The notes beneath the pieces are model-generated. The model did no database searches. It worked only from the letters and a program-made list of their open reading frames with translations, and was not told where the DNA came from. A stretch of 64,000 nt of DNA from Ktedonobacteraceae bacterium (GTDB taxonomy: Bacteria > Chloroflexota > Ktedonobacteria > Ktedonobacterales > Ktedonobacteraceae), in NCBI GenBank assembly GCA_035653615.1, contig DASRBN010000033.1, positions 1-64,000 of the forward strand. The letters are read 5' to 3'. This document shows, in pieces, positions 1 through 64,000 of the stretch (its first letter is position 1; every line of letters starts with the position of its first letter). The position numbers and the translations under genes are program-made.

Positions 1-131
1 CGGGAGCGACGGCCTTTTGTCGCATCCGCGGTTATTTGTCGACGTTGCGCAAGCAGGGCGTGGATCTGCTTTCTGCTTTGGAGGCCACGTTGCGCGGTCA
101 TCCTGTCCTTCCTTCATTTCAGACTACCTGA
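1..131 (+). CDS. IS66-family transposase, C-terminal end (cut by window edge)
   Basis: The third frame is open from the window edge to a TGA at 129-131 and gives 42 residues including FCRIRGYLSTLRKQG and SALEATLRGHP. This resembles the conserved C-terminal tail of IS66 transposases, where an arginine-rich helix with a RKQG motif precedes the end of the protein. The family moves DNA by a DDE mechanism; the catalytic part lies outside the window, so it is not known whether the gene is intact. No terminal inverted repeat could be fixed in the following 180 bases, so the element boundary is unknown. Confidence 0.6.
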   Translation, partial: GATAFCRIRGYLSTLRKQGVDLLSALEATLRGHPVLPSFQTT

Positions 132-232
132 GTAGTTACAACGAATATTAAAAGAAAAGATAACCTTAGTGACGACATACCGTTGTCATCAGTAGGTGTT
201 AAACTATTACTATCGAAGAAAAGGAGATTACT

Positions 233-307
233 ATGAACCATAAACAACAGATAGGAAGCGGCAGGAGCCAGGCCCTTTCGCGTTTGGGGATTGAAACTGG
301 GGATTGA
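233..307 (+). CDS. possible 24-residue peptide, unrecognised
   Basis: An AAGGAG sequence about eight bases upstream precedes an ATG that opens 24 codons (MNHKQQIGSGRSQALSRLG...). The reading frame ends inside the 13-base tandem repeat. It shares no recognisable family. The good ribosome-binding site is the only support. It may be a remnant leader between the transposase and ispF. Confidence 0.2.
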   Translation: MNHKQQIGSGRSQALSRLGIETGD

Positions 308-312
308 AACTG
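287..312 (+). repeat. tandem pair of 13-base repeats GGGATTGAAACTG
   Basis: GGGATTGAAACTG occurs twice head to tail immediately after the ispF stop side. GGGATTGAAAC resembles the 3-prime end of some type I/III CRISPR repeats, but there are no spacers and no cas genes, so this is not a CRISPR array. Confidence 0.6.
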
Positions 313-789
313 TTAATTCTCGATCAAAGCCACGGCATAGCAGGCAATTCCCTCCTGCCGTCCAGCAAACCCCAGTCCATCGGTTGTGGTCGCCTTCACG
401 CTCACCTGCTCTACCTGAAGATGTAAGTGTTCGGCCAGGTGCGCGCGCATTGCCTGTAGATAGGGGACGAGCCTGGGGCGTTCGGCCACAATGGTCGCAT
501 CGATGTTGCTGATTTTCCATCCATGTTGTCGTAGCAGGTCGCGGGTATGGTCAAGAAAGAGGGAACTGGGTGCATTTTTCCAGCGCTCATCGTGTGAAGG
601 AAAGTGGCGGCCAATATCGCCGAGCGCCGCCGCGCCTAGCAGCGCATCCACCACAGCATGGATGAGCGCATCCGCGTCAGAGTGTCCGGAGAGGCCACGT
701 TCGTAAGGAATAGTCACGCCACCCAGCACAAGGGGACGGCCAGGCGCGAAGGCGTGAACATCGTAGCCGCAGCCAATTCTCATCGCCAT
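313..789 (-). CDS. ispF: 2-C-methyl-D-erythritol 2,4-cyclodiphosphate synthase
   Basis: IspF converts CDP-methylerythritol 2-phosphate to the cyclic diphosphate, releasing CMP, in the cytosolic MEP isoprenoid pathway. The 158-residue protein has family length. It begins MAMRIGCGYDVHAF, whose D and H of DVH are metal ligands, and carries SGHSDADALIHA with the third metal-binding histidine. TTTDGLGFAGRQEGIACYAVALI is the usual C-terminal region. Its ATG overlaps the ispD stop as TAATG (791-787), so the two are probably translationally coupled. It is the last gene of the clpC-radA-yacL-ispD-ispF block. Confidence 0.96.
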   Translation of the reverse strand: MAMRIGCGYDVHAFAPGRPLVLGGVTIPYERGLSGHSDADALIHAVVDALLGAAALGDIGRHFPSHDERWKNAPSSLFLDHTRDLLRQHGWKISNIDATIVAERPRLVPYLQAMRAHLAEHLHLQVEQVSVKATTTDGLGFAGRQEGIACYAVALIEN

Positions 790-1508
790 TATTGCGCCTC
801 TCCATCCATTGCGTCTCGTTGTCGCAGGAGCGCCTCCGCGATAACCAGGTCTTCTAGCGTCGTAATCTTGATATTCGTGTAGGCGCCGGGAAAAATAGCT
901 ACCGGCTGTCCCAGGCGTTCTAATAGCGCTGCATCATCGGTGACATCCGCTTCGGCCTCTGGTGCGTGATGGGCGGCATATATAAGCGGGAAAGAGAAAA
1001 CCTGCGGCGTCTGCACAGCCCATAGTTGCGAGCGATCAAAAGTCGTATGCACCATGCCCTGCCGCACCTGCTTAATCGTATCCTTGACAGGCACACCGGC
1101 AATCGCTGCTCCATGTTCCTGCGCGGCTCTCAGTCCCGTCTCCAATATAGCGGGCGAGACCAGCGGCCGGGCGCCATCATGAATCATCACCCAGTTGCAT
1201 TGAGGCGTCGCCTCTACCAACATCTCAAGTCCTGCGCGTACCGAATCCTGCCTGCGCATTCCACCCACCACAAGGCCATCAATTTTACGCCAGCCTTCTT
1301 GCTGGCAGAGCGCCTCAGCACCGGCAATACGCTCTTTGGAAAGCACAAGCACGATAGCATCTATGACATCCGAAGCTTCAAACACATCGATCGTGCGTGC
1401 CAGCGTAATGCGCCCGGCCAGAGGCATCCAGAGCTTATCGCGGCCCTCCATGCGGCGGCTCGAACCGGCGGCGACAATAACGGCTGCAACCCTGTCCTGT
1501 ATCGTCAT
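789..1508 (-). CDS. ispD: 2-C-methyl-D-erythritol 4-phosphate cytidylyltransferase
   Basis: IspD joins CTP and MEP to form CDP-methylerythritol, the step before the IspE/IspF reactions. The 239-residue product starts MTIQDRVAAVIVAAGSSRRM; AAGSSRRM plus the later K of GRDKLW is the nucleotide-binding signature. VMIHDGARPLV and VQTPQVF are family motifs. An in-frame ATG 57 bases further upstream would overlap yacL and adds a non-conserved tail, so the ATG seven bases after the yacL stop is preferred. No strong ribosome-binding site is seen, which fits coupling to yacL. Confidence 0.95.
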   Translation of the reverse strand: MTIQDRVAAVIVAAGSSRRMEGRDKLWMPLAGRITLARTIDVFEASDVIDAIVLVLSKERIAGAEALCQQEGWRKIDGLVVGGMRRQDSVRAGLEMLVEATPQCNWVMIHDGARPLVSPAILETGLRAAQEHGAAIAGVPVKDTIKQVRQGMVHTTFDRSQLWAVQTPQVFSFPLIYAAHHAPEAEADVTDDAALLERLGQPVAIFPGAYTNIKITTLEDLVIAEALLRQRDAMDGEAQ

Positions 1509-1515
1509 AGTTTGA

Positions 1516-2676
1516 TTAGTATTGCTTTGATTTTGCGGAAGGTTGCGACGACAGATTATTGCCACCGCCGGTCTGTTTTGGGTGCGCGAAAATCATGCGA
1601 CCGGCAACCGTTTGCAGCACACGCGTCACGGTAACCTCGATGGTCATATTCATATACTGCCGCCCGCCCTCAACCACAATCATCGTACCATCGTCAAGGT
1701 AGCCAACGCCCTGCCCCAACTCCTTCCCATCCTGCATGATTTTGATATAAATGTCCTCGCCTGGAAGCAGCACCGGCTTGACAGCATTTGCCAGTTCATT
1801 GATGTTGAGCACCTTCACACCCTGTAGCTCGGCTACCCGGTTGAGGTTAAAGTCGTTGGTAATAATCGGACAATGCCAGTCCTGGGCGAGTTTTACCAGC
1901 TTACTATCGACCTCGCTGATACCCTCCACGTCGGCATCTGTAATTTCGATAGGCACAGTCGTATCTTTTTGCAGGCGGTTGAGCATCTCCAGCCCGCGCC
2001 TGCCACGATTGCGCCGCATAGCATCAGCTGAATCGGCAATGCGTTGTAATTCATTCAACACAAAGCGGGGTACCACCAGGACGCCGGAAACGAATCCCGT
2101 CTGGCTGATATCGGCAATACGCCCATCAATAATCGCACTGGTATCCAGCAGAATCCGCGTGACCGGCTGGAACTCCGGAGTTGTACTCGGTTTCTCCTGG
2201 TCCTTGCGGCGATTGTTCTCTTTATCATGCTCCTCATCCCCCCGGTCGCGCTCCCTCGAACGCCGGGGAAATAAACCGGATTGGAAGAGGTGGGCCATCT
2301 CGTTCTTGCGTTGTACGGCCAGCGCCACGCCCAGGAAGCTAAAGACCACCGCTCCCACAAAAGGCAGCACATGCCCCAGGTTAGCAGGCAGATTGGCGAG
2401 TGGAATGGCAAGCAGCACTGATATGATGAGCCCGACAATCAAGCCGATCACCGCCGCGATCAGGTCGCTGGCCGATGATTCGCGCATCCAGCGATAAGGG
2501 ACAACCGTGATATAAGGGGTTATGATGAATGCGACAACGGCGCTGCCGGCGGCAATGCCGACCATCCACCACAGGTGCGGTTGTGGAAACTCCGTCCGGT
2601 CCAGGAAGTAGAGTCCGACGACGACGATAATAGCGACGAGAAACCCGATGATGCGGGCAATAGTTTTTGCAGACAT
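1516..2676 (-). CDS. yacL: PIN-TRAM domain membrane protein (YacL family)
   Basis: This 386-residue protein has four hydrophobic helices in the first 120 residues, a charged linker (RRSRERDRGDEEHDKEN), a PIN nuclease domain beginning ILLDTSAIIDGRIADI, and a C-terminal TRAM domain (about residues 315-375). That order matches Bacillus YacL, a membrane-anchored putative RNase of unproven target. PIN acidic residues include the D of LLDTS and acidic residues near TNDFNLNRVAEL. The start follows a GGAGG-rich stretch. Its place between radA and ispD is the classic neighbourhood of this family. Function in RNA turnover is inferred from the domains only. Confidence 0.92.
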   Translation of the reverse strand: MSAKTIARIIGFLVAIIVVVGLYFLDRTEFPQPHLWWMVGIAAGSAVVAFIITPYITVVPYRWMRESSASDLIAAVIGLIVGLIISVLLAIPLANLPANLGHVLPFVGAVVFSFLGVALAVQRKNEMAHLFQSGLFPRRSRERDRGDEEHDKENNRRKDQEKPSTTPEFQPVTRILLDTSAIIDGRIADISQTGFVSGVLVVPRFVLNELQRIADSADAMRRNRGRRGLEMLNRLQKDTTVPIEITDADVEGISEVDSKLVKLAQDWHCPIITNDFNLNRVAELQGVKVLNINELANAVKPVLLPGEDIYIKIMQDGKELGQGVGYLDDGTMIVVEGGRQYMNMTIEVTVTRVLQTVAGRMIFAHPKQTGGGNNLSSQPSAKSKQY

Positions 2677-2964
2677 CCCTTCATCCTCCGATTCGGTGCC
2701 GTTTTGTTGAGATATGCACCGGCAAGGGGCGGCATGGGGCAGGAAATCGCGGCGAAGGCAGTGATGATGAAGATGATGAAGGATAATAGCATGATAATGA
2801 TACCTTTACTGCCGTCCTGAACCATAAAACGCGCCCGTTTTGATCTAAAAAGACGTTATAAAAACACCCTGACAAAAAATGAGTATACACTGTACAGACG
2901 CAAGAATCAACACCCGTGTTTCGCCCGTTTCGCCCCCCTACGCGTCCTTACTCAGTATTACCTT

Positions 2965-4377
2965 CTAGTGTAACGCAACTTCTATCGCAACTGCAAGTGA
3001 ACTAGAAGCGAAAATTTCAAAATCCGCCGGGAGTCCAGCATCTTGTAATTCGCTGGCCACATTTGCTCCCCCTCCCGCCTTGGGGATGATGCAGCGTTTG
3101 AAACCGAGTTTGGCAGCTTCACGTATGCGCAGGCCGAGGCGATTGACCGCCCGTAACTCGCCCGAAAGTCCAACTTCACCAATAAGCGCCAGGTCGGGTG
3201 GAATGTGTTTTTCGCGGTAGCTCGAAGCAATCGCAGCTGCGATTCCCAGATCGATAGCCGGTTCCTCCAGGTTGAACCCGCCCACCACATTGGCGTAGAC
3301 ATCGTGACTACCGACCGCCAATCCCACTCTTTTGGTCAGCACGGCGAGCAGCATGAGCAGGCGGCTATACTCGATGCCGTTGGTAGTGCAGCGAGCATTG
3401 CCAAAATTGCTGGGGGTGACGAGCGCCTGCACCTCTACCAGCAAGGGGCGTGTTCCCTCCATGCTGACAACGACCGCGGAGCCGGTAGCTCCAACAGCGC
3501 GGTCGGTCAAGAAAATGGCCGATGGATTGGAAACCTCTGCCAACCCATCCCCATGCATCTCGAAGACGCCTACCTCATGGGTTGCGCCAAAGCGATTTTT
3601 GACGCCGCGCAGCAACCGGTACGTGTGATAGCGTTCGCCTTCGAGATAGAGGACGGCATCTGCTATGTGTTCCAATGCTTTTGGGCCTGCCACAGTTCCC
3701 TCTTTGGTGACGTGGCCGATGATAAAGATGGGGGTTGCGGTATTCTTTGCCAGTTGCATCAATTGTAGCGTGCATTCTCGTACCTGGCTGATGCTGCCGG
3801 GCGCCGAGGTGAGGTGGCCGGAGAGGACAGTTTGAATGGAATCGACCACCACGAGCGAAGGTTTGAGGCGTATGACCGCGTCGGCAATCGTTTCAAGTTC
3901 AATAGATGCCAGCAGGTAGAGCCGCTCACCACTGATATCCAGCCGCTCGGCTCGCATCTTGACCTGTTCAATCGACTCTTCTCCTGAAACATACAGAACA
4001 GGGCCGGTAGTCGCGGCAATGCTGCCCGCGACTTGCAGCAGCAGGGTGGATTTGCCGATGCCAGGCTCCCCCCCAATCAGAATCAGTGAGCCCGCGACCA
4101 GCCCTCCGCCCAGCACGCGGTCCATTTCAGGGTATCCAACCGAGATACGTTCCTGGGCTAGTGGCTTGATATCGGGCAAAATAAGCGGAATCTGGGTGCC
4201 CTGGGCGATAGAGGAACCGCCCAATGCTGCTGGCCGTCGCTGCTGGACGGCGCTTTGCGGCGCCTCGGTTGTTTCTTCCAGGGTGTTCCATGCGCCGCAG
4301 TCGGGACATTTGCCCACCCATTTGCTCTGTTCGCCGCCGCACTGCTGGCAGACATATTTTACGCGTAGTTTTGCCAT
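2965..4377 (-). CDS. radA: DNA repair protein RadA/Sms
   Basis: RadA is a RecA-like, hexameric branch-migration ATPase acting on recombination intermediates. The 470-residue protein starts with a zinc finger (C10, C13, C24, C27), then a Walker A GGEPGIGKS at about 102-110, the RadA-specific KNRFG motif near 259, and a Lon-protease-like C-terminal domain that lacks protease activity in the family. It is separated from clpC by a strong hairpin, so part of its expression may need read-through or its own promoter. The yacL gene follows after 288 bases. disA, usually found between radA and yacL, is missing. Confidence 0.96.
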   Translation of the reverse strand: MAKLRVKYVCQQCGGEQSKWVGKCPDCGAWNTLEETTEAPQSAVQQRRPAALGGSSIAQGTQIPLILPDIKPLAQERISVGYPEMDRVLGGGLVAGSLILIGGEPGIGKSTLLLQVAGSIAATTGPVLYVSGEESIEQVKMRAERLDISGERLYLLASIELETIADAVIRLKPSLVVVDSIQTVLSGHLTSAPGSISQVRECTLQLMQLAKNTATPIFIIGHVTKEGTVAGPKALEHIADAVLYLEGERYHTYRLLRGVKNRFGATHEVGVFEMHGDGLAEVSNPSAIFLTDRAVGATGSAVVVSMEGTRPLLVEVQALVTPSNFGNARCTTNGIEYSRLLMLLAVLTKRVGLAVGSHDVYANVVGGFNLEEPAIDLGIAAAIASSYREKHIPPDLALIGEVGLSGELRAVNRLGLRIREAAKLGFKRCIIPKAGGGANVASELQDAGLPADFEIFASSSLAVAIEVALH

Positions 4378-4405
4378 GACAATATATTCTTCTGTTAAGA
4401 CAGAA

Positions 4406-4432
4406 AAACGGAAGCCCGCCGGGCTTCCGTTT
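4406..4432 (-). terminator. intrinsic terminator-like hairpin between clpC and radA
   Basis: AAACGGAAGCCCG pairs with CGGGCTTCCGTTT around a very small centre. On the minus strand the stem is followed by T residues (CCGTTTTTCTGTC). It lies 18 bases after the clpC stop and would end or attenuate the clpC transcript before radA. Confidence 0.75.
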
Positions 4433-4449
4433 CCCTATCTTGAATGGTA

Positions 4450-6990
4450 TTATCCTTGCGCTGACTCGCTGCCCCCGTCGCTGCTGCCAGCAGAGAGAGC
4501 GGCTTCGGGCGAGGCAGATGCAGGTGCGGGCAACTGCTCGATGCGATTGCGCACTTGCAGTACGAGGTCATCATCAATAACAACCCCTTCCACCAGGTCT
4601 CCCGGATGGAATTTGCCCTGCAAGAGGCCTTCTGCCAGCGGGTCTTCGACCATCCTCTGAATGGTGCGGCGTAATGGACGCGCCCCATACTGCGGGTCAA
4701 AACCTTTTTCGATCAAGAAATCCTTGGTCGCCTGCGGGATCACCAGCTCCAGCTGTTGCTCGGTCAGTTGCATGCGCACCCGGTTGAGCAGCAGGTCAAC
4801 GATGGAGTACATCTCCTCGATGCGCAGCGAATGGAAGACGATGACTTCATCGATACGGTTCAGGAACTCAGGTTTGAAGGTATTCTTCAATTCGCCAAGA
4901 ACCTTCGACTTCATCGCCTCGTACTCGCTCTGGTTGACCTTCGCCTTATCCTTGGACTGCTTGAACCCGATGGACGCTTCCTTGTTCAACAGGGCAGCGC
5001 CAACGTTCGAAGTCATAATCACAATGGTATTGCGGAAGTCTACCGTGCGACCCTTGGCGTCGGTCAGCTTGCCATCCTCCAGAATCTGGAGCAGCATGTT
5101 GAACACGTCAGGATGCGCCTTCTCAATCTCATCTAGCAGGATCACGCTGTATGACTTGCGACGCACGGCCTCGGTGAGCTGACCACCCTCTTCATAACCG
5201 ACATATCCAGGAGGGGCACCGACAAGACGTGCCGCGGCATGACGCTCCATGAATTCCGACATGTCAATTTTAATGAGGGCCTCTTCACTGCCGAACATAA
5301 ATTCGGCCAGGGCCTTTGCAAGCTCAGTCTTACCGACACCCGTTGGTCCCATGAAGATGAATGATCCAATGGGGCGTTTGGGGTCCTTCAGACCGGCACG
5401 CGCGCGCCGTACCGCGCGAGAAATTTTCTCAATCGCCTCGTTCTGCGCAATGACGCGGGCATGCAGTGCCTCCTCCATCTGGAGCAACCGCTGCGACTCC
5501 TCCTGGGCGATGCGCATAACGGGGATACCGGTCCACATCGAAACGATCTGGGCGATTTCCTCTTCGCCGACGGACGGCTTTTCACTGCCGCGTTCGCGAT
5601 GCCAGCCCGATTCGAGCTTGGCGATGCGGTCGCGCAGTTTCACCTCGCGGTCGCGCAGTTCCGCGGCCAGTTCATACTCTTGTTGCTGGATGGCCTGCTC
5701 TTTTTCGCGCAGCACCGACTCCAGGCCCTTCATCGCCTCTTTGAGGTTAAGGGGAGCCAGGGAGTTCTGCATGCGCACGCGGCTGGCCGCTTCGTCGATC
5801 AGGTCAATGGCCTTATCAGGCATGAAGCGGTCGGTAATGTAACGGCTGGCCATTTCAGTGGCCGCCTTAAGCGCCTCATCTGTAATAATCAGGCGATGGT
5901 GCGTCTCGTAACGCTCGCGAATGCCCTTGAGGATTTCAAGCGTCTCCTCGATTGAGGGTTCGCGGACGATGACTTCCTGGAAGCGGCGTTGCAAAGCGGC
6001 ATCACGCTCAATGTATTTGCGATACTCGTCAAGCGTGGTTGCACCGATGCATTGCAGTTCGCCACGCGCCAGGGCAGGCTTCAGAATGTTGGCGGCGTCA
6101 ACTGCACCCTCTGCGGCGCCGGCGCCCACCAGGGTATGTACTTCATCAATGAAGATAATACAGTCACGACTATTGCGAATCTCTTCGATGATCTTTTTCA
6201 GGCGCTCTTCGAATTCACCACGATACTTGGTTCCTGCTACAAGCGAACCGACATCCAGTGTCAGCAGACGTTTCCCGGCCAGTGTTTCGGGGACCTCGCC
6301 GGCAACGAGACGTTGTGCCAGGCCTTCGACAATAGCCGTTTTACCAACACCAGGCTCACCAATAAGTGCGGGGTTGTTCTTATTACGCCGTGAAAGTATT
6401 TGAATGACTCGCTCGATCTCTTGATGACGCCCGATGACAGGATCAAGCGTTCCTGCGCGAGCCGCGGCCGTAAGATCGATGCCCATCTGATCAATCGTGG
6501 GGGTTTTGGAGTGCTTGGCGTCACGCTCGTGTTGCGCGCCTGACTGGCTAAGCACCTGGATCGTCTGCGTGCGAACCTTCTCCAGATTTACGCCGAGGCT
6601 TTCCAGCACACCTGCGGCGATGCCTTCACCCTCGCGAACCAGACCGAGCAGAAGATGCTCTGTCCCAATATAGTGATGATTCAGGCGGCGAGCTTCATCG
6701 ACGGCCAGCTCGATCACCTTTTTGGCGCGTGGAGTCAGGCCGATCTCGCCAAGCACGATGCGATCTCCGCGGCCAATGATAAATTCAACGGCGCTGCGAA
6801 CCTTGTTCAATTCAACGCCCAGATTACTCAATACTTTAGCAGCAACGCCTTCGCCCTCGCGCACAAGCCCGAGCAGAAGGTGTTCTGTCCCGATGTAGTT
6901 GTGTTGGAAGCGCTGGGCTTCCTCTTGAGCCAGGCTCAGGACTTTCCTGGCCCGCTCCGTAAACTTATCAAACCTATCTCGATCGTTCAC
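4450..6990 (-). CDS. clpC: ATP-dependent Clp protease ATP-binding subunit ClpC
   Basis: ClpC is the HSP100 unfoldase that feeds proteins to ClpP. The 846-residue protein has two N-terminal Clp repeats ([16 protein letters not shown] and [16 protein letters not shown]), AAA module 1 with Walker [10 protein letters not shown] at 211-219, a middle UVR-type coiled coil near 430 ([16 protein letters not shown]), AAA module 2 with GPTGVGKTE, and an IGF tripeptide (ASIGFKQS) suited to docking ClpP. The start is GTG, with AGGGGGGTGA about ten bases upstream. A consensus promoter lies at 7066-7094. No ctsR, mcsA or mcsB precedes it, unlike Bacillus, so control must differ. Confidence 0.97.
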
Positions 6991-7065
6991 CTGTTTGTCA
7001 CCCCCCTTTCAGTGGCAGAGGGTGGAACCGAGCCCTCTGTGATGCTCAGGTAAAGCGTATGATTC

Positions 7066-7094
7066 ATGATACAACACCGATCACTTAGCGTCAA
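7066..7094 (-). promoter_or_regulatory. clpC promoter, TTGACG-17-TATCAT
   Basis: On the minus strand TTGACG (7089-7094) and TATCAT (7066-7071) are separated by exactly 17 bases, about 75 bases before the clpC GTG. No CtsR or HrcA operator repeat was recognised beside it. Confidence 0.7.
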
Positions 7095-7178
7095 GGATAG
7101 CAAATCCTATATCCCTTCTTTATATTCCAACACGCTTTTATTCACGTTGAAGGTTCAACTTTCTTACCGTCAAACAAT

Positions 7179-7224
7179 CGACCTCCTCACCGCAATACAT
7201 TAGTGTATGAGCAGTGGGAGGTCG
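7179..7224 (-). terminator. long imperfect hairpin downstream of rpsA
   Basis: CGACCTCC (7179-7186) pairs with GGAGGTCG (7217-7224). Inside, CAC/GTG, GC/GC and ATACA/TGTAT pair around a TTAG loop. It begins 45 bases after the rpsA stop. The following T-run is weak, so it may act as a terminator or as an RNA-stabilising end. Confidence 0.5.
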
Positions 7225-7269
7225 TGCGATCAACTGTTCAGGTGCAAAAACATGACGAACGAGTAGTGA

Positions 7270-8829
7270 CTACTCTTCCGTGTCCTCCGTTTCCTCCTTG
7301 GAACGCTGCCGGGCAGCTGCGCGAAATGCTTCAGCCATAGCAGTTGTTTCGCCTTCGTCTTCCATTGGCAGGTTGCCGAGTAGCCGGTTCTCGTTGGTGC
7401 GTTCCTGCCGTTCGCGTCGCTCACCCCTGCTTTCGCGGCGTGAGGATGGACTCGTTTCTTTTTCTTTCTCCGCCGTTGGAGGGGTACCTTCTGGACGTAC
7501 CGGTAAATCTTCTAATGTCATCCCTGCCAGGTCGCTCGCAGCATTGGGAGCGGGAGCCTCAGCCTCTCCAGCCGGTGCCTCGGCAGTTGTCTCTTTGGTA
7601 TCCAGTTCATCAGCCTGCCGCAGGCTCAGACCAAGACGGCGCCGGTCCGCGTCAATGCGCAGGATACGCAGTTGGAGTTGCTGTCCCTCGTGCAGATTGG
7701 CCTTGGGGTCCATACCGGGGGTCAACTCTGACAGGTGAATCAGGCCCTCGATGCCATCCTCGATACGGGCAAATGCGCCAAACGGAGCGATCTTGGTAAT
7801 GGTGCCCGTTACCACCTGGCCCACCTTGTAGCGCTGTTCCACCGTCGTCCAGGGATCGACCTCGGCGCGTTTGATCGACAGGGCAATCTTTTTCTTGTCC
7901 TTATCGACGCTGAGCACCTGGACTTCCACCTCCTGGCCAACTTTGAGTACTTCACTGGGATGATTCACGCGGCTCCAGGCCAGCTGGCTGATATGCACCA
8001 GGCCATCGGCCCCTCCCAGGTCGATAAAGGCGCCGAAATTCGCCAGGTTACTCACTATGCCGCGCCTTATGTCACCCGGCTTCAACTCGTCTAACAGCTC
8101 CTCGCGACGTCTCTGCCGCCATTCCTGGACAGCCAGCCGCTCTGAAAGAATCAGGCGGTTGCGCGCCCGGTTGATCTCAATGATTTTGAGCTGCAGTTCC
8201 TTATCTTTCATGCTCGCCAGCTTGGCCGCCGTCTCCTGATTATCGCCGCCCGAAGCGACCTCTTCGCGCTTCAGGTTAAGAATCTGCGAGATCGGCACGA
8301 ATCCCCGGATGCCCGACACATCGACAATCAGGCCACCCTTGTTGTAATCGATGACGCGGGCTTTGAGCAATTCGGCGTTCTTGTACTGTTCCTCGGCAAT
8401 GCGCCATTGGCGTTCGGCGTTGGCTCGCTTCAGTGAGAGCAGGGCATGTCCATCCGGCGTCTCCGGCTGGATCACATACACCAGCACCTTATCATTGAGG
8501 TGCAATTCGTTGAACGAGCCATAGCCACTGGCCGGCAGCTCTTTTGTCGAGAGGACGCCTTCCGATTTGAGGCCGATATCGACCAAAATCTCGTCCTGAT
8601 CAATACGCACGATCACGCCCTCTACGACATCGCCGCGTTTGATGTTGATGGGCGTCGTCGATTCTGCCAGCAACGCTGCCATATCGGTGATTTCGCCCAT
8701 ATCTTCGGAATTCATGTTGTTGTTTTGCTCTGCTGGGTCGTTTCCTTCGTCGTACATCGTCTGCACCCGTCCGCTTTTAAAATTTGCCGCTGGCATTGTC
8801 GAAAGGTCGCCGTGCTTTCGTACTTGCAT
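7270..8829 (-). CDS. rpsA: 30S ribosomal protein S1 (four S1 domains)
   Basis: S1 binds mRNA on the small ribosomal subunit and promotes initiation. The 519-residue protein has an acidic start (about 1-60) and four S1/OB-fold repeats. Repeats three and four carry the standard GAFIDLGGADGLVHISQL and GAFARIEDGIEGLIHLSEL cores. A tail rich in T, E and R follows, ending SKEETEDTEE. A longer upstream start is possible, but GGGGG nine bases before MQVRKHGD decides for this one. A promoter at 9194-9222 implies a leader of roughly 350 bases, an opportunity for S1 autoregulation (inference). It is a stand-alone gene. Confidence 0.93.
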   Translation of the reverse strand: MQVRKHGDLSTMPAANFKSGRVQTMYDEGNDPAEQNNNMNSEDMGEITDMAALLAESTTPINIKRGDVVEGVIVRIDQDEILVDIGLKSEGVLSTKELPASGYGSFNELHLNDKVLVYVIQPETPDGHALLSLKRANAERQWRIAEEQYKNAELLKARVIDYNKGGLIVDVSGIRGFVPISQILNLKREEVASGGDNQETAAKLASMKDKELQLKIIEINRARNRLILSERLAVQEWRQRRREELLDELKPGDIRRGIVSNLANFGAFIDLGGADGLVHISQLAWSRVNHPSEVLKVGQEVEVQVLSVDKDKKKIALSIKRAEVDPWTTVEQRYKVGQVVTGTITKIAPFGAFARIEDGIEGLIHLSELTPGMDPKANLHEGQQLQLRILRIDADRRRLGLSLRQADELDTKETTAEAPAGEAEAPAPNAASDLAGMTLEDLPVRPEGTPPTAEKEKETSPSSRRESRGERRERQERTNENRLLGNLPMEDEGETTAMAEAFRAAARQRSKEETEDTEE

Positions 8830-9193
8830 GGGTAAAATACCCCCTTCGATCCACGGTATTTCCCATCCGTTGAGGCATCCGCCCATCCCACTGGACGTGT
8901 ACTGTAGTTTCGCAATCCTCTTTCGGGTCTCTTACCCGCCGAAGGTGACGAAAGGGTCTGCACACCGGAATCCTGGGGATGCGTCATTGGATTTGGGTTT
9001 ATCGGAGGGGCTGCTCAGGCTGAGATTAATCTATACATTCAGTCTCGTATGCATCATTGCCATCGAGACCGATCCAGGTAACTTTTGACATTTGCCTACA
9101 AAACGGTCATACGATACATCGCTCGCAGACAGGTAAGCCGTGTTATGGTCATAATTAGAACCCAAGCACAGAATACCCCCACTCGATGCTCTA

Positions 9194-9222
9194 ATTATAC
9201 CAAAAGCCCCCTCTAATTGCAA
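9194..9222 (-). promoter_or_regulatory. rpsA promoter, TTGCAA-17-TATAAT
   Basis: Minus-strand TTGCAA (9217-9222) and a perfect TATAAT (9194-9199) are 17 bases apart. The minus 35 region reads TTGCAATTAG, the same ten bases as at the infB promoter (33862-33871). Confidence 0.8.
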
Positions 9223-9330
9223 GACGCTACACAACCTATTTAGCAGTTTGCTCCGATGTTTTTTTATCAGCCACATTGTACCACAGGTAAGCAAGAAGTA
9301 TCAATTGTTTTTGTTCGTCTCTATATGAGA

Positions 9331-9357
9331 TTGAGGGAGCGTGACTTGTGCTACAAT
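9331..9357 (+). promoter_or_regulatory. promoter just before the Nudix start codon
   Basis: TTGAGG (9331-9336) and TACAAT (9352-9357), 15 bases apart. The minus 10 box ends six bases before the ATG, which would make the mRNA leaderless or nearly so. No ribosome-binding site is present. Confidence 0.5.
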
Positions 9358-9363
9358 AGAACC

Positions 9364-9969
9364 ATGAATTTACGCGACAGCTCTCAGGTCATCCCGGCCC
9401 TGCGTCAACGATTGGAGCCCCTTGAGCGCTCTAAAACATTGACGGATACCATCGAAGGTGCTCGCCCTGCCGCCCGCAAAGCGGCGGTACTCCTCGGACT
9501 TTTTGAGCAACATGAAGAAACATACCTGGCATTTATTCGCCGCTCTACCTCTCTTCGTTCCCATAGCGGCGAGATCGCCTTCCCCGGCGGCTCTGTCGAT
9601 CCCACCGATACTTCACCGGCTATGACTGCCCTGCGCGAAGCCCAGGAGGAAATAGGCCTGGACCCATCACGAGCGGAAGTACTCGGCATTCTGCCTCCCG
9701 TCTTCACTGTTGTAAGCAATTTCTTGATCACGCCTGTCGTCGCCTACCTGGCTCAGGGACCTGGAACACTTCAATTGCAGCCCACCGAGGTTGATGAAGT
9801 GATACTCCTGCCTCTAGAAGGGCTTGCGAATCCTGTCATCCTGCATACCGAAGAATGGGAACGCGGCGGCCTGCGGCGAATAGTCTATTTTTATGACTAC
9901 GGCCCATATCGTATCTGGGGCGCCACCGCGCGCATCTTGCATGAATTATTGGACCTCTTGCAAGCATAG
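9364..9969 (+). CDS. Nudix hydrolase, CoA pyrophosphatase-like (NudL/YeaB type)
   Basis: Such enzymes split CoA or its derivatives into phosphopantetheine and adenosine 3',5'-bisphosphate. The 201-residue protein shows the CoA-type signature SLRSHSGEIAFPGG just before a Nudix box ending TALREAQEEIGL, where the RE-EE glutamates bind metal. The chosen ATG begins MNLRDSSQVIPALRQ; 36 further upstream in-frame codons are unconserved and would read through the promoter. The minus 10 box next to the ATG suggests leaderless translation. Substrate is inferred from the FPGG context and was not tested. Confidence 0.88.
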   Translation: MNLRDSSQVIPALRQRLEPLERSKTLTDTIEGARPAARKAAVLLGLFEQHEETYLAFIRRSTSLRSHSGEIAFPGGSVDPTDTSPAMTALREAQEEIGLDPSRAEVLGILPPVFTVVSNFLITPVVAYLAQGPGTLQLQPTEVDEVILLPLEGLANPVILHTEEWERGGLRRIVYFYDYGPYRIWGATARILHELLDLLQA

Positions 9970-9987
9970 CCAATAGTCATGGTTACC

Positions 9988-10015
9988 TTGAAATTCTCTG
10001 TCCGTTGACTACAAT
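9988..10015 (+). promoter_or_regulatory. promoter of the tail-anchored small protein, TTGAAA-16-TACAAT
   Basis: TTGAAA (9988-9993) and TACAAT (10010-10015) with a 16-base spacer, about 100 bases before the GTG at 10120. Confidence 0.6.
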
Positions 10016-10119
10016 AGAGAAGGAATCCAGCAGTTGTATCAAATAGGTTCGTAGTGCGTTTCACGTAGATTGTCCTTTTGAGAAGCGGCAGCCCTGCCGG
10101 TTCATGACGGAGAAAAGTT

Positions 10120-10539
10120 GTGACATTGCCAGGTCCCGATCCTCAATCAGCGAGATTGCTGTCTCAACAATCACACTCGATACCACCAACCCATTCGATG
10201 CCTCCTGGTGTACCTCACCCCTTGCATCTCCCCACAACTCCCCAGGCTCCAGGTGGGCCTCCTACTGTACCGGCTACAGAATCTCTGCATAATGATATAC
10301 CCTCACGAGACGAAGGTTTCGCGGATCACTCATGGAATCTGGCTACCGGTGGTTTAAAGACCTTGACCGCCAAGCGAGAGCTTCCGCCCGGCCTTGAGCG
10401 TCGTATGGCCGCGACCGGTAACTGGCAGGAAGCCGATACTACTACTCGCAGTTACACATTTGCCCTCGTTGTTCTGGCTTGTGTTCTCGTGATGCTGATT
10501 AGCGGAGGCATAGTCTTATACATGATGCTACAACCATAA
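10120..10539 (+). CDS. proline-rich tail-anchored membrane protein, unrecognised
   Basis: A GTG start with GGAG seven bases upstream opens 139 codons. Residues 1-65 are low-complexity and rich in P, H, S and T (PPTHSMPPGVPHPLHL). Residues 66-110 are polar, and one hydrophobic helix (FALVVLACVLVMLISGGIVL) lies four residues from the end, so the protein should sit with its bulk in the cytoplasm and its tail in the membrane. No domain was recognised. It has its own promoter. The gene ends 71 bases from the convergent peptidase gene. The composition and clean ribosome-binding site support a real gene. Confidence 0.7.
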   Translation: MTLPGPDPQSARLLSQQSHSIPPTHSMPPGVPHPLHLPTTPQAPGGPPTVPATESLHNDIPSRDEGFADHSWNLATGGLKTLTAKRELPPGLERRMAATGNWQEADTTTRSYTFALVVLACVLVMLISGGIVLYMMLQP

Positions 10540-10610
10540 CTCTCCATTAGTCTTGAGCAGGCTCTGGATGAGTAACTACAGCTTCCTGGATACTGCGCGC
10601 AATGTCACTT

Positions 10611-11558
10611 TCAAGCGCTGGCGGCAGGCACCCCATGCAATGAAGTTGCACTGCGAACCGCTTTGACGATCGCTCGCCCAAGCGTAACAGCAGCCGCTTC
10701 ACCGATCATACTGACCTGCAATGCCTGTGTTGCCATATCGCGTCGCGTTTGGGATGCTGGCCCCAACGCCAGAGTAAAAACCGTATCGCCATCAAACATC
10801 GTATGCGCCGGGCGAATAACCTGTGCCAGGCCATTATGCGCCATTTGCGCAACCTTATTGATATGTTCCTTACTGAGCGCTGCATTCGTTGCGATAACTG
10901 CGATAGTCGTATTGCCAAATGGGTTGAGTGACTGTAAATCCGCCTCCGTAGGTTTGCGCGTCCCCGCGATGACCTGTTGCGTCTGCGGATCAATCACATC
11001 GCCCGACGCGTTGACCACAACAATCGCCCCTACCAGCGTTCCATCAGGCAACTGCGTGCTGGCCGAGCCAAGTCCACCCTTCATCATGAAGAATGGACCC
11101 GCCATCTTACCCACCGTCGCGCCCGTGCCTCCGCCTACATTCCCCTGTGTAACGGCGCCAGCCGTGGCTTGCTGGCAGGCGCGATAGCCCGCCGCCGCGT
11201 CCGGGCGGATGCTGGCCGAGCCAAAGGCGAGATCGAAGATAGCCGCCGCCGGAACAATCGGCACGCGCGCCACTCCCGTATCAAAACCAATGCCCTGTTC
11301 TTCGAGGTAACGCATCACTCCACTGGCGGCATCGAGACCAAAAGTGCTCCCACCCGTCAGCAGCACCGCGTTGACTTCTTCTACCAGGTGCATTGGACGC
11401 AGCAGGTCGGTTTCGCGCGTGGCCGGCGCACCGCCGCGAACATCCACACCCCCCATCGCAGGAGTATCGCAAAGAATAACCGTACAGCCCGTACCCGCCT
11501 CCAGGTTGGTATCGTTGCCTACACGAATGCCTGGAATATCTGTGATATCGTCATGCAT
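10611..11558 (-). CDS. P1 family (S58/DmpA-like) peptidase
   Basis: Members are N-terminal nucleophile aminopeptidases or D-esterases that mature by self-cleavage before a serine or threonine. The 315-residue protein starts ITDIPGIRVGNDTN, then AVLLTGGSTFGLDAASGV, NVGGGTGATVGK, and a GLGSAS stretch in the region where family members cut and expose the nucleophile. TTIAVIATNAALSKE follows. The exact cleavage site is inferred. It is a single gene, convergent with the tail-anchored protein. Natural substrates of this family are poorly known. Confidence 0.9.
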   Translation of the reverse strand: MHDDITDIPGIRVGNDTNLEAGTGCTVILCDTPAMGGVDVRGGAPATRETDLLRPMHLVEEVNAVLLTGGSTFGLDAASGVMRYLEEQGIGFDTGVARVPIVPAAAIFDLAFGSASIRPDAAAGYRACQQATAGAVTQGNVGGGTGATVGKMAGPFFMMKGGLGSASTQLPDGTLVGAIVVVNASGDVIDPQTQQVIAGTRKPTEADLQSLNPFGNTTIAVIATNAALSKEHINKVAQMAHNGLAQVIRPAHTMFDGDTVFTLALGPASQTRRDMATQALQVSMIGEAAAVTLGRAIVKAVRSATSLHGVPAASA

Positions 11559-11956
11559 AGCTCTACTTTCCTTTCATTTCCACAAAGTAATATTTCCCCT
11601 ACTCTCCTCTTGCTCGCTACCCATTAACTTGCTCTGCCTTTCTTTTGTCCTTATCCTACCATAAATCATTCCCTGGAAGACATGTAGAGTACCCATAAAC
11701 AGCATTCCCCGCGTCTCTATCATAAATATGCGAACTGCTTATATCAACCAAATTCTTGCAACTGCGAAATACTTGCAATAAGTACTCTTTACAAGGTATA
11801 CTCTAAACAGACGTTCAAGCTCAATTGTTGAGTAGATGCGTACCCATAATCCAACCATTGATCTTTGTAGTGCTTCGTAACGTAGTTCGTGTCATATTGA
11901 GTTTATGTTAACCATCCTGATGGGTCGTGGTACATATACTACCGCGAGGAGGATTT
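11559..11956. other. intergenic region upstream of the Ni/Co transporter
   Basis: No supported gene. It contains the transporter promoter and a pair of CTTGCAA sequences 17 bases apart (11755 and 11772). No cobalamin or NiCo riboswitch pattern was recognised. Confidence 0.6.
11773..11802 (+). promoter_or_regulatory. Ni/Co transporter promoter with overlapping palindrome
   Basis: TTGCAA (11773-11778) and TATACT (11797-11802), 18 bases apart. The minus 35 box lies in the palindrome TACTTgcaatAAGTA (11770-11784). A repressor bound there would block RNA polymerase. Confidence 0.55.
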
Positions 11957-13066
11957 ATGAGTAGCAATTTCAGTATTTCGGCGCTTAAATACGTCTTTAA
12001 CGATAGCTCTCAAGAGATCCGGCGTAAAGTGATTGGCATCTATGTCTTGTTGATCGCCTTTAATCTTGCCGCCTGGGCTGTCGCATTCTTAGGTTTCTCT
12101 GTGCGCTATCCTGAACTGTTAGGGGTAGCGCTGCTGGCATATACCTTTGGATTGCGCCATTCAGTCGATGCCGATCACATTTCCGCCATTGATAACGTGA
12201 CACGCAAACTGATGCAGGAGAAAAAACGCCCGGTCGCGGTCGGCTTTTTCTTTTCGTTAGGCCACTCCACCGTCGTAATTGCGTTAACAGTGGCAATTGC
12301 CATCGCCGCAACCATCATATCCACGGCGCTTCCTACGTTGAAGAGCGCGGGCGGGATTATCGGCACCTCGGTCTCAGCAGGCTTTCTATATCTGATCGCG
12401 CTCATGAATTTGTTGGTTCTGCTGGAAATCTTTCAAGCATTCCGCAGCGCCAGGCGTGGGGAAGAATATAATGATGTATCGCTGGAAGAGTTCTTGAACC
12501 AGCGCGGCTTGATGGGGCGTTTCTTCCGCCCCCTGCTCAAAATGGTGGATAAGAGTTGGAAGATGTACCCGGTGGGCGTTCTCTTCGGCCTTGGCTTCGA
12601 TACCGCGACCGAGGTCGGATTGCTGGGCATCGCCGCGGCGCAGGCAGGCAAAGGACTTCCCATCATCGATATTCTGATTTTCCCGGCGTTGTTCACTGCT
12701 GGCATGTGCCTGCTGGATACGACCGATGGCATTCTGATGCTTGGTGCCTACGGCTGGGCTTTCGTCAAACCCATCCGCAAGCTGTACTACAATTTGAACA
12801 TCACCCTGATCTCAGTGCTGGTAGCCTTCATGGTAGGCACGATTGAGGTAATGAGCATCATTGCCATGGAATTTAATCTGAGCGGCGGCATCTGGGATTA
12901 TCTGGGAAATCTGGACTTCGGCTTTCTCGGTGGCATTATCATCGGCCTTTTCCTGTTCAGTTGGATAATCTCCACGATTATCTACCGCATCAAGAAATAT
13001 GATGATATCGAGGTAAATGTCGCACCACCACAGCGGGAACTCACCGGAAGCGCTACCAGAGTGTAG
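11957..13066 (+). CDS. nickel/cobalt transporter, NiCoT family
   Basis: NiCoT permeases import Ni or Co across the cytoplasmic membrane at high affinity. The 369-residue protein has about eight hydrophobic segments and all family signatures: RHSVDADHISAIDN in helix 2 (metal-binding H and D), FFSLGHSTVV, and LGFDTATEV. GAGGAGG a few bases before the ATG fixes the start; an earlier in-frame GTG lacks one. It stands alone, with no urease, hydrogenase or cobalamin genes in the window, so the metal served cannot be told. The upstream palindrome may be a metal-dependent operator (inference). Confidence 0.93.
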   Translation: MSSNFSISALKYVFNDSSQEIRRKVIGIYVLLIAFNLAAWAVAFLGFSVRYPELLGVALLAYTFGLRHSVDADHISAIDNVTRKLMQEKKRPVAVGFFFSLGHSTVVIALTVAIAIAATIISTALPTLKSAGGIIGTSVSAGFLYLIALMNLLVLLEIFQAFRSARRGEEYNDVSLEEFLNQRGLMGRFFRPLLKMVDKSWKMYPVGVLFGLGFDTATEVGLLGIAAAQAGKGLPIIDILIFPALFTAGMCLLDTTDGILMLGAYGWAFVKPIRKLYYNLNITLISVLVAFMVGTIEVMSIIAMEFNLSGGIWDYLGNLDFGFLGGIIIGLFLFSWIISTIIYRIKKYDDIEVNVAPPQRELTGSATRV

Positions 13067-13070
13067 CCTT

Positions 13071-13736
13071 CTACATCCCCGCCGGGATAGCGTTGCGCAG
13101 CCTTGCCATCGCCTGGGCCACGCTTTCGTGCTGGTTATAGACGGCAGAACCGGCAACCAGCAGATTCGCCCCGGCCTTCACGACGAGTGGCACCGTTGCC
13201 TCATGAATGCCGCCATCAACCTCGATATCACAATGCAACCCGCGTTCAGCAATCCTTCGGCGCAGGTGAGTGATTTTGGGCAGTGTTTCGGGAATAAATT
13301 CTTGCCCGCCAAAGCCAGGATTGACCGTCATGATCAGCACCATGTCGAGCAGCGAGAGGATGTCTTCGAGCATGAAGACCGGCGTTGAGGGCGTGAGGGC
13401 GATAGCGGCCATCTTTCCCGCCGCTTTGATCTGCTGGACAATGCGATGCAGGTGCGGACTGACCTCTTGATGCACGATGATGACATCGGCCCCGGCCCGT
13501 GCGAAGTCTTCAACATACTGTTCGGGATTGGTAATCATCAGGTGCGCTTCAAGAGGCAGCTTCGTGCAGCGGCGCACCGCCTCAACCACCATCGGCCCCA
13601 TAGTGATATTCGGCACAAAGTGACCATCCATTACATCGATCTGGATGCGCTCTGCGCCTGCCGCTTCTGCCTCGCGCACCTGCTCGCCCAGGCGCGTGAA
13701 ATCCGCGGAAAGAATAGAGGGCACTAATCCAATCAT
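13071..13736 (-). CDS. rpe: ribulose-phosphate 3-epimerase
   Basis: Rpe interconverts ribulose 5-phosphate and xylulose 5-phosphate. The 221-residue TIM-barrel protein has SILSADFTRLGEQV, IQIDVMDGHFVPN (catalytic D and metal-binding H), LEAHLM, MTVNPGFGGQ and EVDGGI, with family length. The start overlaps the pgl stop as TAATG, indicating translational coupling. It is the last gene of the tal-zwf-opcA-pgl-rpe operon. Confidence 0.97.
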   Translation of the reverse strand: MIGLVPSILSADFTRLGEQVREAEAAGAERIQIDVMDGHFVPNITMGPMVVEAVRRCTKLPLEAHLMITNPEQYVEDFARAGADVIIVHQEVSPHLHRIVQQIKAAGKMAAIALTPSTPVFMLEDILSLLDMVLIMTVNPGFGGQEFIPETLPKITHLRRRIAERGLHCDIEVDGGIHEATVPLVVKAGANLLVAGSAVYNQHESVAQAMARLRNAIPAGM

Positions 13737-14482
13737 TAAACCTGTTCCCCTTTAGTTTGTAATTGCTGTGCCGCTGCCGTATCAATCATCCAGGTCACCT
13801 CGCCATTGGGTGGGCGCACAATCTGCGCGGGGTACTCATCGGGATTATATGGGCTTTCAAGAACGGCATGCACCGCCCCGGATTTGTCGCTGCCCGTTAC
13901 CAGGAATAGCACGTTGCGAGCAGCGTTCAAGAGTGGTGGGGTGAAGGTCAAACGGTCAGGTGGCGGCTTGGGAACGGAAACCGGCATCACCAGGCGCTCC
14001 TGCTCATGTAACGAGGCCTGGTGGGGGAAAAGCGAGGCTGTATGGCCCTCCGGCCCCATGCCTAGCTGGATGAGATCGAATTCCGGTATACCGCTCGTGC
14101 CAAAAACACGCCGCATCTCATCCGCATATTCCCGTGAAGCAGCATCGCGGTTGGGCATATTGGCAGGCATGCGATGCACCTGAACCGCGGGAATAGAGAT
14201 TTTGCTCAGGAGCACCTCGTGTGCCAGGTGATAGTTGCTCTCTTCATCGTCTGGTGGCACGCAGCGCTCGTCTGACCAGAAGATATGTGTCAGCACCCAG
14301 TCGATCTGGCCGCGGTACGGCTCATCGCCCAGCAGACCATACAGCTTTCGCGGCGTTGTGCCGCCCGACAAAGCAATGGTGAAGCGGCCACGCGCCGCAA
14401 TAGATTCTCTGGCGACGCGCGCAATATATTGTGCTGCCTCCTGGCTAATCACATCGATATTCGGATAAATCGCAATATTCAT
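13736..14482 (-). CDS. pgl: 6-phosphogluconolactonase
   Basis: Pgl hydrolyses 6-phosphogluconolactone made by Zwf. The 248-residue protein starts MNIAIYPNIDVISQEAA. It carries FTIALSGGTTPRKLYGLL (phosphate-binding loop), HIFWSDERCVPPDDEESNY and LIQLGMGPEGHTASLFP. An open frame continues 47 codons upstream, but that stretch is repeat DNA (SERSEES-type peptide), so the ATG at 14482 is chosen. The family A palindrome between opcA and pgl may separate their expression. Confidence 0.95.
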   Translation of the reverse strand: MNIAIYPNIDVISQEAAQYIARVARESIAARGRFTIALSGGTTPRKLYGLLGDEPYRGQIDWVLTHIFWSDERCVPPDDEESNYHLAHEVLLSKISIPAVQVHRMPANMPNRDAASREYADEMRRVFGTSGIPEFDLIQLGMGPEGHTASLFPHQASLHEQERLVMPVSVPKPPPDRLTFTPPLLNAARNVLFLVTGSDKSGAVHAVLESPYNPDEYPAQIVRPPNGEVTWMIDTAAAQQLQTKGEQV

Positions 14483-14531
14483 GGATACATTGCTCCAATA
14501 TTTCTTTTCGTCTGCATGGATTCTGCGCGCG

Positions 14532-14643
14532 GATTCTTCGCTGCACTCAGAATGACATCCCTGGGCGGATTCTTCGCTGCGCTCAGAATGACAGGTCTCC
14601 GAACCGGTTCGGAGACCTGTCATTCTGAGCGCAGCGAAGAATC
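14532..14643. repeat. family A repeat cluster with a 76-base perfect palindrome
   Basis: Three copies of the core TCATTCTGAGCGCAGCGAAG or its complement: 14532, 14568 and inverted at 14618. Copies two and three, with the flanking bases, form a perfect 38-base inverted repeat with no loop (14568-14643). It lies at the opcA/pgl junction and supplies the opcA stop codon. Confidence 0.9.
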
Positions 14644-15894
14644 TTCCAACAATCCAGCCACCTCGCGCAATATTTGCTCAAACAAGGAATCGTGGCTCAA
14701 GACCTCTAATTCGTTGTGCAGCAGTTCGCCCTCGTTGTGTACCGCCGTCAGGCTCACCAGGCGCTTGGAGCGGATTTCATGCCCCAGTTCGACCGAAGTG
14801 AATACATGCTCGGTATCCCCCGCGAGGCGAATCGTAAATGTCGCGCGTTTGTTCTCGATGTTGCTGGTCAGCCGCACGAGGCAGATTGAGCCGGGTCGCA
14901 TTTCGGCCTGCACTTGTGGCCGGATCGAAATGCTTGCGTTCCCTTTCCCCGCCTTGCTTCTGGGCGAGGTAAGCAGGCGCGTTGAACGCGGTGATCGCTC
15001 CATCGTCCAGGAGTATGTGCCACCGGCAGTATCATGGTGGTTTCCCGTCGTATCAGCAGCTAGTTCCCAACCAAGGCGTGTCTTTAACCAACCCGCCAGC
15101 AGCAGCGCCCGCGCCGGATTGGGAGACACATCACCCTGCTCCGTGCGTACCTGGGCCATCAGAGGAATAACCGCATGCTCGATCTCTATCGCATTCACGC
15201 CTGCAAGGTAAGGTCGATACTCCGGTGTATCGAAAAATTGCGCAACCAGTTGTAGCCAGGGCGTAATGCGTCCCCAATTCAGATCGCTCAGCGCCGCATC
15301 AGGATAGGCATCAGGGAGTGCCGCAAGTGTATAGATATCCTGCTCTGGATTGAAAAATCCCGTTGAGTCAAAGATCACGCGATTGCTGATTTCCATCAGA
15401 TTGTTGAAGGTGGGGTCTTTGATATCCGGTGGATCGCCCAACCACCACAGGTAGACCGGCAAATCCGGTTTGAGCAAAGGCTGCATAATATTGCCGATGG
15501 CCCGTATCGCGCTGCCCGTTGCCAGCACCGTCGTTTGCTCGAAACAGTGCCGCATCAGGTCTGAGAACATCGAGAAACAACGCAGCGTCACCCATGTCCA
15601 CAGTCCATCAGGTTGTTCTTCGCTTTTATCCAGAATCAGGATAGCCACACGCGCCAGGTGCGTGCTTGATAGTTCGCGCAGTACCCTGCTGGCATGCTGC
15701 GCCGACTCGATATCGGGCGCGCAAATGACCAGGTTGAGAACGCTGGTGCGTACATTCACATTCTGCCCGGTACGCATATTGTCGGCAGATATTTTCCACA
15801 GCAGCGACAGTTGTGTCTCAACTTCCTCTATGTTTACTATTTTCCCTGCCCATGGTAAACGAACTCCCGGGCCTCTGGCGATATCATTCGTCAT
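14620..15894 (-). CDS. opcA: glucose-6-phosphate dehydrogenase assembly protein OpcA
   Basis: OpcA is needed for full glucose-6-phosphate dehydrogenase activity in cyanobacteria and actinobacteria. The 424-residue protein shows VNIEEVETQLSLLWK near the start, LVICAPDIESAQHASRVLREL, and the family hallmark LPVYLWWLGDPP. The chosen ATG (MTNDIARGPG) follows AAGGGAAAAGGGA; an upstream ATG overlaps zwf by 16 bases and adds repeat-derived residues. The last residues (DSSLRSE) and the TGA are encoded by a family A repeat, so the native C-terminus was replaced or trimmed. It sits directly after zwf. Confidence 0.9.
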   Translation of the reverse strand: MTNDIARGPGVRLPWAGKIVNIEEVETQLSLLWKISADNMRTGQNVNVRTSVLNLVICAPDIESAQHASRVLRELSSTHLARVAILILDKSEEQPDGLWTWVTLRCFSMFSDLMRHCFEQTTVLATGSAIRAIGNIMQPLLKPDLPVYLWWLGDPPDIKDPTFNNLMEISNRVIFDSTGFFNPEQDIYTLAALPDAYPDAALSDLNWGRITPWLQLVAQFFDTPEYRPYLAGVNAIEIEHAVIPLMAQVRTEQGDVSPNPARALLLAGWLKTRLGWELAADTTGNHHDTAGGTYSWTMERSPRSTRLLTSPRSKAGKGNASISIRPQVQAEMRPGSICLVRLTSNIENKRATFTIRLAGDTEHVFTSVELGHEIRSKRLVSLTAVHNEGELLHNELEVLSHDSLFEQILREVAGLLEDSSLRSE

Positions 15895-15942
15895 TCCCTT
15901 TTCCCTTGCATATGAAGAACACCCTTGTCCTTTCTCCACCAT

Positions 15943-15968
15943 GTAGGGGCGTACCCGTATGGTCGCCC
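15943..15968 (+). repeat. family B repeat between zwf and opcA
   Basis: GTAGGGGCGTACCC followed by GTATGGTCGCCC. The ends GGGCG and CGCCC can pair. It occupies part of the 83-base gap between zwf and opcA. Confidence 0.75.
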
Positions 15969-15977
15969 GCTGCCCGC

Positions 15978-17528
15978 TTATGGACGCCGCCACCTGCGAT
16001 TATCGCGCCAGATGAACTCATCTGCCACCTGCGGACCCCACGAGCCAGATTCGTAGGTCGCAATCGTCTCTCGCGGCTCATTTTTCCACTCGTCCAAAAT
16101 GCCCTGGATGAATGCCCATGCCGCCTCTACCTCGTCACGGCGCGTAAAGAGCGTTGAATCGCCCAGCATGCAATCAAGCAAAAGACGCTCGTAGGCCTCG
16201 GGCTGTTCCCTAAAAAACGAAGACCCATAAAAGAAATCCATGTTTACCGAGCGAATCTGCATCTCCGTGCCCGGCACCTTCGCCCCAAACTTCAGCGAAA
16301 TGCCCTCATCCGGTTGAATGCGCAGCGTCAGCACATTCGGCTCAACCTGCCCATGCGCCTCGCTGCGTTTGAACAACATCAACGGCGCCTGCTTGAACTG
16401 GATCGCGATTTCACTCACCCGTTTGGGCAGGTGTTTGCCGGTGCGCAGGTAAAACGGAACGCCTGCCCAGCGCCAGCTATCGATGAACACCTTCAGCGCC
16501 ACGTATGTCTCCGTTGTCGATGTTGGCGAAACGCCCGGCTCCTCTGTATAGCCCGGCACCTGGCGTCCTCCCACCCAGCCGGGACCGTACTGGGCGCGTA
16601 TCGTCTGCGCCAGCACATCCTGCCCGACCAATGGCTGCAGCGCGTGCAGCACCTTCACCTTTTCATCGCGTACCGCGTTAGCGTCGAAAGCAATCGGCGG
16701 CTCCATTGCCACCAGTGTCAGCAGTTGCAGCACGTGATTCTGCACCATATCGCGTATCGCGCCCGACTCCTCATAGTAAGCGCCTCGACCCTCCAGGCCG
16801 ATATTCTCCGCCACCGTGATCTGCACATGGTCCACATAGCGCCGGTTCCACACCGGCTCAAAAATCCCGTTCGCCAGGCGAAATACCAGAATATTCTGCA
16901 CCGTCTCCTTCCCAAGGTAATGATCGATGCGGTACACCTGCTCCTCCCGGAACACTTTCGCCACCTGCCGGTTCAACTCGCGCGCCGAGGCCAGATCGTG
17001 TCCAAACGGTTTCTCGATAATAATGCGCGTCCATCCCTTACGACTCTTATTCAGACCCGCCGCGCCCAGATTCTGGATGATTTCGGGATACTGGCTTGGC
17101 GGCGTCGATAGATAAAAAATGCGATTGCCACCCGTACCTCGTTCATGATCAAGCGTATTGAGCAGCGTATTCAATTTCTCGTAACCTGCCGGGCTATGAA
17201 AATCCGATTGCAAGTAATGGATGCCCGCCGCGAAACTCTCCCATACCTGTGGGTTCACCGGCTTCTGGCGTGAATATTGATTGATTGATTCCAGCGCCTG
17301 TTCACGAAACTGTTCATCTGTATACGGGCGACGCGCGAACCCGACCACCGAAAAGCCCGCCGGCAGCGGCGTCTCAAGCGCCAGATTATACAGCGCCGGC
17401 AATAACTTCCGGTGCGTCAGATCGCCCGTCGCCCCAAATATCACCATCACGCACGGCTCAGGGCTATGTTTTATGCGCAGACCCTCCCTCAGAGGGTTAG
17501 GAGCCTCCACTACACTACGTTGAGGCAT
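15978..17528 (-). CDS. zwf: glucose-6-phosphate 1-dehydrogenase
   Basis: Zwf oxidises glucose 6-phosphate to 6-phosphogluconolactone with NAD(P). The 516-residue protein has the nucleotide-binding IFGATGDLTHRK near residue 30, IIEKPFGHDL, and RIDHYLGKE with the substrate-binding lysine and catalytic histidine. Length matches the family. AAGGAG precedes the ATG by ten bases. It follows tal after 233 bases that hold a family C repeat, and is followed by opcA, its assembly factor. Confidence 0.97.
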   Translation of the reverse strand: MPQRSVVEAPNPLREGLRIKHSPEPCVMVIFGATGDLTHRKLLPALYNLALETPLPAGFSVVGFARRPYTDEQFREQALESINQYSRQKPVNPQVWESFAAGIHYLQSDFHSPAGYEKLNTLLNTLDHERGTGGNRIFYLSTPPSQYPEIIQNLGAAGLNKSRKGWTRIIIEKPFGHDLASARELNRQVAKVFREEQVYRIDHYLGKETVQNILVFRLANGIFEPVWNRRYVDHVQITVAENIGLEGRGAYYEESGAIRDMVQNHVLQLLTLVAMEPPIAFDANAVRDEKVKVLHALQPLVGQDVLAQTIRAQYGPGWVGGRQVPGYTEEPGVSPTSTTETYVALKVFIDSWRWAGVPFYLRTGKHLPKRVSEIAIQFKQAPLMLFKRSEAHGQVEPNVLTLRIQPDEGISLKFGAKVPGTEMQIRSVNMDFFYGSSFFREQPEAYERLLLDCMLGDSTLFTRRDEVEAAWAFIQGILDEWKNEPRETIATYESGSWGPQVADEFIWRDNRRWRRP

Positions 17529-17621
17529 GCTTCATACTCTCCTTATTTCTCATTGGCTGTTCAGGGCGACCGCCAACCTGTACACCGGTGGTCGCCCCGG
17601 CCCCCCATTGTATGGCATCCT

Positions 17622-17648
17622 GTAGGGACAGCGCCTTATGGCTGTCCT
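17622..17648 (+). repeat. family C repeat between tal and zwf
   Basis: GTAGGGACAGCGCC then TTATGGCTGTCCT. GGACAG and CTGTCC at the ends can pair. A partial family B piece (GGTGGTCGCCCC) lies just before it. Confidence 0.75.
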
Positions 17649-17761
17649 TACCGCGATGCGATCATCACCCCAGACCCCACCTGTTGTCCTATCTCATGCA
17701 TTTGCCCTTATACTCTTCCCACGGGAAGCGGCAGGAACCAGCCCCTTTCCTAAGCCCGTTT

Positions 17762-18907
17762 CTAATGCGCAACCTGCTGCGCGATTGCCTGCCGTTTCCC
17801 CTCAATCCCCTTGAAAAGCTCATGGAACGAATCGGCGAACTTTTGTACCCCCTCGTCCAGCAACTGCTGCATCACCTGGTCATAGTGAATCCCCACCTGC
17901 TCCAGGGCATCCAGTTCCGCCTTCGCCTGCGGAACGTCCTTATCGACCGTGCGGCTGACCCTGCCATGGTCGCGGAAATTCTCGATGGTCTCCAGCGGCA
18001 TCGTATCCACCGTATCAGGCCCGATCAATTCCTCCGCGTACAGCACATCACGATAAGCAGGATTCTTCGTACTCGTACTGGCCCATAGCACGCGCTGCAG
18101 GTGCGCGCCGGCATGTTTCAGCGACTCAAAGCGCGGCGAATCAAAAATCTGTCGAAACTCCTGGTACACCACGCGCGCGTTAGCAATCGCCGCCTTCCCC
18201 TCCAGCGCCTTCAGCTTCTGCTGTTCCGCGCTGTCGCTCGTCGCCTGAATCTTCTCCTCCAGCAGCTTATCTACCAGCGTATCCACGCGGCTCACAAAGA
18301 AACTGGCAACCGAGGCAATGTGACTGATATCCTGGCCCGCGGCATTGCGGTCTTCCAGCGCCGAAATGTACGCGTTGGCTACCTGGCGATAACTATCGAG
18401 CGAGAAGATCAGCGTAATATTCACATTGATCCCCTCGGTCAGCGCCTGCCGTACCGCCGGAATGCCCTCCGGCGTCGCCGGTATCTTGATCATCAGATTC
18501 GGGCGGTCTACCATCTTCCAGAAACGGCGTACCTCCGCCAGTGTGCCCTCTGTATTATGCGCCAGCTCCGGCGAAACCTCCAGGCTCACAAAACCATCTT
18601 GCCGGTTCGCCTTCTCATAAATCGGTCGCAGCATATCCGCCACCGTCTGAACATCGCGAATCACCAGCGCCTCATAAATCTCATTCGAACTCTTGCCCGC
18701 CCGGATCAGTTCCGTCATCTGCTCGTCATACGCATGACCATGGCTGATCGACTTCTGAAAAATCGTTGGATTCGCCGTCACCCCGCAGATGCCATCCTCA
18801 TCCAGCAACCGTTTGAACTGACCCGAAACCAGTTGTTCGCGGTCAATATTGTCATACCATGGGCTTTGTCCCAGCTCCTTCAATTGCAATAATGGATTCT
18901 GTGCCAT
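17762..18907 (-). CDS. tal: transaldolase
   Basis: Transaldolase moves a dihydroxyacetone unit from sedoheptulose 7-phosphate to glyceraldehyde 3-phosphate in the non-oxidative pentose phosphate branch. The 381-residue length and sequence fit the longer Tal type found beside zwf and opcA in actinobacteria and cyanobacteria. GVTANPTIFQKSI opens the barrel, and the K of LMIKIPAT is the Schiff-base lysine. NVNITLIFS and ASVASFFVSRVD are further family motifs. AAGGAG lies nine bases before the ATG. Confidence 0.96.
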   Translation of the reverse strand: MAQNPLLQLKELGQSPWYDNIDREQLVSGQFKRLLDEDGICGVTANPTIFQKSISHGHAYDEQMTELIRAGKSSNEIYEALVIRDVQTVADMLRPIYEKANRQDGFVSLEVSPELAHNTEGTLAEVRRFWKMVDRPNLMIKIPATPEGIPAVRQALTEGINVNITLIFSLDSYRQVANAYISALEDRNAAGQDISHIASVASFFVSRVDTLVDKLLEEKIQATSDSAEQQKLKALEGKAAIANARVVYQEFRQIFDSPRFESLKHAGAHLQRVLWASTSTKNPAYRDVLYAEELIGPDTVDTMPLETIENFRDHGRVSRTVDKDVPQAKAELDALEQVGIHYDQVMQQLLDEGVQKFADSFHELFKGIEGKRQAIAQQVAH

Positions 18908-19058
18908 ATCCTTGTAACTCCTTTGATTGGTGCAATTCTCTCAAAAACTTCCTGAATATTCGTCCCCTTCATCATAGCACGTAACAGCTCACGCTTCAAA
19001 TACAAGGATGCGGCGAGCGTGTCCTTGTGGTCGCCCGCCGCACTCCTCATAAGTTGGT

Positions 19059-19152
19059 CAAGGATTCTTCGCTGCGCTCAGAATGACATGCCCCCGGACA
19101 CACCTGGCTGCCTCCGGGGGCATGTCATTCTGAGCGCAGCGAAGAATCCTTG
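19059..19152. repeat. family A inverted pair, 40-base arms
   Basis: Arms 19059-19098 and 19113-19152 are perfect reverse complements around a 14-base loop. The arms contain the family A core plus CATGCCCCCGGA. It lies between the mutS stop and the tal start and can act as a transcript end or RNA-processing site for mutS. Confidence 0.9.
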
Positions 19153-19170
19153 AATGATCTCGCTCCTGGC

Positions 19171-22077
19171 TCACCCTCCCCGCGCCTTCCTCTGCAACTC
19201 ATACAACTTCCCAATCGCCTCAATCGGCGTCAGCTCATCGATTACCAGGGACTTCAACTCTTCCACCACAGGATGCGATTCCGCCGCGAACAGCGTCATC
19301 TGCATCGCCATTGGTGTGGGCAGATCTTTCATCGCCTTGCGTCGCACCTTCGCATCTCCCTTGCGTTCGAGTTCTTCCAGTATCTCTTCCGCGCGATGGA
19401 TTACCGGGCGTGGAATACCTGCCAGCTGCGCCACATGTACCCCATAACTCTTATCCGCGCCCCCCGGCACGATCTTGTGCAGGAACACCACGTGTCCCTC
19501 TTCCTCCGTCACCGCTACATTCAAGCAGCGCACACGCGGCAGCATCTTCGCCACCTCCACCAGTTCATGGTAGTGCGTCGCAAACAGTGTGCGCGCCCCG
19601 CACCTGCGGTTATTATGCAGGTATTCAACCACCGCGCGCGCAATCGCCAGCCCATCATATGTACTCGTCCCGCGCCCGATCTCATCAAGGATTACCAGGC
19701 TGCGCGGCGTCGCATGATGCAGAATATTGGCCGTCTCCACCATCTCAACCATAAACGTACTCTGCCCCGTCGCCAGGTCGTCCTGCGCCCCGATGCGTGT
19801 GAATATACGATCAACAATGCCAATCGTCGCCGCCTCAGCCGGTACATAACTGCCGATCTGTGCCATCAATGTAATCAAGGCCACCTGCCGCAAATACGTC
19901 GACTTGCCTGCCATATTGGGACCGGTAATAATCAGGATTTGCGCGTGAGCGTTAGAGAGTTCGGCGTCATTGGGAATAAACGGCGTCTCGCTCTGCGCCA
20001 GCTCGATTACCGGATGGCGCCCGGCGACGATATGAATGGTATCGCCATCATTCAACTGTGGCCGGCAATAATTGGAGCGACCGGCCACCTCCGCCAGGCT
20101 CAGGTACACATCGATCTCCGCCAGTGTATGCGCCGTGGCCAGGACGCGCTCCGCCTGCCCCGCGATATCGGCCCGCAATTGCGCAAACAACTCGCTCTCC
20201 AGCTTATTCATACGCTCCTGCGCGTTCAGCACCAGCGTCTCGTACTCCTTCAGATCGGACGTGATGTAGCGCTCGCCCGTGGAAAGTGTCTGTTTGCGCA
20301 CATAATCAGCAGGAACACGGCTCAGGTTGGAGTTTGTCACCTCGATGAAATAGCCAAAAACCTTCGTATAGCCAACTTTGAGGTTCGCGATACCCGTGCG
20401 ACGCCGCTCCCGCTGCTCCAATTCCGCGATCCATTGCCGCCCATCCTGTGAAGCGTGTCGAATCCTATCGAGTTCTTCGTTGTAGCCGGCTCGGATAACT
20501 CCGCCCTCGGCAGCGCTCAATGGCGGCTCATCCACAATCGCCCGCTCGATCAGCGCAATCGTATCCTCGTTATCCGCCAGCCCCTCGATCAACTGTGCCA
20601 CCGACGGCATCGCCTGTTCCGCGTCGCCGGACAGACTTGCGCGCACCTGTGCTGCCGCCCGCAGTCCTGCTGCAAGCGCCACCAGGTCGCGTGGCGTCGC
20701 GATACGCTGCCGCACACGGTTGATGAGGCGTTCAATATCTCCCGCCTTCTTTAATCCTTCCACCAGCCGCGCCTGGGTCAGTGTATCGTTCAGCAGCTCG
20801 CCAATGATTTGCTGGCGATGTCGCAGAATCTCGATATTCAGCAGTGGTTGCCCAATCCAGCGCCTCAATAACCGGCCACCCATCGGACTGCGCGTCTTAT
20901 CCAGCACCCACAACAATGACCCTTTCACCGAGCCGGTGCGCCCGCTCTCGAAGAGTTCAAGATTGCGCCGCGTGTGCGCGTCCAGCGTCATAAACTCGGA
21001 GACAAAATACGTTTCCAGCGAGGTCAGTTGGTGCAGCAACCCTTTCTGCGTCTCCTGTAAATAGGCCAGCACCGCGCCTGCCGCGCGTATTGCCAGCGGC
21101 AGGTGCGCGCAGCCAAAACCCTCCAGCGAGGCCACCTCGAAATGCGATAACAGGCGATGCCGCGCATCATCCTCCGTAAAATAGCGCGCATCATATGGCG
21201 TCACATGGCCGGCAACTCCCCTTAACACCTTCGCCAGCGGCGCGTAGTCATCCTCCTCGTCCTCATCCTCGTCGATACTATTGATCTGGCCCTTTTCCTT
21301 GCCAGACGCGCCCGCGTCATCCTCAAGTTCCTGTTCCTCGTCAGGCCCTCGTTCTTCATCCTGCCCATAGGTTTTCCGCGTCGCAGCGAGTGCCGCCTCA
21401 ACATCCGCGTGCGGATTCCCGTTGCTGCCCACCCTCGTCACCGTCTTCTCACTCATCACTGCCGCCAGCCAGCGCCGTTTGCGACTCTGCGCACCTTGCC
21501 GGCTGTAGCGCGCCTCCACAATCACCTCCGCCGGCCCCACACGGGCGATCTCCTGTTGCAGCGCTATCTCCGGTTCGGGCGTGCCAAACTGCGTCACCGC
21601 GAACTCGCCCGTCGTAATATCCACATATGCAATTCCCACTGCATCCCGCCCCACCACCACCCCTGCCAGGAAGTTATTGCGTTTTGCCGCCAGCATCGCC
21701 GGGTCAATCACCGTGCCCGGCGTCACGATCCGTATCACCTCGCGCTCAACCAGCCCCTTAGAGAGCGCCGGATCGCTCGTCTGCTCGCACACCGCCACGC
21801 GATAGCCCTTGCTCACCAGCCGCGCGATATAGCCATCTGCCGCGTGATGGGGAATGCCCGCCATGGGAGAGTACTCGCCGCGGCCAAAATCGCGCCTGGT
21901 CAGCGCCAGCTCCAACTCTCGCGCCACAATCTCCGCGTCATCATCGAACATCTCATAAAAATCGCCCATGCGAAAGAAGAGGATAGCATCTGGGTGCTGG
22001 CGCTTGATCTGCAAATACTGTGCCCGTACAGGGCTATGCTGCTGTGGGTGCTCCTTCAGATACTCTTCGAATAACAC
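19171..22077 (-). CDS. mutS: DNA mismatch repair protein MutS
   Basis: MutS binds mismatches and starts repair. The 968-residue protein is long for MutS1. It has the mismatch-wedging FFRMGDFYEMF near residue 38-48, Walker A GPNMAGKSTYLRQ, and ILDEIGRGTSTYDGLA. A highly acidic insertion at about 231-276 (EDEDEEDDYAP and neighbours) interrupts domain II and is unusual. The start is taken as GTG, 13 bases after the previous stop, with GGTGAGGA upstream; the longer in-frame ATG overlaps the previous gene by 89 bases. No mutL was seen nearby. Confidence 0.94.
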   Translation of the reverse strand: MLFEEYLKEHPQQHSPVRAQYLQIKRQHPDAILFFRMGDFYEMFDDDAEIVARELELALTRRDFGRGEYSPMAGIPHHAADGYIARLVSKGYRVAVCEQTSDPALSKGLVEREVIRIVTPGTVIDPAMLAAKRNNFLAGVVVGRDAVGIAYVDITTGEFAVTQFGTPEPEIALQQEIARVGPAEVIVEARYSRQGAQSRKRRWLAAVMSEKTVTRVGSNGNPHADVEAALAATRKTYGQDEERGPDEEQELEDDAGASGKEKGQINSIDEDEDEEDDYAPLAKVLRGVAGHVTPYDARYFTEDDARHRLLSHFEVASLEGFGCAHLPLAIRAAGAVLAYLQETQKGLLHQLTSLETYFVSEFMTLDAHTRRNLELFESGRTGSVKGSLLWVLDKTRSPMGGRLLRRWIGQPLLNIEILRHRQQIIGELLNDTLTQARLVEGLKKAGDIERLINRVRQRIATPRDLVALAAGLRAAAQVRASLSGDAEQAMPSVAQLIEGLADNEDTIALIERAIVDEPPLSAAEGGVIRAGYNEELDRIRHASQDGRQWIAELEQRERRRTGIANLKVGYTKVFGYFIEVTNSNLSRVPADYVRKQTLSTGERYITSDLKEYETLVLNAQERMNKLESELFAQLRADIAGQAERVLATAHTLAEIDVYLSLAEVAGRSNYCRPQLNDGDTIHIVAGRHPVIELAQSETPFIPNDAELSNAHAQILIITGPNMAGKSTYLRQVALITLMAQIGSYVPAEAATIGIVDRIFTRIGAQDDLATGQSTFMVEMVETANILHHATPRSLVILDEIGRGTSTYDGLAIARAVVEYLHNNRRCGARTLFATHYHELVEVAKMLPRVRCLNVAVTEEEGHVVFLHKIVPGGADKSYGVHVAQLAGIPRPVIHRAEEILEELERKGDAKVRRKAMKDLPTPMAMQMTLFAAESHPVVEELKSLVIDELTPIEAIGKLYELQRKARGG

Positions 22078-22090
22078 GTCTTCTTTTTCC

Positions 22091-23593
22091 TCACCTTCCC
22101 CAGATCCTCGCCAGCAGGCGCCAGATGAAATGAGACCTGGGCTTCGGTTCATCCTCCCGCGCTTCTGCCTGCTCCTCAATCATCGTTGCTTCGGGGGGAT
22201 TCTGCCATTCCCACCAGACCGTTGACGTGTTCACGCCCGTCGCAGGCTCCTCTCTTGTTGGAGCATCCTCTGCAACAACTGTATCTGCTTGCTCAGAAAA
22301 ATCTTCCACTTCTTCAGACTGTTGGGCTTCTTCAAGCTCGTGCGGTTCGCCATCTCTCTCCTCTACGACCGCCATTTCAGCAGGAGCGGAATATTCCCGT
22401 ATCTCTGCCTCTCCAGCATCGGGGGATGTAACTTCTTCAGCAGAAAGAGGGTCTGCCATACGAGGAAATTCCTGGATGAGCGGCTCCTCGCTCTCCTCAT
22501 CCCTATCTCCGGTACTGATCATTTCCTCCACAGGCGCAAATTCTTGCAGCGCAGGCTCTTCGCTCTGCGTATCGTCACTCTCGCCGGAGAGCGTTTCCTC
22601 CACAGGCGCAAATTCCCGCACAGTTGGCTCCTCATCGACCGGCGTTGAGGCATTCTCCTCCTCTGTCGCAGCTTCAGGCGCAATATATTCCTGTATATCC
22701 ATTGTATGGGCGTACCCTTGAGGTCGCCCTTCCACCTGTTCTTCTGCTGGTTGCCCTTCCACCTGTTCGCCTTGCGGTTGTCCCTCCGCTTGTTGTTCTA
22801 GTGGTTGCCCTTCGAACTGTTCGCCTTGATGGTGCTCTTCCGCCTGTTGTTCTAGTGGTGGCCCCTCCACCTGTTCACCTTGAGATTGCTCTCCCACTCG
22901 GCTTTCGCTATCCGGTGTTTCTATCGCCTCTTCAACAGTTGCATCGCCCGATTCTGCCTGTTCTATCGCTTCAGGTTCAGCGTGTTCAGCAGCGAGTGTT
23001 TGTAACTGGGCAGGTGTAATCGCCGGTCGTTTCTGCGTGATGTCAAGCAGTGCATCCCCGTATTCCTCTTCCTCCCCATCTCCGGCCAGCTTCGCCAGCA
23101 GCAGTTCCTCCGCGACCCCTTCTTCATCCGTGGGCGAGGGCGAGCTAGTCTCCGTTGTTTCAGGCTGTTGGAGCAACGAATCGAGCCAGTCGTATGCCCC
23201 CTCCAATGCATGCCTGCACCAGTGCTCATAATCGTCGCTCATGAAGTTTTCCAGCTGCTCGCAATAATCCAGGCGCTGCATCGTCAAATCCAGCCAGGCC
23301 TCGCCGCGTTCCAGCATGCGGTCGAGCAGGTCATTATCCGCAACGCCATTCGCCTGCAGCCGTGCCAGCGCCGCCAGTGCCACAGCAGATGGCCGCGCCT
23401 GCTGTATCAATTCAGCATTCGCCTCGATCTGTCGCTGTTTCTCAGCAATTGCCTCGCGCAATTTCATCACCTGCTGTCGCAGTGCCCACCGCGAGTAACT
23501 GGCATAGAACTCCTCGACATCCTCCCGCTTCAGACTCGCGTACAGCTCATCGAGTTCTTTCTGCCCTATTCTGTCTGTTGCGTTCTCATTCAT
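22091..23593 (-). CDS. acidic repeat protein, unrecognised
   Basis: This 500-residue protein has a helical N-terminal part (1-145; KLREAIAEKQRQIEANAELI is coiled-coil-like) and then a long acidic, probably disordered region. Residues 235-293 are imperfect repeats built from E-G-Q-P-L-E-Q-Q-A and Q-G-E-Q-V units. A family B repeat is read in frame here (EGRPQGYAH). No enzyme domain was recognised. Its ATG overlaps the upstream gene stop by eight bases (ATGAATGA). It lies between the FtsW/FHA cluster and mutS, so a role with its cell-envelope neighbours is possible but unproven. Confidence 0.8.
   Translation of the reverse strand: MNENATDRIGQKELDELYASLKREDVEEFYASYSRWALRQQVMKLREAIAEKQRQIEANAELIQQARPSAVALAALARLQANGVADNDLLDRMLERGEAWLDLTMQRLDYCEQLENFMSDDYEHWCRHALEGAYDWLDSLLQQPETTETSSPSPTDEEGVAEELLLAKLAGDGEEEEYGDALLDITQKRPAITPAQLQTLAAEHAEPEAIEQAESGDATVEEAIETPDSESRVGEQSQGEQVEGPPLEQQAEEHHQGEQFEGQPLEQQAEGQPQGEQVEGQPAEEQVEGRPQGYAHTMDIQEYIAPEAATEEENASTPVDEEPTVREFAPVEETLSGESDDTQSEEPALQEFAPVEEMISTGDRDEESEEPLIQEFPRMADPLSAEEVTSPDAGEAEIREYSAPAEMAVVEERDGEPHELEEAQQSEEVEDFSEQADTVVAEDAPTREEPATGVNTSTVWWEWQNPPEATMIEEQAEAREDEPKPRSHFIWRLLARIWGR
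22704..22729 (+). repeat. family B repeat inside a coding region
   Basis: GTATGGGCGTACCC then TTGAGGTCGCCC, lying antisense in the acidic repeat protein and translated in frame there. Confidence 0.7.
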
Positions 23594-24317
23594 CTGCGGC
23601 GCCCTCCTCAGAAGTGGCAGAATCCGCCTCCTCAGCTGCTTGTGCTGCTAATTGCTTGCGGCGCTCTATCCAGCGCCGCACCAACTCATCCGTCCGCAGG
23701 CTCTCTGAAGCGTCGAAGATATCTGTATTGGCCGCGGGCTTGCGCAGCCACCAGGGGACCTCCTGCTGGGGATCAGTTTGTGCATGCTGGTCGAAAAAGC
23801 CCTGCATGTCTTGAGGCAGCAAAACCATCTCGCTATCAGGTGTTGCCGCCCTCGTCTGTCGCTCCATAAAGGGTGTACCTTCCACAGGCCCAGATTGTGG
23901 CAGCCACCCCTGGCTCATTACCGGTGTGGCAAGAATACCTCCATTCTCTGCCTGCCTGCCCTTGCCGCTCGCCGCCCCCTCGGAACCGGCCCTTTCAACG
24001 TGCCCATGCTCCTCAACCGGCCCCATAGTATGCGCGCGTATATCATGTGCGAACCCATTTCTGCCCGATCCAGCTTGCTGGGAGAATGTTGAGGGAAGCC
24101 CTTGCATACCCAATGCCAGCAAACGTATCACCGTATTGTGCGCTGAAATCGTCGCAGACTGCTGTGGTATCTCGCCATTGGCAGCTGCTTCCACCTCCTG
24201 CGCATCAACACCCATCGACTCCTGCAAGTGAGCCAGTTCGCTCTCGAGCCTTTCTAATTCGCTCCTCAGTTGCCGGTCAATTTCCTGGTAGTGCAGCCAT
24301 TGCTGGTATTGGCCCAT
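23586..24317 (-). CDS. coiled-coil protein, unrecognised
   Basis: The 243-residue product starts with a predicted coiled coil (QLRSELERLESELAHLQE) and has a low-complexity middle, then a charged C-terminus containing DELVRRWIERRKQLAAQAAEE. No known domain was recognised. The start lies six bases after the ftsW/rodA-like stop, and its end overlaps the next gene by eight bases, so it is co-translated with both. The context suggests a partner of the SEDS/FHA module (inference). Confidence 0.8.
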   Translation of the reverse strand: MGQYQQWLHYQEIDRQLRSELERLESELAHLQESMGVDAQEVEAAANGEIPQQSATISAHNTVIRLLALGMQGLPSTFSQQAGSGRNGFAHDIRAHTMGPVEEHGHVERAGSEGAASGKGRQAENGGILATPVMSQGWLPQSGPVEGTPFMERQTRAATPDSEMVLLPQDMQGFFDQHAQTDPQQEVPWWLRKPAANTDIFDASESLRTDELVRRWIERRKQLAAQAAEEADSATSEEGAADE

Positions 24318-24323
24318 GTTCTA

Positions 24324-25757
24324 TCACACAAGTCCTTCCTGCTCTTTTGCCGTCGTGTCCGAGATACGTAGTAAAATGCCGATAATGATGTAGTTCGCGA
24401 TAATTGAGCTTCCACCATAGCTCACAAACGGCAGCGGCAGGCCCGTCAGCGGCAGCAATTTCATATTGCCCGCGATGATCACCACCGTCTGTACCGCGAA
24501 GATTGATGTCAATCCTGCCGCTAATAGCTGCGAGAATGAATCGTTCGCCTCCATTGCGATGCGGAATCCCCGGTACAAAATCAGCAGGTAGATACCGATA
24601 ATGGCAAATAGCCCGGCCAGCCCATATTCCTCGCCGAGTGCTGTGAAGATCATATCCGATTGCACCACAGGCACCAGCACGGGGTGCCCCAGCCCGAAAC
24701 CAGCTCCCAGAATGCCTCCACTCGACAGCGCAATAATCCCCTGCACAATTTGCGCCGCACCCCCGCGCGCGAATTCCTGCGTCGCCTGCGACCAGTTTTG
24801 CCAGTTCACAGGATCAATCGCCACCGCCGCGAAGCGCAGCCGCACATAGCTGAACAGCGCGTAGCCGATCAGACCCAATACCAGGAAGATTCCCAGACTT
24901 ACCACCACCCACGATACTTTGTTCGTACCCAGGTAGATCATACACAGGAAAATACCATAAATCAGCAGCGCCAGGCCCAACTCGCGAACACCTAAAAACA
25001 GCAGCAGCGCGATACCCAGCATCAGTGCCAGCGGCCCAAGCTGGCGCAATGGCGGCAAGTGCAATGGGCCGATTTTCAGATTTCCTCTCGCCAGCACGTC
25101 CTGGTTCTCACTCAGATACGCGGCGAAGAATATCACGATGAAGATTTTCAGCAACTCAGACGGTTGCAGATTGAACGGCCCGAAGTTCAACTGGTCATGT
25201 GTCGGGCTATCCAGGTTCTTCACCCGTAGCGCGTTCACCAGCGTGGCCGCCACCAGCGCAATGCCAAACGCCGCCCAGGTATACTTAAAGCGTTCGAGCC
25301 AGTGCATATTGCGCACAATTGCCAGCGTCCCTACACATATCACCAGCCCCAGCAGTACCCACAACAGCTGTCTCGTGCCTAACGTTGGATCCCCAATTGT
25401 CGGCGAATCCCCTAATCGTGTCACCATCAGCACTCCCAATCCGCTCAGCAGCCCCACCAGCGGCAGCAGCATCTGATCGGCGCGCGGAAAAGTGAAACTC
25501 AAAATAATATTCACCAGCAGCAGTAGTGCAATCAGACCCAGTATCGGGAGCAATTGGGAAATCGTCGGCAGAATATCTCTGGTGAAAGGAATTGGCTGCG
25601 GGCTTGTGCTGATCTTCTGTTCATAGAACTGCGCCAGTGGCAGTTGGATGATTTCCAGCAGCAAAATCATAAAAGGAATAATGAATAACCCCAGCTCTTT
25701 CCACCGGTAGCGTCTCACCCTCTGCCCTATACCCGAAGATTGACCAATACTCGCCAT
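24324..25757 (-). CDS. FtsW/RodA/SpoVE-family cell-wall polymerase
   Basis: SEDS proteins polymerise peptidoglycan glycan strands from lipid II in the membrane. This 477-residue protein has about ten hydrophobic helices, the family motif GLPLPFVSYGGSS near the end, and FNLQPSELLKI in the usual central loop. GAGGG eight bases before MASIGQSSG picks that ATG over two slightly earlier in-frame ATGs. It follows fhaB directly. In actinobacteria the order fhaA-fhaB-(pstP)-rodA-pbpA-pknA-pknB is typical; here no PBP or kinase follows, so division versus elongation role cannot be settled. Confidence 0.92.
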   Translation of the reverse strand: MASIGQSSGIGQRVRRYRWKELGLFIIPFMILLLEIIQLPLAQFYEQKISTSPQPIPFTRDILPTISQLLPILGLIALLLLVNIILSFTFPRADQMLLPLVGLLSGLGVLMVTRLGDSPTIGDPTLGTRQLLWVLLGLVICVGTLAIVRNMHWLERFKYTWAAFGIALVAATLVNALRVKNLDSPTHDQLNFGPFNLQPSELLKIFIVIFFAAYLSENQDVLARGNLKIGPLHLPPLRQLGPLALMLGIALLLFLGVRELGLALLIYGIFLCMIYLGTNKVSWVVVSLGIFLVLGLIGYALFSYVRLRFAAVAIDPVNWQNWSQATQEFARGGAAQIVQGIIALSSGGILGAGFGLGHPVLVPVVQSDMIFTALGEEYGLAGLFAIIGIYLLILYRGFRIAMEANDSFSQLLAAGLTSIFAVQTVVIIAGNMKLLPLTGLPLPFVSYGGSSIIANYIIIGILLRISDTTAKEQEGLV

Positions 25758-25784
25758 ATGCATATCCCTCAGGCCAACACACAT

Positions 25785-26228
25785 TTATGGTGCCAGTTTG
25801 AAACGAATAAAACCGATTTGCACGACATCACCGGGCTTGGCCGGCAGAGCCTCTCGCGCCGGCGCATCATTCAGGTAGGTTCCGTTGGTGCTGCCGGCAT
25901 CCTCAATATACCAGACGTTATTATATTGCCACATGCGCGCATGTTCGCTCGATATGAAATTGTACGGTAGCACAACCGTATTCGTCGGCCCTCGCCCAAT
26001 CGTCGTTTGAGGGCGAAGTGGGAACGTCGTACCCGGTGAGAGATTGCTCGGCCCGCTATCGATCACAATCAGGTGACCCGCCACAGGCGCCGGTTTGCCG
26101 ATCATCTCGCCCTTTTTCTCCGTCTTGCGCAAATCACGGGTAATAACAATTACCACCTGCATCAAAAAGAGGTAGAGTAACACAATAAACAATAAACGCA
26201 AGATCAGTAAAAAGACATCCAGTGTCAT
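25785..26228 (-). CDS. membrane-anchored FHA-domain protein (FhaB-like)
   Basis: FHA domains bind phosphothreonine. The 147-residue protein has one N-terminal transmembrane helix (residues 5-28) and a C-terminal FHA domain with IGRGPTNTVVL, SSEHARM and GSTNGTYLN. This matches FhaB of the actinobacterial cell-wall cluster. It lies between fhaA and ftsW/rodA, and probably recruits a phosphorylated partner to the wall-synthesis complex (inference). No kinase gene lies in this window. Confidence 0.9.
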   Translation of the reverse strand: MTLDVFLLILRLLFIVLLYLFLMQVVIVITRDLRKTEKKGEMIGKPAPVAGHLIVIDSGPSNLSPGTTFPLRPQTTIGRGPTNTVVLPYNFISSEHARMWQYNNVWYIEDAGSTNGTYLNDAPAREALPAKPGDVVQIGFIRFKLAP

Positions 26229-26243
26229 CTGCTTTTCTCTATC

Positions 26244-27164
26244 TTACCTTCTCTCGAAAATAAATTCGTAACTACCGATTTTGAAGTGGTCGCCATTGTG
26301 TAAGGTATGCTGGCGCAGGTGCGGGGTGCCATTGATCGTAATGCCATTGGTACTACCAAGATCAAAGATGACGAATTGCCCATTGGGCGAATATTTGATT
26401 TGTGCATGGTAGCGCGAAACCCGTTTATCTTCTACGATGATATCGTTAGTGAGTTGGCGCCCAATATTAATGACCGGCTTTTCTATCACATAGACCCTCG
26501 GAGCAGCTGCGGCATGTTGGACGGGATCTACTAAACGGATGTTTAGCCAGGCCTGAGGGAGAGCAGCAGCCGGGCGTGCCGGAAACGCTGGAGCCGGCGG
26601 ATTGCCTTGCGGGTTCGGCATCCCGCCCTGCATGCCTGAGACCCCGGCCGTCCCAGCGACTCCCATGGGGAAGCCTGGCGCGTTGATGGATGAATTGGAT
26701 AATCCCGGTACCGGCTGTCCCTGTGCCAGTTGGCTGCGCAGTTGTGCCAGTTGTTCCGCGCTCAGAGCCTGCGTAGCCATAGCGCCTGCCTCGCCGCTTG
26801 CGACTTCGACCTGCACGTTTCCATCGCGGACTTTGCTCTCGCCATGCAGTCGTAGAACAGGCACTTCCCGCAGGATGTAATGATGATTGCGCGCGTGTTG
26901 CACCAGCTCTTCCTGCCAGTCTTGCTTCAAAAAATTTTCATTAGGAAGAAATCGCTGGTGATCCTTCACACTGAACGTTATATCGAAGATATGTGGGGCC
27001 AGCCGCTTGCCCTCGCCGAGCAGCTGCACATTGTCGTCCATGGCCTGTTTCAGCTTCTGAAGCACCTCAGCCGGCTCTAATGTCGATGGCAGAAATGAAA
27101 ACGGCCATTGCAAAATGTGCCCGATCCAATCTTCAAATTTTAAGAGCCTGTTCCGGCCTGCCAT
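26244..27164 (-). CDS. FHA-domain protein with DUF3662 N-terminus (FhaA-like)
   Basis: The 306-residue protein has an N-terminal DUF3662-type domain (about 1-120; LQWPFSFLPSTLEPAEVLQ), a Pro/Gly/Ala linker (PGFPMGVAGTAGVSGMQ) and a C-terminal FHA domain (about 205-306) with NIGRQLTNDII, VSRYHAQI and STNGI. This is the architecture of mycobacterial FhaA, which binds phosphorylated partners in cell-wall control. It follows ribF by 48 bases and precedes fhaB by 15. Confidence 0.92.
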   Translation of the reverse strand: MAGRNRLLKFEDWIGHILQWPFSFLPSTLEPAEVLQKLKQAMDDNVQLLGEGKRLAPHIFDITFSVKDHQRFLPNENFLKQDWQEELVQHARNHHYILREVPVLRLHGESKVRDGNVQVEVASGEAGAMATQALSAEQLAQLRSQLAQGQPVPGLSNSSINAPGFPMGVAGTAGVSGMQGGMPNPQGNPPAPAFPARPAAALPQAWLNIRLVDPVQHAAAAPRVYVIEKPVINIGRQLTNDIIVEDKRVSRYHAQIKYSPNGQFVIFDLGSTNGITINGTPHLRQHTLHNGDHFKIGSYEFIFERR

Positions 27165-27212
27165 CGTCCTGCTCAGCCTCCCTTACGTGGATACTCTTTC
27201 AACTGTGCAAGC

Positions 27213-28274
27213 TCATTCCGCCTCAGTTTGTAAAATCTGACGCGCGTGCTGCACATCAACAGCCATTTGCGCTTTCAATGCCTCGATACTGGCGAAACGC
27301 TCTTCGTCTCGCAAACGCGCAATGAAATCTAAAGCAATGCTCTGACCGTAAAGATCAAGGTCAGCATCTAATAAATACGCTTCGACCAGGCGCGTCTTTC
27401 CATCGAACATTGGCCGCACCCCGACACTGGCCGCACTCTTGTATTCCTCACGGTACAACATGCGTAAAAATGCTGTACGCTGGGTCGTAATCCTACTCCT
27501 TGCTTCACTATCATTATAGACGGGAATAACCTCTGTTTTGTCACTTTGCCCCACAGCCGCGGGATTATTGCCTGGACGCTTGCCCACGCCGGCCCACACG
27601 GCGTAAATGCCGTTCGCCGGTAGGAGCTTATGGGGATCGGTTGCCAGGTTCGCGGTAGGATATCCCAGCTGCCTGCCGCGCTGATCCCCTTTCACGACTG
27701 TACCGCTTACTATAAATGGATGGCCCAGTAGCTCGTTTGCCTCCTCTAATTTTCCCTCGATGAGAAGCGAACGAATGCGCGTGCTGCTGATACGCGCGCG
27801 CTCGGCATGCTCCAGGACTACCGGCTCTACCAAAATATCATGTTCTTTCCCATAGGCTTGCAAGAACGCAATATCGCCCATCCTGTTATGCCCAAGGCTA
27901 AAATCCTCCCCTACAACCATGGCTCTCACTGAGAAATGCTCGCGCAGCTTATCCAAAAACTCGGCTGCGCTCAGCGCCGCAACTTCCGGCGTAAAGTGAA
28001 TAACGATGCTATCGCCAATACCTCCATAATACTTCGCCAGGGCCAGTTTCTCTTCTAAAGTTGTTAAATATGCTACTTGTTTTTCTGGCCGTACCACCAG
28101 CAGGGTATGCGGTGTGAAAGTAACAAGGACGGGCTTACACTGCAATGTGCGCGCCATCGCCTGTAATTCGCGCATCAGGCGCTGGTGCCCGCGATGGACG
28201 CCATCAAAATTGCCGATGGTAATAGCAATCGGTTCTTTATCTGTCAGCGTTGTTGCGAATTCCATGATCTCCAT
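27213..28274 (-). CDS. ribF: bifunctional riboflavin kinase/FAD synthetase
   Basis: RibF makes FMN then FAD. Residues 1-180 form the adenylyltransferase domain (TIGNFDGVHRGH, GEDFSLGHNRMGD, SSTRIRSLL). From about 185 the flavokinase domain starts (GTVVKGDQRGRQLGYPTANL). An insertion of about 45 residues (232-280) lies between the strand NGIYAVWAGVG and AASVGVRPMF, where homologs have a short turn. The frame is kept, so the protein may still fold. A second in-frame ATG three codons in is an alternative start. It follows truB. Confidence 0.94.
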   Translation of the reverse strand: MEIMEFATTLTDKEPIAITIGNFDGVHRGHQRLMRELQAMARTLQCKPVLVTFTPHTLLVVRPEKQVAYLTTLEEKLALAKYYGGIGDSIVIHFTPEVAALSAAEFLDKLREHFSVRAMVVGEDFSLGHNRMGDIAFLQAYGKEHDILVEPVVLEHAERARISSTRIRSLLIEGKLEEANELLGHPFIVSGTVVKGDQRGRQLGYPTANLATDPHKLLPANGIYAVWAGVGKRPGNNPAAVGQSDKTEVIPVYNDSEARSRITTQRTAFLRMLYREEYKSAASVGVRPMFDGKTRLVEAYLLDADLDLYGQSIALDFIARLRDEERFASIEALKAQMAVDVQHARQILQTEAE

Positions 28275-28347
28275 ATTCCCGCCAGGCTGGTTGGCCCTAC
28301 CTTACCATAGATTAACATACAAGACATTTTATGGCAACGTTCCGTGA

Positions 28348-28419
28348 CCTGGTGATTACTCATCATGTCATTCTGAGCGCAGCGAAGAAGCTCCCATCAC
28401 ATGATGAGTAATCACCAGG
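28348..28419. repeat. hairpin with a family A core in its loop
   Basis: Twenty-base arms CCTGGTGATTACTCATCATG and its complement (28348-28367 and 28400-28419) flank a single family A core. It lies between the truB stop and the ribF start. Here the arms are unrelated to the repeat core, unlike the copies at 14.6 and 19.1 kb. Confidence 0.85.
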
Positions 28420-29379
28420 TTATGACCCCGTGAACACTTTGCGGGGTTTCCAGATTGCTTGTGCCGCATCCCATTCCGCGACGGCCACAAAACGCTCATC
28501 CTCACTATACACACGCGCGATACCGGTCGTTTGCGGTATGTCTTCATCTCGCGAGTACCTGAAAGCATTGCCATGCAGCACCCGCTCGACCGTGGCAGCG
28601 TCAAGGATCAGGGCCGGATAGCCCTCGAGCGCCTTATCAACCGGGTACAGATAACGTAGGGGCGACCCTTGTGGTCGCCCGCCCGGCCCACCATGCTCCG
28701 CATCAATCCGCGCTCCTTGATCGCCCATCTCTGCCTCTACAACGCTCCGGAGTTCTTCCAGCGTCACGCTTTCTGCTAGCAGAAATGGCCCGCTGCGCGT
28801 GCGCACCAGTGCGGCAAGATAGGCCCCGCATCCCAGGTATTCACCAAGATCATAAGCCAGCGAGCGAATATAAGTCCCCTTGCTGCATTCAACGGCCAGC
28901 GTCACAGATGGAAGATTGCATTCGACCACCTCGAGTGTATGGATAACAATCGGGCGCGGCGCCAGTTCGACCTCCTCGCCTGCCCGGGCGCGCTTGTATG
29001 CCGGTTGCCCCTGCAGTTTAATGGCCGAATAACGCGGTGGTATTTGCAACTGCGGCCCCATAAAATGTTCCAGCGCCTCTTCAACCCTTGCCCTGGAAAG
29101 ATCTGCCGTACTTGCCGTGCGCAGAATCACGCCTTCGGCATCATACGTGTCCGTTACGCTGCCAAAAACAATTGTTGCCAGGTACGCCTTGCCGCTTTCG
29201 CTAAGATATTCCGCTACCCGCGTCGCCTGCCCCACGCAAATCGGCAGAACCCCGCTCGCCAGAGGATCAAGCGTCCCGGCATGTCCCACGCGCTTCTCCT
29301 TCAGAAGGCGACGTATACTCGCCACGACATCGTGCGAAGTCATGCCCGTGGCTTTGTTTATATTGAGAATACCATCCAT
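28420..29379 (-). CDS. truB: tRNA pseudouridine(55) synthase
   Basis: TruB makes pseudouridine 55 in the T-loop of tRNA. The 319-residue protein has NINKATGMTSHDVV, KRVGHAGTLDPLASGVL (catalytic D), and KGTYIRSLAYDLG. A family B repeat is translated near residue 236 (GRPQGSPLRY), before the C-terminal domain. A family A repeat abuts the ATG, so there is no ribosome-binding site; the frame continues upstream as repeat peptide (ILRFAQNDM). Either the start is non-canonical or translation is coupled to nrnA. Confidence 0.94.
   Translation of the reverse strand: MDGILNINKATGMTSHDVVASIRRLLKEKRVGHAGTLDPLASGVLPICVGQATRVAEYLSESGKAYLATIVFGSVTDTYDAEGVILRTASTADLSRARVEEALEHFMGPQLQIPPRYSAIKLQGQPAYKRARAGEEVELAPRPIVIHTLEVVECNLPSVTLAVECSKGTYIRSLAYDLGEYLGCGAYLAALVRTRSGPFLLAESVTLEELRSVVEAEMGDQGARIDAEHGGPGGRPQGSPLRYLYPVDKALEGYPALILDAATVERVLHGNAFRYSRDEDIPQTTGIARVYSEDERFVAVAEWDAAQAIWKPRKVFTGS
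28656..28680 (+). repeat. family B repeat within truB
   Basis: GTAGGGGCGACC, CTTGT, GGTCGCCC: a perfect eight-base-pair stem with a five-base loop, read in frame in TruB. Confidence 0.8.
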
Positions 29380-29498
29380 GTCATTCTGAGCGAAGCGAAG
29401 AATCGCCTGCCTCATCTCCCACCATGTCATTCTGAGCGAAGCGAAGAATCGCCTGCCTCATCTCCCACCATGTCATTCTGAGCGAAGCGAAGAATCTC
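29377..29498. repeat. three family A copies at 46-base period
   Basis: TCATTCTGAGCGAAGCGAAG begins at 29381, 29427 and 29473. The 46-base unit (core plus GCCTGCCTCATCTCCCACCATG) is repeated exactly once and then begins a third time. The cluster spans the nrnA 3-prime end and the truB start. Confidence 0.9.
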
Positions 29499-30518
29499 GC
29501 CACTCATCTCTCGCATTAATTCGTCAATCACCAGCTTCGTCGTTTCCTCAATGGGCATCGAAAACGTAGCCCCTGCCGCGCGCGGATGTCCACCGCCCCT
29601 GCCATTGCTCACACGTTTGCAGATCTCGGCAGCATTGTAGGGTGCGGCGCAGCGCAGGCTGAGCCGGGTAACCCCTGGCTCTCCGAAACTCTTGAAAAAG
29701 GCCGCGACCTCTACCCCCTCGATATCGCGCAGCAAGCCAGAGATGTTATCGTCCATCTCCGGTGTAGCGCCTGCCACTTCTAGCGTCTCGCGTGTGGCCT
29801 GCGACCAGATCAGTCTTCCATTGCAGGCCGTTTGCGCATTGGTAATCACCATGGCTTGCAGGCGCACCTGCGGCAGCGGACGAGTTTTGTAGATTGGCTG
29901 CACCACCGTTTCTGGTATCGCCCCTGCCCGTAGCAGCAGCGCCGCTACTTCCAGGCAGCGTGGAGTAGTGTTTGTGAATTGAAATGAACTGGTGTCAGTA
30001 ATGATGCCCGTGAGCAGGCACAGGGCCGCGTCGCGATTCAATGGCAAACCGGCCTGCTGCTGGAAAAGCACGACCAGTTCAGCAGTAGCTGCCGCCTTTG
30101 GATCGATAATATTCACCTGCCCGCAGCCATCGCTGCTGACGTGGTGATCGATATTGAGGATGGGCACTTCGCCCAGGTAGGCGCGATGCCGCTCATATAA
30201 TGAGCCGAAACGCACCAGCTCACCGGCATCCAGCGCAATCACCAGGTCAAACTCCTCCGCGCCAAGGTCTTGTTGCAGCAAATCGAGGCCCGGCAAAAAC
30301 GAGAGATTCTTCGGGGCAGGGTCCGCGCAAGCCGCAACAGCCATTTTGCCCGCTTGTCGCAAGATATGTGCCATGCCAAGCGCGGAGCCAATACAATCGC
30401 CATCAGGACTCTCATGCGCGATGCACACGATGCGCTCTGCCGGCTGAATGATCGCCATCGCCTCCTGAACGAGCGCGGGATCGAGTTGATTATGCAGTTC
30501 ACACGGGATATCACTCAT
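29427..30518 (-). CDS. nrnA: DHH-family nanoRNase/pAp phosphatase
   Basis: NrnA degrades very short RNAs and dephosphorylates pAp. The 363-residue protein has the DHH-domain metal motifs HESPDGDCIGSA and NIDHHVS, GIITDTSSFQFTNT, and a DHHA1 domain with GRGGGHPRAAGATF. The start MSDIPCELH has GGAAG upstream and overlaps rbfA by eight bases; a second ATG five codons upstream is possible. The last 25 residues (ILRFAQNDM ... DSSLRSE) come from family A repeats, which supply the stop codon. The order rbfA-nrnA-truB-ribF is common in bacteria. Confidence 0.94.
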   Translation of the reverse strand: MSDIPCELHNQLDPALVQEAMAIIQPAERIVCIAHESPDGDCIGSALGMAHILRQAGKMAVAACADPAPKNLSFLPGLDLLQQDLGAEEFDLVIALDAGELVRFGSLYERHRAYLGEVPILNIDHHVSSDGCGQVNIIDPKAAATAELVVLFQQQAGLPLNRDAALCLLTGIITDTSSFQFTNTTPRCLEVAALLLRAGAIPETVVQPIYKTRPLPQVRLQAMVITNAQTACNGRLIWSQATRETLEVAGATPEMDDNISGLLRDIEGVEVAAFFKSFGEPGVTRLSLRCAAPYNAAEICKRVSNGRGGGHPRAAGATFSMPIEETTKLVIDELMREMSGEILRFAQNDMVGDEAGDSSLRSE

Positions 30519-30891
30519 CGTTGCTTCCATCACTCACCGGATGATGCTCCATCTCGCTCTCACGGATAAGCTCAAGTATACGAGTCCCTTCCTGGATTGA
30601 GATATCAAGCTTGAACACCAGTTCCGGCATATAGCGCAGCGTGAGGCGGCTCGCAAGCTCGTGACGCAGGAAGCCGGTCGCGTGTTTCAACGCCCGGATC
30701 GTATCCTCCTGTTCATTCTCGGAGCCAAGCACGCTTACGAACACCTTGGCATGTCGTAAGTCGCCGCTCACCTCAACCCGCGTGATGCTCGCAAATCCCA
30801 CACGCGGGTCCTTCACACGCGTGCGCAGCAGGTCGCTCAGTTCCAGCGCGATGAGTTCACCCAGTTTTTCCTGTCGATGTGGATTTGGCAT
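30511..30891 (-). CDS. rbfA: ribosome-binding factor A
   Basis: RbfA binds the 30S subunit during 16S rRNA maturation, partly in the cold. The 126-residue product starts MPNPHRQEKLGELI and contains DPRVGFASITRVEVSGDLRH and the family length. The longer open frame runs back into the 48-base palindrome and is not conserved, so this ATG is used; GAAAG lies upstream. It overlaps nrnA. Confidence 0.95.
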   Translation of the reverse strand: MPNPHRQEKLGELIALELSDLLRTRVKDPRVGFASITRVEVSGDLRHAKVFVSVLGSENEQEDTIRALKHATGFLRHELASRLTLRYMPELVFKLDISIQEGTRILELIRESEMEHHPVSDGSNDE

Positions 30892-30915
30892 ACGTATCGT
30901 TCTTTCAAGTAATTC

Positions 30916-30963
30916 AATTTGGGCGTTATCCGGCGCGCCGGCGCGCCGGATAACGCCCAAATT
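30916..30963. terminator. 48-base perfect palindrome between infB and rbfA
   Basis: AATTTGGGCGTTATCCGGCG and its complement meet without loss of symmetry around GCGCCGGCGC. It begins 16 bases after the infB stop. The T-run is short in both directions, so it may be a strong RNA hairpin that stabilises or attenuates the transcript. Confidence 0.7.
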
Positions 30964-30979
30964 AAAACGTTGTTATTAC

Positions 30980-33451
30980 TTATGCTCCCGGCTTCACACG
31001 CTCTTTCGCATAGGTCTCGATAATATCGCCGATCTCGAATTCGTTGAAGTCTTCGAGGACGATACCGCACTCGTAACCGCCGGAAACCTCGCGCACATCG
31101 TCTTTACCACGACGTAGCGAAGCGATTTTGCCGTCGTACACCTTCTCATTCTTACGCGTGATGCGTGCCTGCGAGGAACGAGTAATCTTGCCATCCAGAA
31201 CGCGACAGCCCGCGATCACCAGATTCTTACCGGCTTTGAACATTTGCTGGACCTCGGCATGGCCTTCGATGACCTCCTGATAGGTCGGCTCGAGCATGCC
31301 TTTCAGCGCGGCCTGGATATCGTCTGTTAGCTTATAAATGATATTGTAATAGCGAATATCAACGCCTTCTTTCTGCGCCAGCCGTTGAGCCGCCCCATCA
31401 GCCTTGACGTTAAAGCCAATAATGATGGCTCCAGAAGCCGATGCCAGGTGTACATCGGTTTCGTTGATATTGCCAATTCCTTCGTGGATCAGGCGTACCT
31501 TGAGATTCTCGTCGCCGATTTTTGTCAGCGCGTTCTTGATGGCCTCCGCGGAACCCTGCACATCGCACTTTAGCACGATATTGAGTTCCTTCACCTGACC
31601 CTCCTGCATCTGCATATAGAGAGTATCGAGGCTGACCTGCCCAAGCGGACCCGTTTCGCTGCGGCGCTGCTCCGCAACCTGGGCCGCCATCTGTTTGGCC
31701 GTCCGCTCATCCACCACGACCTCGAGACGGTCTCCTGCCTGTGGCACTTCTGGTAAGCCCAGGATGCTAACCGGAGTGCTGGGCGGCGCCTTTTGAATGC
31801 GCTTACCCCGGTCGTTGAACATGGCACGCACTTTGCCGGCCATCGCTCCTACCACGATATTGTCGCCCATCTTCAGCGTCCCCTGCTGGATCAGCACGGT
31901 CGCGGTCGGGCCTGTATTCTTCTCGAGTTTTGCCTCAATGATTACTCCGGTTGCCGGACGATTCGGGTTAGCCCGGATATCCTGTATCTCGGCCAGCAGC
32001 AAGATCATTTCCAGCAGATCATCGATACCGGTCCCTTTACGCGCCGAGACCGGCACGCAGATCACATCACCCCCGTACTCTTCAATCACGATACCGATTT
32101 CGGCCAGCTGTTGTTTGACGCGATCAGGATTGGCATCGATTTTATCGATCTTGTTAAGCGCGATGATAATCGGCACTTTCGCGGCTTGCGCGTGGTCGAT
32201 GGCTTCGCGTGTCTGGGGCATCACGCCGTCGTCAGCTGCCACCACAATGACCGCGATATGCGTCACCTGCGCTCCACGCGCACGCATAGCAGTGAATGCT
32301 TCATGACCGGGTGTATCGAGGAAGGTAATTTTCTTGCCGTTGACCTCCACCTGGTACGCGCCGATATGTTGCGTAATGCCGCCTGCCTCACCTGCTGCTA
32401 CCTTTGTTTTGCGGATGGTATCAAGCAACGAGGTCTTGCCGTGGTCAACGTGCCCCATGATGGTCACAACCGGTGGAATCACCACCATATTGTCTTGATC
32501 GCGCGTCGCCATCATAGCCTCGTTTGCCGAAAGACCCTTGCGCGCCCGCTGTACCGCTGGCGATGCCGCAAGCGCGCTTTGTGTCGGCTCAAATCCCAGG
32601 TCTTGCGCAACCAGCGCGGCCTTATCATAATCAACCACCTGGTTAATGCTGGCGAAAATGCTATGTTTGATCAGGCCGCGAATGACCTCATTAGGCGTCG
32701 CGTGTAGCAGTTCGGCCAGGTCTTTAACGACAATCTGCGGTGGAATCGTGATTGGGCCTGTTGGCTTCTCTTTCACCGCGGCGGCGCGCCGTTCTTGTAG
32801 ACGCTGCCCGTTTGTGCCATTGCGACCGGCCGGGTGAGCAGTTCCTGGACGTGCCTGGCCGCCTGGCCGGTTGCTGCCTGGATGTGCCGTGGTCGTCGCA
32901 TGCTGTCCATGTTGAGCAGGACGTTGCTGTGTGATACTGCCAGAACGCGCCGGCGCTGTCGCGGATTGCATCGATGAACTACCGGGATGGACGGTTCGCT
33001 GCGCTTGAACGGCCCCACCCTGGCGCTGGACAGGAGCTTGTCGTGGGATTTGTGTTGATGTCGCACGAGCACCGGCTTGTAGGGGCGTACCCCTGTGGTC
33101 GCCCTCCACCCTTTTTTCTTTGAGGCCGCCCTCTGATCTTTTGAGGCTGGTCTCCGGTCTTTGCTCCTTGAGGTCGCCCGCTGCTTTAGGCGTTTCGGGC
33201 TGTATGGGCGCACTCTTGCGGTCGCCCGCTGCAGGCTTGTGGTCACCCGTTGCCTGTATACGGGCCGGTGGTGTCGTACTGGTAGAGGAGCCACGGCGCG
33301 CAGAGGACGGGCTAACCGGTGCTTTCTTGACTTCCTGTTCCTGGCTAACGGGCGAGGCCTGCTCGGATTTTGAGCGAGTACCTGTACGACTGCGTGCCGG
33401 GGTTGCTTTCGCCTGCTCGTTTGCATCTGGGGATTCAGATGTGTTTCTCAT
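30980..33451 (-). CDS. infB: translation initiation factor IF-2
   Basis: IF-2 brings initiator tRNA to the ribosome with GTP. The 823-residue protein has a disordered S/T/P/A/Q-rich N-terminus (1-230), the IF2N fold ([13 protein letters not shown]), G1 GHVDHGKTS at 333-341, G3 DTPGHEAF and G4 NKID, then the C-terminal domains. The disordered part includes several family B repeat copies read in frame (residues about 67-83, 92-97 and 116-127: [28 protein letters not shown]). AAGGGGG precedes the ATG. Its own promoter (33843-33871) and a terminator-like hairpin upstream suggest leader control. Confidence 0.96.
33079..33104 (+). repeat. family B repeat within infB
   Basis: GTAGGGGCGTACCC then CTGTGGTCGCCC, read in frame as [10 protein letters not shown] in IF-2. 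Confidence 0.75.
33202..33227 (+). repeat. second family B repeat within infB
   Basis: GTATGGGCGCACTC then TTGCGGTCGCCC, read as [11 protein letters not shown]. Partial copies lie at about 33165-33178 and 33235-33246. Confidence 0.7.
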
Positions 33452-33518
33452 GAAGATGACCCCCTTCTATATAAGGTTACGCCACCAGGGGTAGCGAGAA
33501 TCTCTCTTCACAGCCACA

Positions 33519-33556
33519 CAAAAAGACTGTCGCCTTCATAGAGAAGGTGACAGTCC
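33519..33556 (-). terminator. terminator-like hairpin in the infB leader
   Basis: On the minus strand GACTGTCACCTTC pairs with GAAGGCGACAGTC (one mismatch) and is followed by TTTTTG. It would end transcription before infB unless an alternative fold prevents it. Confidence 0.7.
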
Positions 33557-33842
33557 CTCGTTGGTGCAGTGCCAGGCATATATTCGTCTGCGCTCTCAGG
33601 CCTAAGGCCTGTGGCCTATGGTTTAACAGGTCATAGCTGTCGCTCCGCAAACTTTGCCAAAACTGCCCTCCAACCGGGGGGCTGTGCCTCTAACAAGAGT
33701 AGAGATATAATGACTCATAGATTTAGATGTGTTTCAAACTTCATCCGGCCAACCGACCAGATGATAAAGCCTTACTTCGATTCATCCCTCATCCATCTAT
33801 CAATGGATGCAAATGATAACCGGAAAAACTAATGTGCATTTC

Positions 33843-33871
33843 AGTATAGCGTACTACACGTCTAATTGCAA
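33843..33871 (-). promoter_or_regulatory. infB promoter, TTGCAA-17-TATACT
   Basis: Minus-strand TTGCAA (33866-33871) and TATACT (33843-33848) 17 bases apart, within the ylxR-infB gap. The minus 35 region TTGCAATTAG equals that of rpsA. Confidence 0.75.
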
Positions 33872-33892
33872 GAACAAATCAAAACCTACCCG

Positions 33893-34258
33893 TTATTCCG
33901 CTTTAGCACTCTTGTTTTTAGCGTTTGCAGGTACTTTTGCTTCCGGCTGCGCGGGCTCATCTTTAGGCAGCGTCGCGATGAACGCTTCCAGACCCGCGCG
34001 GTCTTCATCAGAGATCGTGACTTCAAATTCCTGCTCGATGCGCTTTTTCTTGATGGCATTTTCCCAGCAAGAAAGCCGGGCGCACAGGTAGGCCCCGCGC
34101 CCAGATTTCTTGCCGGTTGCATCCACAAACACATGCCCATCGGGCGTGCGCACGACACGCAGCAGCTCACGCTTCGGCTTCGTTACCCGGCAAGAGATGC
34201 AGCTGCGCAAGGGAACATGTTTTGGCCGCTTCACCTGCTTATTCGCTGTCTTCGCCAT
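33893..34258 (-). CDS. rnpM: YlxR-family RNA-binding protein (RnpM)
   Basis: YlxR/RnpM is a small RNA-binding protein of the nusA-infB operon; in Bacillus it binds RNase P RNA. The 121-residue protein has the core PLRSCISCRVTKPKRELLRVV, then DATGKKSGRGAYLC and a cysteine-helix (CWENAIKKKR). A charged tail (PEAKVPANAKNKSAKAE) follows. GGGAGGGAGG precedes the ATG. It lies 35 bases after nusA. Confidence 0.92.
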   Translation of the reverse strand: MAKTANKQVKRPKHVPLRSCISCRVTKPKRELLRVVRTPDGHVFVDATGKKSGRGAYLCARLSCWENAIKKKRIEQEFEVTISDEDRAGLEAFIATLPKDEPAQPEAKVPANAKNKSAKAE

Positions 34259-34293
34259 ACCTCCCTCCCTCCCGTATGTTCCACCCTTACCAC

Positions 34294-35517
34294 TTACTCA
34301 TCATCATCGAGTGGCGCCGTATAGCGTCCGCCCCCGCGCTGGTGCGAACGCCTTGAGCCGCTTTCACGGTCGCCCCGCTCATAACGGTTTTGCGAGCGAT
34401 CGCGATCTCCGCGTTCGCGCCGGCCGCTGTGCGTGGATATAGGCTCGCGCCTCTCCTCAAGTTGCTCTTCGAATACCTCACCCTCAGCGGGTTTTGTAAC
34501 ATCCACGCGCCACCCGGTCAATTTTGCCGCTAACCGCGCATTTTGACCATCTTTACCAATGGCTAGCGAAAGTTGCCTTTCGGGTACCGTGACCACCGCC
34601 GTGTGATCCGACTCGCGCAATTCCACTCTCAAAGGTTTCACAGGACTGAGTGCGTTGGCCACGAATGTCGCGGGATCAGAACTCCACTGGATAATATCGA
34701 TCTTCTCATCGTTGAGTTCATGTACGATATTATTGATGCGCGAGCCGCGCACGCCAACGCATGAACCAATAGGGTCTAACCCCTCCTGGCGAGAAACCAC
34801 CGCAACCTTTGAGCGGCTGCCCGGCTCGCGCGCGATGGCCTTGATCTCGACGGTTCCCTCGTAAATTTCCGGCACTTCCGACTCGAAGAGACGGCGTACG
34901 AGGTCGCGATGCGTGCGGGAGACCATGATTTGCAGCATACGCCCCTGGACGCGGCGCACATCATAGACGTAGACACGCAGGCGCTGCCCAACGCGGTAGC
35001 GTTCGGTTGGAACTTCCTCGCCTGGGGGCATCACGCCCTCTACGCGCTCAGCCTTATCGAAATCCAGCAGCCAGCCGCGGGTCGGGTCCTTGCGTGTGAG
35101 GGTGCCGAGACGAATTTCGCCAATCCAGTCCTTGAGCTGATCGTAGAGGTGCTCATGCTCGGCCTCGCGAATGCGTTGTAAGATCACCTGTTTGGCCGTC
35201 TGGGCAGGAATACGCGCGAAGATGAATGATGAATCGACATCAATAGTCTGCCCAAGCGCGGCACGCGGCACCAGCCGTTGTGCCTCAGCCAGCGAGATTT
35301 CCTCGTTGGGATCGCTCACCTGTGCCACAACGCGCTTCGCTGCCCAGACTCGCACCTCGCCATTTTTATCTACCTCGATGCGAATATTTTCACCGCCGCC
35401 GAAGCTCTTGCGATAGGCCGATAGCAGGGCAGTGGCAACAGTTTCCATCACTACCTCGCGGGGCAGTCCCTTTTCGGCAATTAATTGTGCGATAGCCGCC
35501 TGAAATTCGCTCCTCAT
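34294..35517 (-). CDS. nusA: transcription termination/antitermination protein NusA
   Basis: NusA binds RNA polymerase and nascent RNA to modulate pausing and termination. The 407-residue protein has the N-terminal domain (EFQAAIAQLIAEKGLPREVV), an S1 domain, two KH domains (DPIGSCVGVRGSRI, LAIGKDGQNARLAAKLTGW), and an R/G/D-rich tail (RRERGDRDRSQNRYERGDRE). GGAGGG before MRSEFQAA decides for this ATG over an earlier in-frame one. No rimP lies upstream. A strong promoter and a leader hairpin precede it. Confidence 0.95.
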   Translation of the reverse strand: MRSEFQAAIAQLIAEKGLPREVVMETVATALLSAYRKSFGGGENIRIEVDKNGEVRVWAAKRVVAQVSDPNEEISLAEAQRLVPRAALGQTIDVDSSFIFARIPAQTAKQVILQRIREAEHEHLYDQLKDWIGEIRLGTLTRKDPTRGWLLDFDKAERVEGVMPPGEEVPTERYRVGQRLRVYVYDVRRVQGRMLQIMVSRTHRDLVRRLFESEVPEIYEGTVEIKAIAREPGSRSKVAVVSRQEGLDPIGSCVGVRGSRINNIVHELNDEKIDIIQWSSDPATFVANALSPVKPLRVELRESDHTAVVTVPERQLSLAIGKDGQNARLAAKLTGWRVDVTKPAEGEVFEEQLEERREPISTHSGRRERGDRDRSQNRYERGDRESGSRRSHQRGGGRYTAPLDDDE

Positions 35518-35660
35518 ATGCCATATCCCTCCCGCTGGTCGCCTGGTAGACACCTGAATGTCGGTTTTTCGAGTGCAAGTTCCGATGCATTCTCTTCGCC
35601 TCTCTTCAAAGAGGACGATGCCTGCACCAGTTCAACGGATAAAACGTCTCAAGCAAACAG

Positions 35661-35686
35661 AAAAGTGGGCTAGGGCACCCACTTTT
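35661..35686 (-). terminator. terminator-like hairpin in the nusA leader
   Basis: AAAAGTGGG pairs with CCCACTTTT around CTAGGGCA. On the minus strand TTTTCTGTTTG follows. Since it lies between the nusA promoter and nusA, it could be an attenuator on which NusA acts (inference). Confidence 0.6.
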
Positions 35687-35715
35687 TCCAAAAGGTTTTC
35701 CTCGATTCTGTGCGT

Positions 35716-35744
35716 ATTATAGCATATTCTGAGTGGTAAAGCAA
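35716..35744 (-). promoter_or_regulatory. nusA promoter, TTGCTT-17-TATAAT
   Basis: Minus-strand TTGCTT (35739-35744) and perfect TATAAT (35716-35721) separated by 17 bases. It drives the long minus-strand array. Confidence 0.8.
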
Positions 35745-35872
35745 CCTTAACATAAGGCCAGGCAGGGCCATGAAAAGTCCTGTGAATGAGCGTGCATTTG
35801 CCCTTTTCTCGCGTAAGATTTTGACCTGGAATGACCAAACTTTTAAATGGCCCTGGGATTGGCTATTTCCGT

Positions 35873-35901
35873 TTGATTAGTTTGCCTTATTCTGGTAGAA
35901 T
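35873..35901 (+). promoter_or_regulatory. methyltransferase promoter, TTGATT-17-TAGAAT
   Basis: TTGATT (35873-35878) and TAGAAT (35896-35901) with a 17-base spacer, about 30 bases before the ATG. Confidence 0.6.
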
Positions 35902-35932
35902 TTGACAATCAACGGAAGGAGTGGTGTTAAGG

Positions 35933-37474
35933 ATGCTTCAGCAGGAGTTAGGAATAGTAGCTAAAAATACAAACAAGTTGCTCCAGGGAGATCAAGCAAT
36001 TCATAGTTGGTACAGATTTGTCCTTTCGTATCCTCCTCATCTTGTTCGTGATTATCTTCACCGATTTGGAGTGGATGCTTCACATATAGTCCTTGATCCG
36101 TTTTGTGGTACAGGGACTACGCTTGTTGAATGCAAAAAACTTGGAATAAAAAGTATAGGTATTGAAGCTCATCCTATGACTTGTTTTGCCTCGCGGGTGA
36201 AAACTGATTGGTCGCCCGCACCTGATGCTCTCTTAGCTCATGCTCGAAAGATTGCCAAAGCTGTTTCAACTGAATTAGAGCGAAGCGGATTAGAGAACTA
36301 TGGCTTATTTCAAGATCATTCTGCTGATTCGGAAATATCTCTAAAAACTCTTCCCCCTGATCAGGCTGGGCTAATTTTGAAAGACTCGATTAGTCCGCTT
36401 CCCCTACATAAAGTACTGATTCTCCTCGATTTTATCGAACAATTTCGAGATGCTTCTTTTTACGATCATGAACGCCTCGCTTTAGCGCAAGCGCTCGTCA
36501 CTTCTATAGGGAATTTACGATTTGGCCCTGAAGTAGGTCTAGGAGTAATTAAAAAAGATGCCAACGTGGTAAACGAATGGCTAAAAGTGGTTCAAGTGAT
36601 GACTGCTCATCTACAACAGATGCAGGGCAAGGATTTTGCTGAAAGCATTGTCTACAATGCAGATGCCAGACAGGTTAGTGAGTTAATTGCTCCCAATTCT
36701 ATAGATGTAGTGTTCACATCCCCTCCTTACCCCAATGAAAAAGACTATACACGAACAACCCGTTTAGAATCAGTACTGCTTGGCTTTTTACTCTCTAAGG
36801 GCGATTTGCGTAGAGTCAAACAAAATCTATTACGCTCAAACACTCGAAATGTTTTTGTTCATGATACGGATGATCGGTGGGCTCAAGAATTTCCAGAGAT
36901 TATGAGTCTTGCCGACCAAATAGAGAGGCGACGGATTGAACTTCAGAAGACATCTGGATTTGAAAGGCTTTATTCGCGGGTAACAAAGTTATTCTTTGGA
37001 GGTATGGCTCGCCATTTGTCAGGTTTGCGATCTCTTTTGCGACCGGGTGCTATGTTAGGCTATGTGGTAGGCGATCAGGCTTCTTATTTTCAGATAATGA
37101 TTCGTACAGGGCAGCTTCTTGCACGGATAGCAGAGTCGTTGGGTTACGAAGTCGTTAGTATCGATCCATTTCGTACAAGGGTGGCGACGGCTACCCAGTC
37201 TTTTCTTTCTGAAGAAGTCGTAGTCCTTCGTTGGCCTGGTTCAGAAGTTTCTCTGCATTATAAGGGAGTAGAGATGAGTGAATATCCTCAATATGATTCA
37301 AATTTGTTTGGAGAGAAGTTAGCGGAATCAAGGGAAAAATATATGGAAGATGTAGAAGAAATGGAAGATACAGGAGAGGAAGATGAGATTCCCTCCACTT
37401 CCAGGAAAAAGCAAGATACGAGGTACGGACAAATTGTAGAGTATATATTTTTTTCAGCATTATCAAGAAGGTGA
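35933..37474 (+). CDS. N4/N6-type DNA methyltransferase
   Basis: The protein transfers a methyl group from S-adenosylmethionine to cytosine N4 or adenine N6. Its 513 residues include the SAM-binding motif VLDPFCGTGTT (about 55-63) and the catalytic TSPPYPNEKDY (SPPY about 263-266), which follows motif I. The last residues (VEYIFFSALSRR) come from the wrong side of a T7 run at 37448-37454; reading on after loss of one T would join it to the next frame. AAGGAG precedes the ATG; two GTG codons slightly upstream are alternatives. The gene is AT-rich compared with all neighbours, a sign of transfer. Confidence 0.85.
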   Translation: MLQQELGIVAKNTNKLLQGDQAIHSWYRFVLSYPPHLVRDYLHRFGVDASHIVLDPFCGTGTTLVECKKLGIKSIGIEAHPMTCFASRVKTDWSPAPDALLAHARKIAKAVSTELERSGLENYGLFQDHSADSEISLKTLPPDQAGLILKDSISPLPLHKVLILLDFIEQFRDASFYDHERLALAQALVTSIGNLRFGPEVGLGVIKKDANVVNEWLKVVQVMTAHLQQMQGKDFAESIVYNADARQVSELIAPNSIDVVFTSPPYPNEKDYTRTTRLESVLLGFLLSKGDLRRVKQNLLRSNTRNVFVHDTDDRWAQEFPEIMSLADQIERRRIELQKTSGFERLYSRVTKLFFGGMARHLSGLRSLLRPGAMLGYVVGDQASYFQIMIRTGQLLARIAESLGYEVVSIDPFRTRVATATQSFLSEEVVVLRWPGSEVSLHYKGVEMSEYPQYDSNLFGEKLAESREKYMEDVEEMEDTGEEDEIPSTSRKKQDTRYGQIVEYIFFSALSRR

Positions 37475-38216
37475 CGAAAAGGTTGATTTTGGAAGAGAGG
37501 AAATTCATACAGCCGCCGATGCGCTGGGAGTTAAAAGAATTAAGAATTTAGGAGACCTCAATTATTCCTTCCGCTACCGGAATGTTCTTCCCCTTTCAGT
37601 TCGTAATAAAGCTCCTGAAGGGAAAGCATGGGTTATTCGCTCAACTGGTAGATCACAATATAGCTTTGTAGCGCTCGATGAGGAATTAGTGGATATTCAA
37701 CCTAAAAAGTCGCTGACTGAGACTAAGATAGCCGATGCGACTCCCGGGATCGTTTTGAAGTATACAAAACGAGATGAGCAGGCACTGCTAGCAAAGTTAC
37801 GCTATAATCGTTTAATAGATATATTTACCGGAGTAACTTGTTATTCCTTTCAAAACCATTTACGAACAACGGTACCAGGAATTGGACAGGTTGAGACAGA
37901 TGAAATTTATATAGGCGTCGATAAAAAAGGAGCACACTATGTCTTTCCGGTACAAGCAAAAGGTGGGAATGATAAGTTGGGAATAGTACAAATTGAGCAG
38001 GATTATGCCCTCTGTACTCATAGGTTTCCCCGGTATGTCAGGTGCCCCCCAATTGCTGCACAGTTTATAGCGGGTGATTTGATAGCCTTGTTTGAGTTTG
38101 AAAATACTGATCAGGGGATCAGGATAGCAAATGAGAGGCACTACCGGCTTGTTCCTCATCAGGATTTGAAGCCGTCGGATTTGGAGACTTACTCAACTCG
38201 TCCCTCGACGGATTAG
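37440..38216 (+). CDS. PD-(D/E)XK-like nuclease frame, no start codon, downstream of the methyltransferase
   Basis: A frame one base ahead of the methyltransferase is open from a TAG at 37437 to 38216. It gives about 258 residues, starting SIYFFQHYQEGDEKVDFG. It has no ATG, GTG or TTG before a GTG at 37689, so about 80 residues would be untranslated unless a frameshift at the T7 run fuses it to the methyltransferase. ETDEIYIGVDKKGAHYVFPV followed by QAK resembles the D...QxK active site of Mrr-type nucleases; IEQDYALCTHRF follows. Together they would be a one-chain restriction-modification enzyme, or a mutated one. Sequencing error is possible. Confidence 0.6.
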   Translation, partial: SIYFFQHYQEGDEKVDFGREEIHTAADALGVKRIKNLGDLNYSFRYRNVLPLSVRNKAPEGKAWVIRSTGRSQYSFVALDEELVDIQPKKSLTETKIADATPGIVLKYTKRDEQALLAKLRYNRLIDIFTGVTCYSFQNHLRTTVPGIGQVETDEIYIGVDKKGAHYVFPVQAKGGNDKLGIVQIEQDYALCTHRFPRYVRCPPIAAQFIAGDLIALFEFENTDQGIRIANERHYRLVPHQDLKPSDLETYSTRPSTD

Positions 38217-38424
38217 TAGATATTACAAGGTTTCTAGGTAGGTTACGGGTGAGTAATCAAACGTGGACGCCTATAAAAGTAGGCCGCTTGCCCACGACCG
38301 TTTCATTCGTTCCTCGGAGCAATCTCCCTACACTTCCCTCGTCCCTTATGTCATAATACATACAGACGGATAATAGCATCATCAGGCGTCCCGCAACTTG
38401 AATTTGTAGGAAAGGCAGGTTTGT

Positions 38425-39195
38425 ATGGGGCAATATGCACGAGATGAAGCCGCGCTGGACTATCACGAAGTGGACTACTACTACGACTCTCATGCGACGA
38501 CGGAAGATTTGATGGGGGAAACATCATATCATTCCGAACTCGCGGCTTATCTCAAGCACGTTTTGCGCTGGATGTATCGAGGGCAGGTATACGCAATCTA
38601 TGATAATCTCAACCATTATCAAACCCTTGACACAATGGAGTATCCCATTGCGCCTGATGTTGCGGTTATCAAGGGAGAGGTACAGCGTACGCGCAGGAGC
38701 TGGACGGTAGGTAAGACAGGCTCCGCTCCTCACGTGGTCTTTGAGATCGCCTCAAACGAGACCTGGCGTAATGATCTGCTGAAAAAGCCTCAAAAATATT
38801 ACAGTATGGGCGTAGAAGAGTATTATCTCTATGATCCAGAGACGCCTCAGCATCTTAAATACAAAGGCCGCCGCCTGGTCGGTTGGAAACGCAACCGCGA
38901 CAAGAAGATGATGGAGGAAATGCAGCCGGACGAGCAAGGCCGCCTCTGGAGCGAGCAACTACAAAGTTTCCTGATACCCGATGACGAGTATCTGCGCCTC
39001 TATGACGCTGATGGGCAGCGTCGCCTGACCGAGGCTGAAGCTCGCGAACAACACGAACGGGAACTTGAGCAAAAAACATGGTCGCTCGAACATAGAACTC
39101 GCTTGCTTGAGCAAAAAGCGCGCCAATCCGAGGAGAAAGCGCGTCTACTGGCAGAGAAATTGCGCTCGCTTGGCATCGATCCAGAAGAGATTTAG
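38425..39195 (+). CDS. Uma2-family PD-(D/E)XK endonuclease-like protein
   Basis: Uma2 (DUF820) proteins are restriction-endonuclease-fold proteins of unknown role, abundant in cyanobacteria and Chloroflexota. The 256-residue protein has YPIAPDVAVIKG (D of the active site), PHVVFEIASNET and KKPQKYYSMGVEEYYLYDP, matching the PD...ExxS...KxxxYxxxGVxEYW pattern. A charged coiled coil closes it (EAREQHERELEQKTWSLEHR). It lies just after the AT-rich methyltransferase/nuclease island. Confidence 0.9.
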   Translation: MGQYARDEAALDYHEVDYYYDSHATTEDLMGETSYHSELAAYLKHVLRWMYRGQVYAIYDNLNHYQTLDTMEYPIAPDVAVIKGEVQRTRRSWTVGKTGSAPHVVFEIASNETWRNDLLKKPQKYYSMGVEEYYLYDPETPQHLKYKGRRLVGWKRNRDKKMMEEMQPDEQGRLWSEQLQSFLIPDDEYLRLYDADGQRRLTEAEAREQHERELEQKTWSLEHRTRLLEQKARQSEEKARLLAEKLRSLGIDPEEI

Positions 39196-39217
39196 TACAT
39201 ACAAAAGGAGTCTATCA

Positions 39218-40360
39218 ATGGCTGTCGCACATATCGCCGAAGACGAACAGGCAATTATCGAAGCAATACACGAGATCGCTGTGGAGCGTGTGGCTCCCCG
39301 CGCCGCCGAAATCGACCATACAGGAGAGTATCCCTGGGATATGAAAGAACTACTGGCCCAGCAGGATATCCTGGCCATGCCGTTCCCGGTCGAATATGGC
39401 GGCATCGGAGCCAGCGAACTGGCGGTTTTGATGGCAATTGAGGAACTCTCCCGCCATTGTGCCACGACCGGCCTGATTCTGGCCGTGCAGCAGCTTGGCG
39501 CGCTGCCGATCATGTTGGCGGGCAATGAGGCACAGAAGCGCAAGTATTTGCCACCCCTGGCCAGCGGTGAGTGGCTTGCCGCCTTTGGACTGACCGAATC
39601 AGGCTCCGGTTCCGATGCCGGCGCTATGCAAACCATGGCCGTGCGCAAAGGCGATAAGTACATCCTCAATGGTTCCAAACGCTTTATTACCAATGGTGGT
39701 CTTGCCCAGGTGAACTCCGTCTTCGCCATTACTGACCGCGAGAAAGATACGCGCGGCATCAGCGCCTTCATTGTGGAGAAAGACTTCCCAGGCTTTTCCG
39801 TTGGTCGCATCGAGGATAAGATGGGCATTAAGGGATCGCAGACGGCAGAGTTGATCTTCACGGATTGCGAAGTACCCGCCGAAAATCTGCTGGGGCAGGA
39901 AGGCGATGGTTTCAAAATCGCCATGATGACGCTTGACCGCACGCGTCCCGGCATCGGTGCGCAGGCGCTCGGCATCGCCCAGGGAGCATTAGACCTGGCC
40001 GTTTCCTACTCCAAACAGCGCATCCAGTTTGGCAAACCCATCGCAGAAAACCAGGGCATTCAGTTCATGCTGGCGGATATGGCCACCAAGGTCGAAGCCG
40101 CGCGTTTGCTGGTCTACAATGCCGCGGAAATGATCGACCGCGGCGAAAAACACTTCAGTAAGTACTCGTCGATGGCCAAGATGTACGCCTCGGATATCGC
40201 CATGGAAGTGACCAACGATGCAATTCAAATCCTTGGCGGCTACGGGTATATGAAGGAATACCCGGCAGAGCGGATGATGCGCGATGCCAAAATCACCCAG
40301 ATTTATGAAGGGACGAACCAGATTCAACGCCTGGTGATCGCGCGTGATTTGTTAAGGTAG
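39218..40360 (+). CDS. acyl-CoA dehydrogenase
   Basis: This flavoenzyme oxidises acyl-CoA to enoyl-CoA and passes electrons to ETF. The 380-residue protein has AFGLTESGSGSDAGAM (flavin-binding) and QILGGYGYMKEYPAERMMRD; the glutamate of IYEGTNQIQRL is in the position of the catalytic base. An earlier in-frame ATG overlaps the Uma2 gene by 131 bases, while AAGGAG lies just before MAVAHIAED. The etfA/etfB/etfD genes that could take its electrons are 2.4-7 kb away. Chain-length preference cannot be read from the sequence. Confidence 0.95.
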   Translation: MAVAHIAEDEQAIIEAIHEIAVERVAPRAAEIDHTGEYPWDMKELLAQQDILAMPFPVEYGGIGASELAVLMAIEELSRHCATTGLILAVQQLGALPIMLAGNEAQKRKYLPPLASGEWLAAFGLTESGSGSDAGAMQTMAVRKGDKYILNGSKRFITNGGLAQVNSVFAITDREKDTRGISAFIVEKDFPGFSVGRIEDKMGIKGSQTAELIFTDCEVPAENLLGQEGDGFKIAMMTLDRTRPGIGAQALGIAQGALDLAVSYSKQRIQFGKPIAENQGIQFMLADMATKVEAARLLVYNAAEMIDRGEKHFSKYSSMAKMYASDIAMEVTNDAIQILGGYGYMKEYPAERMMRDAKITQIYEGTNQIQRLVIARDLLR

Positions 40361-40368
40361 GAAGAACT

Positions 40369-41316
40369 GTGCGTGAAATAACGATATTCAGTGGGTCTGC
40401 TCATATTGAACTCGCAAAAGAGATTTGTAAAAACCTGGATGTGCCGCTTTCTCCAAGCACCATCCGGCATTTCGGCAACGATTGCCTGTATGTACAACTG
40501 AATGCCAATTGTCGCGAGGCCGATGTCTTTCTCATTCAGCCGCTCGTTCCACCTGTACAGGAAAACCTGGTCGAACTGCTGTTCATGCTGGATGCGGCCA
40601 GGGGTGCTTCTGCCGCGCGCACAACGGCGGTCATTCCTTATTATGCCTATGCCCGCTCAGATAAAAAGGATGCCCCGCGCATCTCTATCGCGGGCCGCCT
40701 GGTCGCCGACCTGCTGGTAACAGCTGGGGCCAATCGTGTTTTGACCATGACGCTGCACTCGCCCCAGGTGCATGGCTTCTTCAGCGTCCCCACGGACAGC
40801 CTGAACGCGCTCAACGTGCTGGCAGGATACTTCCGTGGCCGCGACCTGGCGAACACCGTCGTCGTCTCCCCTGACCTGGGACGCGCCAAGACCGCTTCGC
40901 ATTTCGCGCGCATGCTCAGACTTCCAGTCGCGGCGGGTAGCAAGGAACGTCTCAGCGATGACAAGGTTGTGGTAGAGGCCATTGTCGGCGATGTCGAGGG
41001 CAAAAATGTGATCATCATCGACGACGAGATCGCCAACGGTACCACAATCATCGAGATTTTGAGGCGCCTGCGCGAGTTCCATATCGGTCGTGTCACCGTT
41101 GTTTGCACGCATGGCCTCTTTACCGGCAATGCTATTCAAAAACTGCGCGAACAGCCGGATATCGTAGAAATCGTCACTACCAATACCGTGCCGATACCGC
41201 CCGAAAAGCGCCTGCCCAATATGACCATCCTCTCCATTGCGCCTCTGATGGCCGAAACGATACGGCGCATTCACATTGGTGAATCCGTGAGTACATTGTT
41301 CGTGAATGCGGTGTGA
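40369..41316 (+). CDS. prs: ribose-phosphate pyrophosphokinase
   Basis: Prs makes PRPP from ribose 5-phosphate and ATP for nucleotide, histidine and tryptophan synthesis. The 315-residue protein has FSGSAHIELAKEI, IPYYAYARSDKKDAPRISIA (ATP-binding), LHSPQVHGFF, and the PRPP-binding loop VIIIDDEIANGTT, in which A-N replaces the usual T-G or S-G. Start is GTG, eight bases after the acyl-CoA dehydrogenase stop. The product links to the pentose phosphate genes at 13-19 kb by substrate only. Confidence 0.93.
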   Translation: MREITIFSGSAHIELAKEICKNLDVPLSPSTIRHFGNDCLYVQLNANCREADVFLIQPLVPPVQENLVELLFMLDAARGASAARTTAVIPYYAYARSDKKDAPRISIAGRLVADLLVTAGANRVLTMTLHSPQVHGFFSVPTDSLNALNVLAGYFRGRDLANTVVVSPDLGRAKTASHFARMLRLPVAAGSKERLSDDKVVVEAIVGDVEGKNVIIIDDEIANGTTIIEILRRLREFHIGRVTVVCTHGLFTGNAIQKLREQPDIVEIVTTNTVPIPPEKRLPNMTILSIAPLMAETIRRIHIGESVSTLFVNAV

Positions 41317-41499
41317 GCAACTATCGTGCAGAGGAATGAACATACTATTCCACAACGCTTCTGCTTCCTCTGCATATTTCTTTTATATGCATGCAGGCTG
41401 TACAATATAGTCGAATCTCCTATTGACAGACCGGCACTCCATTCATACACTTCAAATCAGGCGAGCGTTGTTTATTTCCTTTCAGCCAAAGGAGAACCA

Positions 41500-41991
41500 A
41501 TGATGAAGAAACTCCTCGTTCTCACAGCATCAATCTCACTCGTAGTAGGTGTCATTATAGGTATGTTCTTGAGCTTGCGTACCGGCTCAACGGTCAGCGC
41601 TAATAGCGGGCAAACGATCCATGTTGTCGAGCATGCCATCACCGATACTGTGCAACACTTTCATCCACCCCATGATTCGCTCGGCGACGTGTTAGCTTTC
41701 CACAATCCTGTCTTCGATGCTCAGGACAAGAAACAGGTCGGCGAGGATAATGGTCAGTGCATTCGTACCGTAGTCAAGGGTAAGAAGGAATGGGAGTGTT
41801 TCTGGACAGTCTTCCTCGCGCAGGGCCAGATCACGGTCGAGGGGCCATACTATGACGATGGTACCGATTCGACACTGGCAATCACAGGTGGCACAGGTGC
41901 CTTTATGGAAGCGAAAGGGCAGATGTTACTGCACGCCACGGGCAATCCTCCCGGCTCCGAATACGACTTTATCTACATGCTGGCAGACTAG
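41500..41991 (+). CDS. secreted allene oxide cyclase/dirigent-like barrel protein
   Basis: The 163-residue protein has an N-terminal signal or anchor (KKLLVLTASISLVVGVII). The mature part resembles AOC-like beta-barrel proteins: LGDVLAFHNPVFD, then GQITVEGPYYDDGTDSTLAI, then GGTGAFMEAKGQM. Such barrels in bacteria have no proven role. AGGAG five bases before the first ATG of the MM pair picks the start. An open frame runs 58 codons upstream but has no ribosome-binding site. It forms its own unit, ended by the hairpin at 42028-42064. Confidence 0.8.
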   Translation: MMKKLLVLTASISLVVGVIIGMFLSLRTGSTVSANSGQTIHVVEHAITDTVQHFHPPHDSLGDVLAFHNPVFDAQDKKQVGEDNGQCIRTVVKGKKEWECFWTVFLAQGQITVEGPYYDDGTDSTLAITGGTGAFMEAKGQMLLHATGNPPGSEYDFIYMLAD

Positions 41992-42027
41992 AGGATTCCT
42001 AAATAGAGGGTAAAGCAGCATCTGAGG

Positions 42028-42064
42028 ATGAAAGGGCAACAAACTTACCAGATCGCCCTTTCAT
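42028..42064. terminator. bidirectional terminator-like hairpin
   Basis: ATGAAAGGGC (42028-42037) pairs with GCCCTTTCAT (42055-42064), between the plus-strand barrel gene and the convergent Uma2 pseudogene. Confidence 0.65.
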
Positions 42065-42069
42065 TGCAT

Positions 42070-42674
42070 TTACTTTTTGGGGAAAAACTGCTCAACGTGT
42101 ACTGTCAGTCCCGCTACAATCTGTGAGGGTAGCGTTGCCTGTCCGCGAAAGACGCCGAGCGAATGGTATTCGCCACCCTCTAAGATCAATACTTCAACCG
42201 AGCGGGTTCCGGGATCGACGATCCAATATTCGATCACGCCTGCTTGCGTATAGGCATAATATTTTTTGTTGCGGTCTTGAATTGCTGTAATGGGTGATGA
42301 AACTTCGACGACAAGGTCAGGCGCACCGGCAATGTATGAATCCTGGACCTTCGCCAGCCCAGCATTCAATATGACGAAAACATCGGGTTGAACGACTGTG
42401 TTGGGCGATAACATGACATCGGTAGGCGCCTCTAGCACCAATCCAGGCCGGTATCTTCAATACAGGTACATAGGTAACGATAGATGCGCCCTGCAATTCT
42501 CTGGTGCGGTATGCTTGGCGAAGGCGTCATATACAGGACTCCATTCACAATTTCGTATCGCTTCCCATCGTCAGGCAAGGCAGCATAGTGATTATAGGTC
42601 CACTGTCCTTGTCTGGAGCCTGGGACCCAGTCAGCAGGAGTGACTACCGCCAGTCTATCGCTTGTTGTTGTCAT
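42070..42674 (-). pseudogene. Uma2-family nuclease gene broken by a frameshift
   Basis: The first part (from 42674: MTTTSDRLAVVTPADWVPGS ... YLCTCIEDTGLDWC) and the second (from about 42441: VLEAPTDVMLSPNTVVQPDV ... HVEQFFPKK) are adjacent parts of one Uma2 protein in different frames. Reading GLVLEAPTDV after EDTGL needs a one-base change near 42435-42445. The active-site region (QPDVFVIL, DLVVEVSS, KKYYAYTQAGVIEYWIVDP) is in the second part. Both parts look conserved, so the break is recent or a sequence error. Confidence 0.85.
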
Positions 42675-42742
42675 ACCAATCCTGCCTTTCAGCTAATGGG
42701 ATGCGTATCGCCAGTAGGAGCAAAAGGCTCAGCTACATGGCT

Positions 42743-42760
42743 ATGCTACCTTTGTAGCAT
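42743..42760 (+). terminator. small hairpin between etfD and the Uma2 pseudogene
   Basis: ATGCTAC pairs with GTAGCAT around CTTT, followed on the plus strand by ATTTTCG. It lies 44 bases downstream of the etfD stop; on the minus strand the T-run is missing, so its role is unclear. Confidence 0.35.
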
Positions 42761-42803
42761 ATTTTCGTTTGTCTGCCAACCCCCTTGAGCATAGGATTAC
42801 GTA

Positions 42804-44939
42804 CTATCCAGCCTCTATTGCCCTTGCGACGATCTCGGAGATATCCTCGACCTGCAGCTTCTCTTCGGCCTCTACGCCTTTCACGCCATCGTCGAACATC
42901 GTAATGCAGAACGGACAGGCCGCGGCCAGCACTTCCGCACCCGTACTTAGCGCCTCGTTCACGCGCGTTTGATTGATGCGCTTGCCGATGCGCTCCTCCA
43001 TCCAGGCGCGCCCGCCTCCTCCACCGCAGCAGAAGCTCTTGTTACGATTGCGTGCCATCTCGCTGATACCGTTTGAGTTGAGAACGGTCAGCACGCGGCG
43101 CGGCTCCTCGTAGATATCGTTGTAGCGCCCGATGTAACAGGGATCATGGTAGGTCAGTTTGCGTTGATCGAAGCCTTCGGGCAACTTGATTTTTCCGCCG
43201 GTCAGCAATTGGTCGATAAAGACCGTATGATGCACAACCTCATAATCGCCGCCCAGCTGGGGGTACTCGTTCTTTATAGTATTGAAGCAGTGCGGGCAGG
43301 CCGTAATAATCGTGCGATGCTTGAGCGTTGGGCCTGCTGTGTCGCTGCCGGGCGCGTGTCCATTCTGCCCATTGCCGGAATTCCCTGAGAGATTGAATCC
43401 ATAGCCGTTTAGCGTCTCAATGTTTTGCTGCGCCATCATCTGCCACAAATACTCGTTACCAATACGCCTGGCGGGATCGCCCGTACACGATTCTTCGGGG
43501 CCGAGAATGGCAAAGTTCACTTTCGCGGCTTGCAGTATTTTGACGACGGCCGTAGCCACGCGCTGGTTGCGCCTGTCGAACGAGCCCATGCAGCCAACCC
43601 AGTACAACACGTCAGCTTCGGGATTCTCCGCCATCAGCGGCACGCCCAATCCTTCGGCCCAGTCCGCCCGTTTATCGTTGCTGATTTCCCATGGGTTCGC
43701 GTTGCGCTCGATATTGTTGAAGAGCGGCGTTACCTCGGTCGGAAATTCGCTCTCCTCCATCACCAGGTGACGGCGCATATCGACGATCTTCGGCACGTGT
43801 TCAATCGAGACCGGGCAGATCTCCATGCAGGCGCGGCAGGTAGTGCAGGCCCACAGAGCGTCATTGGTAATAATGCCGCCAACCATCGGCTCGTGATGAG
43901 CGGCTTTCTCTTTCGCCGTCTCATCAAGCGGCACTCCGGCTACCCCCAATTTTGACCACAGCGTATTTTCACCAAGAATCTCCGCGCTCCGCACAAACAG
44001 CGCCTCTTTGACGCCCAGGACGATTTCCTTCGGGAAAAGCGGCTTATCTGTATTTGTGGCGGGACAGACGGTATTACAGCGCCCGCATTCGGTGCAGGCA
44101 TAGCCGTCAAGCAGCTGCTTCCACGTGAATTGCTCTGCTTTTGAGACGCCGTAGTCCTCGCGCTCCTCTAAATTCTCCATCAAGGGCAGCGCGCCCTTCG
44201 GTTTGTAGTTGCGGAAGAAGACGTTGAAAGGCGTTGCCATCAGGTGCAGGTGCTTGGAACGCGGCAGATAGGTCAGGAAATAGAGAACGGTCAGAATATG
44301 CGCCCACCAGAAGAAACGATACAGGATAGTAGTATCACGCGTGCCCAGTCCGCTGAACCACGGTCCGATCCACGAACCGATCAGCGTCCATGCGGCCCCA
44401 TTGCTCGCGGCATACTCGAATCCCTCCAGCAGGGACAGGGTCACAATGACGAGCAGGATCAATCCCAGGATGATAAAACCGTCCCATGGCCCATGCAGAA
44501 AGCTTCTCAGTTGCCTCGGACGCACCACGGCACGCCGGAAAGCGAACACGATCAAAGCAACCGCTACCAGAATCACGAAAATATCCAGCACGATACTGAA
44601 TGCGCGATTACCACCGAGTACAGGTAGCGAGGCGTTGAACGCTCCAAGCATCAAGTTAAGCAGCCCGAACTGGATGATGACGAAGCCCCAGAAAGTAAAG
44701 AAGTGTGCGAGGCCGGGGATGGGGTCGCGCAGCACGCCTTGCTGCCCAAGCACCGTCAGGAAGAATTCGCCGATGCGATCATCGATATGATCGGTGCGAT
44801 CCTCAGGCCGCGCCTTTGCCAGCAAAGCGACTAATCTGCCCGCTCGAATACCAAATATGATAAGTGCCCCGATGAATACGAGTACAAATATCGCGGCACC
44901 GACCCAGCCCCCGGTTGGCGATATGACAGGGGGAGTCAT
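42804..44939 (-). CDS. etfD: membrane iron-sulfur oxidoreductase, EtfD-like (ETF:quinone)
   Basis: EtfD proteins take electrons from EtfAB and pass them to membrane quinone. The 711-residue protein (numbers from this start) has about six membrane helices in residues 9-228 (NarI-like), two 4Fe-4S motifs CTECGRCNTVCPA (about 282-294) and CTTCRACMEICPV (about 365-377), and two CCG domains (VGCMGSFDRRN near 448; DPCYIGR near 599; CCGGGGGRAW near 637). GGAGG eight bases before MTPPVISP lies inside the first codons of an earlier ATG, so this start is preferred. etfA and etfB follow on the same strand upstream. Confidence 0.93.
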   Translation of the reverse strand: MTPPVISPTGGWVGAAIFVLVFIGALIIFGIRAGRLVALLAKARPEDRTDHIDDRIGEFFLTVLGQQGVLRDPIPGLAHFFTFWGFVIIQFGLLNLMLGAFNASLPVLGGNRAFSIVLDIFVILVAVALIVFAFRRAVVRPRQLRSFLHGPWDGFIILGLILLVIVTLSLLEGFEYAASNGAAWTLIGSWIGPWFSGLGTRDTTILYRFFWWAHILTVLYFLTYLPRSKHLHLMATPFNVFFRNYKPKGALPLMENLEEREDYGVSKAEQFTWKQLLDGYACTECGRCNTVCPATNTDKPLFPKEIVLGVKEALFVRSAEILGENTLWSKLGVAGVPLDETAKEKAAHHEPMVGGIITNDALWACTTCRACMEICPVSIEHVPKIVDMRRHLVMEESEFPTEVTPLFNNIERNANPWEISNDKRADWAEGLGVPLMAENPEADVLYWVGCMGSFDRRNQRVATAVVKILQAAKVNFAILGPEESCTGDPARRIGNEYLWQMMAQQNIETLNGYGFNLSGNSGNGQNGHAPGSDTAGPTLKHRTIITACPHCFNTIKNEYPQLGGDYEVVHHTVFIDQLLTGGKIKLPEGFDQRKLTYHDPCYIGRYNDIYEEPRRVLTVLNSNGISEMARNRNKSFCCGGGGGRAWMEERIGKRINQTRVNEALSTGAEVLAAACPFCITMFDDGVKGVEAEEKLQVEDISEIVARAIEAG

Positions 44940-44960
44940 AACATGAACCTCCATTTCTGA

Positions 44961-45068
44961 TTACCACTGTTCATGGTCAAGCCCTGCAACCCACATAAGG
45001 TGAACTGCTTGATCCTGCTTGAAGGAAAGTACCAACACACTCGTGTCTAACAAGTAGCTAGTACTCAT
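44961..45068 (-). pseudogene. N-terminal fragment of a VapC-type PIN toxin
   Basis: An ATG overlapping the antitoxin-like gene stop by 11 bases opens a 35-residue frame, MSTSYLLDTSVLVLSFKQDQ and so on, then a TAA. YLLDTSVLV is the conserved N-terminus of PIN-domain toxins, with the first catalytic aspartate. The remaining three quarters of the domain are missing; etfD begins 22 bases later. The toxin is therefore inactive. Confidence 0.7.
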
Positions 45069-45306
45069 CTGGCTCAATCCTTTCGCAGTCTTCTATCGCA
45101 CGCTCCATTTCTTCTGCATCTTCCGGCGGTAATGTAAAACGCAACAAAACTTTACCTGGTGTCCCTGCTGGTAGCTCTGACTTAGGCAAAGACTTCAGAA
45201 ACGGGTCGGTCTCTTTAAGCATGTGGGCATATGCCAATAATCGACGTTGATCGTCGAGCGAGAGGCTGTCAACAATTTCGTGAAGCTCTTCACTTACTGT
45301 TGCCAT
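45058..45306 (-). CDS. VapB-like antitoxin candidate
   Basis: An 82-residue protein starting MATVSEELHEIVDSLSLDDQRRLLAYAHML (helical, the usual kind of antitoxin dimer helix) with an acidic C-terminus (DAEEMERAIEDCERIEPDEY) that would wrap a toxin. The toxin fragment overlaps its end, the standard antitoxin-toxin arrangement. AGGAGG lies just upstream. No DNA-binding fold is recognised, so the antitoxin call rests on the neighbour. Confidence 0.6.
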   Translation of the reverse strand: MATVSEELHEIVDSLSLDDQRRLLAYAHMLKETDPFLKSLPKSELPAGTPGKVLLRFTLPPEDAEEMERAIEDCERIEPDEY

Positions 45307-45533
45307 TCTTTATCCTCCTGTTTCTTTTTCCTGGTAAACGTCATGCGCCTCCGTCGCACCCCCACCGATGAAAATCGAAGGGGAATTTTCAGAAGAATCT
45401 CTTGCCCTATTATAGCATGGGATGCGTTTCCGGGCAGCAAACCAGGTTCTCCTACCTGTGAGGCGATTGGGGAAGTCCATCATCTAGCCCTTACGCTCCA
45501 GGCGCAATCGCCCCACCAGAAGGAGTTCACCAA

Positions 45534-46502
45534 TTATTGTGCCTTGCGTTTCTTCACTTCCTGTGTCAGCTGAGGCAAAATGGTCAATACATCGCCGATG
45601 ACGCCAAAATCGGCGACGGAGAAGATGGGCGCGTGTTCGTCCCTGTTGATGGCCACAATATATTTAGAGCCTTTCATGCCCGCCAGGTGTTGAATAGCAC
45701 CACTGATGCCGCAGGCGATGTAGAGCGTCGGCTTGACCGTCTTCCCTGTCTGACCAACCTGGTAGCTGTATGGAACCCAACCGGCATCGACAATGGCGCG
45801 AGTCGCTCCGGCAGCGCCACCTAACGCAGTTGCCAGTTCCTCAACCAGGCGGAAGTTCTCCGGCTTGCCAAGTCCGCGCCCGCCACTAACAATCACCGTC
45901 GCATCCTCAAGCGCCGGGCCTTCGCTCTGCACCTCGATACGCTCCAGAATCTTGATCTGCTGCGATTCAGCATTGAGCGCGATATTCAACATTTCGACCT
46001 CAGCGGTCTTGCCCTCGTGTCGTTCCACCGAAAACGCCTTCGGGCGTGCCAGCACGATGCCCGTTCCCGATTTGGGGAAAGTAGCAGTTACCACGTTCTC
46101 ACCGCCCCACGGCACCGTTACCAGCAGGGTATCTCCATCAAATTGCAGATCCGTGGCATCGGTAATCAGGCCCATGTTGTTGCGTACATCCAGCCGGGCA
46201 GCTATATCGCGTAAATCATAGGTCGTGGCCAGCAGCAAAAGCGCCGGTTGATGTTGCTGCAATAACTGGCTGATCGTATCAACGGCCGGCAACGTCAGAT
46301 AATCATCATAGGCGGCATCGGCGTGCGCATAAACCTTCTCGGCTCCATATTCTCCCAGCGTTGGAGCAACTTCAGCAGCGGCCGATCCAAGCACGATAGC
46401 CTCGGCGCGCCCCAGTTGCGCGGCCTTACTCAGCACTTCCAGCGAAGAGCGAGCAGGCTTGCCATCCTCCAATTCAACCAGCACCCAGATAGTATTTGGC
46501 AT
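45534..46502 (-). CDS. etfA: electron transfer flavoprotein alpha subunit
   Basis: EtfA holds FAD and with EtfB shuttles electrons from acyl-CoA dehydrogenases. The 322-residue protein has the N-terminal fold ([19 protein letters not shown]) and the C-terminal FAD-binding core: [45 protein letters not shown] and [16 protein letters not shown] precedes the ATG. It lies 76 bases after etfB and shares the strand with etfD. Confidence 0.96.
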
Positions 46503-46578
46503 ACGAGTTCATCTCCCTCTAACTAATGCATTTGCGCTTGACGTTTTCGGATTTAGCAGTATTTAGGGATTGAAACAA

Positions 46579-47364
46579 CTAAAGCAACTGGTGACGCTGC
46601 AAAAAGTCCGCAATCGCCTGCGCGCCGTTTCCCTCATCCTTTATTACCTGGCCGGCAGCACGAGCCTCGACTTTTCCTATAGTCACAACACGCTCGCGCG
46701 CGCCGGCCTCGCCAACGTCAGAAGCATCAATGCCCAGGTCGGCAAGGCTCAACTGGCTGAATGGCTTCTTCTTTGCTCCCATAATCCCTTTCATCGTGGG
46801 ATAAATAGCCTCGAATGAGCCGCTGGCGATGGTGACGACGGCAGGAAGTGGGCATTCAACGGTCTGGTAACCGGTCAGGGTAACACGTTTGATAACCGCT
46901 TTCTGGCCCTGGATGTTGATCTCGCGCGCAAAAGTAAGCTGGGGGATGCCCAGAAATTCCGCGATGCCACCGGGAACCATACCAGTATAGCCATCGGTAC
47001 TCTCGGTCGAGCAGAAGATCAGGTCCGCGCCCTCTTTCTTCAGTACTGCTGCCAGCACGCGCGCTGTACTGAGCGCATCAGAACCGGCCAGCGCGGGATC
47101 TGTTACCAGGATTGCCCTATCCACGCCCATGGCCAGCGAGCGGCGCATGGCTTCCTGCGCGCTGGCAGGCCCCATGGAAACGGCCGTCAATTCGCTGTTG
47201 CCAATCGTATCTCTCAATTTAATGGCCGCGGAGATGGTGCTTTCATCGCCCGGGTCAAGTACAAGCGAGACACCGCTGCGCACGAGCCGTTTGGTGTTCG
47301 GATCGAGCTTGCTAACGACGGTGTTAGGGTCAGGAATCTGTTTGATACAGACATACATCTTCAT
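46579..47364 (-). CDS. etfB: electron transfer flavoprotein beta subunit
   Basis: The 261-residue protein has MKMYVCIKQIPDPNTV, SGVSLVLDPGDES (AMP/FAD-binding side), TAVSMGPASAQEAMRRSLAMG and STESTDGYTGMVPGGIAEFL, all typical of EtfB. It is the first gene of etfB-etfA-(decayed vapBC)-etfD. No bifurcating-type partners are present. The acyl-CoA dehydrogenase at 39.2 kb is a plausible electron donor. Confidence 0.96.
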   Translation of the reverse strand: MKMYVCIKQIPDPNTVVSKLDPNTKRLVRSGVSLVLDPGDESTISAAIKLRDTIGNSELTAVSMGPASAQEAMRRSLAMGVDRAILVTDPALAGSDALSTARVLAAVLKKEGADLIFCSTESTDGYTGMVPGGIAEFLGIPQLTFAREINIQGQKAVIKRVTLTGYQTVECPLPAVVTIASGSFEAIYPTMKGIMGAKKKPFSQLSLADLGIDASDVGEAGARERVVTIGKVEARAAGQVIKDEGNGAQAIADFLQRHQLL

Positions 47365-47732
47365 CGTAGTATTGCCTCAACTTTTTTATGTACCCCGTGG
47401 GGACAGCCCTTTGTACCTGTCCTCAACAATGGTTTCAGGACAGGCACAAGGCGCTGTCCCTACAAAAGCGTAGGAAAATAGGCGCGCCCAGAGGGGCCAC
47501 CACATGCCGGATAAATCTTGGACTCTACGGTCGCCCGCTATAGGGGCCGTTGCAGTCGCCTGCTCCGGCTATCCTATTGTACCTGTAAGCAAAAGAGGGT
47601 GTCAACGTTGCTGGCTAACAGGGACAGGGTCTATGTGATGTTTGGTATTGTGATGGGAATGTATCCCAGACTATGCTGCTATCGTGTAAAAGAAATGAGC
47701 AACGCTCTATTTAAGGGAAAGGAATAATCAAA
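47365..47732. other. etfB / aldo-keto reductase divergent region
   Basis: No supported gene. It contains the inverted family C pair (47397-47463) and degenerate family B pieces near 47530-47570. Confidence 0.6.
47397..47463. repeat. family C repeats, inverted pair
   Basis: Copies at 47397-47423 and 47437-47463 (complement) differ at about four positions and can form a long imperfect hairpin with a 13-base loop. Confidence 0.8.
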
Positions 47733-48689
47733 ATGAAGCCACGACGACTTGGAAATACGGATATGGATATTACGCCCATTGGCTTTGGGGCCTGGGCAGT
47801 TGGTGGAGGCGGCTATCGATTCGGTTGGGGACCACAGGATGACGAACAATCCATGGCCGCCATCCATCGCGCGCTTGACCTCGGCATCAATTGGATCGAT
47901 ACGGCGGCCGTCTATGGACTCGGCCATTCGGAAGAGATCGTTGGCCGCGTCTTGAAGGACCGCGCGGAGCGACCCTACGTGTTTACAAAGTGCGCGCGCG
48001 TCTGGAATGACCGCGGCGAGATCAGCGGCAACTTGAAAGCGGCATCGATCAGGCGTGAGTGCGAGGCGAGCCTGCGCCGTCTGCAAGTAGAGGCTATTGA
48101 TCTCTACCAGATGCACTGGCCGGACCCTGAGCAAGATATCGAAGAGGGATGGGAGACGATGGCCCAGCTTAAACGGGAAGGCAAGGTGCGCTTTATCGGC
48201 GTCTCGAACTTCACCGTCGAGCAGATGCAACGCATTATGCGGATCGCTCCTATCAGTTCGCTGCAGCCGCCGTATTCCTTAATCAAGCGAGATGTCGAGC
48301 AAGAAATTCTGCCATTTTGCCAGGAAAATGACATAGGCGTCATTGTCTATTCTCCCATGATGTCCGGCCTGCTCACCGGTACAATGACTCGCGAGCGCAT
48401 CAAGAAGCTACCCGAAGATGACTGGCGTAGGCGCGATCCCGAATTTCAGGAGCCTCGCCTGTCACGCAACCTGGCGCTGGTGGAAAAGCTAGGTGAGATC
48501 GCCTACCTGCATGGACGCACTGTCGGTGAGGTTGCTATTGCCTGGACGCTGGCAAACCCCGCCGTAACCGCAGCCATCGTAGGAGCGCGTAACCCCGACC
48601 AGGTCGACGGTATCATCGGAGCCGCCGAGTTCCGTCTCACTCACTTAGAACTGAGCGAGATCGAGAAATTCCTGCAAGAAAATCCCTGA
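47733..48689 (+). CDS. aldo/keto reductase
   Basis: NADPH-dependent oxidoreductase of the AKR TIM-barrel superfamily; substrate unknown. The 318-residue protein has the catalytic set D56, Y61 (DTAAVYGLGHSE), K86 (VFTKC) and H in YQMHWP. VRFIGVSNFTVEQM and TAAIVGARNPDQV are the usual cofactor-binding motifs. AAGGGAAAGGA lies before the ATG. It stands upstream of the ABC sugar importer, and may act on sugar-derived aldehydes (inference). Confidence 0.92.
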   Translation: MKPRRLGNTDMDITPIGFGAWAVGGGGYRFGWGPQDDEQSMAAIHRALDLGINWIDTAAVYGLGHSEEIVGRVLKDRAERPYVFTKCARVWNDRGEISGNLKAASIRRECEASLRRLQVEAIDLYQMHWPDPEQDIEEGWETMAQLKREGKVRFIGVSNFTVEQMQRIMRIAPISSLQPPYSLIKRDVEQEILPFCQENDIGVIVYSPMMSGLLTGTMTRERIKKLPEDDWRRRDPEFQEPRLSRNLALVEKLGEIAYLHGRTVGEVAIAWTLANPAVTAAIVGARNPDQVDGIIGAAEFRLTHLELSEIEKFLQENP

Positions 48690-48702
48690 TGCCAGGGCGA
48701 CT

Positions 48703-48729
48703 GTAGGGACAGTCCCTGGTGCCTGTCCT
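48703..48729 (+). repeat. family C repeat
   Basis: GTAGGGACAGTCCC then TGGTGCCTGTCCT, directly after the aldo/keto reductase stop. Confidence 0.75.
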
Positions 48730-48796
48730 GCTCAGGTTTGCCGTCACCCTGGCTTCTGCCGGTTCCTGCCTCAACATCGACCGCGTATTGTTGAGT

Positions 48797-48825
48797 TTGA
48801 CATAACTCCTAAAGTTTGTTACCTT
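48797..48825 (+). promoter_or_regulatory. candidate promoter of the ABC importer, TTGACA-17-TACCTT
   Basis: Consensus TTGACA (48797-48802) with a weak minus 10 box TACCTT (48820-48825). A TATAAA at about 48871 is an alternative. Confidence 0.4.
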
Positions 48826-49010
48826 TATTCTTAACGTTGACTTAACACTTGCTTTAGCACCCGTGGCTCTATAAAGCGCGAAGGCGAGTGAGAAAGTGAC
48901 GTATTTGTACGTAGGAATTGTAATGCTGTTGATTAGCAGAATATTTTTTGAGGCTGCCCAGCTGAGCAACCTCTGTTAGTCGTTGCTCGACTAACCGCAA
49001 GGAGGGTCTT

Positions 49011-50411
49011 ATGCCAGTCTATGATCGTCGTAACCGTCGGGACCTGGATCAACTCGTCGAAGAGTATGTCTCCACAAACAAAATTAACAGGCGCCAGTTT
49101 TTGAAGCGAGCCACCGCGGCCGGTCTGAGCCTCAGCGCAGCTTCTTCGCTCCTGGCTGCCTGTGGTGGTGGTAGTTCGGGTGGGGTTAATAGCAGCGGTA
49201 CCCCAACGAAAGTCTCATCCATTGACGCGCTGACCGAATGGAGCGGTGAAGAGCTTGATTCCTTCAACGCCATCAACGCGGCATTCACCCAGAAGACCGG
49301 CATTAAAGTCAACGTCGAATCAACACGTGACCTGCTCACCGTTCTGACAACGCGTGTGCGCGGCAATAATCCGCCCGATATTGCTGGTATGCCCTCATTG
49401 ACCCTATTCCAACAGTTGGGCTCTCAAGGGAAACTGCTAAACCTGGATTCCATTGTAGGAAACGAATACTCGCAGAACTATGCTCCGACCTGGCGCCAGC
49501 TAGCTTCCGTCAACGGCCACATCTATGCTGTCTTGCCGAAAGCCAACACCAAGGGCACCATATGGTATAGTCCCAAGGTCTTCCAGGCCAATGGCTATAG
49601 CATTCCCACAGACTGGAATGGCTTGATCAGCCTATCAAACCAGATCGCCAGCAGTGGTAAATACCCCTGGTCGATGGGTGTGGAGAGTTCTGGCTCCAGC
49701 GGGTGGCCCGGTGCCGACTGGATTGACCAGATCTATATCAACCTTAATGGCCCTGATCTGTATGACCAGTGGGTTGCTCACAAGATCCCCTGGACGCACA
49801 ACAGCATCAAAAGTGCGTTCCAGATGTTTGGCCAGATTGTCAACGGCAAACACTACATCAATGGCGCGCCGCAATCTATCCTGGCCACCAACTTCCAGGA
49901 TGCGTCTTACCTGCCATTTGATAATCCGCCTAAGGCCTACATGTACTACCTGGGTGACTTCACGGAAGGATTCATCACGGCACAGTTCCCCGGTATCAAG
50001 GCCGGTACGGATTACAACTTCTTCCCGTTCCCGACCATCAACCCCCAGTACAAAGGCGCGGACACCGGTGGCGCAGACATCATGGCAGCCTTTAAAGACA
50101 ACGATGGCACGCGCCAGTTCATGGCGTTCATGGCCTCGGCTGACGCGCAGAGCATCTGGGTGAAGCGCGGCGGCGCCACCTCTGTGAACAAAGCCGTACC
50201 TCTGAGTGACTATCCCACCGATGTCGCGCGTAATTCCGCCATGCAGTTGACTCAGGCTACCTCGTTTAGAGTTGGCGCCGATGACTTGATGCCTGCCGCC
50301 GTAGAAAATGCCTACTGGGCAGCCGTACTGAATTATATCCAGCATCCAGATCAGCTGGATAGCATTCTCAGTTCCATGGAAAACACAGCGTCACAGAACT
50401 ATAGCTCGTAG
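49011..50411 (+). CDS. sugar ABC transporter substrate-binding lipoprotein
   Basis: A family 1 extracellular solute-binding protein that delivers a sugar to the two permeases downstream. The 466-residue precursor has a twin-arginine-type leader (INRRQFLKRATAAG) and a lipobox LLAAC, so it is probably exported folded by Tat and lipid-anchored at the cysteine near residue 47. EWSGEELDSFNAINAAFTQK, FPTINPQYKGADTGG and GTRQFMAFMASADAQSIWV are family-like. The substrate cannot be read. AAGGAGGG precedes the ATG. Confidence 0.92.
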   Translation: MPVYDRRNRRDLDQLVEEYVSTNKINRRQFLKRATAAGLSLSAASSLLAACGGGSSGGVNSSGTPTKVSSIDALTEWSGEELDSFNAINAAFTQKTGIKVNVESTRDLLTVLTTRVRGNNPPDIAGMPSLTLFQQLGSQGKLLNLDSIVGNEYSQNYAPTWRQLASVNGHIYAVLPKANTKGTIWYSPKVFQANGYSIPTDWNGLISLSNQIASSGKYPWSMGVESSGSSGWPGADWIDQIYINLNGPDLYDQWVAHKIPWTHNSIKSAFQMFGQIVNGKHYINGAPQSILATNFQDASYLPFDNPPKAYMYYLGDFTEGFITAQFPGIKAGTDYNFFPFPTINPQYKGADTGGADIMAAFKDNDGTRQFMAFMASADAQSIWVKRGGATSVNKAVPLSDYPTDVARNSAMQLTQATSFRVGADDLMPAAVENAYWAAVLNYIQHPDQLDSILSSMENTASQNYSS

Positions 50412-50438
50412 GGACCTTAGTGTGCAGAACGGAACCCT

Positions 50439-50581
50439 GTAGGGACAGTGGCTTGTTCCTGTCCTGGCTGGGGATACACATAACCCTGTAGGGTAGGGAC
50501 AGCGGCTTGTCCCTGTCCTCCTTGGGGTTCTGATGCCTGTTCTGCGCCCCAACCAGGACAGGGACAAGCCGCTGTCCCTAC
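50439..50581. repeat. three family C repeats, two forming a perfect inverted pair
   Basis: Copies at 50439-50465, 50493-50519 and inverted at 50555-50581. The last two are identical over 27 bases and flank GGGG/CCCC. They lie between the binding-protein and first permease genes, where a stable hairpin would lower permease expression relative to the binding protein. Confidence 0.9.
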
Positions 50582-50652
50582 AGCTCCTACCTGTGTTCTC
50601 TGACAACGTAGCGAAGCAGAGCACGTTTCAATTAGTGCAAAGGATGCAAGGT

Positions 50653-51615
50653 ATGGCAATGATAGCTAAAGGGCAATCTCCTGAGACTGTCCTTCCGCAA
50701 AAAAAGAAGCCAGGCGGCAGGCAAAGGGGACAGGAATCCCGCATTACCTGGTCGGCCTGGATATGGATCGCGCCGGCCGTGATCTTACTGCTGGCCTTCT
50801 TCATCTATCCGCTCATCCAGACCATTATTCTTAGTTTTGAAAAGACCGACCTGTTGGGCAACGTGACCGGATTCGTCGGATGGCAGAATTATAAAGAGAT
50901 TTTCACCGATCCCAACCTGCTTAACACGCTGAAGAACAACTTGATCTGGCTTGTGCTGGCAACGATTCTGACCGTCGGGTTGGGCCTGGTCATCGCAGTG
51001 TTGGTAGACAGAGTGAGGATCGAGGCGTTAGTCAAATCCATGCTGTTCATCCCAATGGCAATCTCGGCCACCGCAGCAGGTATTATCTGGCGCTTCGTCT
51101 ACGCCTATGTACCGGTTGGTAATGGCAATGAGTATGGTCTGCTCAACGCTTTCCTGGGACTTTTCGGCGCGCAACCCCAGGCCTGGGTCACCGATCAACG
51201 CTTCGCCACCTTCTCGCTGATCGTCATTTACGTCTGGATCTGGACCGGCTTTTGCATGGTTATTATCTCTGCGGCCCTCAAAGGCATTCCAGACGATGTC
51301 ATCGAAGCGGCCAAGATGGATGGCGCGGGCCGTTTTACTATGTTCTGGCGCATCATGGTCCCCATGATCGGCCCGACTCTTGGTGTCGTCATCACCACCA
51401 TGATCATAAACGTCCTGAAAATCTTTGACGTTGTTTATGTCGTTACCGGCGGTAATTACGGCACTAATGTCGTTGCTGTGCAGTTCTTCCAGGAGTATTT
51501 CCTCAATTCCCAGTATGGCATCGGTAGCGCACTGGCAATACTCCTCACCATCGCTATTTTGCCGGTCATGGTCATTAATATTCGCAGAATGCGAGCAGAG
51601 GAGAGAGCACGATGA
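50653..51615 (+). CDS. sugar ABC transporter permease (MalF/UgpA type)
   Basis: Membrane subunit of a carbohydrate importer. The roughly 320-residue protein has six helices and the EAA loop IPDDVIEAAKMDGAGRFTMF that contacts the ATPase. The start is uncertain: AAGG occurs before both the MAMIAKG and nearby ATGs, while the long open frame upstream is family C repeat. It overlaps the next gene by four bases (ATGA). Confidence 0.93.
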   Translation: MAMIAKGQSPETVLPQKKKPGGRQRGQESRITWSAWIWIAPAVILLLAFFIYPLIQTIILSFEKTDLLGNVTGFVGWQNYKEIFTDPNLLNTLKNNLIWLVLATILTVGLGLVIAVLVDRVRIEALVKSMLFIPMAISATAAGIIWRFVYAYVPVGNGNEYGLLNAFLGLFGAQPQAWVTDQRFATFSLIVIYVWIWTGFCMVIISAALKGIPDDVIEAAKMDGAGRFTMFWRIMVPMIGPTLGVVITTMIINVLKIFDVVYVVTGGNYGTNVVAVQFFQEYFLNSQYGIGSALAILLTIAILPVMVINIRRMRAEERAR

Positions 51616-52547
51616 GTACAGAAGTTCCCGTCACAACAGGACAGACTGATGCAGCGGCGATAGCAACAAAGGCATCGCTTACAAGCGAAAAGTCTCAGGC
51701 CAGAGGCGGTTACCTGCACGGCTGGTCTGGAACCGTCCTCACGGTCATCGTGGTACTGATCGGCGTCCTCTGGTCGATTCCCACTTTCGGCCTCTTCGTC
51801 GCGTCGTTCCTCCCGCCTCAATTGATCACAAGCATAGGCTGGTGGCAGGGTCTGGTGCAGGGGAACTTTACCATCCAAAACTATCAAAACGTCATTCAGG
51901 CCAACGGCATGGGTCAGGCTTTCATCAATAGCCTGATCATCTCCATACCCGGCACCATCTTTCCCATGCTGCTCGGCGCTTTTGCCGCCTACGCCTTCGC
52001 CTGGATGAAATTTCCGGGACGCGACTGGCTGTTCTTCGGTGTGGTAGCATTGCTGGTCGTTCCTTCGCAGATCGCCTTAGGCCCGATGTACACGCTGTTC
52101 TCCGCTATCGGATTGACCGGCACCTACTTTGGAGTCTGGATAGCGCACACCGCCTTTGGCCTGCCTTTCGCCGTCTTCCTGCTGCGCAACTTCTTCGCCG
52201 CCTTGCCCAAAGACCTGATGGAGTCAGCGCATATCGATGGCGCCTCCACCTGGCGCGTCTTCTGGACCATCGTCCTGCCCCTGTCGGTACCGGCGCTGGC
52301 ATCGCTGGCCATCTTCCAGTTTATGTGGGTCTGGAACGACCTGCTCGTCGCCCTCATCTTCCTGGGCGGCAGCCCGAGCGTCGCCCCCATCACGCTGGCA
52401 GTGGCCGAGCAGGTTGGCACCTACGGCCAGAACTACCAGATTCTGACCGCCGCTGCCTTCCTCTCCATGGCGCTGCCATTGATCGTCTTCTTCTCGATGC
52501 AGCGCTACTTCGTCCGCGGCATCCTGGCCGGCTCGGTCAAGGGATGA
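51612..52547 (+). CDS. sugar ABC transporter permease (MalG/UgpE type)
   Basis: Second membrane subunit; 311 residues with six helices. The EAA loop is LPKDLMESAHIDGASTWRVF. It is translationally coupled to the previous permease by an ATGA overlap. No ATPase or glycosidase gene follows; a strong terminator ends the unit, so the importer must borrow an MsmK/UgpC-type ATPase from elsewhere (inference, known for this family). Confidence 0.94.
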   Translation: MSTEVPVTTGQTDAAAIATKASLTSEKSQARGGYLHGWSGTVLTVIVVLIGVLWSIPTFGLFVASFLPPQLITSIGWWQGLVQGNFTIQNYQNVIQANGMGQAFINSLIISIPGTIFPMLLGAFAAYAFAWMKFPGRDWLFFGVVALLVVPSQIALGPMYTLFSAIGLTGTYFGVWIAHTAFGLPFAVFLLRNFFAALPKDLMESAHIDGASTWRVFWTIVLPLSVPALASLAIFQFMWVWNDLLVALIFLGGSPSVAPITLAVAEQVGTYGQNYQILTAAAFLSMALPLIVFFSMQRYFVRGILAGSVKG

Positions 52548-52549
52548 TA

Positions 52550-52604
52550 AAAAAGAAAATCCGTTATTGGCCAGCATGAAATGCCAATAACGGATTTTCT
52601 TTTT
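52550..52604 (+). terminator. intrinsic terminator of the ABC importer
   Basis: AAAGAAAATCCGTTATTGGC pairs perfectly with its complement around an 11-base loop and is followed by TTTCTTTTT. It starts three bases after the permease stop. Confidence 0.92.
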
Positions 52605-52646
52605 GGCTTCAACCATATATTTTCAGCCAGCGTTCAGCAAATTGTG

Positions 52647-52652
52647 TATAAT
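52647..52652 (+). promoter_or_regulatory. TATAAT minus 10 box upstream of the membrane-anchored hypothetical
   Basis: A perfect TATAAT about 108 bases before the ATG at 52760. The minus 35 match is poor, so this is tentative. Confidence 0.35.
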
Positions 52653-52657
52653 GACTC

Positions 52658-52684
52658 GTAGGGGTCGTACTCTTGTGGTCGCCC
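52658..52684 (+). repeat. family B repeat
   Basis: GTAGGGGTCGTACTC then TTGTGGTCGCCC, in the leader of the next gene. Confidence 0.75.
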
Positions 52685-52759
52685 GCCCGCGCCCGATTGA
52701 TTGCGTCCCGAACGGGAGTCGTCACAATTTAATATAGCGCCATCATCGTTGGAGCATCC

Positions 52760-54253
52760 ATGAAGGACCAGCAGGACCAGCAACCTCAAGATGACTTTGA
52801 GGTCGAAATAACCGATCTAGACGAACAACTCACGGATACCGATGAACCCCGTAGGGGCCGATTGATCGCGCCCACCGCCGATTTATCGGCTTCTGTGCTC
52901 CTACGCCTCTCACAAAAAGCGCAGCTATTGCTTCGTCATCGCAGATATCAATTACTTATCACCACCAGCCTGGCTGTACTCGCAATACTGGTCATTCTTG
53001 CAAACACTACCGGTATACGTGATCTCCTGGCCGGTGGTTCTGTTGTTCCATTAAGCAGCCCGGCGGCATCCGGGCCGCAGAATGACCTCTTCTATTTCCA
53101 GCTCAATCCGCCCTGGGGTCATCTCTCCATCGACGGACACACTGTCACGCACGTACCCACTGCTGTTAATCAGCCAGCTCTGAGTTTATCGCCTGGTCTG
53201 CACAAGCTCCTGTGGCAGGCCGCCCCATTCCGGCCCGTAAGCTGTATCCTGATCGTGCCCGTCATTTCGAACCCTAGCACGTGCAATCATTCCCAGTTTA
53301 CTCCCAACAACAGCAATCAGCTTGTCTCGCTCGTCGAGCTTCGTGTATCGACCGACCTCCTGGCGCCTGTGCAGCGGGCGGCATTGCTAGCGGCAACGCA
53401 AGCCGCGCTGAATCAAGAACAACATAGTCAGATTGTCCTACCCGGCGAGGCCTATGCAGTTCCATCCGAGGTTGCCGATGCCCATCCCAATGGATGCAAG
53501 TTAGTGGAGCAGGCCGTATTATGTTTCACGACCGCGCAACAGCCCCTGCGCGCAACGCTGAGTTTTCAGCTAGACACGGACACTTCCTACAATGCTCCAT
53601 GCTCTGACCCAAACATATGTAGCTTAAATGGCTTCGACTGCCGCTTATTCTGTAGCGTAACTGATCTCCAATGGCCGGATGCGCCGCCCATCGTGTCTGA
53701 TAATTCCGCCTGGGATGCCATTGCCGTTGTCCATTCCACCTGGCACTATACAACGCTCACAGGGCAAACCGTTGCCAGCAATGAGGCAGATAGTTTTGTC
53801 GGTGGCACACAGAATGAACACTTCTTGTCGTTAGCAATCACCTGGGATGGTACAGCATGGCATGCCTCGCTTCTGTCTGCGACATCGCCGACCTTTTTCT
53901 TCGTGCCGGTATGTAATTCCGCGATAGGGGATGCTCAGAACCTGGTCAACGACGTAGCAACGAACAATACGCAGATAGGTCTATCATTGCAGTCTGCCTA
54001 TGGCAGCGATCCTTCTGTAGGCTGCCTGATAGAAGTATCCTGGGAGCGGATTCCATCTGCGACGCCTACCCCTACTTCAACCACGCCCTTACCTCCTGCG
54101 GCCTACCTTTTGCACCGTTTCGGCGTCATGATAGCCGCTAACGCCCAGGCGCATAAACTCTGGCCTTTTCTCCCCGTTGCCGATGCCAATGAGCAGCACG
54201 CCGTTCAGCAATTGATGCCGTTATTAGCGCCAGGAGAAGTGAGCGTGGGATGA
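52760..54253 (+). CDS. membrane-anchored extracellular protein with PEGA-like segment, unrecognised
   Basis: The 497-residue protein has a charged cytoplasmic start (1-70), one transmembrane helix (about 68-86, LLITTSLAVLAILVILA) and a long outside part with eight or more cysteines (CNHSQ, CSDPNICSLNGFDCRLFCS), fitting disulfides. LNPPWGHLSIDGHTVTHVPT ... LSLSPGLHKLLWQ resembles a PEGA domain. A family B repeat is read in frame at residues 31-38 (RRGRLIAP). GGAG precedes the ATG. No function is recognised; the layout is that of a sensor or anchor protein. Confidence 0.8.
   Translation: MKDQQDQQPQDDFEVEITDLDEQLTDTDEPRRGRLIAPTADLSASVLLRLSQKAQLLLRHRRYQLLITTSLAVLAILVILANTTGIRDLLAGGSVVPLSSPAASGPQNDLFYFQLNPPWGHLSIDGHTVTHVPTAVNQPALSLSPGLHKLLWQAAPFRPVSCILIVPVISNPSTCNHSQFTPNNSNQLVSLVELRVSTDLLAPVQRAALLAATQAALNQEQHSQIVLPGEAYAVPSEVADAHPNGCKLVEQAVLCFTTAQQPLRATLSFQLDTDTSYNAPCSDPNICSLNGFDCRLFCSVTDLQWPDAPPIVSDNSAWDAIAVVHSTWHYTTLTGQTVASNEADSFVGGTQNEHFLSLAITWDGTAWHASLLSATSPTFFFVPVCNSAIGDAQNLVNDVATNNTQIGLSLQSAYGSDPSVGCLIEVSWERIPSATPTPTSTTPLPPAAYLLHRFGVMIAANAQAHKLWPFLPVADANEQHAVQQLMPLLAPGEVSVG
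52851..52873 (+). repeat. family B variant inside the hypothetical gene
   Basis: GTAGGGGCC then GATTGATCGCGCCC. The same variant end is found at 61193-61227. Confidence 0.65.
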
Positions 54254-54356
54254 TGAAGTTAAACGGCCGGCCCGGTAAACCGGTAATCCAGGCGACCTCG
54301 CATGTCCTTCTAAGGTTGGGGAAATCACTGGCTTGTTGCACCCCATAATCATGGCA

Positions 54357-55040
54357 TTACCGATTCTGTCGCCTCACCAGAATTGAAGTAATCACCGCGA
54401 CCAGCCCGGCGAAGAATAATGGCAGGCCGGTCTGCGCGCTTTGCGTCGCCAACCAGATGATCACGCCCACAACCTCCAGCAGCAGGCCGCCCACAAACAG
54501 CAGTGTGATTGCCAGTGACGAGCGTTCAAAAGGAACGCGAATCTCCTGCCGGCCAAAGGTTGGTACGCGCTCCGCTTCACCGCGCTGGGGTACCGGGCGA
54601 GGCGCTACCATTTCCTCGAACCCACCCTGTTCAAGCGCCACTTGCGCTGCCGGCGCGAATTGCTCAATCGCCATACGCAGCGCCCCGTACAGGCTCTCTA
54701 TCTGCTTGCGCCGCGAGCGGATATACACACTGCGTCGCCCCCCTCGAATCTGTAATTCTCGAAAGAGCGGCTCAAATGACTTCTGGCGTAAAGAGATGGC
54801 CTGCATAGATGCCAGGGGAATCGCATCCAGAAAAAGCCGCTCGCGCGGAAAAGAGGTGAACACATAGCCAAACAATCGTTGATTGGTAAGAATAATATCG
54901 CACGCTATACTGCGCTGGCCCTGCCCGCCATCCCAGATGCCTGGAATAGTGAGAAGTGGCTCCTCCCCAGCCTGCATCTGTGCCCTCAACCCCTTGAGAC
55001 GCCCGAAAATCCTCTCTGCCGGTTCAAATGTCGTTGCCAT
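54357..55040 (-). CDS. PH/GRAM-like membrane protein, unrecognised
   Basis: The 227-residue protein has a soluble N-terminal part resembling bacterial PH-like domains (ACDIILTNQRLFGYVFTSFP, LDAIPLASMQAI, VYIRSRRKQIESLYGAL) and two C-terminal membrane helices (ITLLFVGGLLLEVVGVIIWL and LFFAGLVAVITSIL). AGAAGGATCA precedes MATTFEPAER; the frame further upstream is family A repeat (EILRFAQNDM). The role is unknown. It lies 92 bases after the GH26-like gene. Confidence 0.8.
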   Translation of the reverse strand: MATTFEPAERIFGRLKGLRAQMQAGEEPLLTIPGIWDGGQGQRSIACDIILTNQRLFGYVFTSFPRERLFLDAIPLASMQAISLRQKSFEPLFRELQIRGGRRSVYIRSRRKQIESLYGALRMAIEQFAPAAQVALEQGGFEEMVAPRPVPQRGEAERVPTFGRQEIRVPFERSSLAITLLFVGGLLLEVVGVIIWLATQSAQTGLPLFFAGLVAVITSILVRRQNR

Positions 55041-55096
55041 TGATCCTTCTCCCTCTCTTTTCAGGGAGATTATAGCACAGAGACATGTTGCAACCA

Positions 55097-55122
55097 TGTC
55101 ATTCTGAGCGAAGCGAAGAATC
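55097..55122 (+). repeat. single family A repeat
   Basis: TCATTCTGAGCGAAGCGAAG with flanks, between the GH26-like stop and the PH-like start. Confidence 0.85.
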
Positions 55123-55132
55123 TCTGCCCAAC

Positions 55133-56554
55133 TCATAATGCCGGAATAGGCGACGCATTCAGATTCGCAAAGCTATTAGATGCATAATAATTCGACTGGA
55201 TGGCAGCGGCGAAAGCGCTCTGCGCCGAAGGCGAGGACTCGATGCGCCAATCCGTCTCCTTATCCTCATTGAACCACACCACCGCGCGAATCAGCGGAAA
55301 CGTGTGCATCAACTGGTTGGAGAAGCCATCCGTAATCCATTGCGCCTTATTCCCATCCTGCTCGGTTGAAGCTGTTTCAGCGATCATCAGAGGTTTAGAA
55401 GTGATGCTAAGGATATCATTATAGGTCTGGCCGAAGACTTGCGCGAACGTCTCCCAGGTGTGCGGGCCGATGTTGCCCCAGTTGTAGCCATCCATCGCTG
55501 TCCAATCGACATATGCATCGCCTGGATAGACTTCGCGCAGCGGGATACTTTGCGAGTAATCGATATTGGGACTCCACACCCACGTTACATTCGTCACGCC
55601 CAGGGAAGTAAAGATATCATGCACGTGTCTCCACGCCTGCACGAATTGTCCCGGCTTATTTCCGTTCACCAGCTCCGACCACGGCATCCAGTTCCCATTC
55701 ATTTCATGCGCAAAACGTAAGAAGTACGGATGCCCCCAGGCTTTCGAGGCCAGCGCCCATTTCGTGATATACGCGTCAAAATTGCCATTGATGATATTTT
55801 GTAAGGCAAATTGCGGCTGATCGGCACCAAATGCCGGATTCCAGGGATCCCAGGTCACCAGTGGAATAGACCCATGATTGCGTATCTCATTCATCCAACT
55901 CGGTTGAAAATATTGATAGCCATTGTTGATGCCCCATTGTTGGTACCACATCAGGATCGAGACCGCTTTCTGGGCATCATGTTCAAAAGCCGTCAAATCG
56001 GAGAGATACTGGTCGGGCAGATGCACCCCATAATAGACAGACGAGGACTGCGGGCCTGGACTCGGTCCAGGATTCGGATTCGGGTTCGGCGTAGGTGGCT
56101 TCCCGCCTGGAGTAGCCGTTGCACGCGCTGTCGCCTGCGCGCTCGGAGTCGCCTCTATACGCGGTATAGAAATCGCTATCGATGTCGCAGTTCCTGTCGC
56201 CATCGGGCTTTGTGAGACCTGTGAATTCGTCAACCTGTTTAACGGGGTTGAAACCGGGTTCCATCTCCCGAATGCAGCGCCGACAAAAGCGAAAAAGAGT
56301 ATAGCCGCCAGCGCTATTCCGCATGCAATGCTCAGCTTGACCTTACGCGTCCTGGCTCGATACCATAACCAGGGGATAGGCCGCGATCTAGACTCTTCCT
56401 GCTGATCTTGCAACTCCACATGCAGCGTTTTCTGATCATCAGCCGCGACGAAAAAGCCACGCAGTCTCTGCGTAGGTTGTTCATCCGGCGCCAGCGCTGA
56501 ATTCCACCCGTGTTGATTGTTGATATCCCATCCATGGGATGGCAGATCGTTCAA
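55133..56554 (-). CDS. GH26-like glycoside hydrolase, membrane-anchored
   Basis: GH26 enzymes mostly hydrolyse beta-mannans. The 473-residue protein has a cytoplasmic N-terminus, one transmembrane helix (about 74-94, LSIACGIALAAILFFAFVGA), a P/N/G linker (PGGKPPTPNPNPNPGPSP) and a TIM barrel. RFAHEMNGNWMPW holds the acid/base glutamate and LMIAETAS the likely nucleophile; WVWSPNID is also family-like. It should face the outside of the cell. The product specificity is not readable. A sugar importer lies nearby, which may take up the products (inference). Confidence 0.88.
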   Translation of the reverse strand: MNDLPSHGWDINNQHGWNSALAPDEQPTQRLRGFFVAADDQKTLHVELQDQQEESRSRPIPWLWYRARTRKVKLSIACGIALAAILFFAFVGAAFGRWNPVSTPLNRLTNSQVSQSPMATGTATSIAISIPRIEATPSAQATARATATPGGKPPTPNPNPNPGPSPGPQSSSVYYGVHLPDQYLSDLTAFEHDAQKAVSILMWYQQWGINNGYQYFQPSWMNEIRNHGSIPLVTWDPWNPAFGADQPQFALQNIINGNFDAYITKWALASKAWGHPYFLRFAHEMNGNWMPWSELVNGNKPGQFVQAWRHVHDIFTSLGVTNVTWVWSPNIDYSQSIPLREVYPGDAYVDWTAMDGYNWGNIGPHTWETFAQVFGQTYNDILSITSKPLMIAETASTEQDGNKAQWITDGFSNQLMHTFPLIRAVVWFNEDKETDWRIESSPSAQSAFAAAIQSNYYASNSFANLNASPIPAL

Positions 56555-56800
56555 ACTGATCCCCCTCTGTCAATGTAGGCGTAGAGTGCGGATTGGTAGA
56601 GAGTCGATTCATTGCACTCATAACGTCGCCCGCTGCTTTGATCCCCCGAAAGATCAAACGCGAAGTGTATGTTCTGGTAACATCACCAGTACTTGCAAAG
56701 ATATTACTGGAAAATTTGAAAAGCCGTTTCACATATATAAGAGCGAACCCTTATGATCGCCCACTTTCATTTCACTTTTCATGTAGAGAGCAGCGAAACG

Positions 56801-56829
56801 ATTGTTACTTGCCTGTGCGTAGACTATAA
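56801..56829 (+). promoter_or_regulatory. DUF202 gene promoter, TTGTTA-17-TATAAT
   Basis: TTGTTA (56801-56806) and perfect TATAAT (56824-56829) 17 bases apart, with a family C repeat in the leader. Confidence 0.75.
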
Positions 56830-56844
56830 TACATGCAGATAATC

Positions 56845-56871
56845 CGTATGGGCAGCGCCTGGTGCCTGTCC
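56845..56871 (+). repeat. family C repeat
   Basis: GTATGGGCAGCGCC then TGGTGCCTGTCCT, within the transcribed leader of the DUF202 gene. Confidence 0.7.
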
Positions 56872-56908
56872 TGGTAGTCCGCAACAGCCAGGCGAGAAGT
56901 ATCGCGAT

Positions 56909-57337
56909 ATGACGCAAAAACAGGAAATCGTCAATACAACTGAAAAGCAGGATACGCTCGTAAAGCATAACGCCCCGAGCAAGCGGGTCAGCGATCATCT
57001 TGCCAACGAGCGCACATTTCTGGCCTGGCTGCGTACCGGCCTGGCGACGATAGCCTTTGGCTTTGTAGTGGAGCGCTTTGGTCTGCTGCTGCGAGAACTC
57101 GGTTTAAAAGGCAACACTGCCTCGGTTATCCCTGCCCATTACTCCTCGATATTCGGCGTGACGCTTACCTTTCTTGGCGTCATCATGATGGTTGTAGCGC
57201 TATTGAATTTTCTACATAATCGCCGCTCCATCGATAAAGAGGATTTCCATCCCCACGTGGGTTTTGCGGTTTTGCTGACCATCATCGCCAGCCTCATAGG
57301 CGTGCTACTGGCCATCTACCTGCTACTAACAGGGTGA
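56909..57337 (+). CDS. DUF202 (YidH-like) membrane protein
   Basis: The 142-residue protein has the family motif DHLANERTFLAWLRTGLATI and three hydrophobic helices. DUF202 proteins are small inner-membrane proteins with no established function. GAGAAG lies about ten bases before the ATG. It is followed by a hairpin (57361-57391: GGAAACCGGCGTT with AACGCTGGCTTCC) that may end the transcript. Confidence 0.9.
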   Translation: MTQKQEIVNTTEKQDTLVKHNAPSKRVSDHLANERTFLAWLRTGLATIAFGFVVERFGLLLRELGLKGNTASVIPAHYSSIFGVTLTFLGVIMMVVALLNFLHNRRSIDKEDFHPHVGFAVLLTIIASLIGVLLAIYLLLTG

Positions 57338-57360
57338 TATATTTTTCTGCAAGAAAAAAG

Positions 57361-57391
57361 GAAACCGGCGTTCATCAAACGCTGGCTTCCT
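57361..57391 (+). terminator. hairpin after the DUF202 gene
   Basis: A 13-base stem with one A-C mismatch and one G-U pair around CATCA, followed by TCTTCT. A weak terminator. Confidence 0.45.
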
Positions 57392-57535
57392 CTTCTACAA
57401 ATCGGGAAATGATATCCCTCTAACTCTTCATGGGCTCACCGGTATAGGGATCAAGGAAAAGTGTGCGGAAGTTGGGGTGGAAGAAATCGAACATGTTGTT
57501 CAGTGTACCGGCAATCGCATCGGTTGAAGCCTCCC

Positions 57536-58021
57536 TTACAGTCTTCTGGCAACCTGCGGCATCAAGACAATGCTATCTCGCTCATAGATTGCTATGCCAT
57601 TCGCATCAATTGTACGCCCGTTGGCCAACTCGAACATAGTCACACGCAAGGCCACAGGTGGGTAGGTTGCCAGCACTATATTGCTGACCGTACTCACTAT
57701 CTTGCCTTTCTCATCCTTCACCTTGAAAGCGAGCAGCTCATGTCCCTTATGTAGCACCGGCAACCGCCCATCATGGGCCGGATTGATTAGCATCTGGTCA
57801 TTAGCAATGGTAATCGCGTCGTGCTCTATCGTACTGATCACATTTGTGGTCAGCGCGCGGTATCCATAGACACCCACATTGACGTAAAGCGCATACACCT
57901 CGTTAGACTCTGGATCAAAATAGAAATCTTCCACCGTTCCGGCTCTTTTTCCCTCGCTCGGAATGGTGACCGCTATACCGCGTAAATCCGTCCATTTGCG
58001 AAAAGAGTTCCTGCCATTCAT
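57536..58021 (-). CDS. PRC-barrel domain protein
   Basis: PRC barrels bind partner proteins or RNA, as in photosynthetic reaction centre H subunits and RimM. The 161-residue protein has two PRC-like halves (RKWTDLRGIAVTIPSEGKRA and DGRLPVLHKGHELLAFKVKD). AAGGAG lies upstream of the ATG. The next 40 codons after its stop stay open in another frame (see findings). Confidence 0.8.
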   Translation of the reverse strand: MNGRNSFRKWTDLRGIAVTIPSEGKRAGTVEDFYFDPESNEVYALYVNVGVYGYRALTTNVISTIEHDAITIANDQMLINPAHDGRLPVLHKGHELLAFKVKDEKGKIVSTVSNIVLATYPPVALRVTMFELANGRTIDANGIAIYERDSIVLMPQVARRL

Positions 58022-58062
58022 AAGCTCACGTACTCCTTGTCAGTAAAAATAAATAGAAGGAA

Positions 58063-58102
58063 AGACCCATTCATCAGTATACAATACCTGGTGAATGGGT
58101 CT
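58063..58102 (-). terminator. terminator-like hairpin of the small membrane protein gene
   Basis: AGACCCATTCA (58063-58073) pairs with TGAATGGGTCT (58092-58102). On the minus strand a TTTCC stretch follows. It lies 18 bases after the stop at 58120. Confidence 0.65.
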
Positions 58103-58119
58103 CCACGGCAATCACAAGC

Positions 58120-58359
58120 CTATTGCCTCCGAGAACCGAGCAGTTTGTGGAACAGGCCAAAGAGAAGGAAAGTTGGAGGCCATTGTCCCACGAAAATGCT
58201 CCAGTCTCGCTGGCGTGCCAGGAAAAGCGCCGCTGAGGCAATGATAGATCCTACTGCCGCCCAATACCAGAATGCTACGGGAACCTGGTCTGTAATACGG
58301 AAGTATTGATCTTGCACGTCTTGCGGGCTGCTGATGGTCGAGCCGATTTTGGTAGCCAT
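58120..58359 (-). CDS. small two-helix membrane protein, unrecognised
   Basis: A 79-residue protein starting MATKIGSTISSPQDVQDQYF, with two hydrophobic stretches (AFWYWAAVGSIIASAALFLA and FVGQWPPTFLLFGLFHKL). AAAGGAAA precedes the ATG; 30 further upstream codons are not preferred. It has its own terminator. No domain is recognised; similar small proteins are seen in Chloroflexota and Actinobacteria as far as I can recall. Confidence 0.7.
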   Translation of the reverse strand: MATKIGSTISSPQDVQDQYFRITDQVPVAFWYWAAVGSIIASAALFLARQRDWSIFVGQWPPTFLLFGLFHKLLGSRRQ

Positions 58360-58547
58360 AAAAATGGTTTCCTTTCTATTGCTTATCTGAACACACGAAG
58401 CGCCGGCTTTGTTTTGTGCATATACGTTAGAAAGACGTTCGCGTAGCATAGAATGGGTATACTATGTGATCGTCTTTCCCGCGCATGCACAGTCAGTATA
58501 CGTGCGGTCGTAGCAAACCGTGTCAATAGGAAACCATGATCGCGCCG

Positions 58548-59975
58548 CTACCTCGTTCGTGCCAGCGCCTGCTTCGGCGGAATGTGAATCGGGCGACCCT
58601 CTGCCGCCAGTACCGCTTCACGCAGGCCCTCGGACAGCGTCGGATGCGGATGAATGGTCTCGATGATTTCATCGGCAGTCAGCTCCCCGCGCATCGCCAC
58701 CGAATACTCGCTGATCAAATTGGTGGCGTCAGGGCCGATGATGTGCGCGCCCAGAATTTCATCATATTTCCCCAGGATAACCTTGGTAAATCCATCTGTT
58801 TCATTCATCGAAACCGCCTTGCCGTTTGCGCTCCACGGGAAGCGTTCAACGCGCACCTCGGAGTTTTTCTCGCGCGCCTGCGCCTCCGTCAGTCCAACGA
58901 AGGCGATTTCAGGGAAGGTGTAGATGGGATTGGGAACCACGTCGTAATTCATTTTGGCCGCGTGTCCCATCGCATTATCCGCTGCGACCTCGCCCTCCAT
59001 CGAGGCCACGTGCGCCAGCCCTGCCCCATGCACCAGGTCGCCAATGGCGTAGATGCCAGGAAGGTTGGTTTCCATCTTTTCATTCACGCGCACCCGTCCG
59101 CGGTCGTTATCAAGCCCTTGTTCCATCAGGCGATCCAGGCCCCAGGTATTTGCCCGCCGGCTCACGGCCATCAGCACGTATTCGCCGCTAAAGTTCTGCT
59201 GTCCCTTCTCAGTGGCGGCATTCACTTTTTTCATCTCGCCGTCATCCTCGACGGATTCGACCCGCGCATTCGTAGCGATAGTGATACCACGACGGTTAAA
59301 GATGCGCACAAGTAGCTTGCGTATCTCCTCATCAACGGGCGCAAGGATGTTGGGCAGCATCTCTACAATCGTCACCTTCGACCCCAACGCGTTGAACATA
59401 CAGGCCAACTCGACGCCGATCACGCCGCCGCCAACACAGATAACACTCTCAGGCGTCTTGGGCAGATTCCAGCAAGTATCGCTATTGATCACATTGCGTC
59501 CATCGATACCAGGAAATGGCGGCATCAGCGGCACCGAACCGTTCGCCAGGATGATTTTGTCGGCGCTGAATTGCTGCTGCGAGCCATCGTTCATCGCCAC
59601 CGTCACCGTGCGCGAGGCATCAACCGTTCCCAATCCCTCGAAAACATCAACATTATTGCCTTTCATCAGCACGCCGACGCCGTTGGTCATGCGTTTGACC
59701 ACCTTGTCTTTGAAAGCGACTCCCTGGCGCATATCATAGGTAGGTGGCTGTGGCAGATTGATGCCCAGCTCGCCCAACGATTCCATCGAATGCAGCACTT
59801 CGGCAATGTGCAGCATGGCCTTAGAGGGAATACAACCAACATTAAGGCAGGTTCCCCCCAGGTATTGCTTCTCGACGATAGCTGTTTTTGCGCCAAGTTG
59901 CGCCGCCCGGATCGCCGCCACATAGCCGCCCGGACCCGCGCCAATTATCGCGATATCATAATGTGTACTGGCCAT
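58548..59975 (-). CDS. lpdA: dihydrolipoyl dehydrogenase
   Basis: The flavin E3 component of 2-oxoacid dehydrogenase complexes and the glycine cleavage system. The 475-residue protein has IGAGPGGYVAAIRAAQLGAK (FAD), the redox disulfide GGTCLNVGCIPSK, CVGGGVIGVELACMF (NAD), GIYAIGDLVHG, and the active-site HPHPTLSE. GAGGG ten bases before MASTHYD picks the start. No E1 or E2 genes are in the window. Confidence 0.95.
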   Translation of the reverse strand: MASTHYDIAIIGAGPGGYVAAIRAAQLGAKTAIVEKQYLGGTCLNVGCIPSKAMLHIAEVLHSMESLGELGINLPQPPTYDMRQGVAFKDKVVKRMTNGVGVLMKGNNVDVFEGLGTVDASRTVTVAMNDGSQQQFSADKIILANGSVPLMPPFPGIDGRNVINSDTCWNLPKTPESVICVGGGVIGVELACMFNALGSKVTIVEMLPNILAPVDEEIRKLLVRIFNRRGITIATNARVESVEDDGEMKKVNAATEKGQQNFSGEYVLMAVSRRANTWGLDRLMEQGLDNDRGRVRVNEKMETNLPGIYAIGDLVHGAGLAHVASMEGEVAADNAMGHAAKMNYDVVPNPIYTFPEIAFVGLTEAQAREKNSEVRVERFPWSANGKAVSMNETDGFTKVILGKYDEILGAHIIGPDATNLISEYSVAMRGELTADEIIETIHPHPTLSEGLREAVLAAEGRPIHIPPKQALARTR

Positions 59976-60029
59976 ATGAAAATTACCCTCTCCTTTCATC
60001 CTGCCTGACGGCGAAGCCGTAGCCGCGAT

Positions 60030-61094
60030 CTAACAGCGTTGGCAGGATGGATTAATACCACCAATTTCAAAATATACCTTCAGAGCTTCCCGCTCGCGCA
60101 TCAACCTGACACCTTCGGCGAACTGCTCCAATGGCAACCGGTGGCTGATAAGACTGTCTACCCGTACTTTCCGGCTCGCCAGCAGGTCGAGTGCGATGCG
60201 CAGTTCTTCCGGTGATGAAGAATAGGTACTCGTGATAGTGACTTCCTGCAAATACAGGTGTTCCAGGTCAACCGGAACCGCTCCTGCATGCGCGGCAAAA
60301 ATGTTGAGAGTGCCGCCCCTGCGCGCTGCCGCCAGTGCCTGCATGAATGGACGCTGGCCTGGCGCCGCGAGGATGATCGCATCCGCGCCGCGCCCATCCG
60401 TATATGCATCTATTGCTGACCGTAAGCCTTGCTCTTCAGGTGACGCCAGGAAAGCATCATCTGCGCCAAGATCACGGGCCAATCGCAAGCGTTCAGGCAA
60501 AAGATCGACGCCATAGACTCGCACCGGCCGGTCGTTCGCTGCGCTGATGGCTTTCACGGCTTGCAGCATCAGCAGTCCAACGGAGCCAAGTCCCATCACA
60601 ACCACACTATCACCCTCCACCAGCGGTGTGCGCCTCACTGCTCGCACGCAGCATGCCAGCGGTTCGACAAACGAGCCTTCTTCCGCACTGAGCGAATCCG
60701 GCAGTAGCAAGGTTGTATGCCGCACATGCCGGGCCGGGACTCGGATATACTCAGCAAACCCACACGGATCGATATTCGATGCTTTAAATGCCGCGCACAT
60801 TGAGTAGTTGCCATGCCGGCAATAATGGCATTCGCCGCAAGGAACATGATGCGCAACGATCACACGCTGCCCAACCGAAAAATTGGAAACCGCCTTGCCG
60901 CATTCGACAATTGTACCCGTCAGCTCGTGGCCGAGTATAACCGGCGGCGCTGCCTGTTTCACGATCTTCAGAATGTCGGACCCGCACAGGCCGCAGCCAT
61001 GTACCCGCACAAGCAATTCTGTATCCGCTATCGTTGGAACCGGCCTGTTTTCTACGCGAATATCGTCATAAGCGTGGTAAATGACTGCTCTCAC
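60030..61094 (-). CDS. zinc-dependent alcohol dehydrogenase (sorbitol/threonine dehydrogenase-like)
   Basis: A medium-chain dehydrogenase of 354 residues. Catalytic zinc ligands lie in GCGLCGSDIL and GHELTG; structural zinc cysteines in CGECHYCRHGNYSMC; the cofactor fold is VVMGLGSVGLLMLQAVKA. The start is GTG. The substrate, most likely a polyol or secondary alcohol, cannot be fixed. It ends 54 bases before lpdA starts on the same strand. Confidence 0.9.
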   Translation of the reverse strand: MRAVIYHAYDDIRVENRPVPTIADTELLVRVHGCGLCGSDILKIVKQAAPPVILGHELTGTIVECGKAVSNFSVGQRVIVAHHVPCGECHYCRHGNYSMCAAFKASNIDPCGFAEYIRVPARHVRHTTLLLPDSLSAEEGSFVEPLACCVRAVRRTPLVEGDSVVVMGLGSVGLLMLQAVKAISAANDRPVRVYGVDLLPERLRLARDLGADDAFLASPEEQGLRSAIDAYTDGRGADAIILAAPGQRPFMQALAAARRGGTLNIFAAHAGAVPVDLEHLYLQEVTITSTYSSSPEELRIALDLLASRKVRVDSLISHRLPLEQFAEGVRLMREREALKVYFEIGGINPSCQRC

Positions 61095-61514
61095 GAGATG
61101 TACTCTAGACTTTCACCTGTTATCATGATTGCAGTCAGTATAGCACGTTTCTGGGCGCGGCTGCCACGCTTTGAGTAGAAGGGCCTGCATTCTGTAGGGG
61201 AATGTAGAGGCTAGATTGATCGCGCCCAGAGAGAGTAGTGCAGTACGATAACCCTTTCGGACTAATTTTCCAAAAAAAAGTGAGGAAAACGTAACTCTAT
61301 CCGTATCTATAAGTGTAGAGGTTAGCGCAACCGGCTATTCCAGAACTTGCAGGCGTAGCAGGGGCAACAATCTTGTAATAGTATCTAAAACTATCTATGT
61401 CTATACCTGTTGAACATCCGGCACGGTGTTTGGGGGTGCCCGGTGTATAGATGGCAGTGGGAAGGATAGGATCAATCGTGTGTTTCATCTAACGATCAAA
61501 TAGGAGTATGTTAA
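61095..61514 (+). other. upstream region of the small peptide gene
   Basis: No convincing gene. It has a family B variant (61193-61227) and a weak promoter candidate TTGTAA-17-TATGTC (61373-61401). A 63-codon frame on the minus strand (61297-61488) has no ribosome-binding site. Confidence 0.5.
61193..61227 (+). repeat. family B variant
   Basis: GTAGGGGAATG then GATTGATCGCGCCC; the same variant end as in the gene at 52.8 kb. Confidence 0.55.
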
Positions 61515-61718
61515 ATGACAACCACTGGAGAATTGCGGGCAATCATTGAGGAACTGCAGTTCATTGATATTGGCGATGCCGCAAGCTACTTAGGGGAAGA
61601 ATCCGTGGCGGTAGAGGAATCATGTGTTTCTGATCAATCGGTAGCCTTATCAATCCCCAACGAGGCAGACGACTTGCCTGGATGGGCGAATCTCCATTGT
61701 AGATGTGCAGTCTTATAA
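61515..61718 (+). CDS. small cysteine-containing peptide, possible RiPP precursor
   Basis: AGGAG eight bases before the ATG opens 67 codons. The first 35 residues are acidic and helical (ELRAIIEELQFIDIGD). The rest has three cysteines and four serines and ends PGWANLHCRCAVL. An acidic leader followed by a short Cys/Ser core is the usual layout of ribosomally made, modified peptides, but no modifying enzyme, protease or exporter is in the window. A strong terminator follows at 61734-61765, so it is a single-gene transcript. The function is inferred only from shape. Confidence 0.65.
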   Translation: MTTTGELRAIIEELQFIDIGDAASYLGEESVAVEESCVSDQSVALSIPNEADDLPGWANLHCRCAVL

Positions 61719-61733
61719 TATCCGCATGATTTC

Positions 61734-61765
61734 AACCTGGTACTCACATGAGTACCAGGTTTTTT
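61734..61765 (+). terminator. intrinsic terminator of the small peptide gene
   Basis: AACCTGGTACTC pairs with GAGTACCAGGTT around ACAT and is followed by six T. It begins 16 bases after the stop. Confidence 0.93.
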
Positions 61766-61776
61766 ATTGCCACAGG

Positions 61777-62487
61777 TCAGTACTTGGCCTCTAAAAGCGT
61801 CTTGATACGTTTCTCCGCGTTAGGCATACCTGATGCCTTGATCTGTTTCACAACCGCTCGCACATCGTATTCGACGCGCCTGATCTCGGCCTCCCAACTC
61901 TTCTTTTGCCAGGAGAGAATGCCATAGGCGGCGCGCAGGTCCTCGTCGCGCGGGATACCACAACTGCCGACATCGACCAGCAGAAAACGCCGCCATTGCC
62001 GTGTATAAGCAATATGCAAATGCCCGAAAGCCAGCGCTCCTATGCCCTCGTCCAGACCCCCTAGCAGGTGTTCCAGCGTGCTGTCCTCTGCATTCGGGAA
62101 AATCGCATCTTCCAGATTAAGCGGATTGGCATGCACAACCAGCAGATCACTACCGCGAGGATTGCGAACGCGATAGGATAGCGGCAGCGAAGCGAGGTAA
62201 TGAATACCGTCCGGCCCGATCTGTTCGCGCGTCCATGCCGCCGTACTGCGTTTCTTTTCGCCCTTGTTCGGCGCGGCAGTAACCACTTCCTCATCCACAT
62301 TGCCTCGCAGAACGGGACAATGCAGACCTTGCACTGTTGCCAGCACTTCTCGGGGGCACGGTCCATTCAAACACAGATCGCCTGCGATCACCGTCTGATC
62401 CACCGGTGGCTGGTTCGCCAGGTCTCGCAGCACGGCCTCCAATGCCAGTTGATTGCCATGAATATCTGAAATAATTGCAATACGCAT
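61777..62487 (-). CDS. metallophosphoesterase (calcineurin-like)
   Basis: The 236-residue protein has the metal-binding motifs SDIHGNQLAL (D, H), VIAGDLCLNGP (GD), LRGNVDE (GN), VVHANP and FGHLHIAY (GH-H). Members hydrolyse cyclic nucleotides, dinucleotides or other phosphoesters; the target is unknown. The start lies 14 bases after the tnpB stop, with only a weak ribosome-binding site. The TnpB gene thus occupies its promoter region. Confidence 0.92.
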   Translation of the reverse strand: MRIAIISDIHGNQLALEAVLRDLANQPPVDQTVIAGDLCLNGPCPREVLATVQGLHCPVLRGNVDEEVVTAAPNKGEKKRSTAAWTREQIGPDGIHYLASLPLSYRVRNPRGSDLLVVHANPLNLEDAIFPNAEDSTLEHLLGGLDEGIGALAFGHLHIAYTRQWRRFLLVDVGSCGIPRDEDLRAAYGILSWQKKSWEAEIRRVEYDVRAVVKQIKASGMPNAEKRIKTLLEAKY

Positions 62488-62501
62488 CTAACATCCGTTC
62501 T

Positions 62502-63749
62502 CTAAAACATGGATATGTGGGGCAGGGCCCAAACATCGCCTTTAGTTCCTAGTTCCACAAGAGTAGTTTCACCTACTCCATTGAGCAGGCCAGCGCTTCT
62601 CTCTCCATAGGCGTTTTGCGTGTCGATAGAACTTACCGCCGCGTCTCTTAAATTGATTGCTGCATTCATATCACGGTCGATGACCAATCCGCATTGCTCA
62701 CAGATGAAGGTACGCTCTTGCAAGGACAATTCAGCCTTGACGTAGCCACATCCTGAGCAGGTTTTAGAAGATGGATAGAACCGATCTACTGTGACGAGGT
62801 GTGAGCCGTGCCATTCCGCTTTATAGGTCAATTGCCGTCGTATTTCACCGAAGTTGCTATCACTCACGGCTTGCGCTAACGAGTGATTTTTGAGCATGCC
62901 AGCCACGTGTACATCTTCAATCGCTATCAATGCGTGGTTTTTGCTCAGATAGCTGGTGAGTTTGTGGCTAGCATCTTTTCTTATATTGGCGATACGAGCA
63001 TGCTGTTTTGCAATGCGTTTGCAGGTCTTGGCGCGGTTCTTACTGCCTTTTTTGCGCCGTGATTTTTGCCGCTCTAAACGCTTCAGGCTCTTTTGTGCAT
63101 GCTTTAAGGCGCGAGGATTAGCAAAGATCATCCCATCTGAACAGGTCGCAAGCGTCTTAATGCCTAAGTCCACTCCAATAGTTGATGTAGCTGTCATGAC
63201 AGGCGTGTCGTGTTCCTCTTCTACCTGGATACTGACAAACCAGCGTCCAGCCTGCTCACTGACGGTCGCACTCAATATCTTGGCATCGGTAGGAATGTAG
63301 TTGTGTTCGTGAAAGCGCAAACGGCCTAAACGCGGTAACTGGACAGCATGAGCAAAGACATGAATGCTGCCAGTGAGACGAAATGAGCCGATGCCTTTGC
63401 TTTTCTTCTTGAAGGTGGGAAAGCCTAATTTGCCTTTGTACTTCCCTTGCTTCTTGAGTTCCACCCGTCGAAAGAAGTGCTTGTAAGCGTTGTCTAAGTC
63501 TCTCAATGCCTCTTGCGGGGCACATTTAGAAACACCATACATCCAAGGAAAATCAGTCTTCTTTAAGGCGTTCAGTTCCTTGTGCAGTGCAATCGCGTTG
63601 GGACGTTTGCCGGTTGTACGGTAGACCTCTTGTGAACGAGCTAAGGCCCAATTGTAGGCAAAGCGTGCGGCTCCGGCATGTTGTAGGCAAGCTGTTCTTT
63701 GCTTATTATTGAGGTCTAGCTCTGTTTTGTAGCCACGTACAACCTTCAT
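62502..63749 (-). CDS. tnpB: TnpB, RNA-guided endonuclease of the IS200/IS605 superfamily (orphan)
   Basis: TnpB is the ancestor-type protein of Cas12; it cuts DNA guided by an omega RNA from the transposon end. The 415-residue protein has RuvC motifs with D194 (GVDLGIKTLAT), E278 (IAIEDVHVAGM) and D360 (DRDMNAAINL), and a zinc ribbon (C331, C334, C350, C353). All key residues are kept, so it may be active. No tnpA transposase is next to it, as in IS1341-type elements. The start is MKVVRGYKTELD; a left-end hairpin lies at about 63781-63803. Confidence 0.94.
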   Translation of the reverse strand: MKVVRGYKTELDLNNKQRTACLQHAGAARFAYNWALARSQEVYRTTGKRPNAIALHKELNALKKTDFPWMYGVSKCAPQEALRDLDNAYKHFFRRVELKKQGKYKGKLGFPTFKKKSKGIGSFRLTGSIHVFAHAVQLPRLGRLRFHEHNYIPTDAKILSATVSEQAGRWFVSIQVEEEHDTPVMTATSTIGVDLGIKTLATCSDGMIFANPRALKHAQKSLKRLERQKSRRKKGSKNRAKTCKRIAKQHARIANIRKDASHKLTSYLSKNHALIAIEDVHVAGMLKNHSLAQAVSDSNFGEIRRQLTYKAEWHGSHLVTVDRFYPSSKTCSGCGYVKAELSLQERTFICEQCGLVIDRDMNAAINLRDAAVSSIDTQNAYGERSAGLLNGVGETTLVELGTKGDVWALPHISMF

Positions 63750-63779
63750 GCGTCTTCTTCCTTATCTCATGTTGATAGA

Positions 63780-63803
63780 ATAGCATAAACGCTCCCAAAT
63801 GCT
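63780..63803. mobile_element. possible left-end hairpin of the TnpB element
   Basis: TAGCAT and ATGCTA flank about 11 bases, just upstream of tnpB where IS200/IS605 elements carry an imperfect hairpin. The insertion target motif is not identified. Confidence 0.35.
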
Positions 63804-63862
63804 AACATTTTGAGAAGCTATTTACCACCCTGTACGGATTAGCAACGACGAAAATCCATAGC

Positions 63863-64000
63863 CTATAGCAGTAATATACCGCAAAGGGATGATAGAAACC
63901 AGATGACAGGATTTCGTTTCCATATCTGGCTGCCCAGGCGCATGCCCGGCTTCTCAATCAACAGGAAAGAAAGCGCTGAAAAAGGAATGATGACCAGTAG
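63863..64000 (-). CDS. acyltransferase-3 family protein, C-terminal end (cut by window edge)
   Basis: The frame is open from the window edge to a TAG at 63865-63863 and gives 45 residues: IPFSALSFLLIEKPGMRLG then a hydrophobic tail. The IEKP motif after a membrane helix is typical of the end of OafA-type O-acyltransferases. The active-site region is outside the window. It lies upstream of the TnpB element on the same strand. Confidence 0.6.
   Translation of the reverse strand, partial: LLVIIPFSALSFLLIEKPGMRLGSQIWKRNPVIWFLSSLCGILLL

What the first reader, a model, noticed from the sequence alone, without database searches (positions are those of the whole stretch)
33452..33892. infB has its own promoter and an apparent attenuator in a 385-base leader
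A TTGCAA-17-TATACT promoter starts a leader that folds locally and ends in a hairpin plus TTTTT 70 bases before the IF-2 ATG. ylxR and infB are normally adjacent. The leader may sense a translation-related signal. It matches no riboswitch class that I recognise.
Basis: partly seen in the sequence, partly recalled or inferred. Interest (0 to 1): 0.6.

Follow-up and report, generated by a model that had tools for sequence, protein, structure and literature searches.

The report
Three-codon ORF attenuator before IF2
In soil bacteria of the class Ktedonobacteria, the gene for translation initiation factor IF2 has its own promoter and an RNA leader that carries a conserved tiny reading frame (AUG, two free codons, stop) in front of a transcription terminator, which suggests that the cell measures how well translation starts and adjusts IF2 accordingly.

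Summary
In 26 family-f1 genomes the promoter hexamers and exact 17-bp spacing recur, and a hairpin followed by a U-rich tail sits 62-67 nt before infB (tail weak in two). Counterparts precede infB across the class (families f2-f4), even where infB has left ylxR, and in none of 19 other Chloroflexota loci examined. AUG and stop are fixed while codons 2-3 vary freely. It lies 49-78 nt (f1, f2) or 91-191 nt (f4) before the terminator, enclosed by helices whose 3' strand abuts or overlaps the terminator base. Best explanation: a ribosome-mediated attenuator that reads translation initiation on the mini-ORF and feeds back on IF2. Architecture is well supported; translation of the mini-ORF, the sensed signal and the sign of control are inferred. 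Rfam has no match. It is a new variant of leader-ORF attenuation, distinct from the rimP-leader of nusA-infB operons. f1 leaders may also sequester the infB Shine-Dalgarno.

The parts
33843..33871 (-). infB promoter TTGCAA-17-TATACT (predicted start near 33836)
   Evidence: same hexamers and exact 17-nt spacing in 26 of 26 f1 leaders
33790..33809 (-). hairpin P-2 (CAUCCAU-UGAU-AGAUGGAUG)
   Evidence: sequence; different sequences form a hairpin at this place in most f1 relatives (by inspection, not counted)
33742..33763 (-). hairpin P-1 (CAUCUGGUC-GGUU-GGCCGGAUG)
   Evidence: 17 f1 leaders, 10 distinct arms, 3 of 9 pairs with changes on both sides, 85 of 90 cells paired, 2 of 2000 shuffles as good
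33688..33699 (-). hairpin P0 (CUCU-loop-AGAG)
   Evidence: 4 pairs, 99% of cells paired, hardly varies
33680..33686 (-). CACAGCC: 5' strand of P1a (pairs with GGCUGUG beyond the terminator); its ACAG can also extend P2 onto the terminator 5' arm (CUGU)
   Evidence: near-invariant in 26 f1 leaders; the extension is read from the sequence
33663..33680 (-). P2 5' strand (candidate antiterminator): CCCCCG / GUUGG / GGGCAG
   Evidence: predicted to form before the terminator 3' arm in 25 of 26 f1 leaders, weakest (0.20) in the window itself, where GUUGG:CCAAC may replace one broken pair (inspection)
33646..33652 (-). GUUUGCG: P3 5' strand, overlapping the mini-ORF Shine-Dalgarno by one base
   Evidence: 98% of cells paired with CGCAGAC
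33643..33646 (-). Shine-Dalgarno GGAG of the mini-ORF
   Evidence: 8 nt before AUG; complementary to the 16S 3' end found in this genome (...GGATCACCTCCTTT); -12 G carries 1.67 bits
33623..33634 (-). mini-ORF ATG ACC TGT TAA (Met-Thr-Cys-stop)
   Evidence: AUG-NNN-NNN-stop in 40 of 42 class leaders; AUG 2.00 bits per base, codons 2-3 0.04-0.68, stop 2.00/1.67/2.00
33586..33592 (-). CGCAGAC: P3 3' strand
33555..33569 (-). P2 3' strand CUGCACCAACGAGGG, running into the terminator base
   Evidence: f4 equivalent CCCAACGCGG:CCGCGUUGGG has changes on both sides at two pairs
33520..33556 (-). terminator hairpin PT (GACUGUC..GACAGUC) and UUUUU
   Evidence: one stem pair changes between U-A and A-U across lineages; U-rich tail in 24 of 26 f1 leaders, CUCUCU in genus g3
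33509..33515 (-). GGCUGUG: P1a 3' strand, made only after read-through
33453..33508 (-). infB Shine-Dalgarno sequestor: AAGAGAGAUUCUC with GGGGGUCAUCUU, enclosing a small hairpin (seen in f1 only)
   Evidence: 97.8% of cells paired, one pair changed on both sides in the window sequence
33449..33451 (-). infB start codon
   Evidence: ORF 30980-33451, Pfam IF-2 1.7e-42

Best explanation
The 441-nt gap is a dedicated infB regulatory leader: its own promoter, a structured RNA that contains a three-codon ORF (Shine-Dalgarno, AUG, two arbitrary codons, stop), and an intrinsic terminator just before infB. Helices P3 and P2 enclose the mini-ORF, and the 3' strand of P2 abuts or overlaps the base of the terminator stem, so P2 (in f1 with its ACAG:CUGU extension) and the full terminator compete. 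I propose that a ribosome initiating on the mini-ORF opens P3/P2 and thereby frees the terminator arm, so transcription stops and little IF2 is made when initiation is efficient; when IF2 or initiation capacity is short, P2 holds and transcription runs on into infB. Shown: promoter, mini-ORF and terminator conserved in order; codons 2-3 free; pairing of P-1, PT and f4 P2 kept through base changes; P2 predicted to form before the terminator is complete. Inferred: that the mini-ORF is translated, that termination is regulated by it, that IF2 or initiation capacity is the signal, and the sign of the effect.
For: Mini-ORF in 40 of 42 leaders of families f1, f2 and f4 with AUG and stop fixed and codons between them variable; TAA replaced by TGA in one genus; Shine-Dalgarno spacing varies while AUG-to-stop does not; anti-Shine-Dalgarno CCTCC present. 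AUG-to-terminator distance 49-78 nt in f1 (67-78 without L017), 77-78 in f2, 91-105 in nine f4 leaders and 191 in L110. Terminator-like hairpins of unrelated sequence but the same place in f1, f2, f3 and f4. The leader follows infB, not ylxR: in most f4 genomes ylxR is followed by other genes yet infB keeps mini-ORF and terminator. P2 formed before the terminator 3' arm with probability 0.7-1.0 in 25 of 26 f1 and all 8 f4 leaders scored, and displaced by the finished terminator in most f1 leaders. Single copy per genome, only before infB. The peptide sequence is not conserved, which argues against an amino-acid-specific sensor and for a sensor of initiation as such.
Against: No expression, ribosome-profiling or term-seq data. 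In f1 the core helices P1a, P2 and P3 are almost invariant, so covariation neither proves nor disproves them. Masking a ribosome footprint on the mini-ORF hardly changes predicted P2 in most leaders (strong effect in L110 and L114, smaller in L008 and L012), so the direction is not supported by thermodynamics. In the window itself P2 is weak (0.20). Genus g3 has a poor U-tract (CUCUCU). f3 (one genome) has a nine-codon ORF instead, and f2 genome G036 has two codons and no visible terminator. A two-codon gap of fixed length with conserved ends could in principle be an RNA motif rather than an ORF.
Confidence: 0.58

Rival explanations
1. Same mini-ORF attenuator with the opposite sign: an initiating or terminating ribosome favours read-through, e.g. 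because opening P3 frees CGCAGAC to pair with GUCUG of the terminator 5' arm; slow subunit joining at low IF2 would then raise infB.
For: CAGAC:GUCUG complementarity exists in most f1 leaders; simple masking does not make the terminator more likely in most leaders.
Against: The CAGAC:GUCUG pairing is broken in g1 (the window), g4 and g13, while the terminator itself is kept.
Confidence: 0.17
2. Protein-controlled attenuator without a role for translation: NusA, IF2 or a ribosomal protein binds the leader and sets the terminator, as proposed for the rimP-leader of nusA-infB operons.
For: The rimP-leader precedent (PMC2965389); invariant core blocks could be a binding site; the f3/f4 terminator stem GGGCUGG..CCAGCC(C) resembles the GGGc..gCCC motif.
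Against: Does not explain AUG-NNN-NNN-stop with a Shine-Dalgarno sequence or the roughly constant distance to the terminator; sequence blocks differ between f1, f2 and f4 while the ORF stays.
Confidence: 0.12
3. Metabolite riboswitch.
For: Long, structured leader with terminator.
Against: No Rfam match; one copy per genome and only before infB; low sequence conservation between families.
Confidence: 0.04
4. A stand-alone small RNA (promoter to terminator, about 310 nt) that happens to lie before infB, with infB made by read-through.
For: Complete promoter-terminator unit.
Against: In f4 it stays with infB where infB has moved; in f1 CACAGCC pairs with GGCUGUG beyond the terminator and the region up to the infB start is conserved.
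Confidence: 0.05
5. Chance or ordinary untranslated region without regulation.
For: Promoter scan alone is close to chance.
Against: Conservation of promoter, mini-ORF and terminator across four families.
Confidence: 0.04

Closest known systems
Leader-peptide (ribosome-mediated) transcription attenuators, e.g. trp/his leaders, B. subtilis bmrC/D (PMC4191407)
   Same: Short ORF with Shine-Dalgarno upstream of an intrinsic terminator and a competing helix; ribosome position would decide.
   Different: Only three codons, no conserved amino acids, no regulatory codon run; regulates a translation initiation factor; signal would be initiation itself.
rimP-leader of rimP-nusA-infB operons (PMC2965389)
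   Same: Attenuator in an operon with nusA and infB; terminator stem with GGGC..GCC(C) in f3/f4.
   Different: rimP-leader lies at the operon start and is a terminator motif without larger conserved elements; the present leader is directly before infB, has its own promoter, a long conserved structure and a mini-ORF. A rimP-leader-like hairpin lies separately upstream of nusA in this window.
infC (IF3) autoregulation through the AUU start codon
   Same: An initiation factor gene read through a peculiarity of translation initiation (own knowledge).
   Different: Control is of infC translation through its own start codon; here a separate mini-ORF and a transcription terminator. An apparently AUU-initiated infC is also seen in this genome.
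Minigenes and short-peptidyl-tRNA drop-off (Karimi et al. 1998, title seen in the reference list of PMC10192219)
   Same: Two- or three-codon ORFs; IF1 and IF2 are reported to remove short peptidyl-tRNAs from the P site.
   Different: Known to me as a biochemical activity and a growth-inhibition effect, not as a regulatory sensor of infB.

Membership tests
Leader-ORF (ribosome-mediated) transcription attenuator | Short ORF with ribosome-binding site in the leader | tested here: met
   40 of 42 leaders; anti-Shine-Dalgarno present
Leader-ORF (ribosome-mediated) transcription attenuator | Intrinsic terminator between short ORF and gene | tested here: met
   hairpin plus U-rich tail in 24 of 26 f1 leaders and in f2-f4; weak in g3, none seen in L101
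Leader-ORF (ribosome-mediated) transcription attenuator | Mutually exclusive antiterminator | tested here: inconclusive
   P2 overlaps or abuts the terminator base and is displaced by it in most f1 leaders in silico; covariation only in f4
Leader-ORF (ribosome-mediated) transcription attenuator | Ribosome position changes termination | not testable with these tools
   needs reporter, in vitro transcription or Ribo-seq; masking in silico gives no clear effect
Amino-acid-specific leader peptide | Conserved run of regulatory codons | tested here: not met
   codons 2-3 carry 0.04-0.68 bits; many different tripeptides
rimP-leader | GGGc..gCCC terminator at start of the rimP/nusA operon | tested here: not met
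   leader is internal (between ylxR and infB) or before a separate infB; f1 stem is GGGUCUGUC..GACAGACC
Any Rfam 15 family (riboswitches, T-box, ribosomal-protein leaders) | Covariance-model match at gathering score | tested here: not met
6S RNA | RF00013 match | tested here: not met
   no RF00013 match anywhere in the window's genome, leader included

The most novel reading that the evidence does not exclude
A translation-initiation rheostat: a three-codon ORF whose sequence does not matter, used as a direct gauge of IF2 activity (rate of initiation, or IF1/IF2-stimulated drop-off of the short peptidyl-tRNA), coupled to a terminator that sets infB transcription; an autoregulatory circuit for IF2 by a mechanism that I have not found described for any initiation factor.
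Probability: 0.35. Interest if true: 0.85.

Novelty: new variant of a known kind. Interest (0 to 1): 0.72.

Why it matters
I know of no autoregulatory switch for IF2, and the searches made here turned up none; only NusA-linked control of the whole operon and cold-stress promoters were found. A leader whose only fixed coding features are a start and a stop would sense initiation itself rather than an amino acid, a simple sensor type that can be tested with one-base mutations and may exist unnoticed elsewhere, since ORFs of three codons are below the length limit of ordinary gene finders.

Tried and rejected
6S RNA (no match in this genome). A simple antiterminator CAGAC:GUCUG (broken in g1, g4, g13). 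A pseudoknot reading of CCUCG:CGAGG (it nests). MFAER.. as a longer ORF starting at AUGUUUGCGGAG (spacing to the conserved AUG varies by one base between species, so the frame is not kept). A tRNA-like or CCA end (CUGCACCA not conserved). The terminator-scan tool did not list the hairpin, presumably because of its internal mismatch. Looking for the same device before infC in five genomes: no such mini-ORF leader recognised; infC has an AUU-type start in the window's genome and in L141 and L142.

Full report
What was checked. The gap between ylxR (33893-34258, -) and infB (30980-33451, -) was read, folded and compared with Rfam. The promoter TTGCAA-17-TATACT and the hairpin with T-run are present. 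The leader folds better than shuffles (z = -3.7). Rfam 15 has no match at gathering score and nothing credible at E up to 10, and none in nine relatives. Pfam confirms IF-2, YlxR, NusA, RbfA, DHH and TruB around it.

Relatives. A DNA search found the region in 25 of 28 same-family genomes besides the window's own; a profile search found one copy per genome (a few weak hits are to the reverse strand of the same place or isolated), between ylxR and infB. One of these genomes is the same size as the record titled 'Ktedonobacteria bacterium brp13', which names the class. The 26 leaders align with long near-invariant blocks. The promoter is in all 26, with exactly 17 nt between hexamers, though the stretch between ylxR and promoter varies from about two to about 170 nt. 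By inspection two more hairpins follow the promoter; P-1 keeps pairing with changes on both sides at three of nine pairs.

Terminator. All 26 leaders have a hairpin 62-67 nt before infB; in L012 the script picked up only its 3' arm, but the alignment shows the same stem. Energies of the rest are -18 to -36 kcal/mol. The tail is UUUUUU or close in most and CUCUCU in genus g3. The lower stem changes U-A to A-U in g1 and g4. Families f2 (four of five leaders), f3 and f4 have terminators of quite different sequence at the matching place.

The mini-ORF. The most striking element is a Shine-Dalgarno sequence followed by AUG-NNN-NNN-stop: ATG ACC TGT TAA in the window. It occurs in 26 of 26 f1, 4 of 5 f2 and 10 of 10 f4 leaders. 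Over 33 distinct leaders AUG and stop are fixed (2.00, 2.00, 2.00 and 2.00, 1.67, 2.00 bits) while the six bases between them carry 0.04-0.68 bits each. TAA becomes TGA in genus g2. Several differences between close relatives are synonymous (AAT/AAC, CTA/TTA, AGA/CGA), others are not. f3 (one genome) has a nine-codon ORF with a good Shine-Dalgarno sequence, and f2 genome G036 a two-codon one. The 16S 3' end in this genome is GGATCACCTCCTTT. In f4, ylxR is followed by other genes in most genomes, but infB still carries the leader, so the leader belongs to infB. Nineteen infB loci from other families of the phylum show no such mini-ORF and mostly small gaps; a twentieth was too short to judge. 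ORF starts there were guessed by a script, so gaps are approximate.

Structure. In f1 the near-invariant helices P0, P1a, P2, P3 and the infB Shine-Dalgarno sequestor pair in 96-99% of cells against 38-48% when the partners are slid, but they vary little, and the structure was derived from this alignment, so covariation is slight. In f4 the corresponding P2 is CCCAACGCGG:CCGCGUUGGG; one genome reads CCCGACAUGG:CCAUGUUGGG, with two pairs changed on both sides (only five distinct sequences). The 3' strand of P2 overlaps the terminator base (GGG). In silico, P2 forms before the terminator 3' arm exists in 25 of 26 f1 (0.71 or more) and all 8 scored f4 leaders (0.72 or more), and is displaced by the finished terminator in most f1 leaders; in f4 both can largely coexist. 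In the window P2 is weak (0.20); GUUGG:CCAAC may stand in. A ribosome mask has little effect in most. So the competition is plausible, the direction is not established.

Mechanism. The AUG lies 49-78 nt before the terminator arm in f1 and f2, 91-105 in nine f4 leaders, 191 in L110. P3 (f1) or P2 (f4) begins just upstream of the Shine-Dalgarno sequence, where an initiation complex, rather than an elongating ribosome, would clash with it (inference). Because codons 2-3 are free, the sensed quantity is probably initiation itself, for which IF2 is a main factor; IF1 and IF2 are also reported to remove short peptidyl-tRNAs (Karimi et al. 1998, title seen in the reference list of PMC10192219). I commit to negative feedback through P2 disruption, with the opposite sign as first rival.

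Known systems. Leader-ORF attenuators are a known kind, but with regulatory codons or drug stalling. The rimP-leader is an attenuator at the head of rimP-nusA-infB operons without larger conserved elements (PMC2965389). In E. coli an infB promoter in the nusA-infB region (P4) is cold-responsive (PMC6511841). No paper found describes an infB leader ORF (the library is open-access only).

Noticed in passing
window 35661-35721 (- strand, upstream of nusA): nusA has a promoter-like TTGCTT-17-TATAAT and, right after it, a hairpin AAAAGUGGG-UGCCCUAG-CCCACUUUU whose GGGU..GCCC core resembles the rimP-leader terminator motif GGGc..gCCC; no rimP is seen next to nusA here. So nusA may have its own, separate attenuator.
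   Followed up: partly
window 33451-33893: The ylxQ gene that in other bacteria often lies between ylxR and infB is absent; the infB leader sits in its place in family f1.
   Followed up: no
L143, L141, L142 (infC loci of G000, G022, G021): infC appears to start at an AUU codon after a good Shine-Dalgarno sequence, the classical IF3 autoregulation signal. G021 has a second IF3_N-like match in a shorter open frame.
   Followed up: partly
L102 (G030, family f3): The three-codon ORF is replaced by a nine-codon ORF (MASRCLRPE) with Shine-Dalgarno GGGGAGG at about the same distance from the terminator.
   Followed up: partly
L009, L010 (genus g3): The terminator U-tract has become CUCUCU while hairpin and mini-ORF are kept, so termination may be weak or lost there.
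   Followed up: no
window 33453-33508 (- strand): Family f1 also seems to sequester the infB Shine-Dalgarno (AAGAGAGAUUUCC with GGGAGUCUUCUU); AUCUCU at the 5' end of the core could pair with AGAGAU instead, a possible second, translational switch.
   Followed up: partly
window 29427-30533 (- strand): A DHH/DHHA1 (nanoRNase-type) gene lies between rbfA and truB in the same gene cluster.
   Followed up: no
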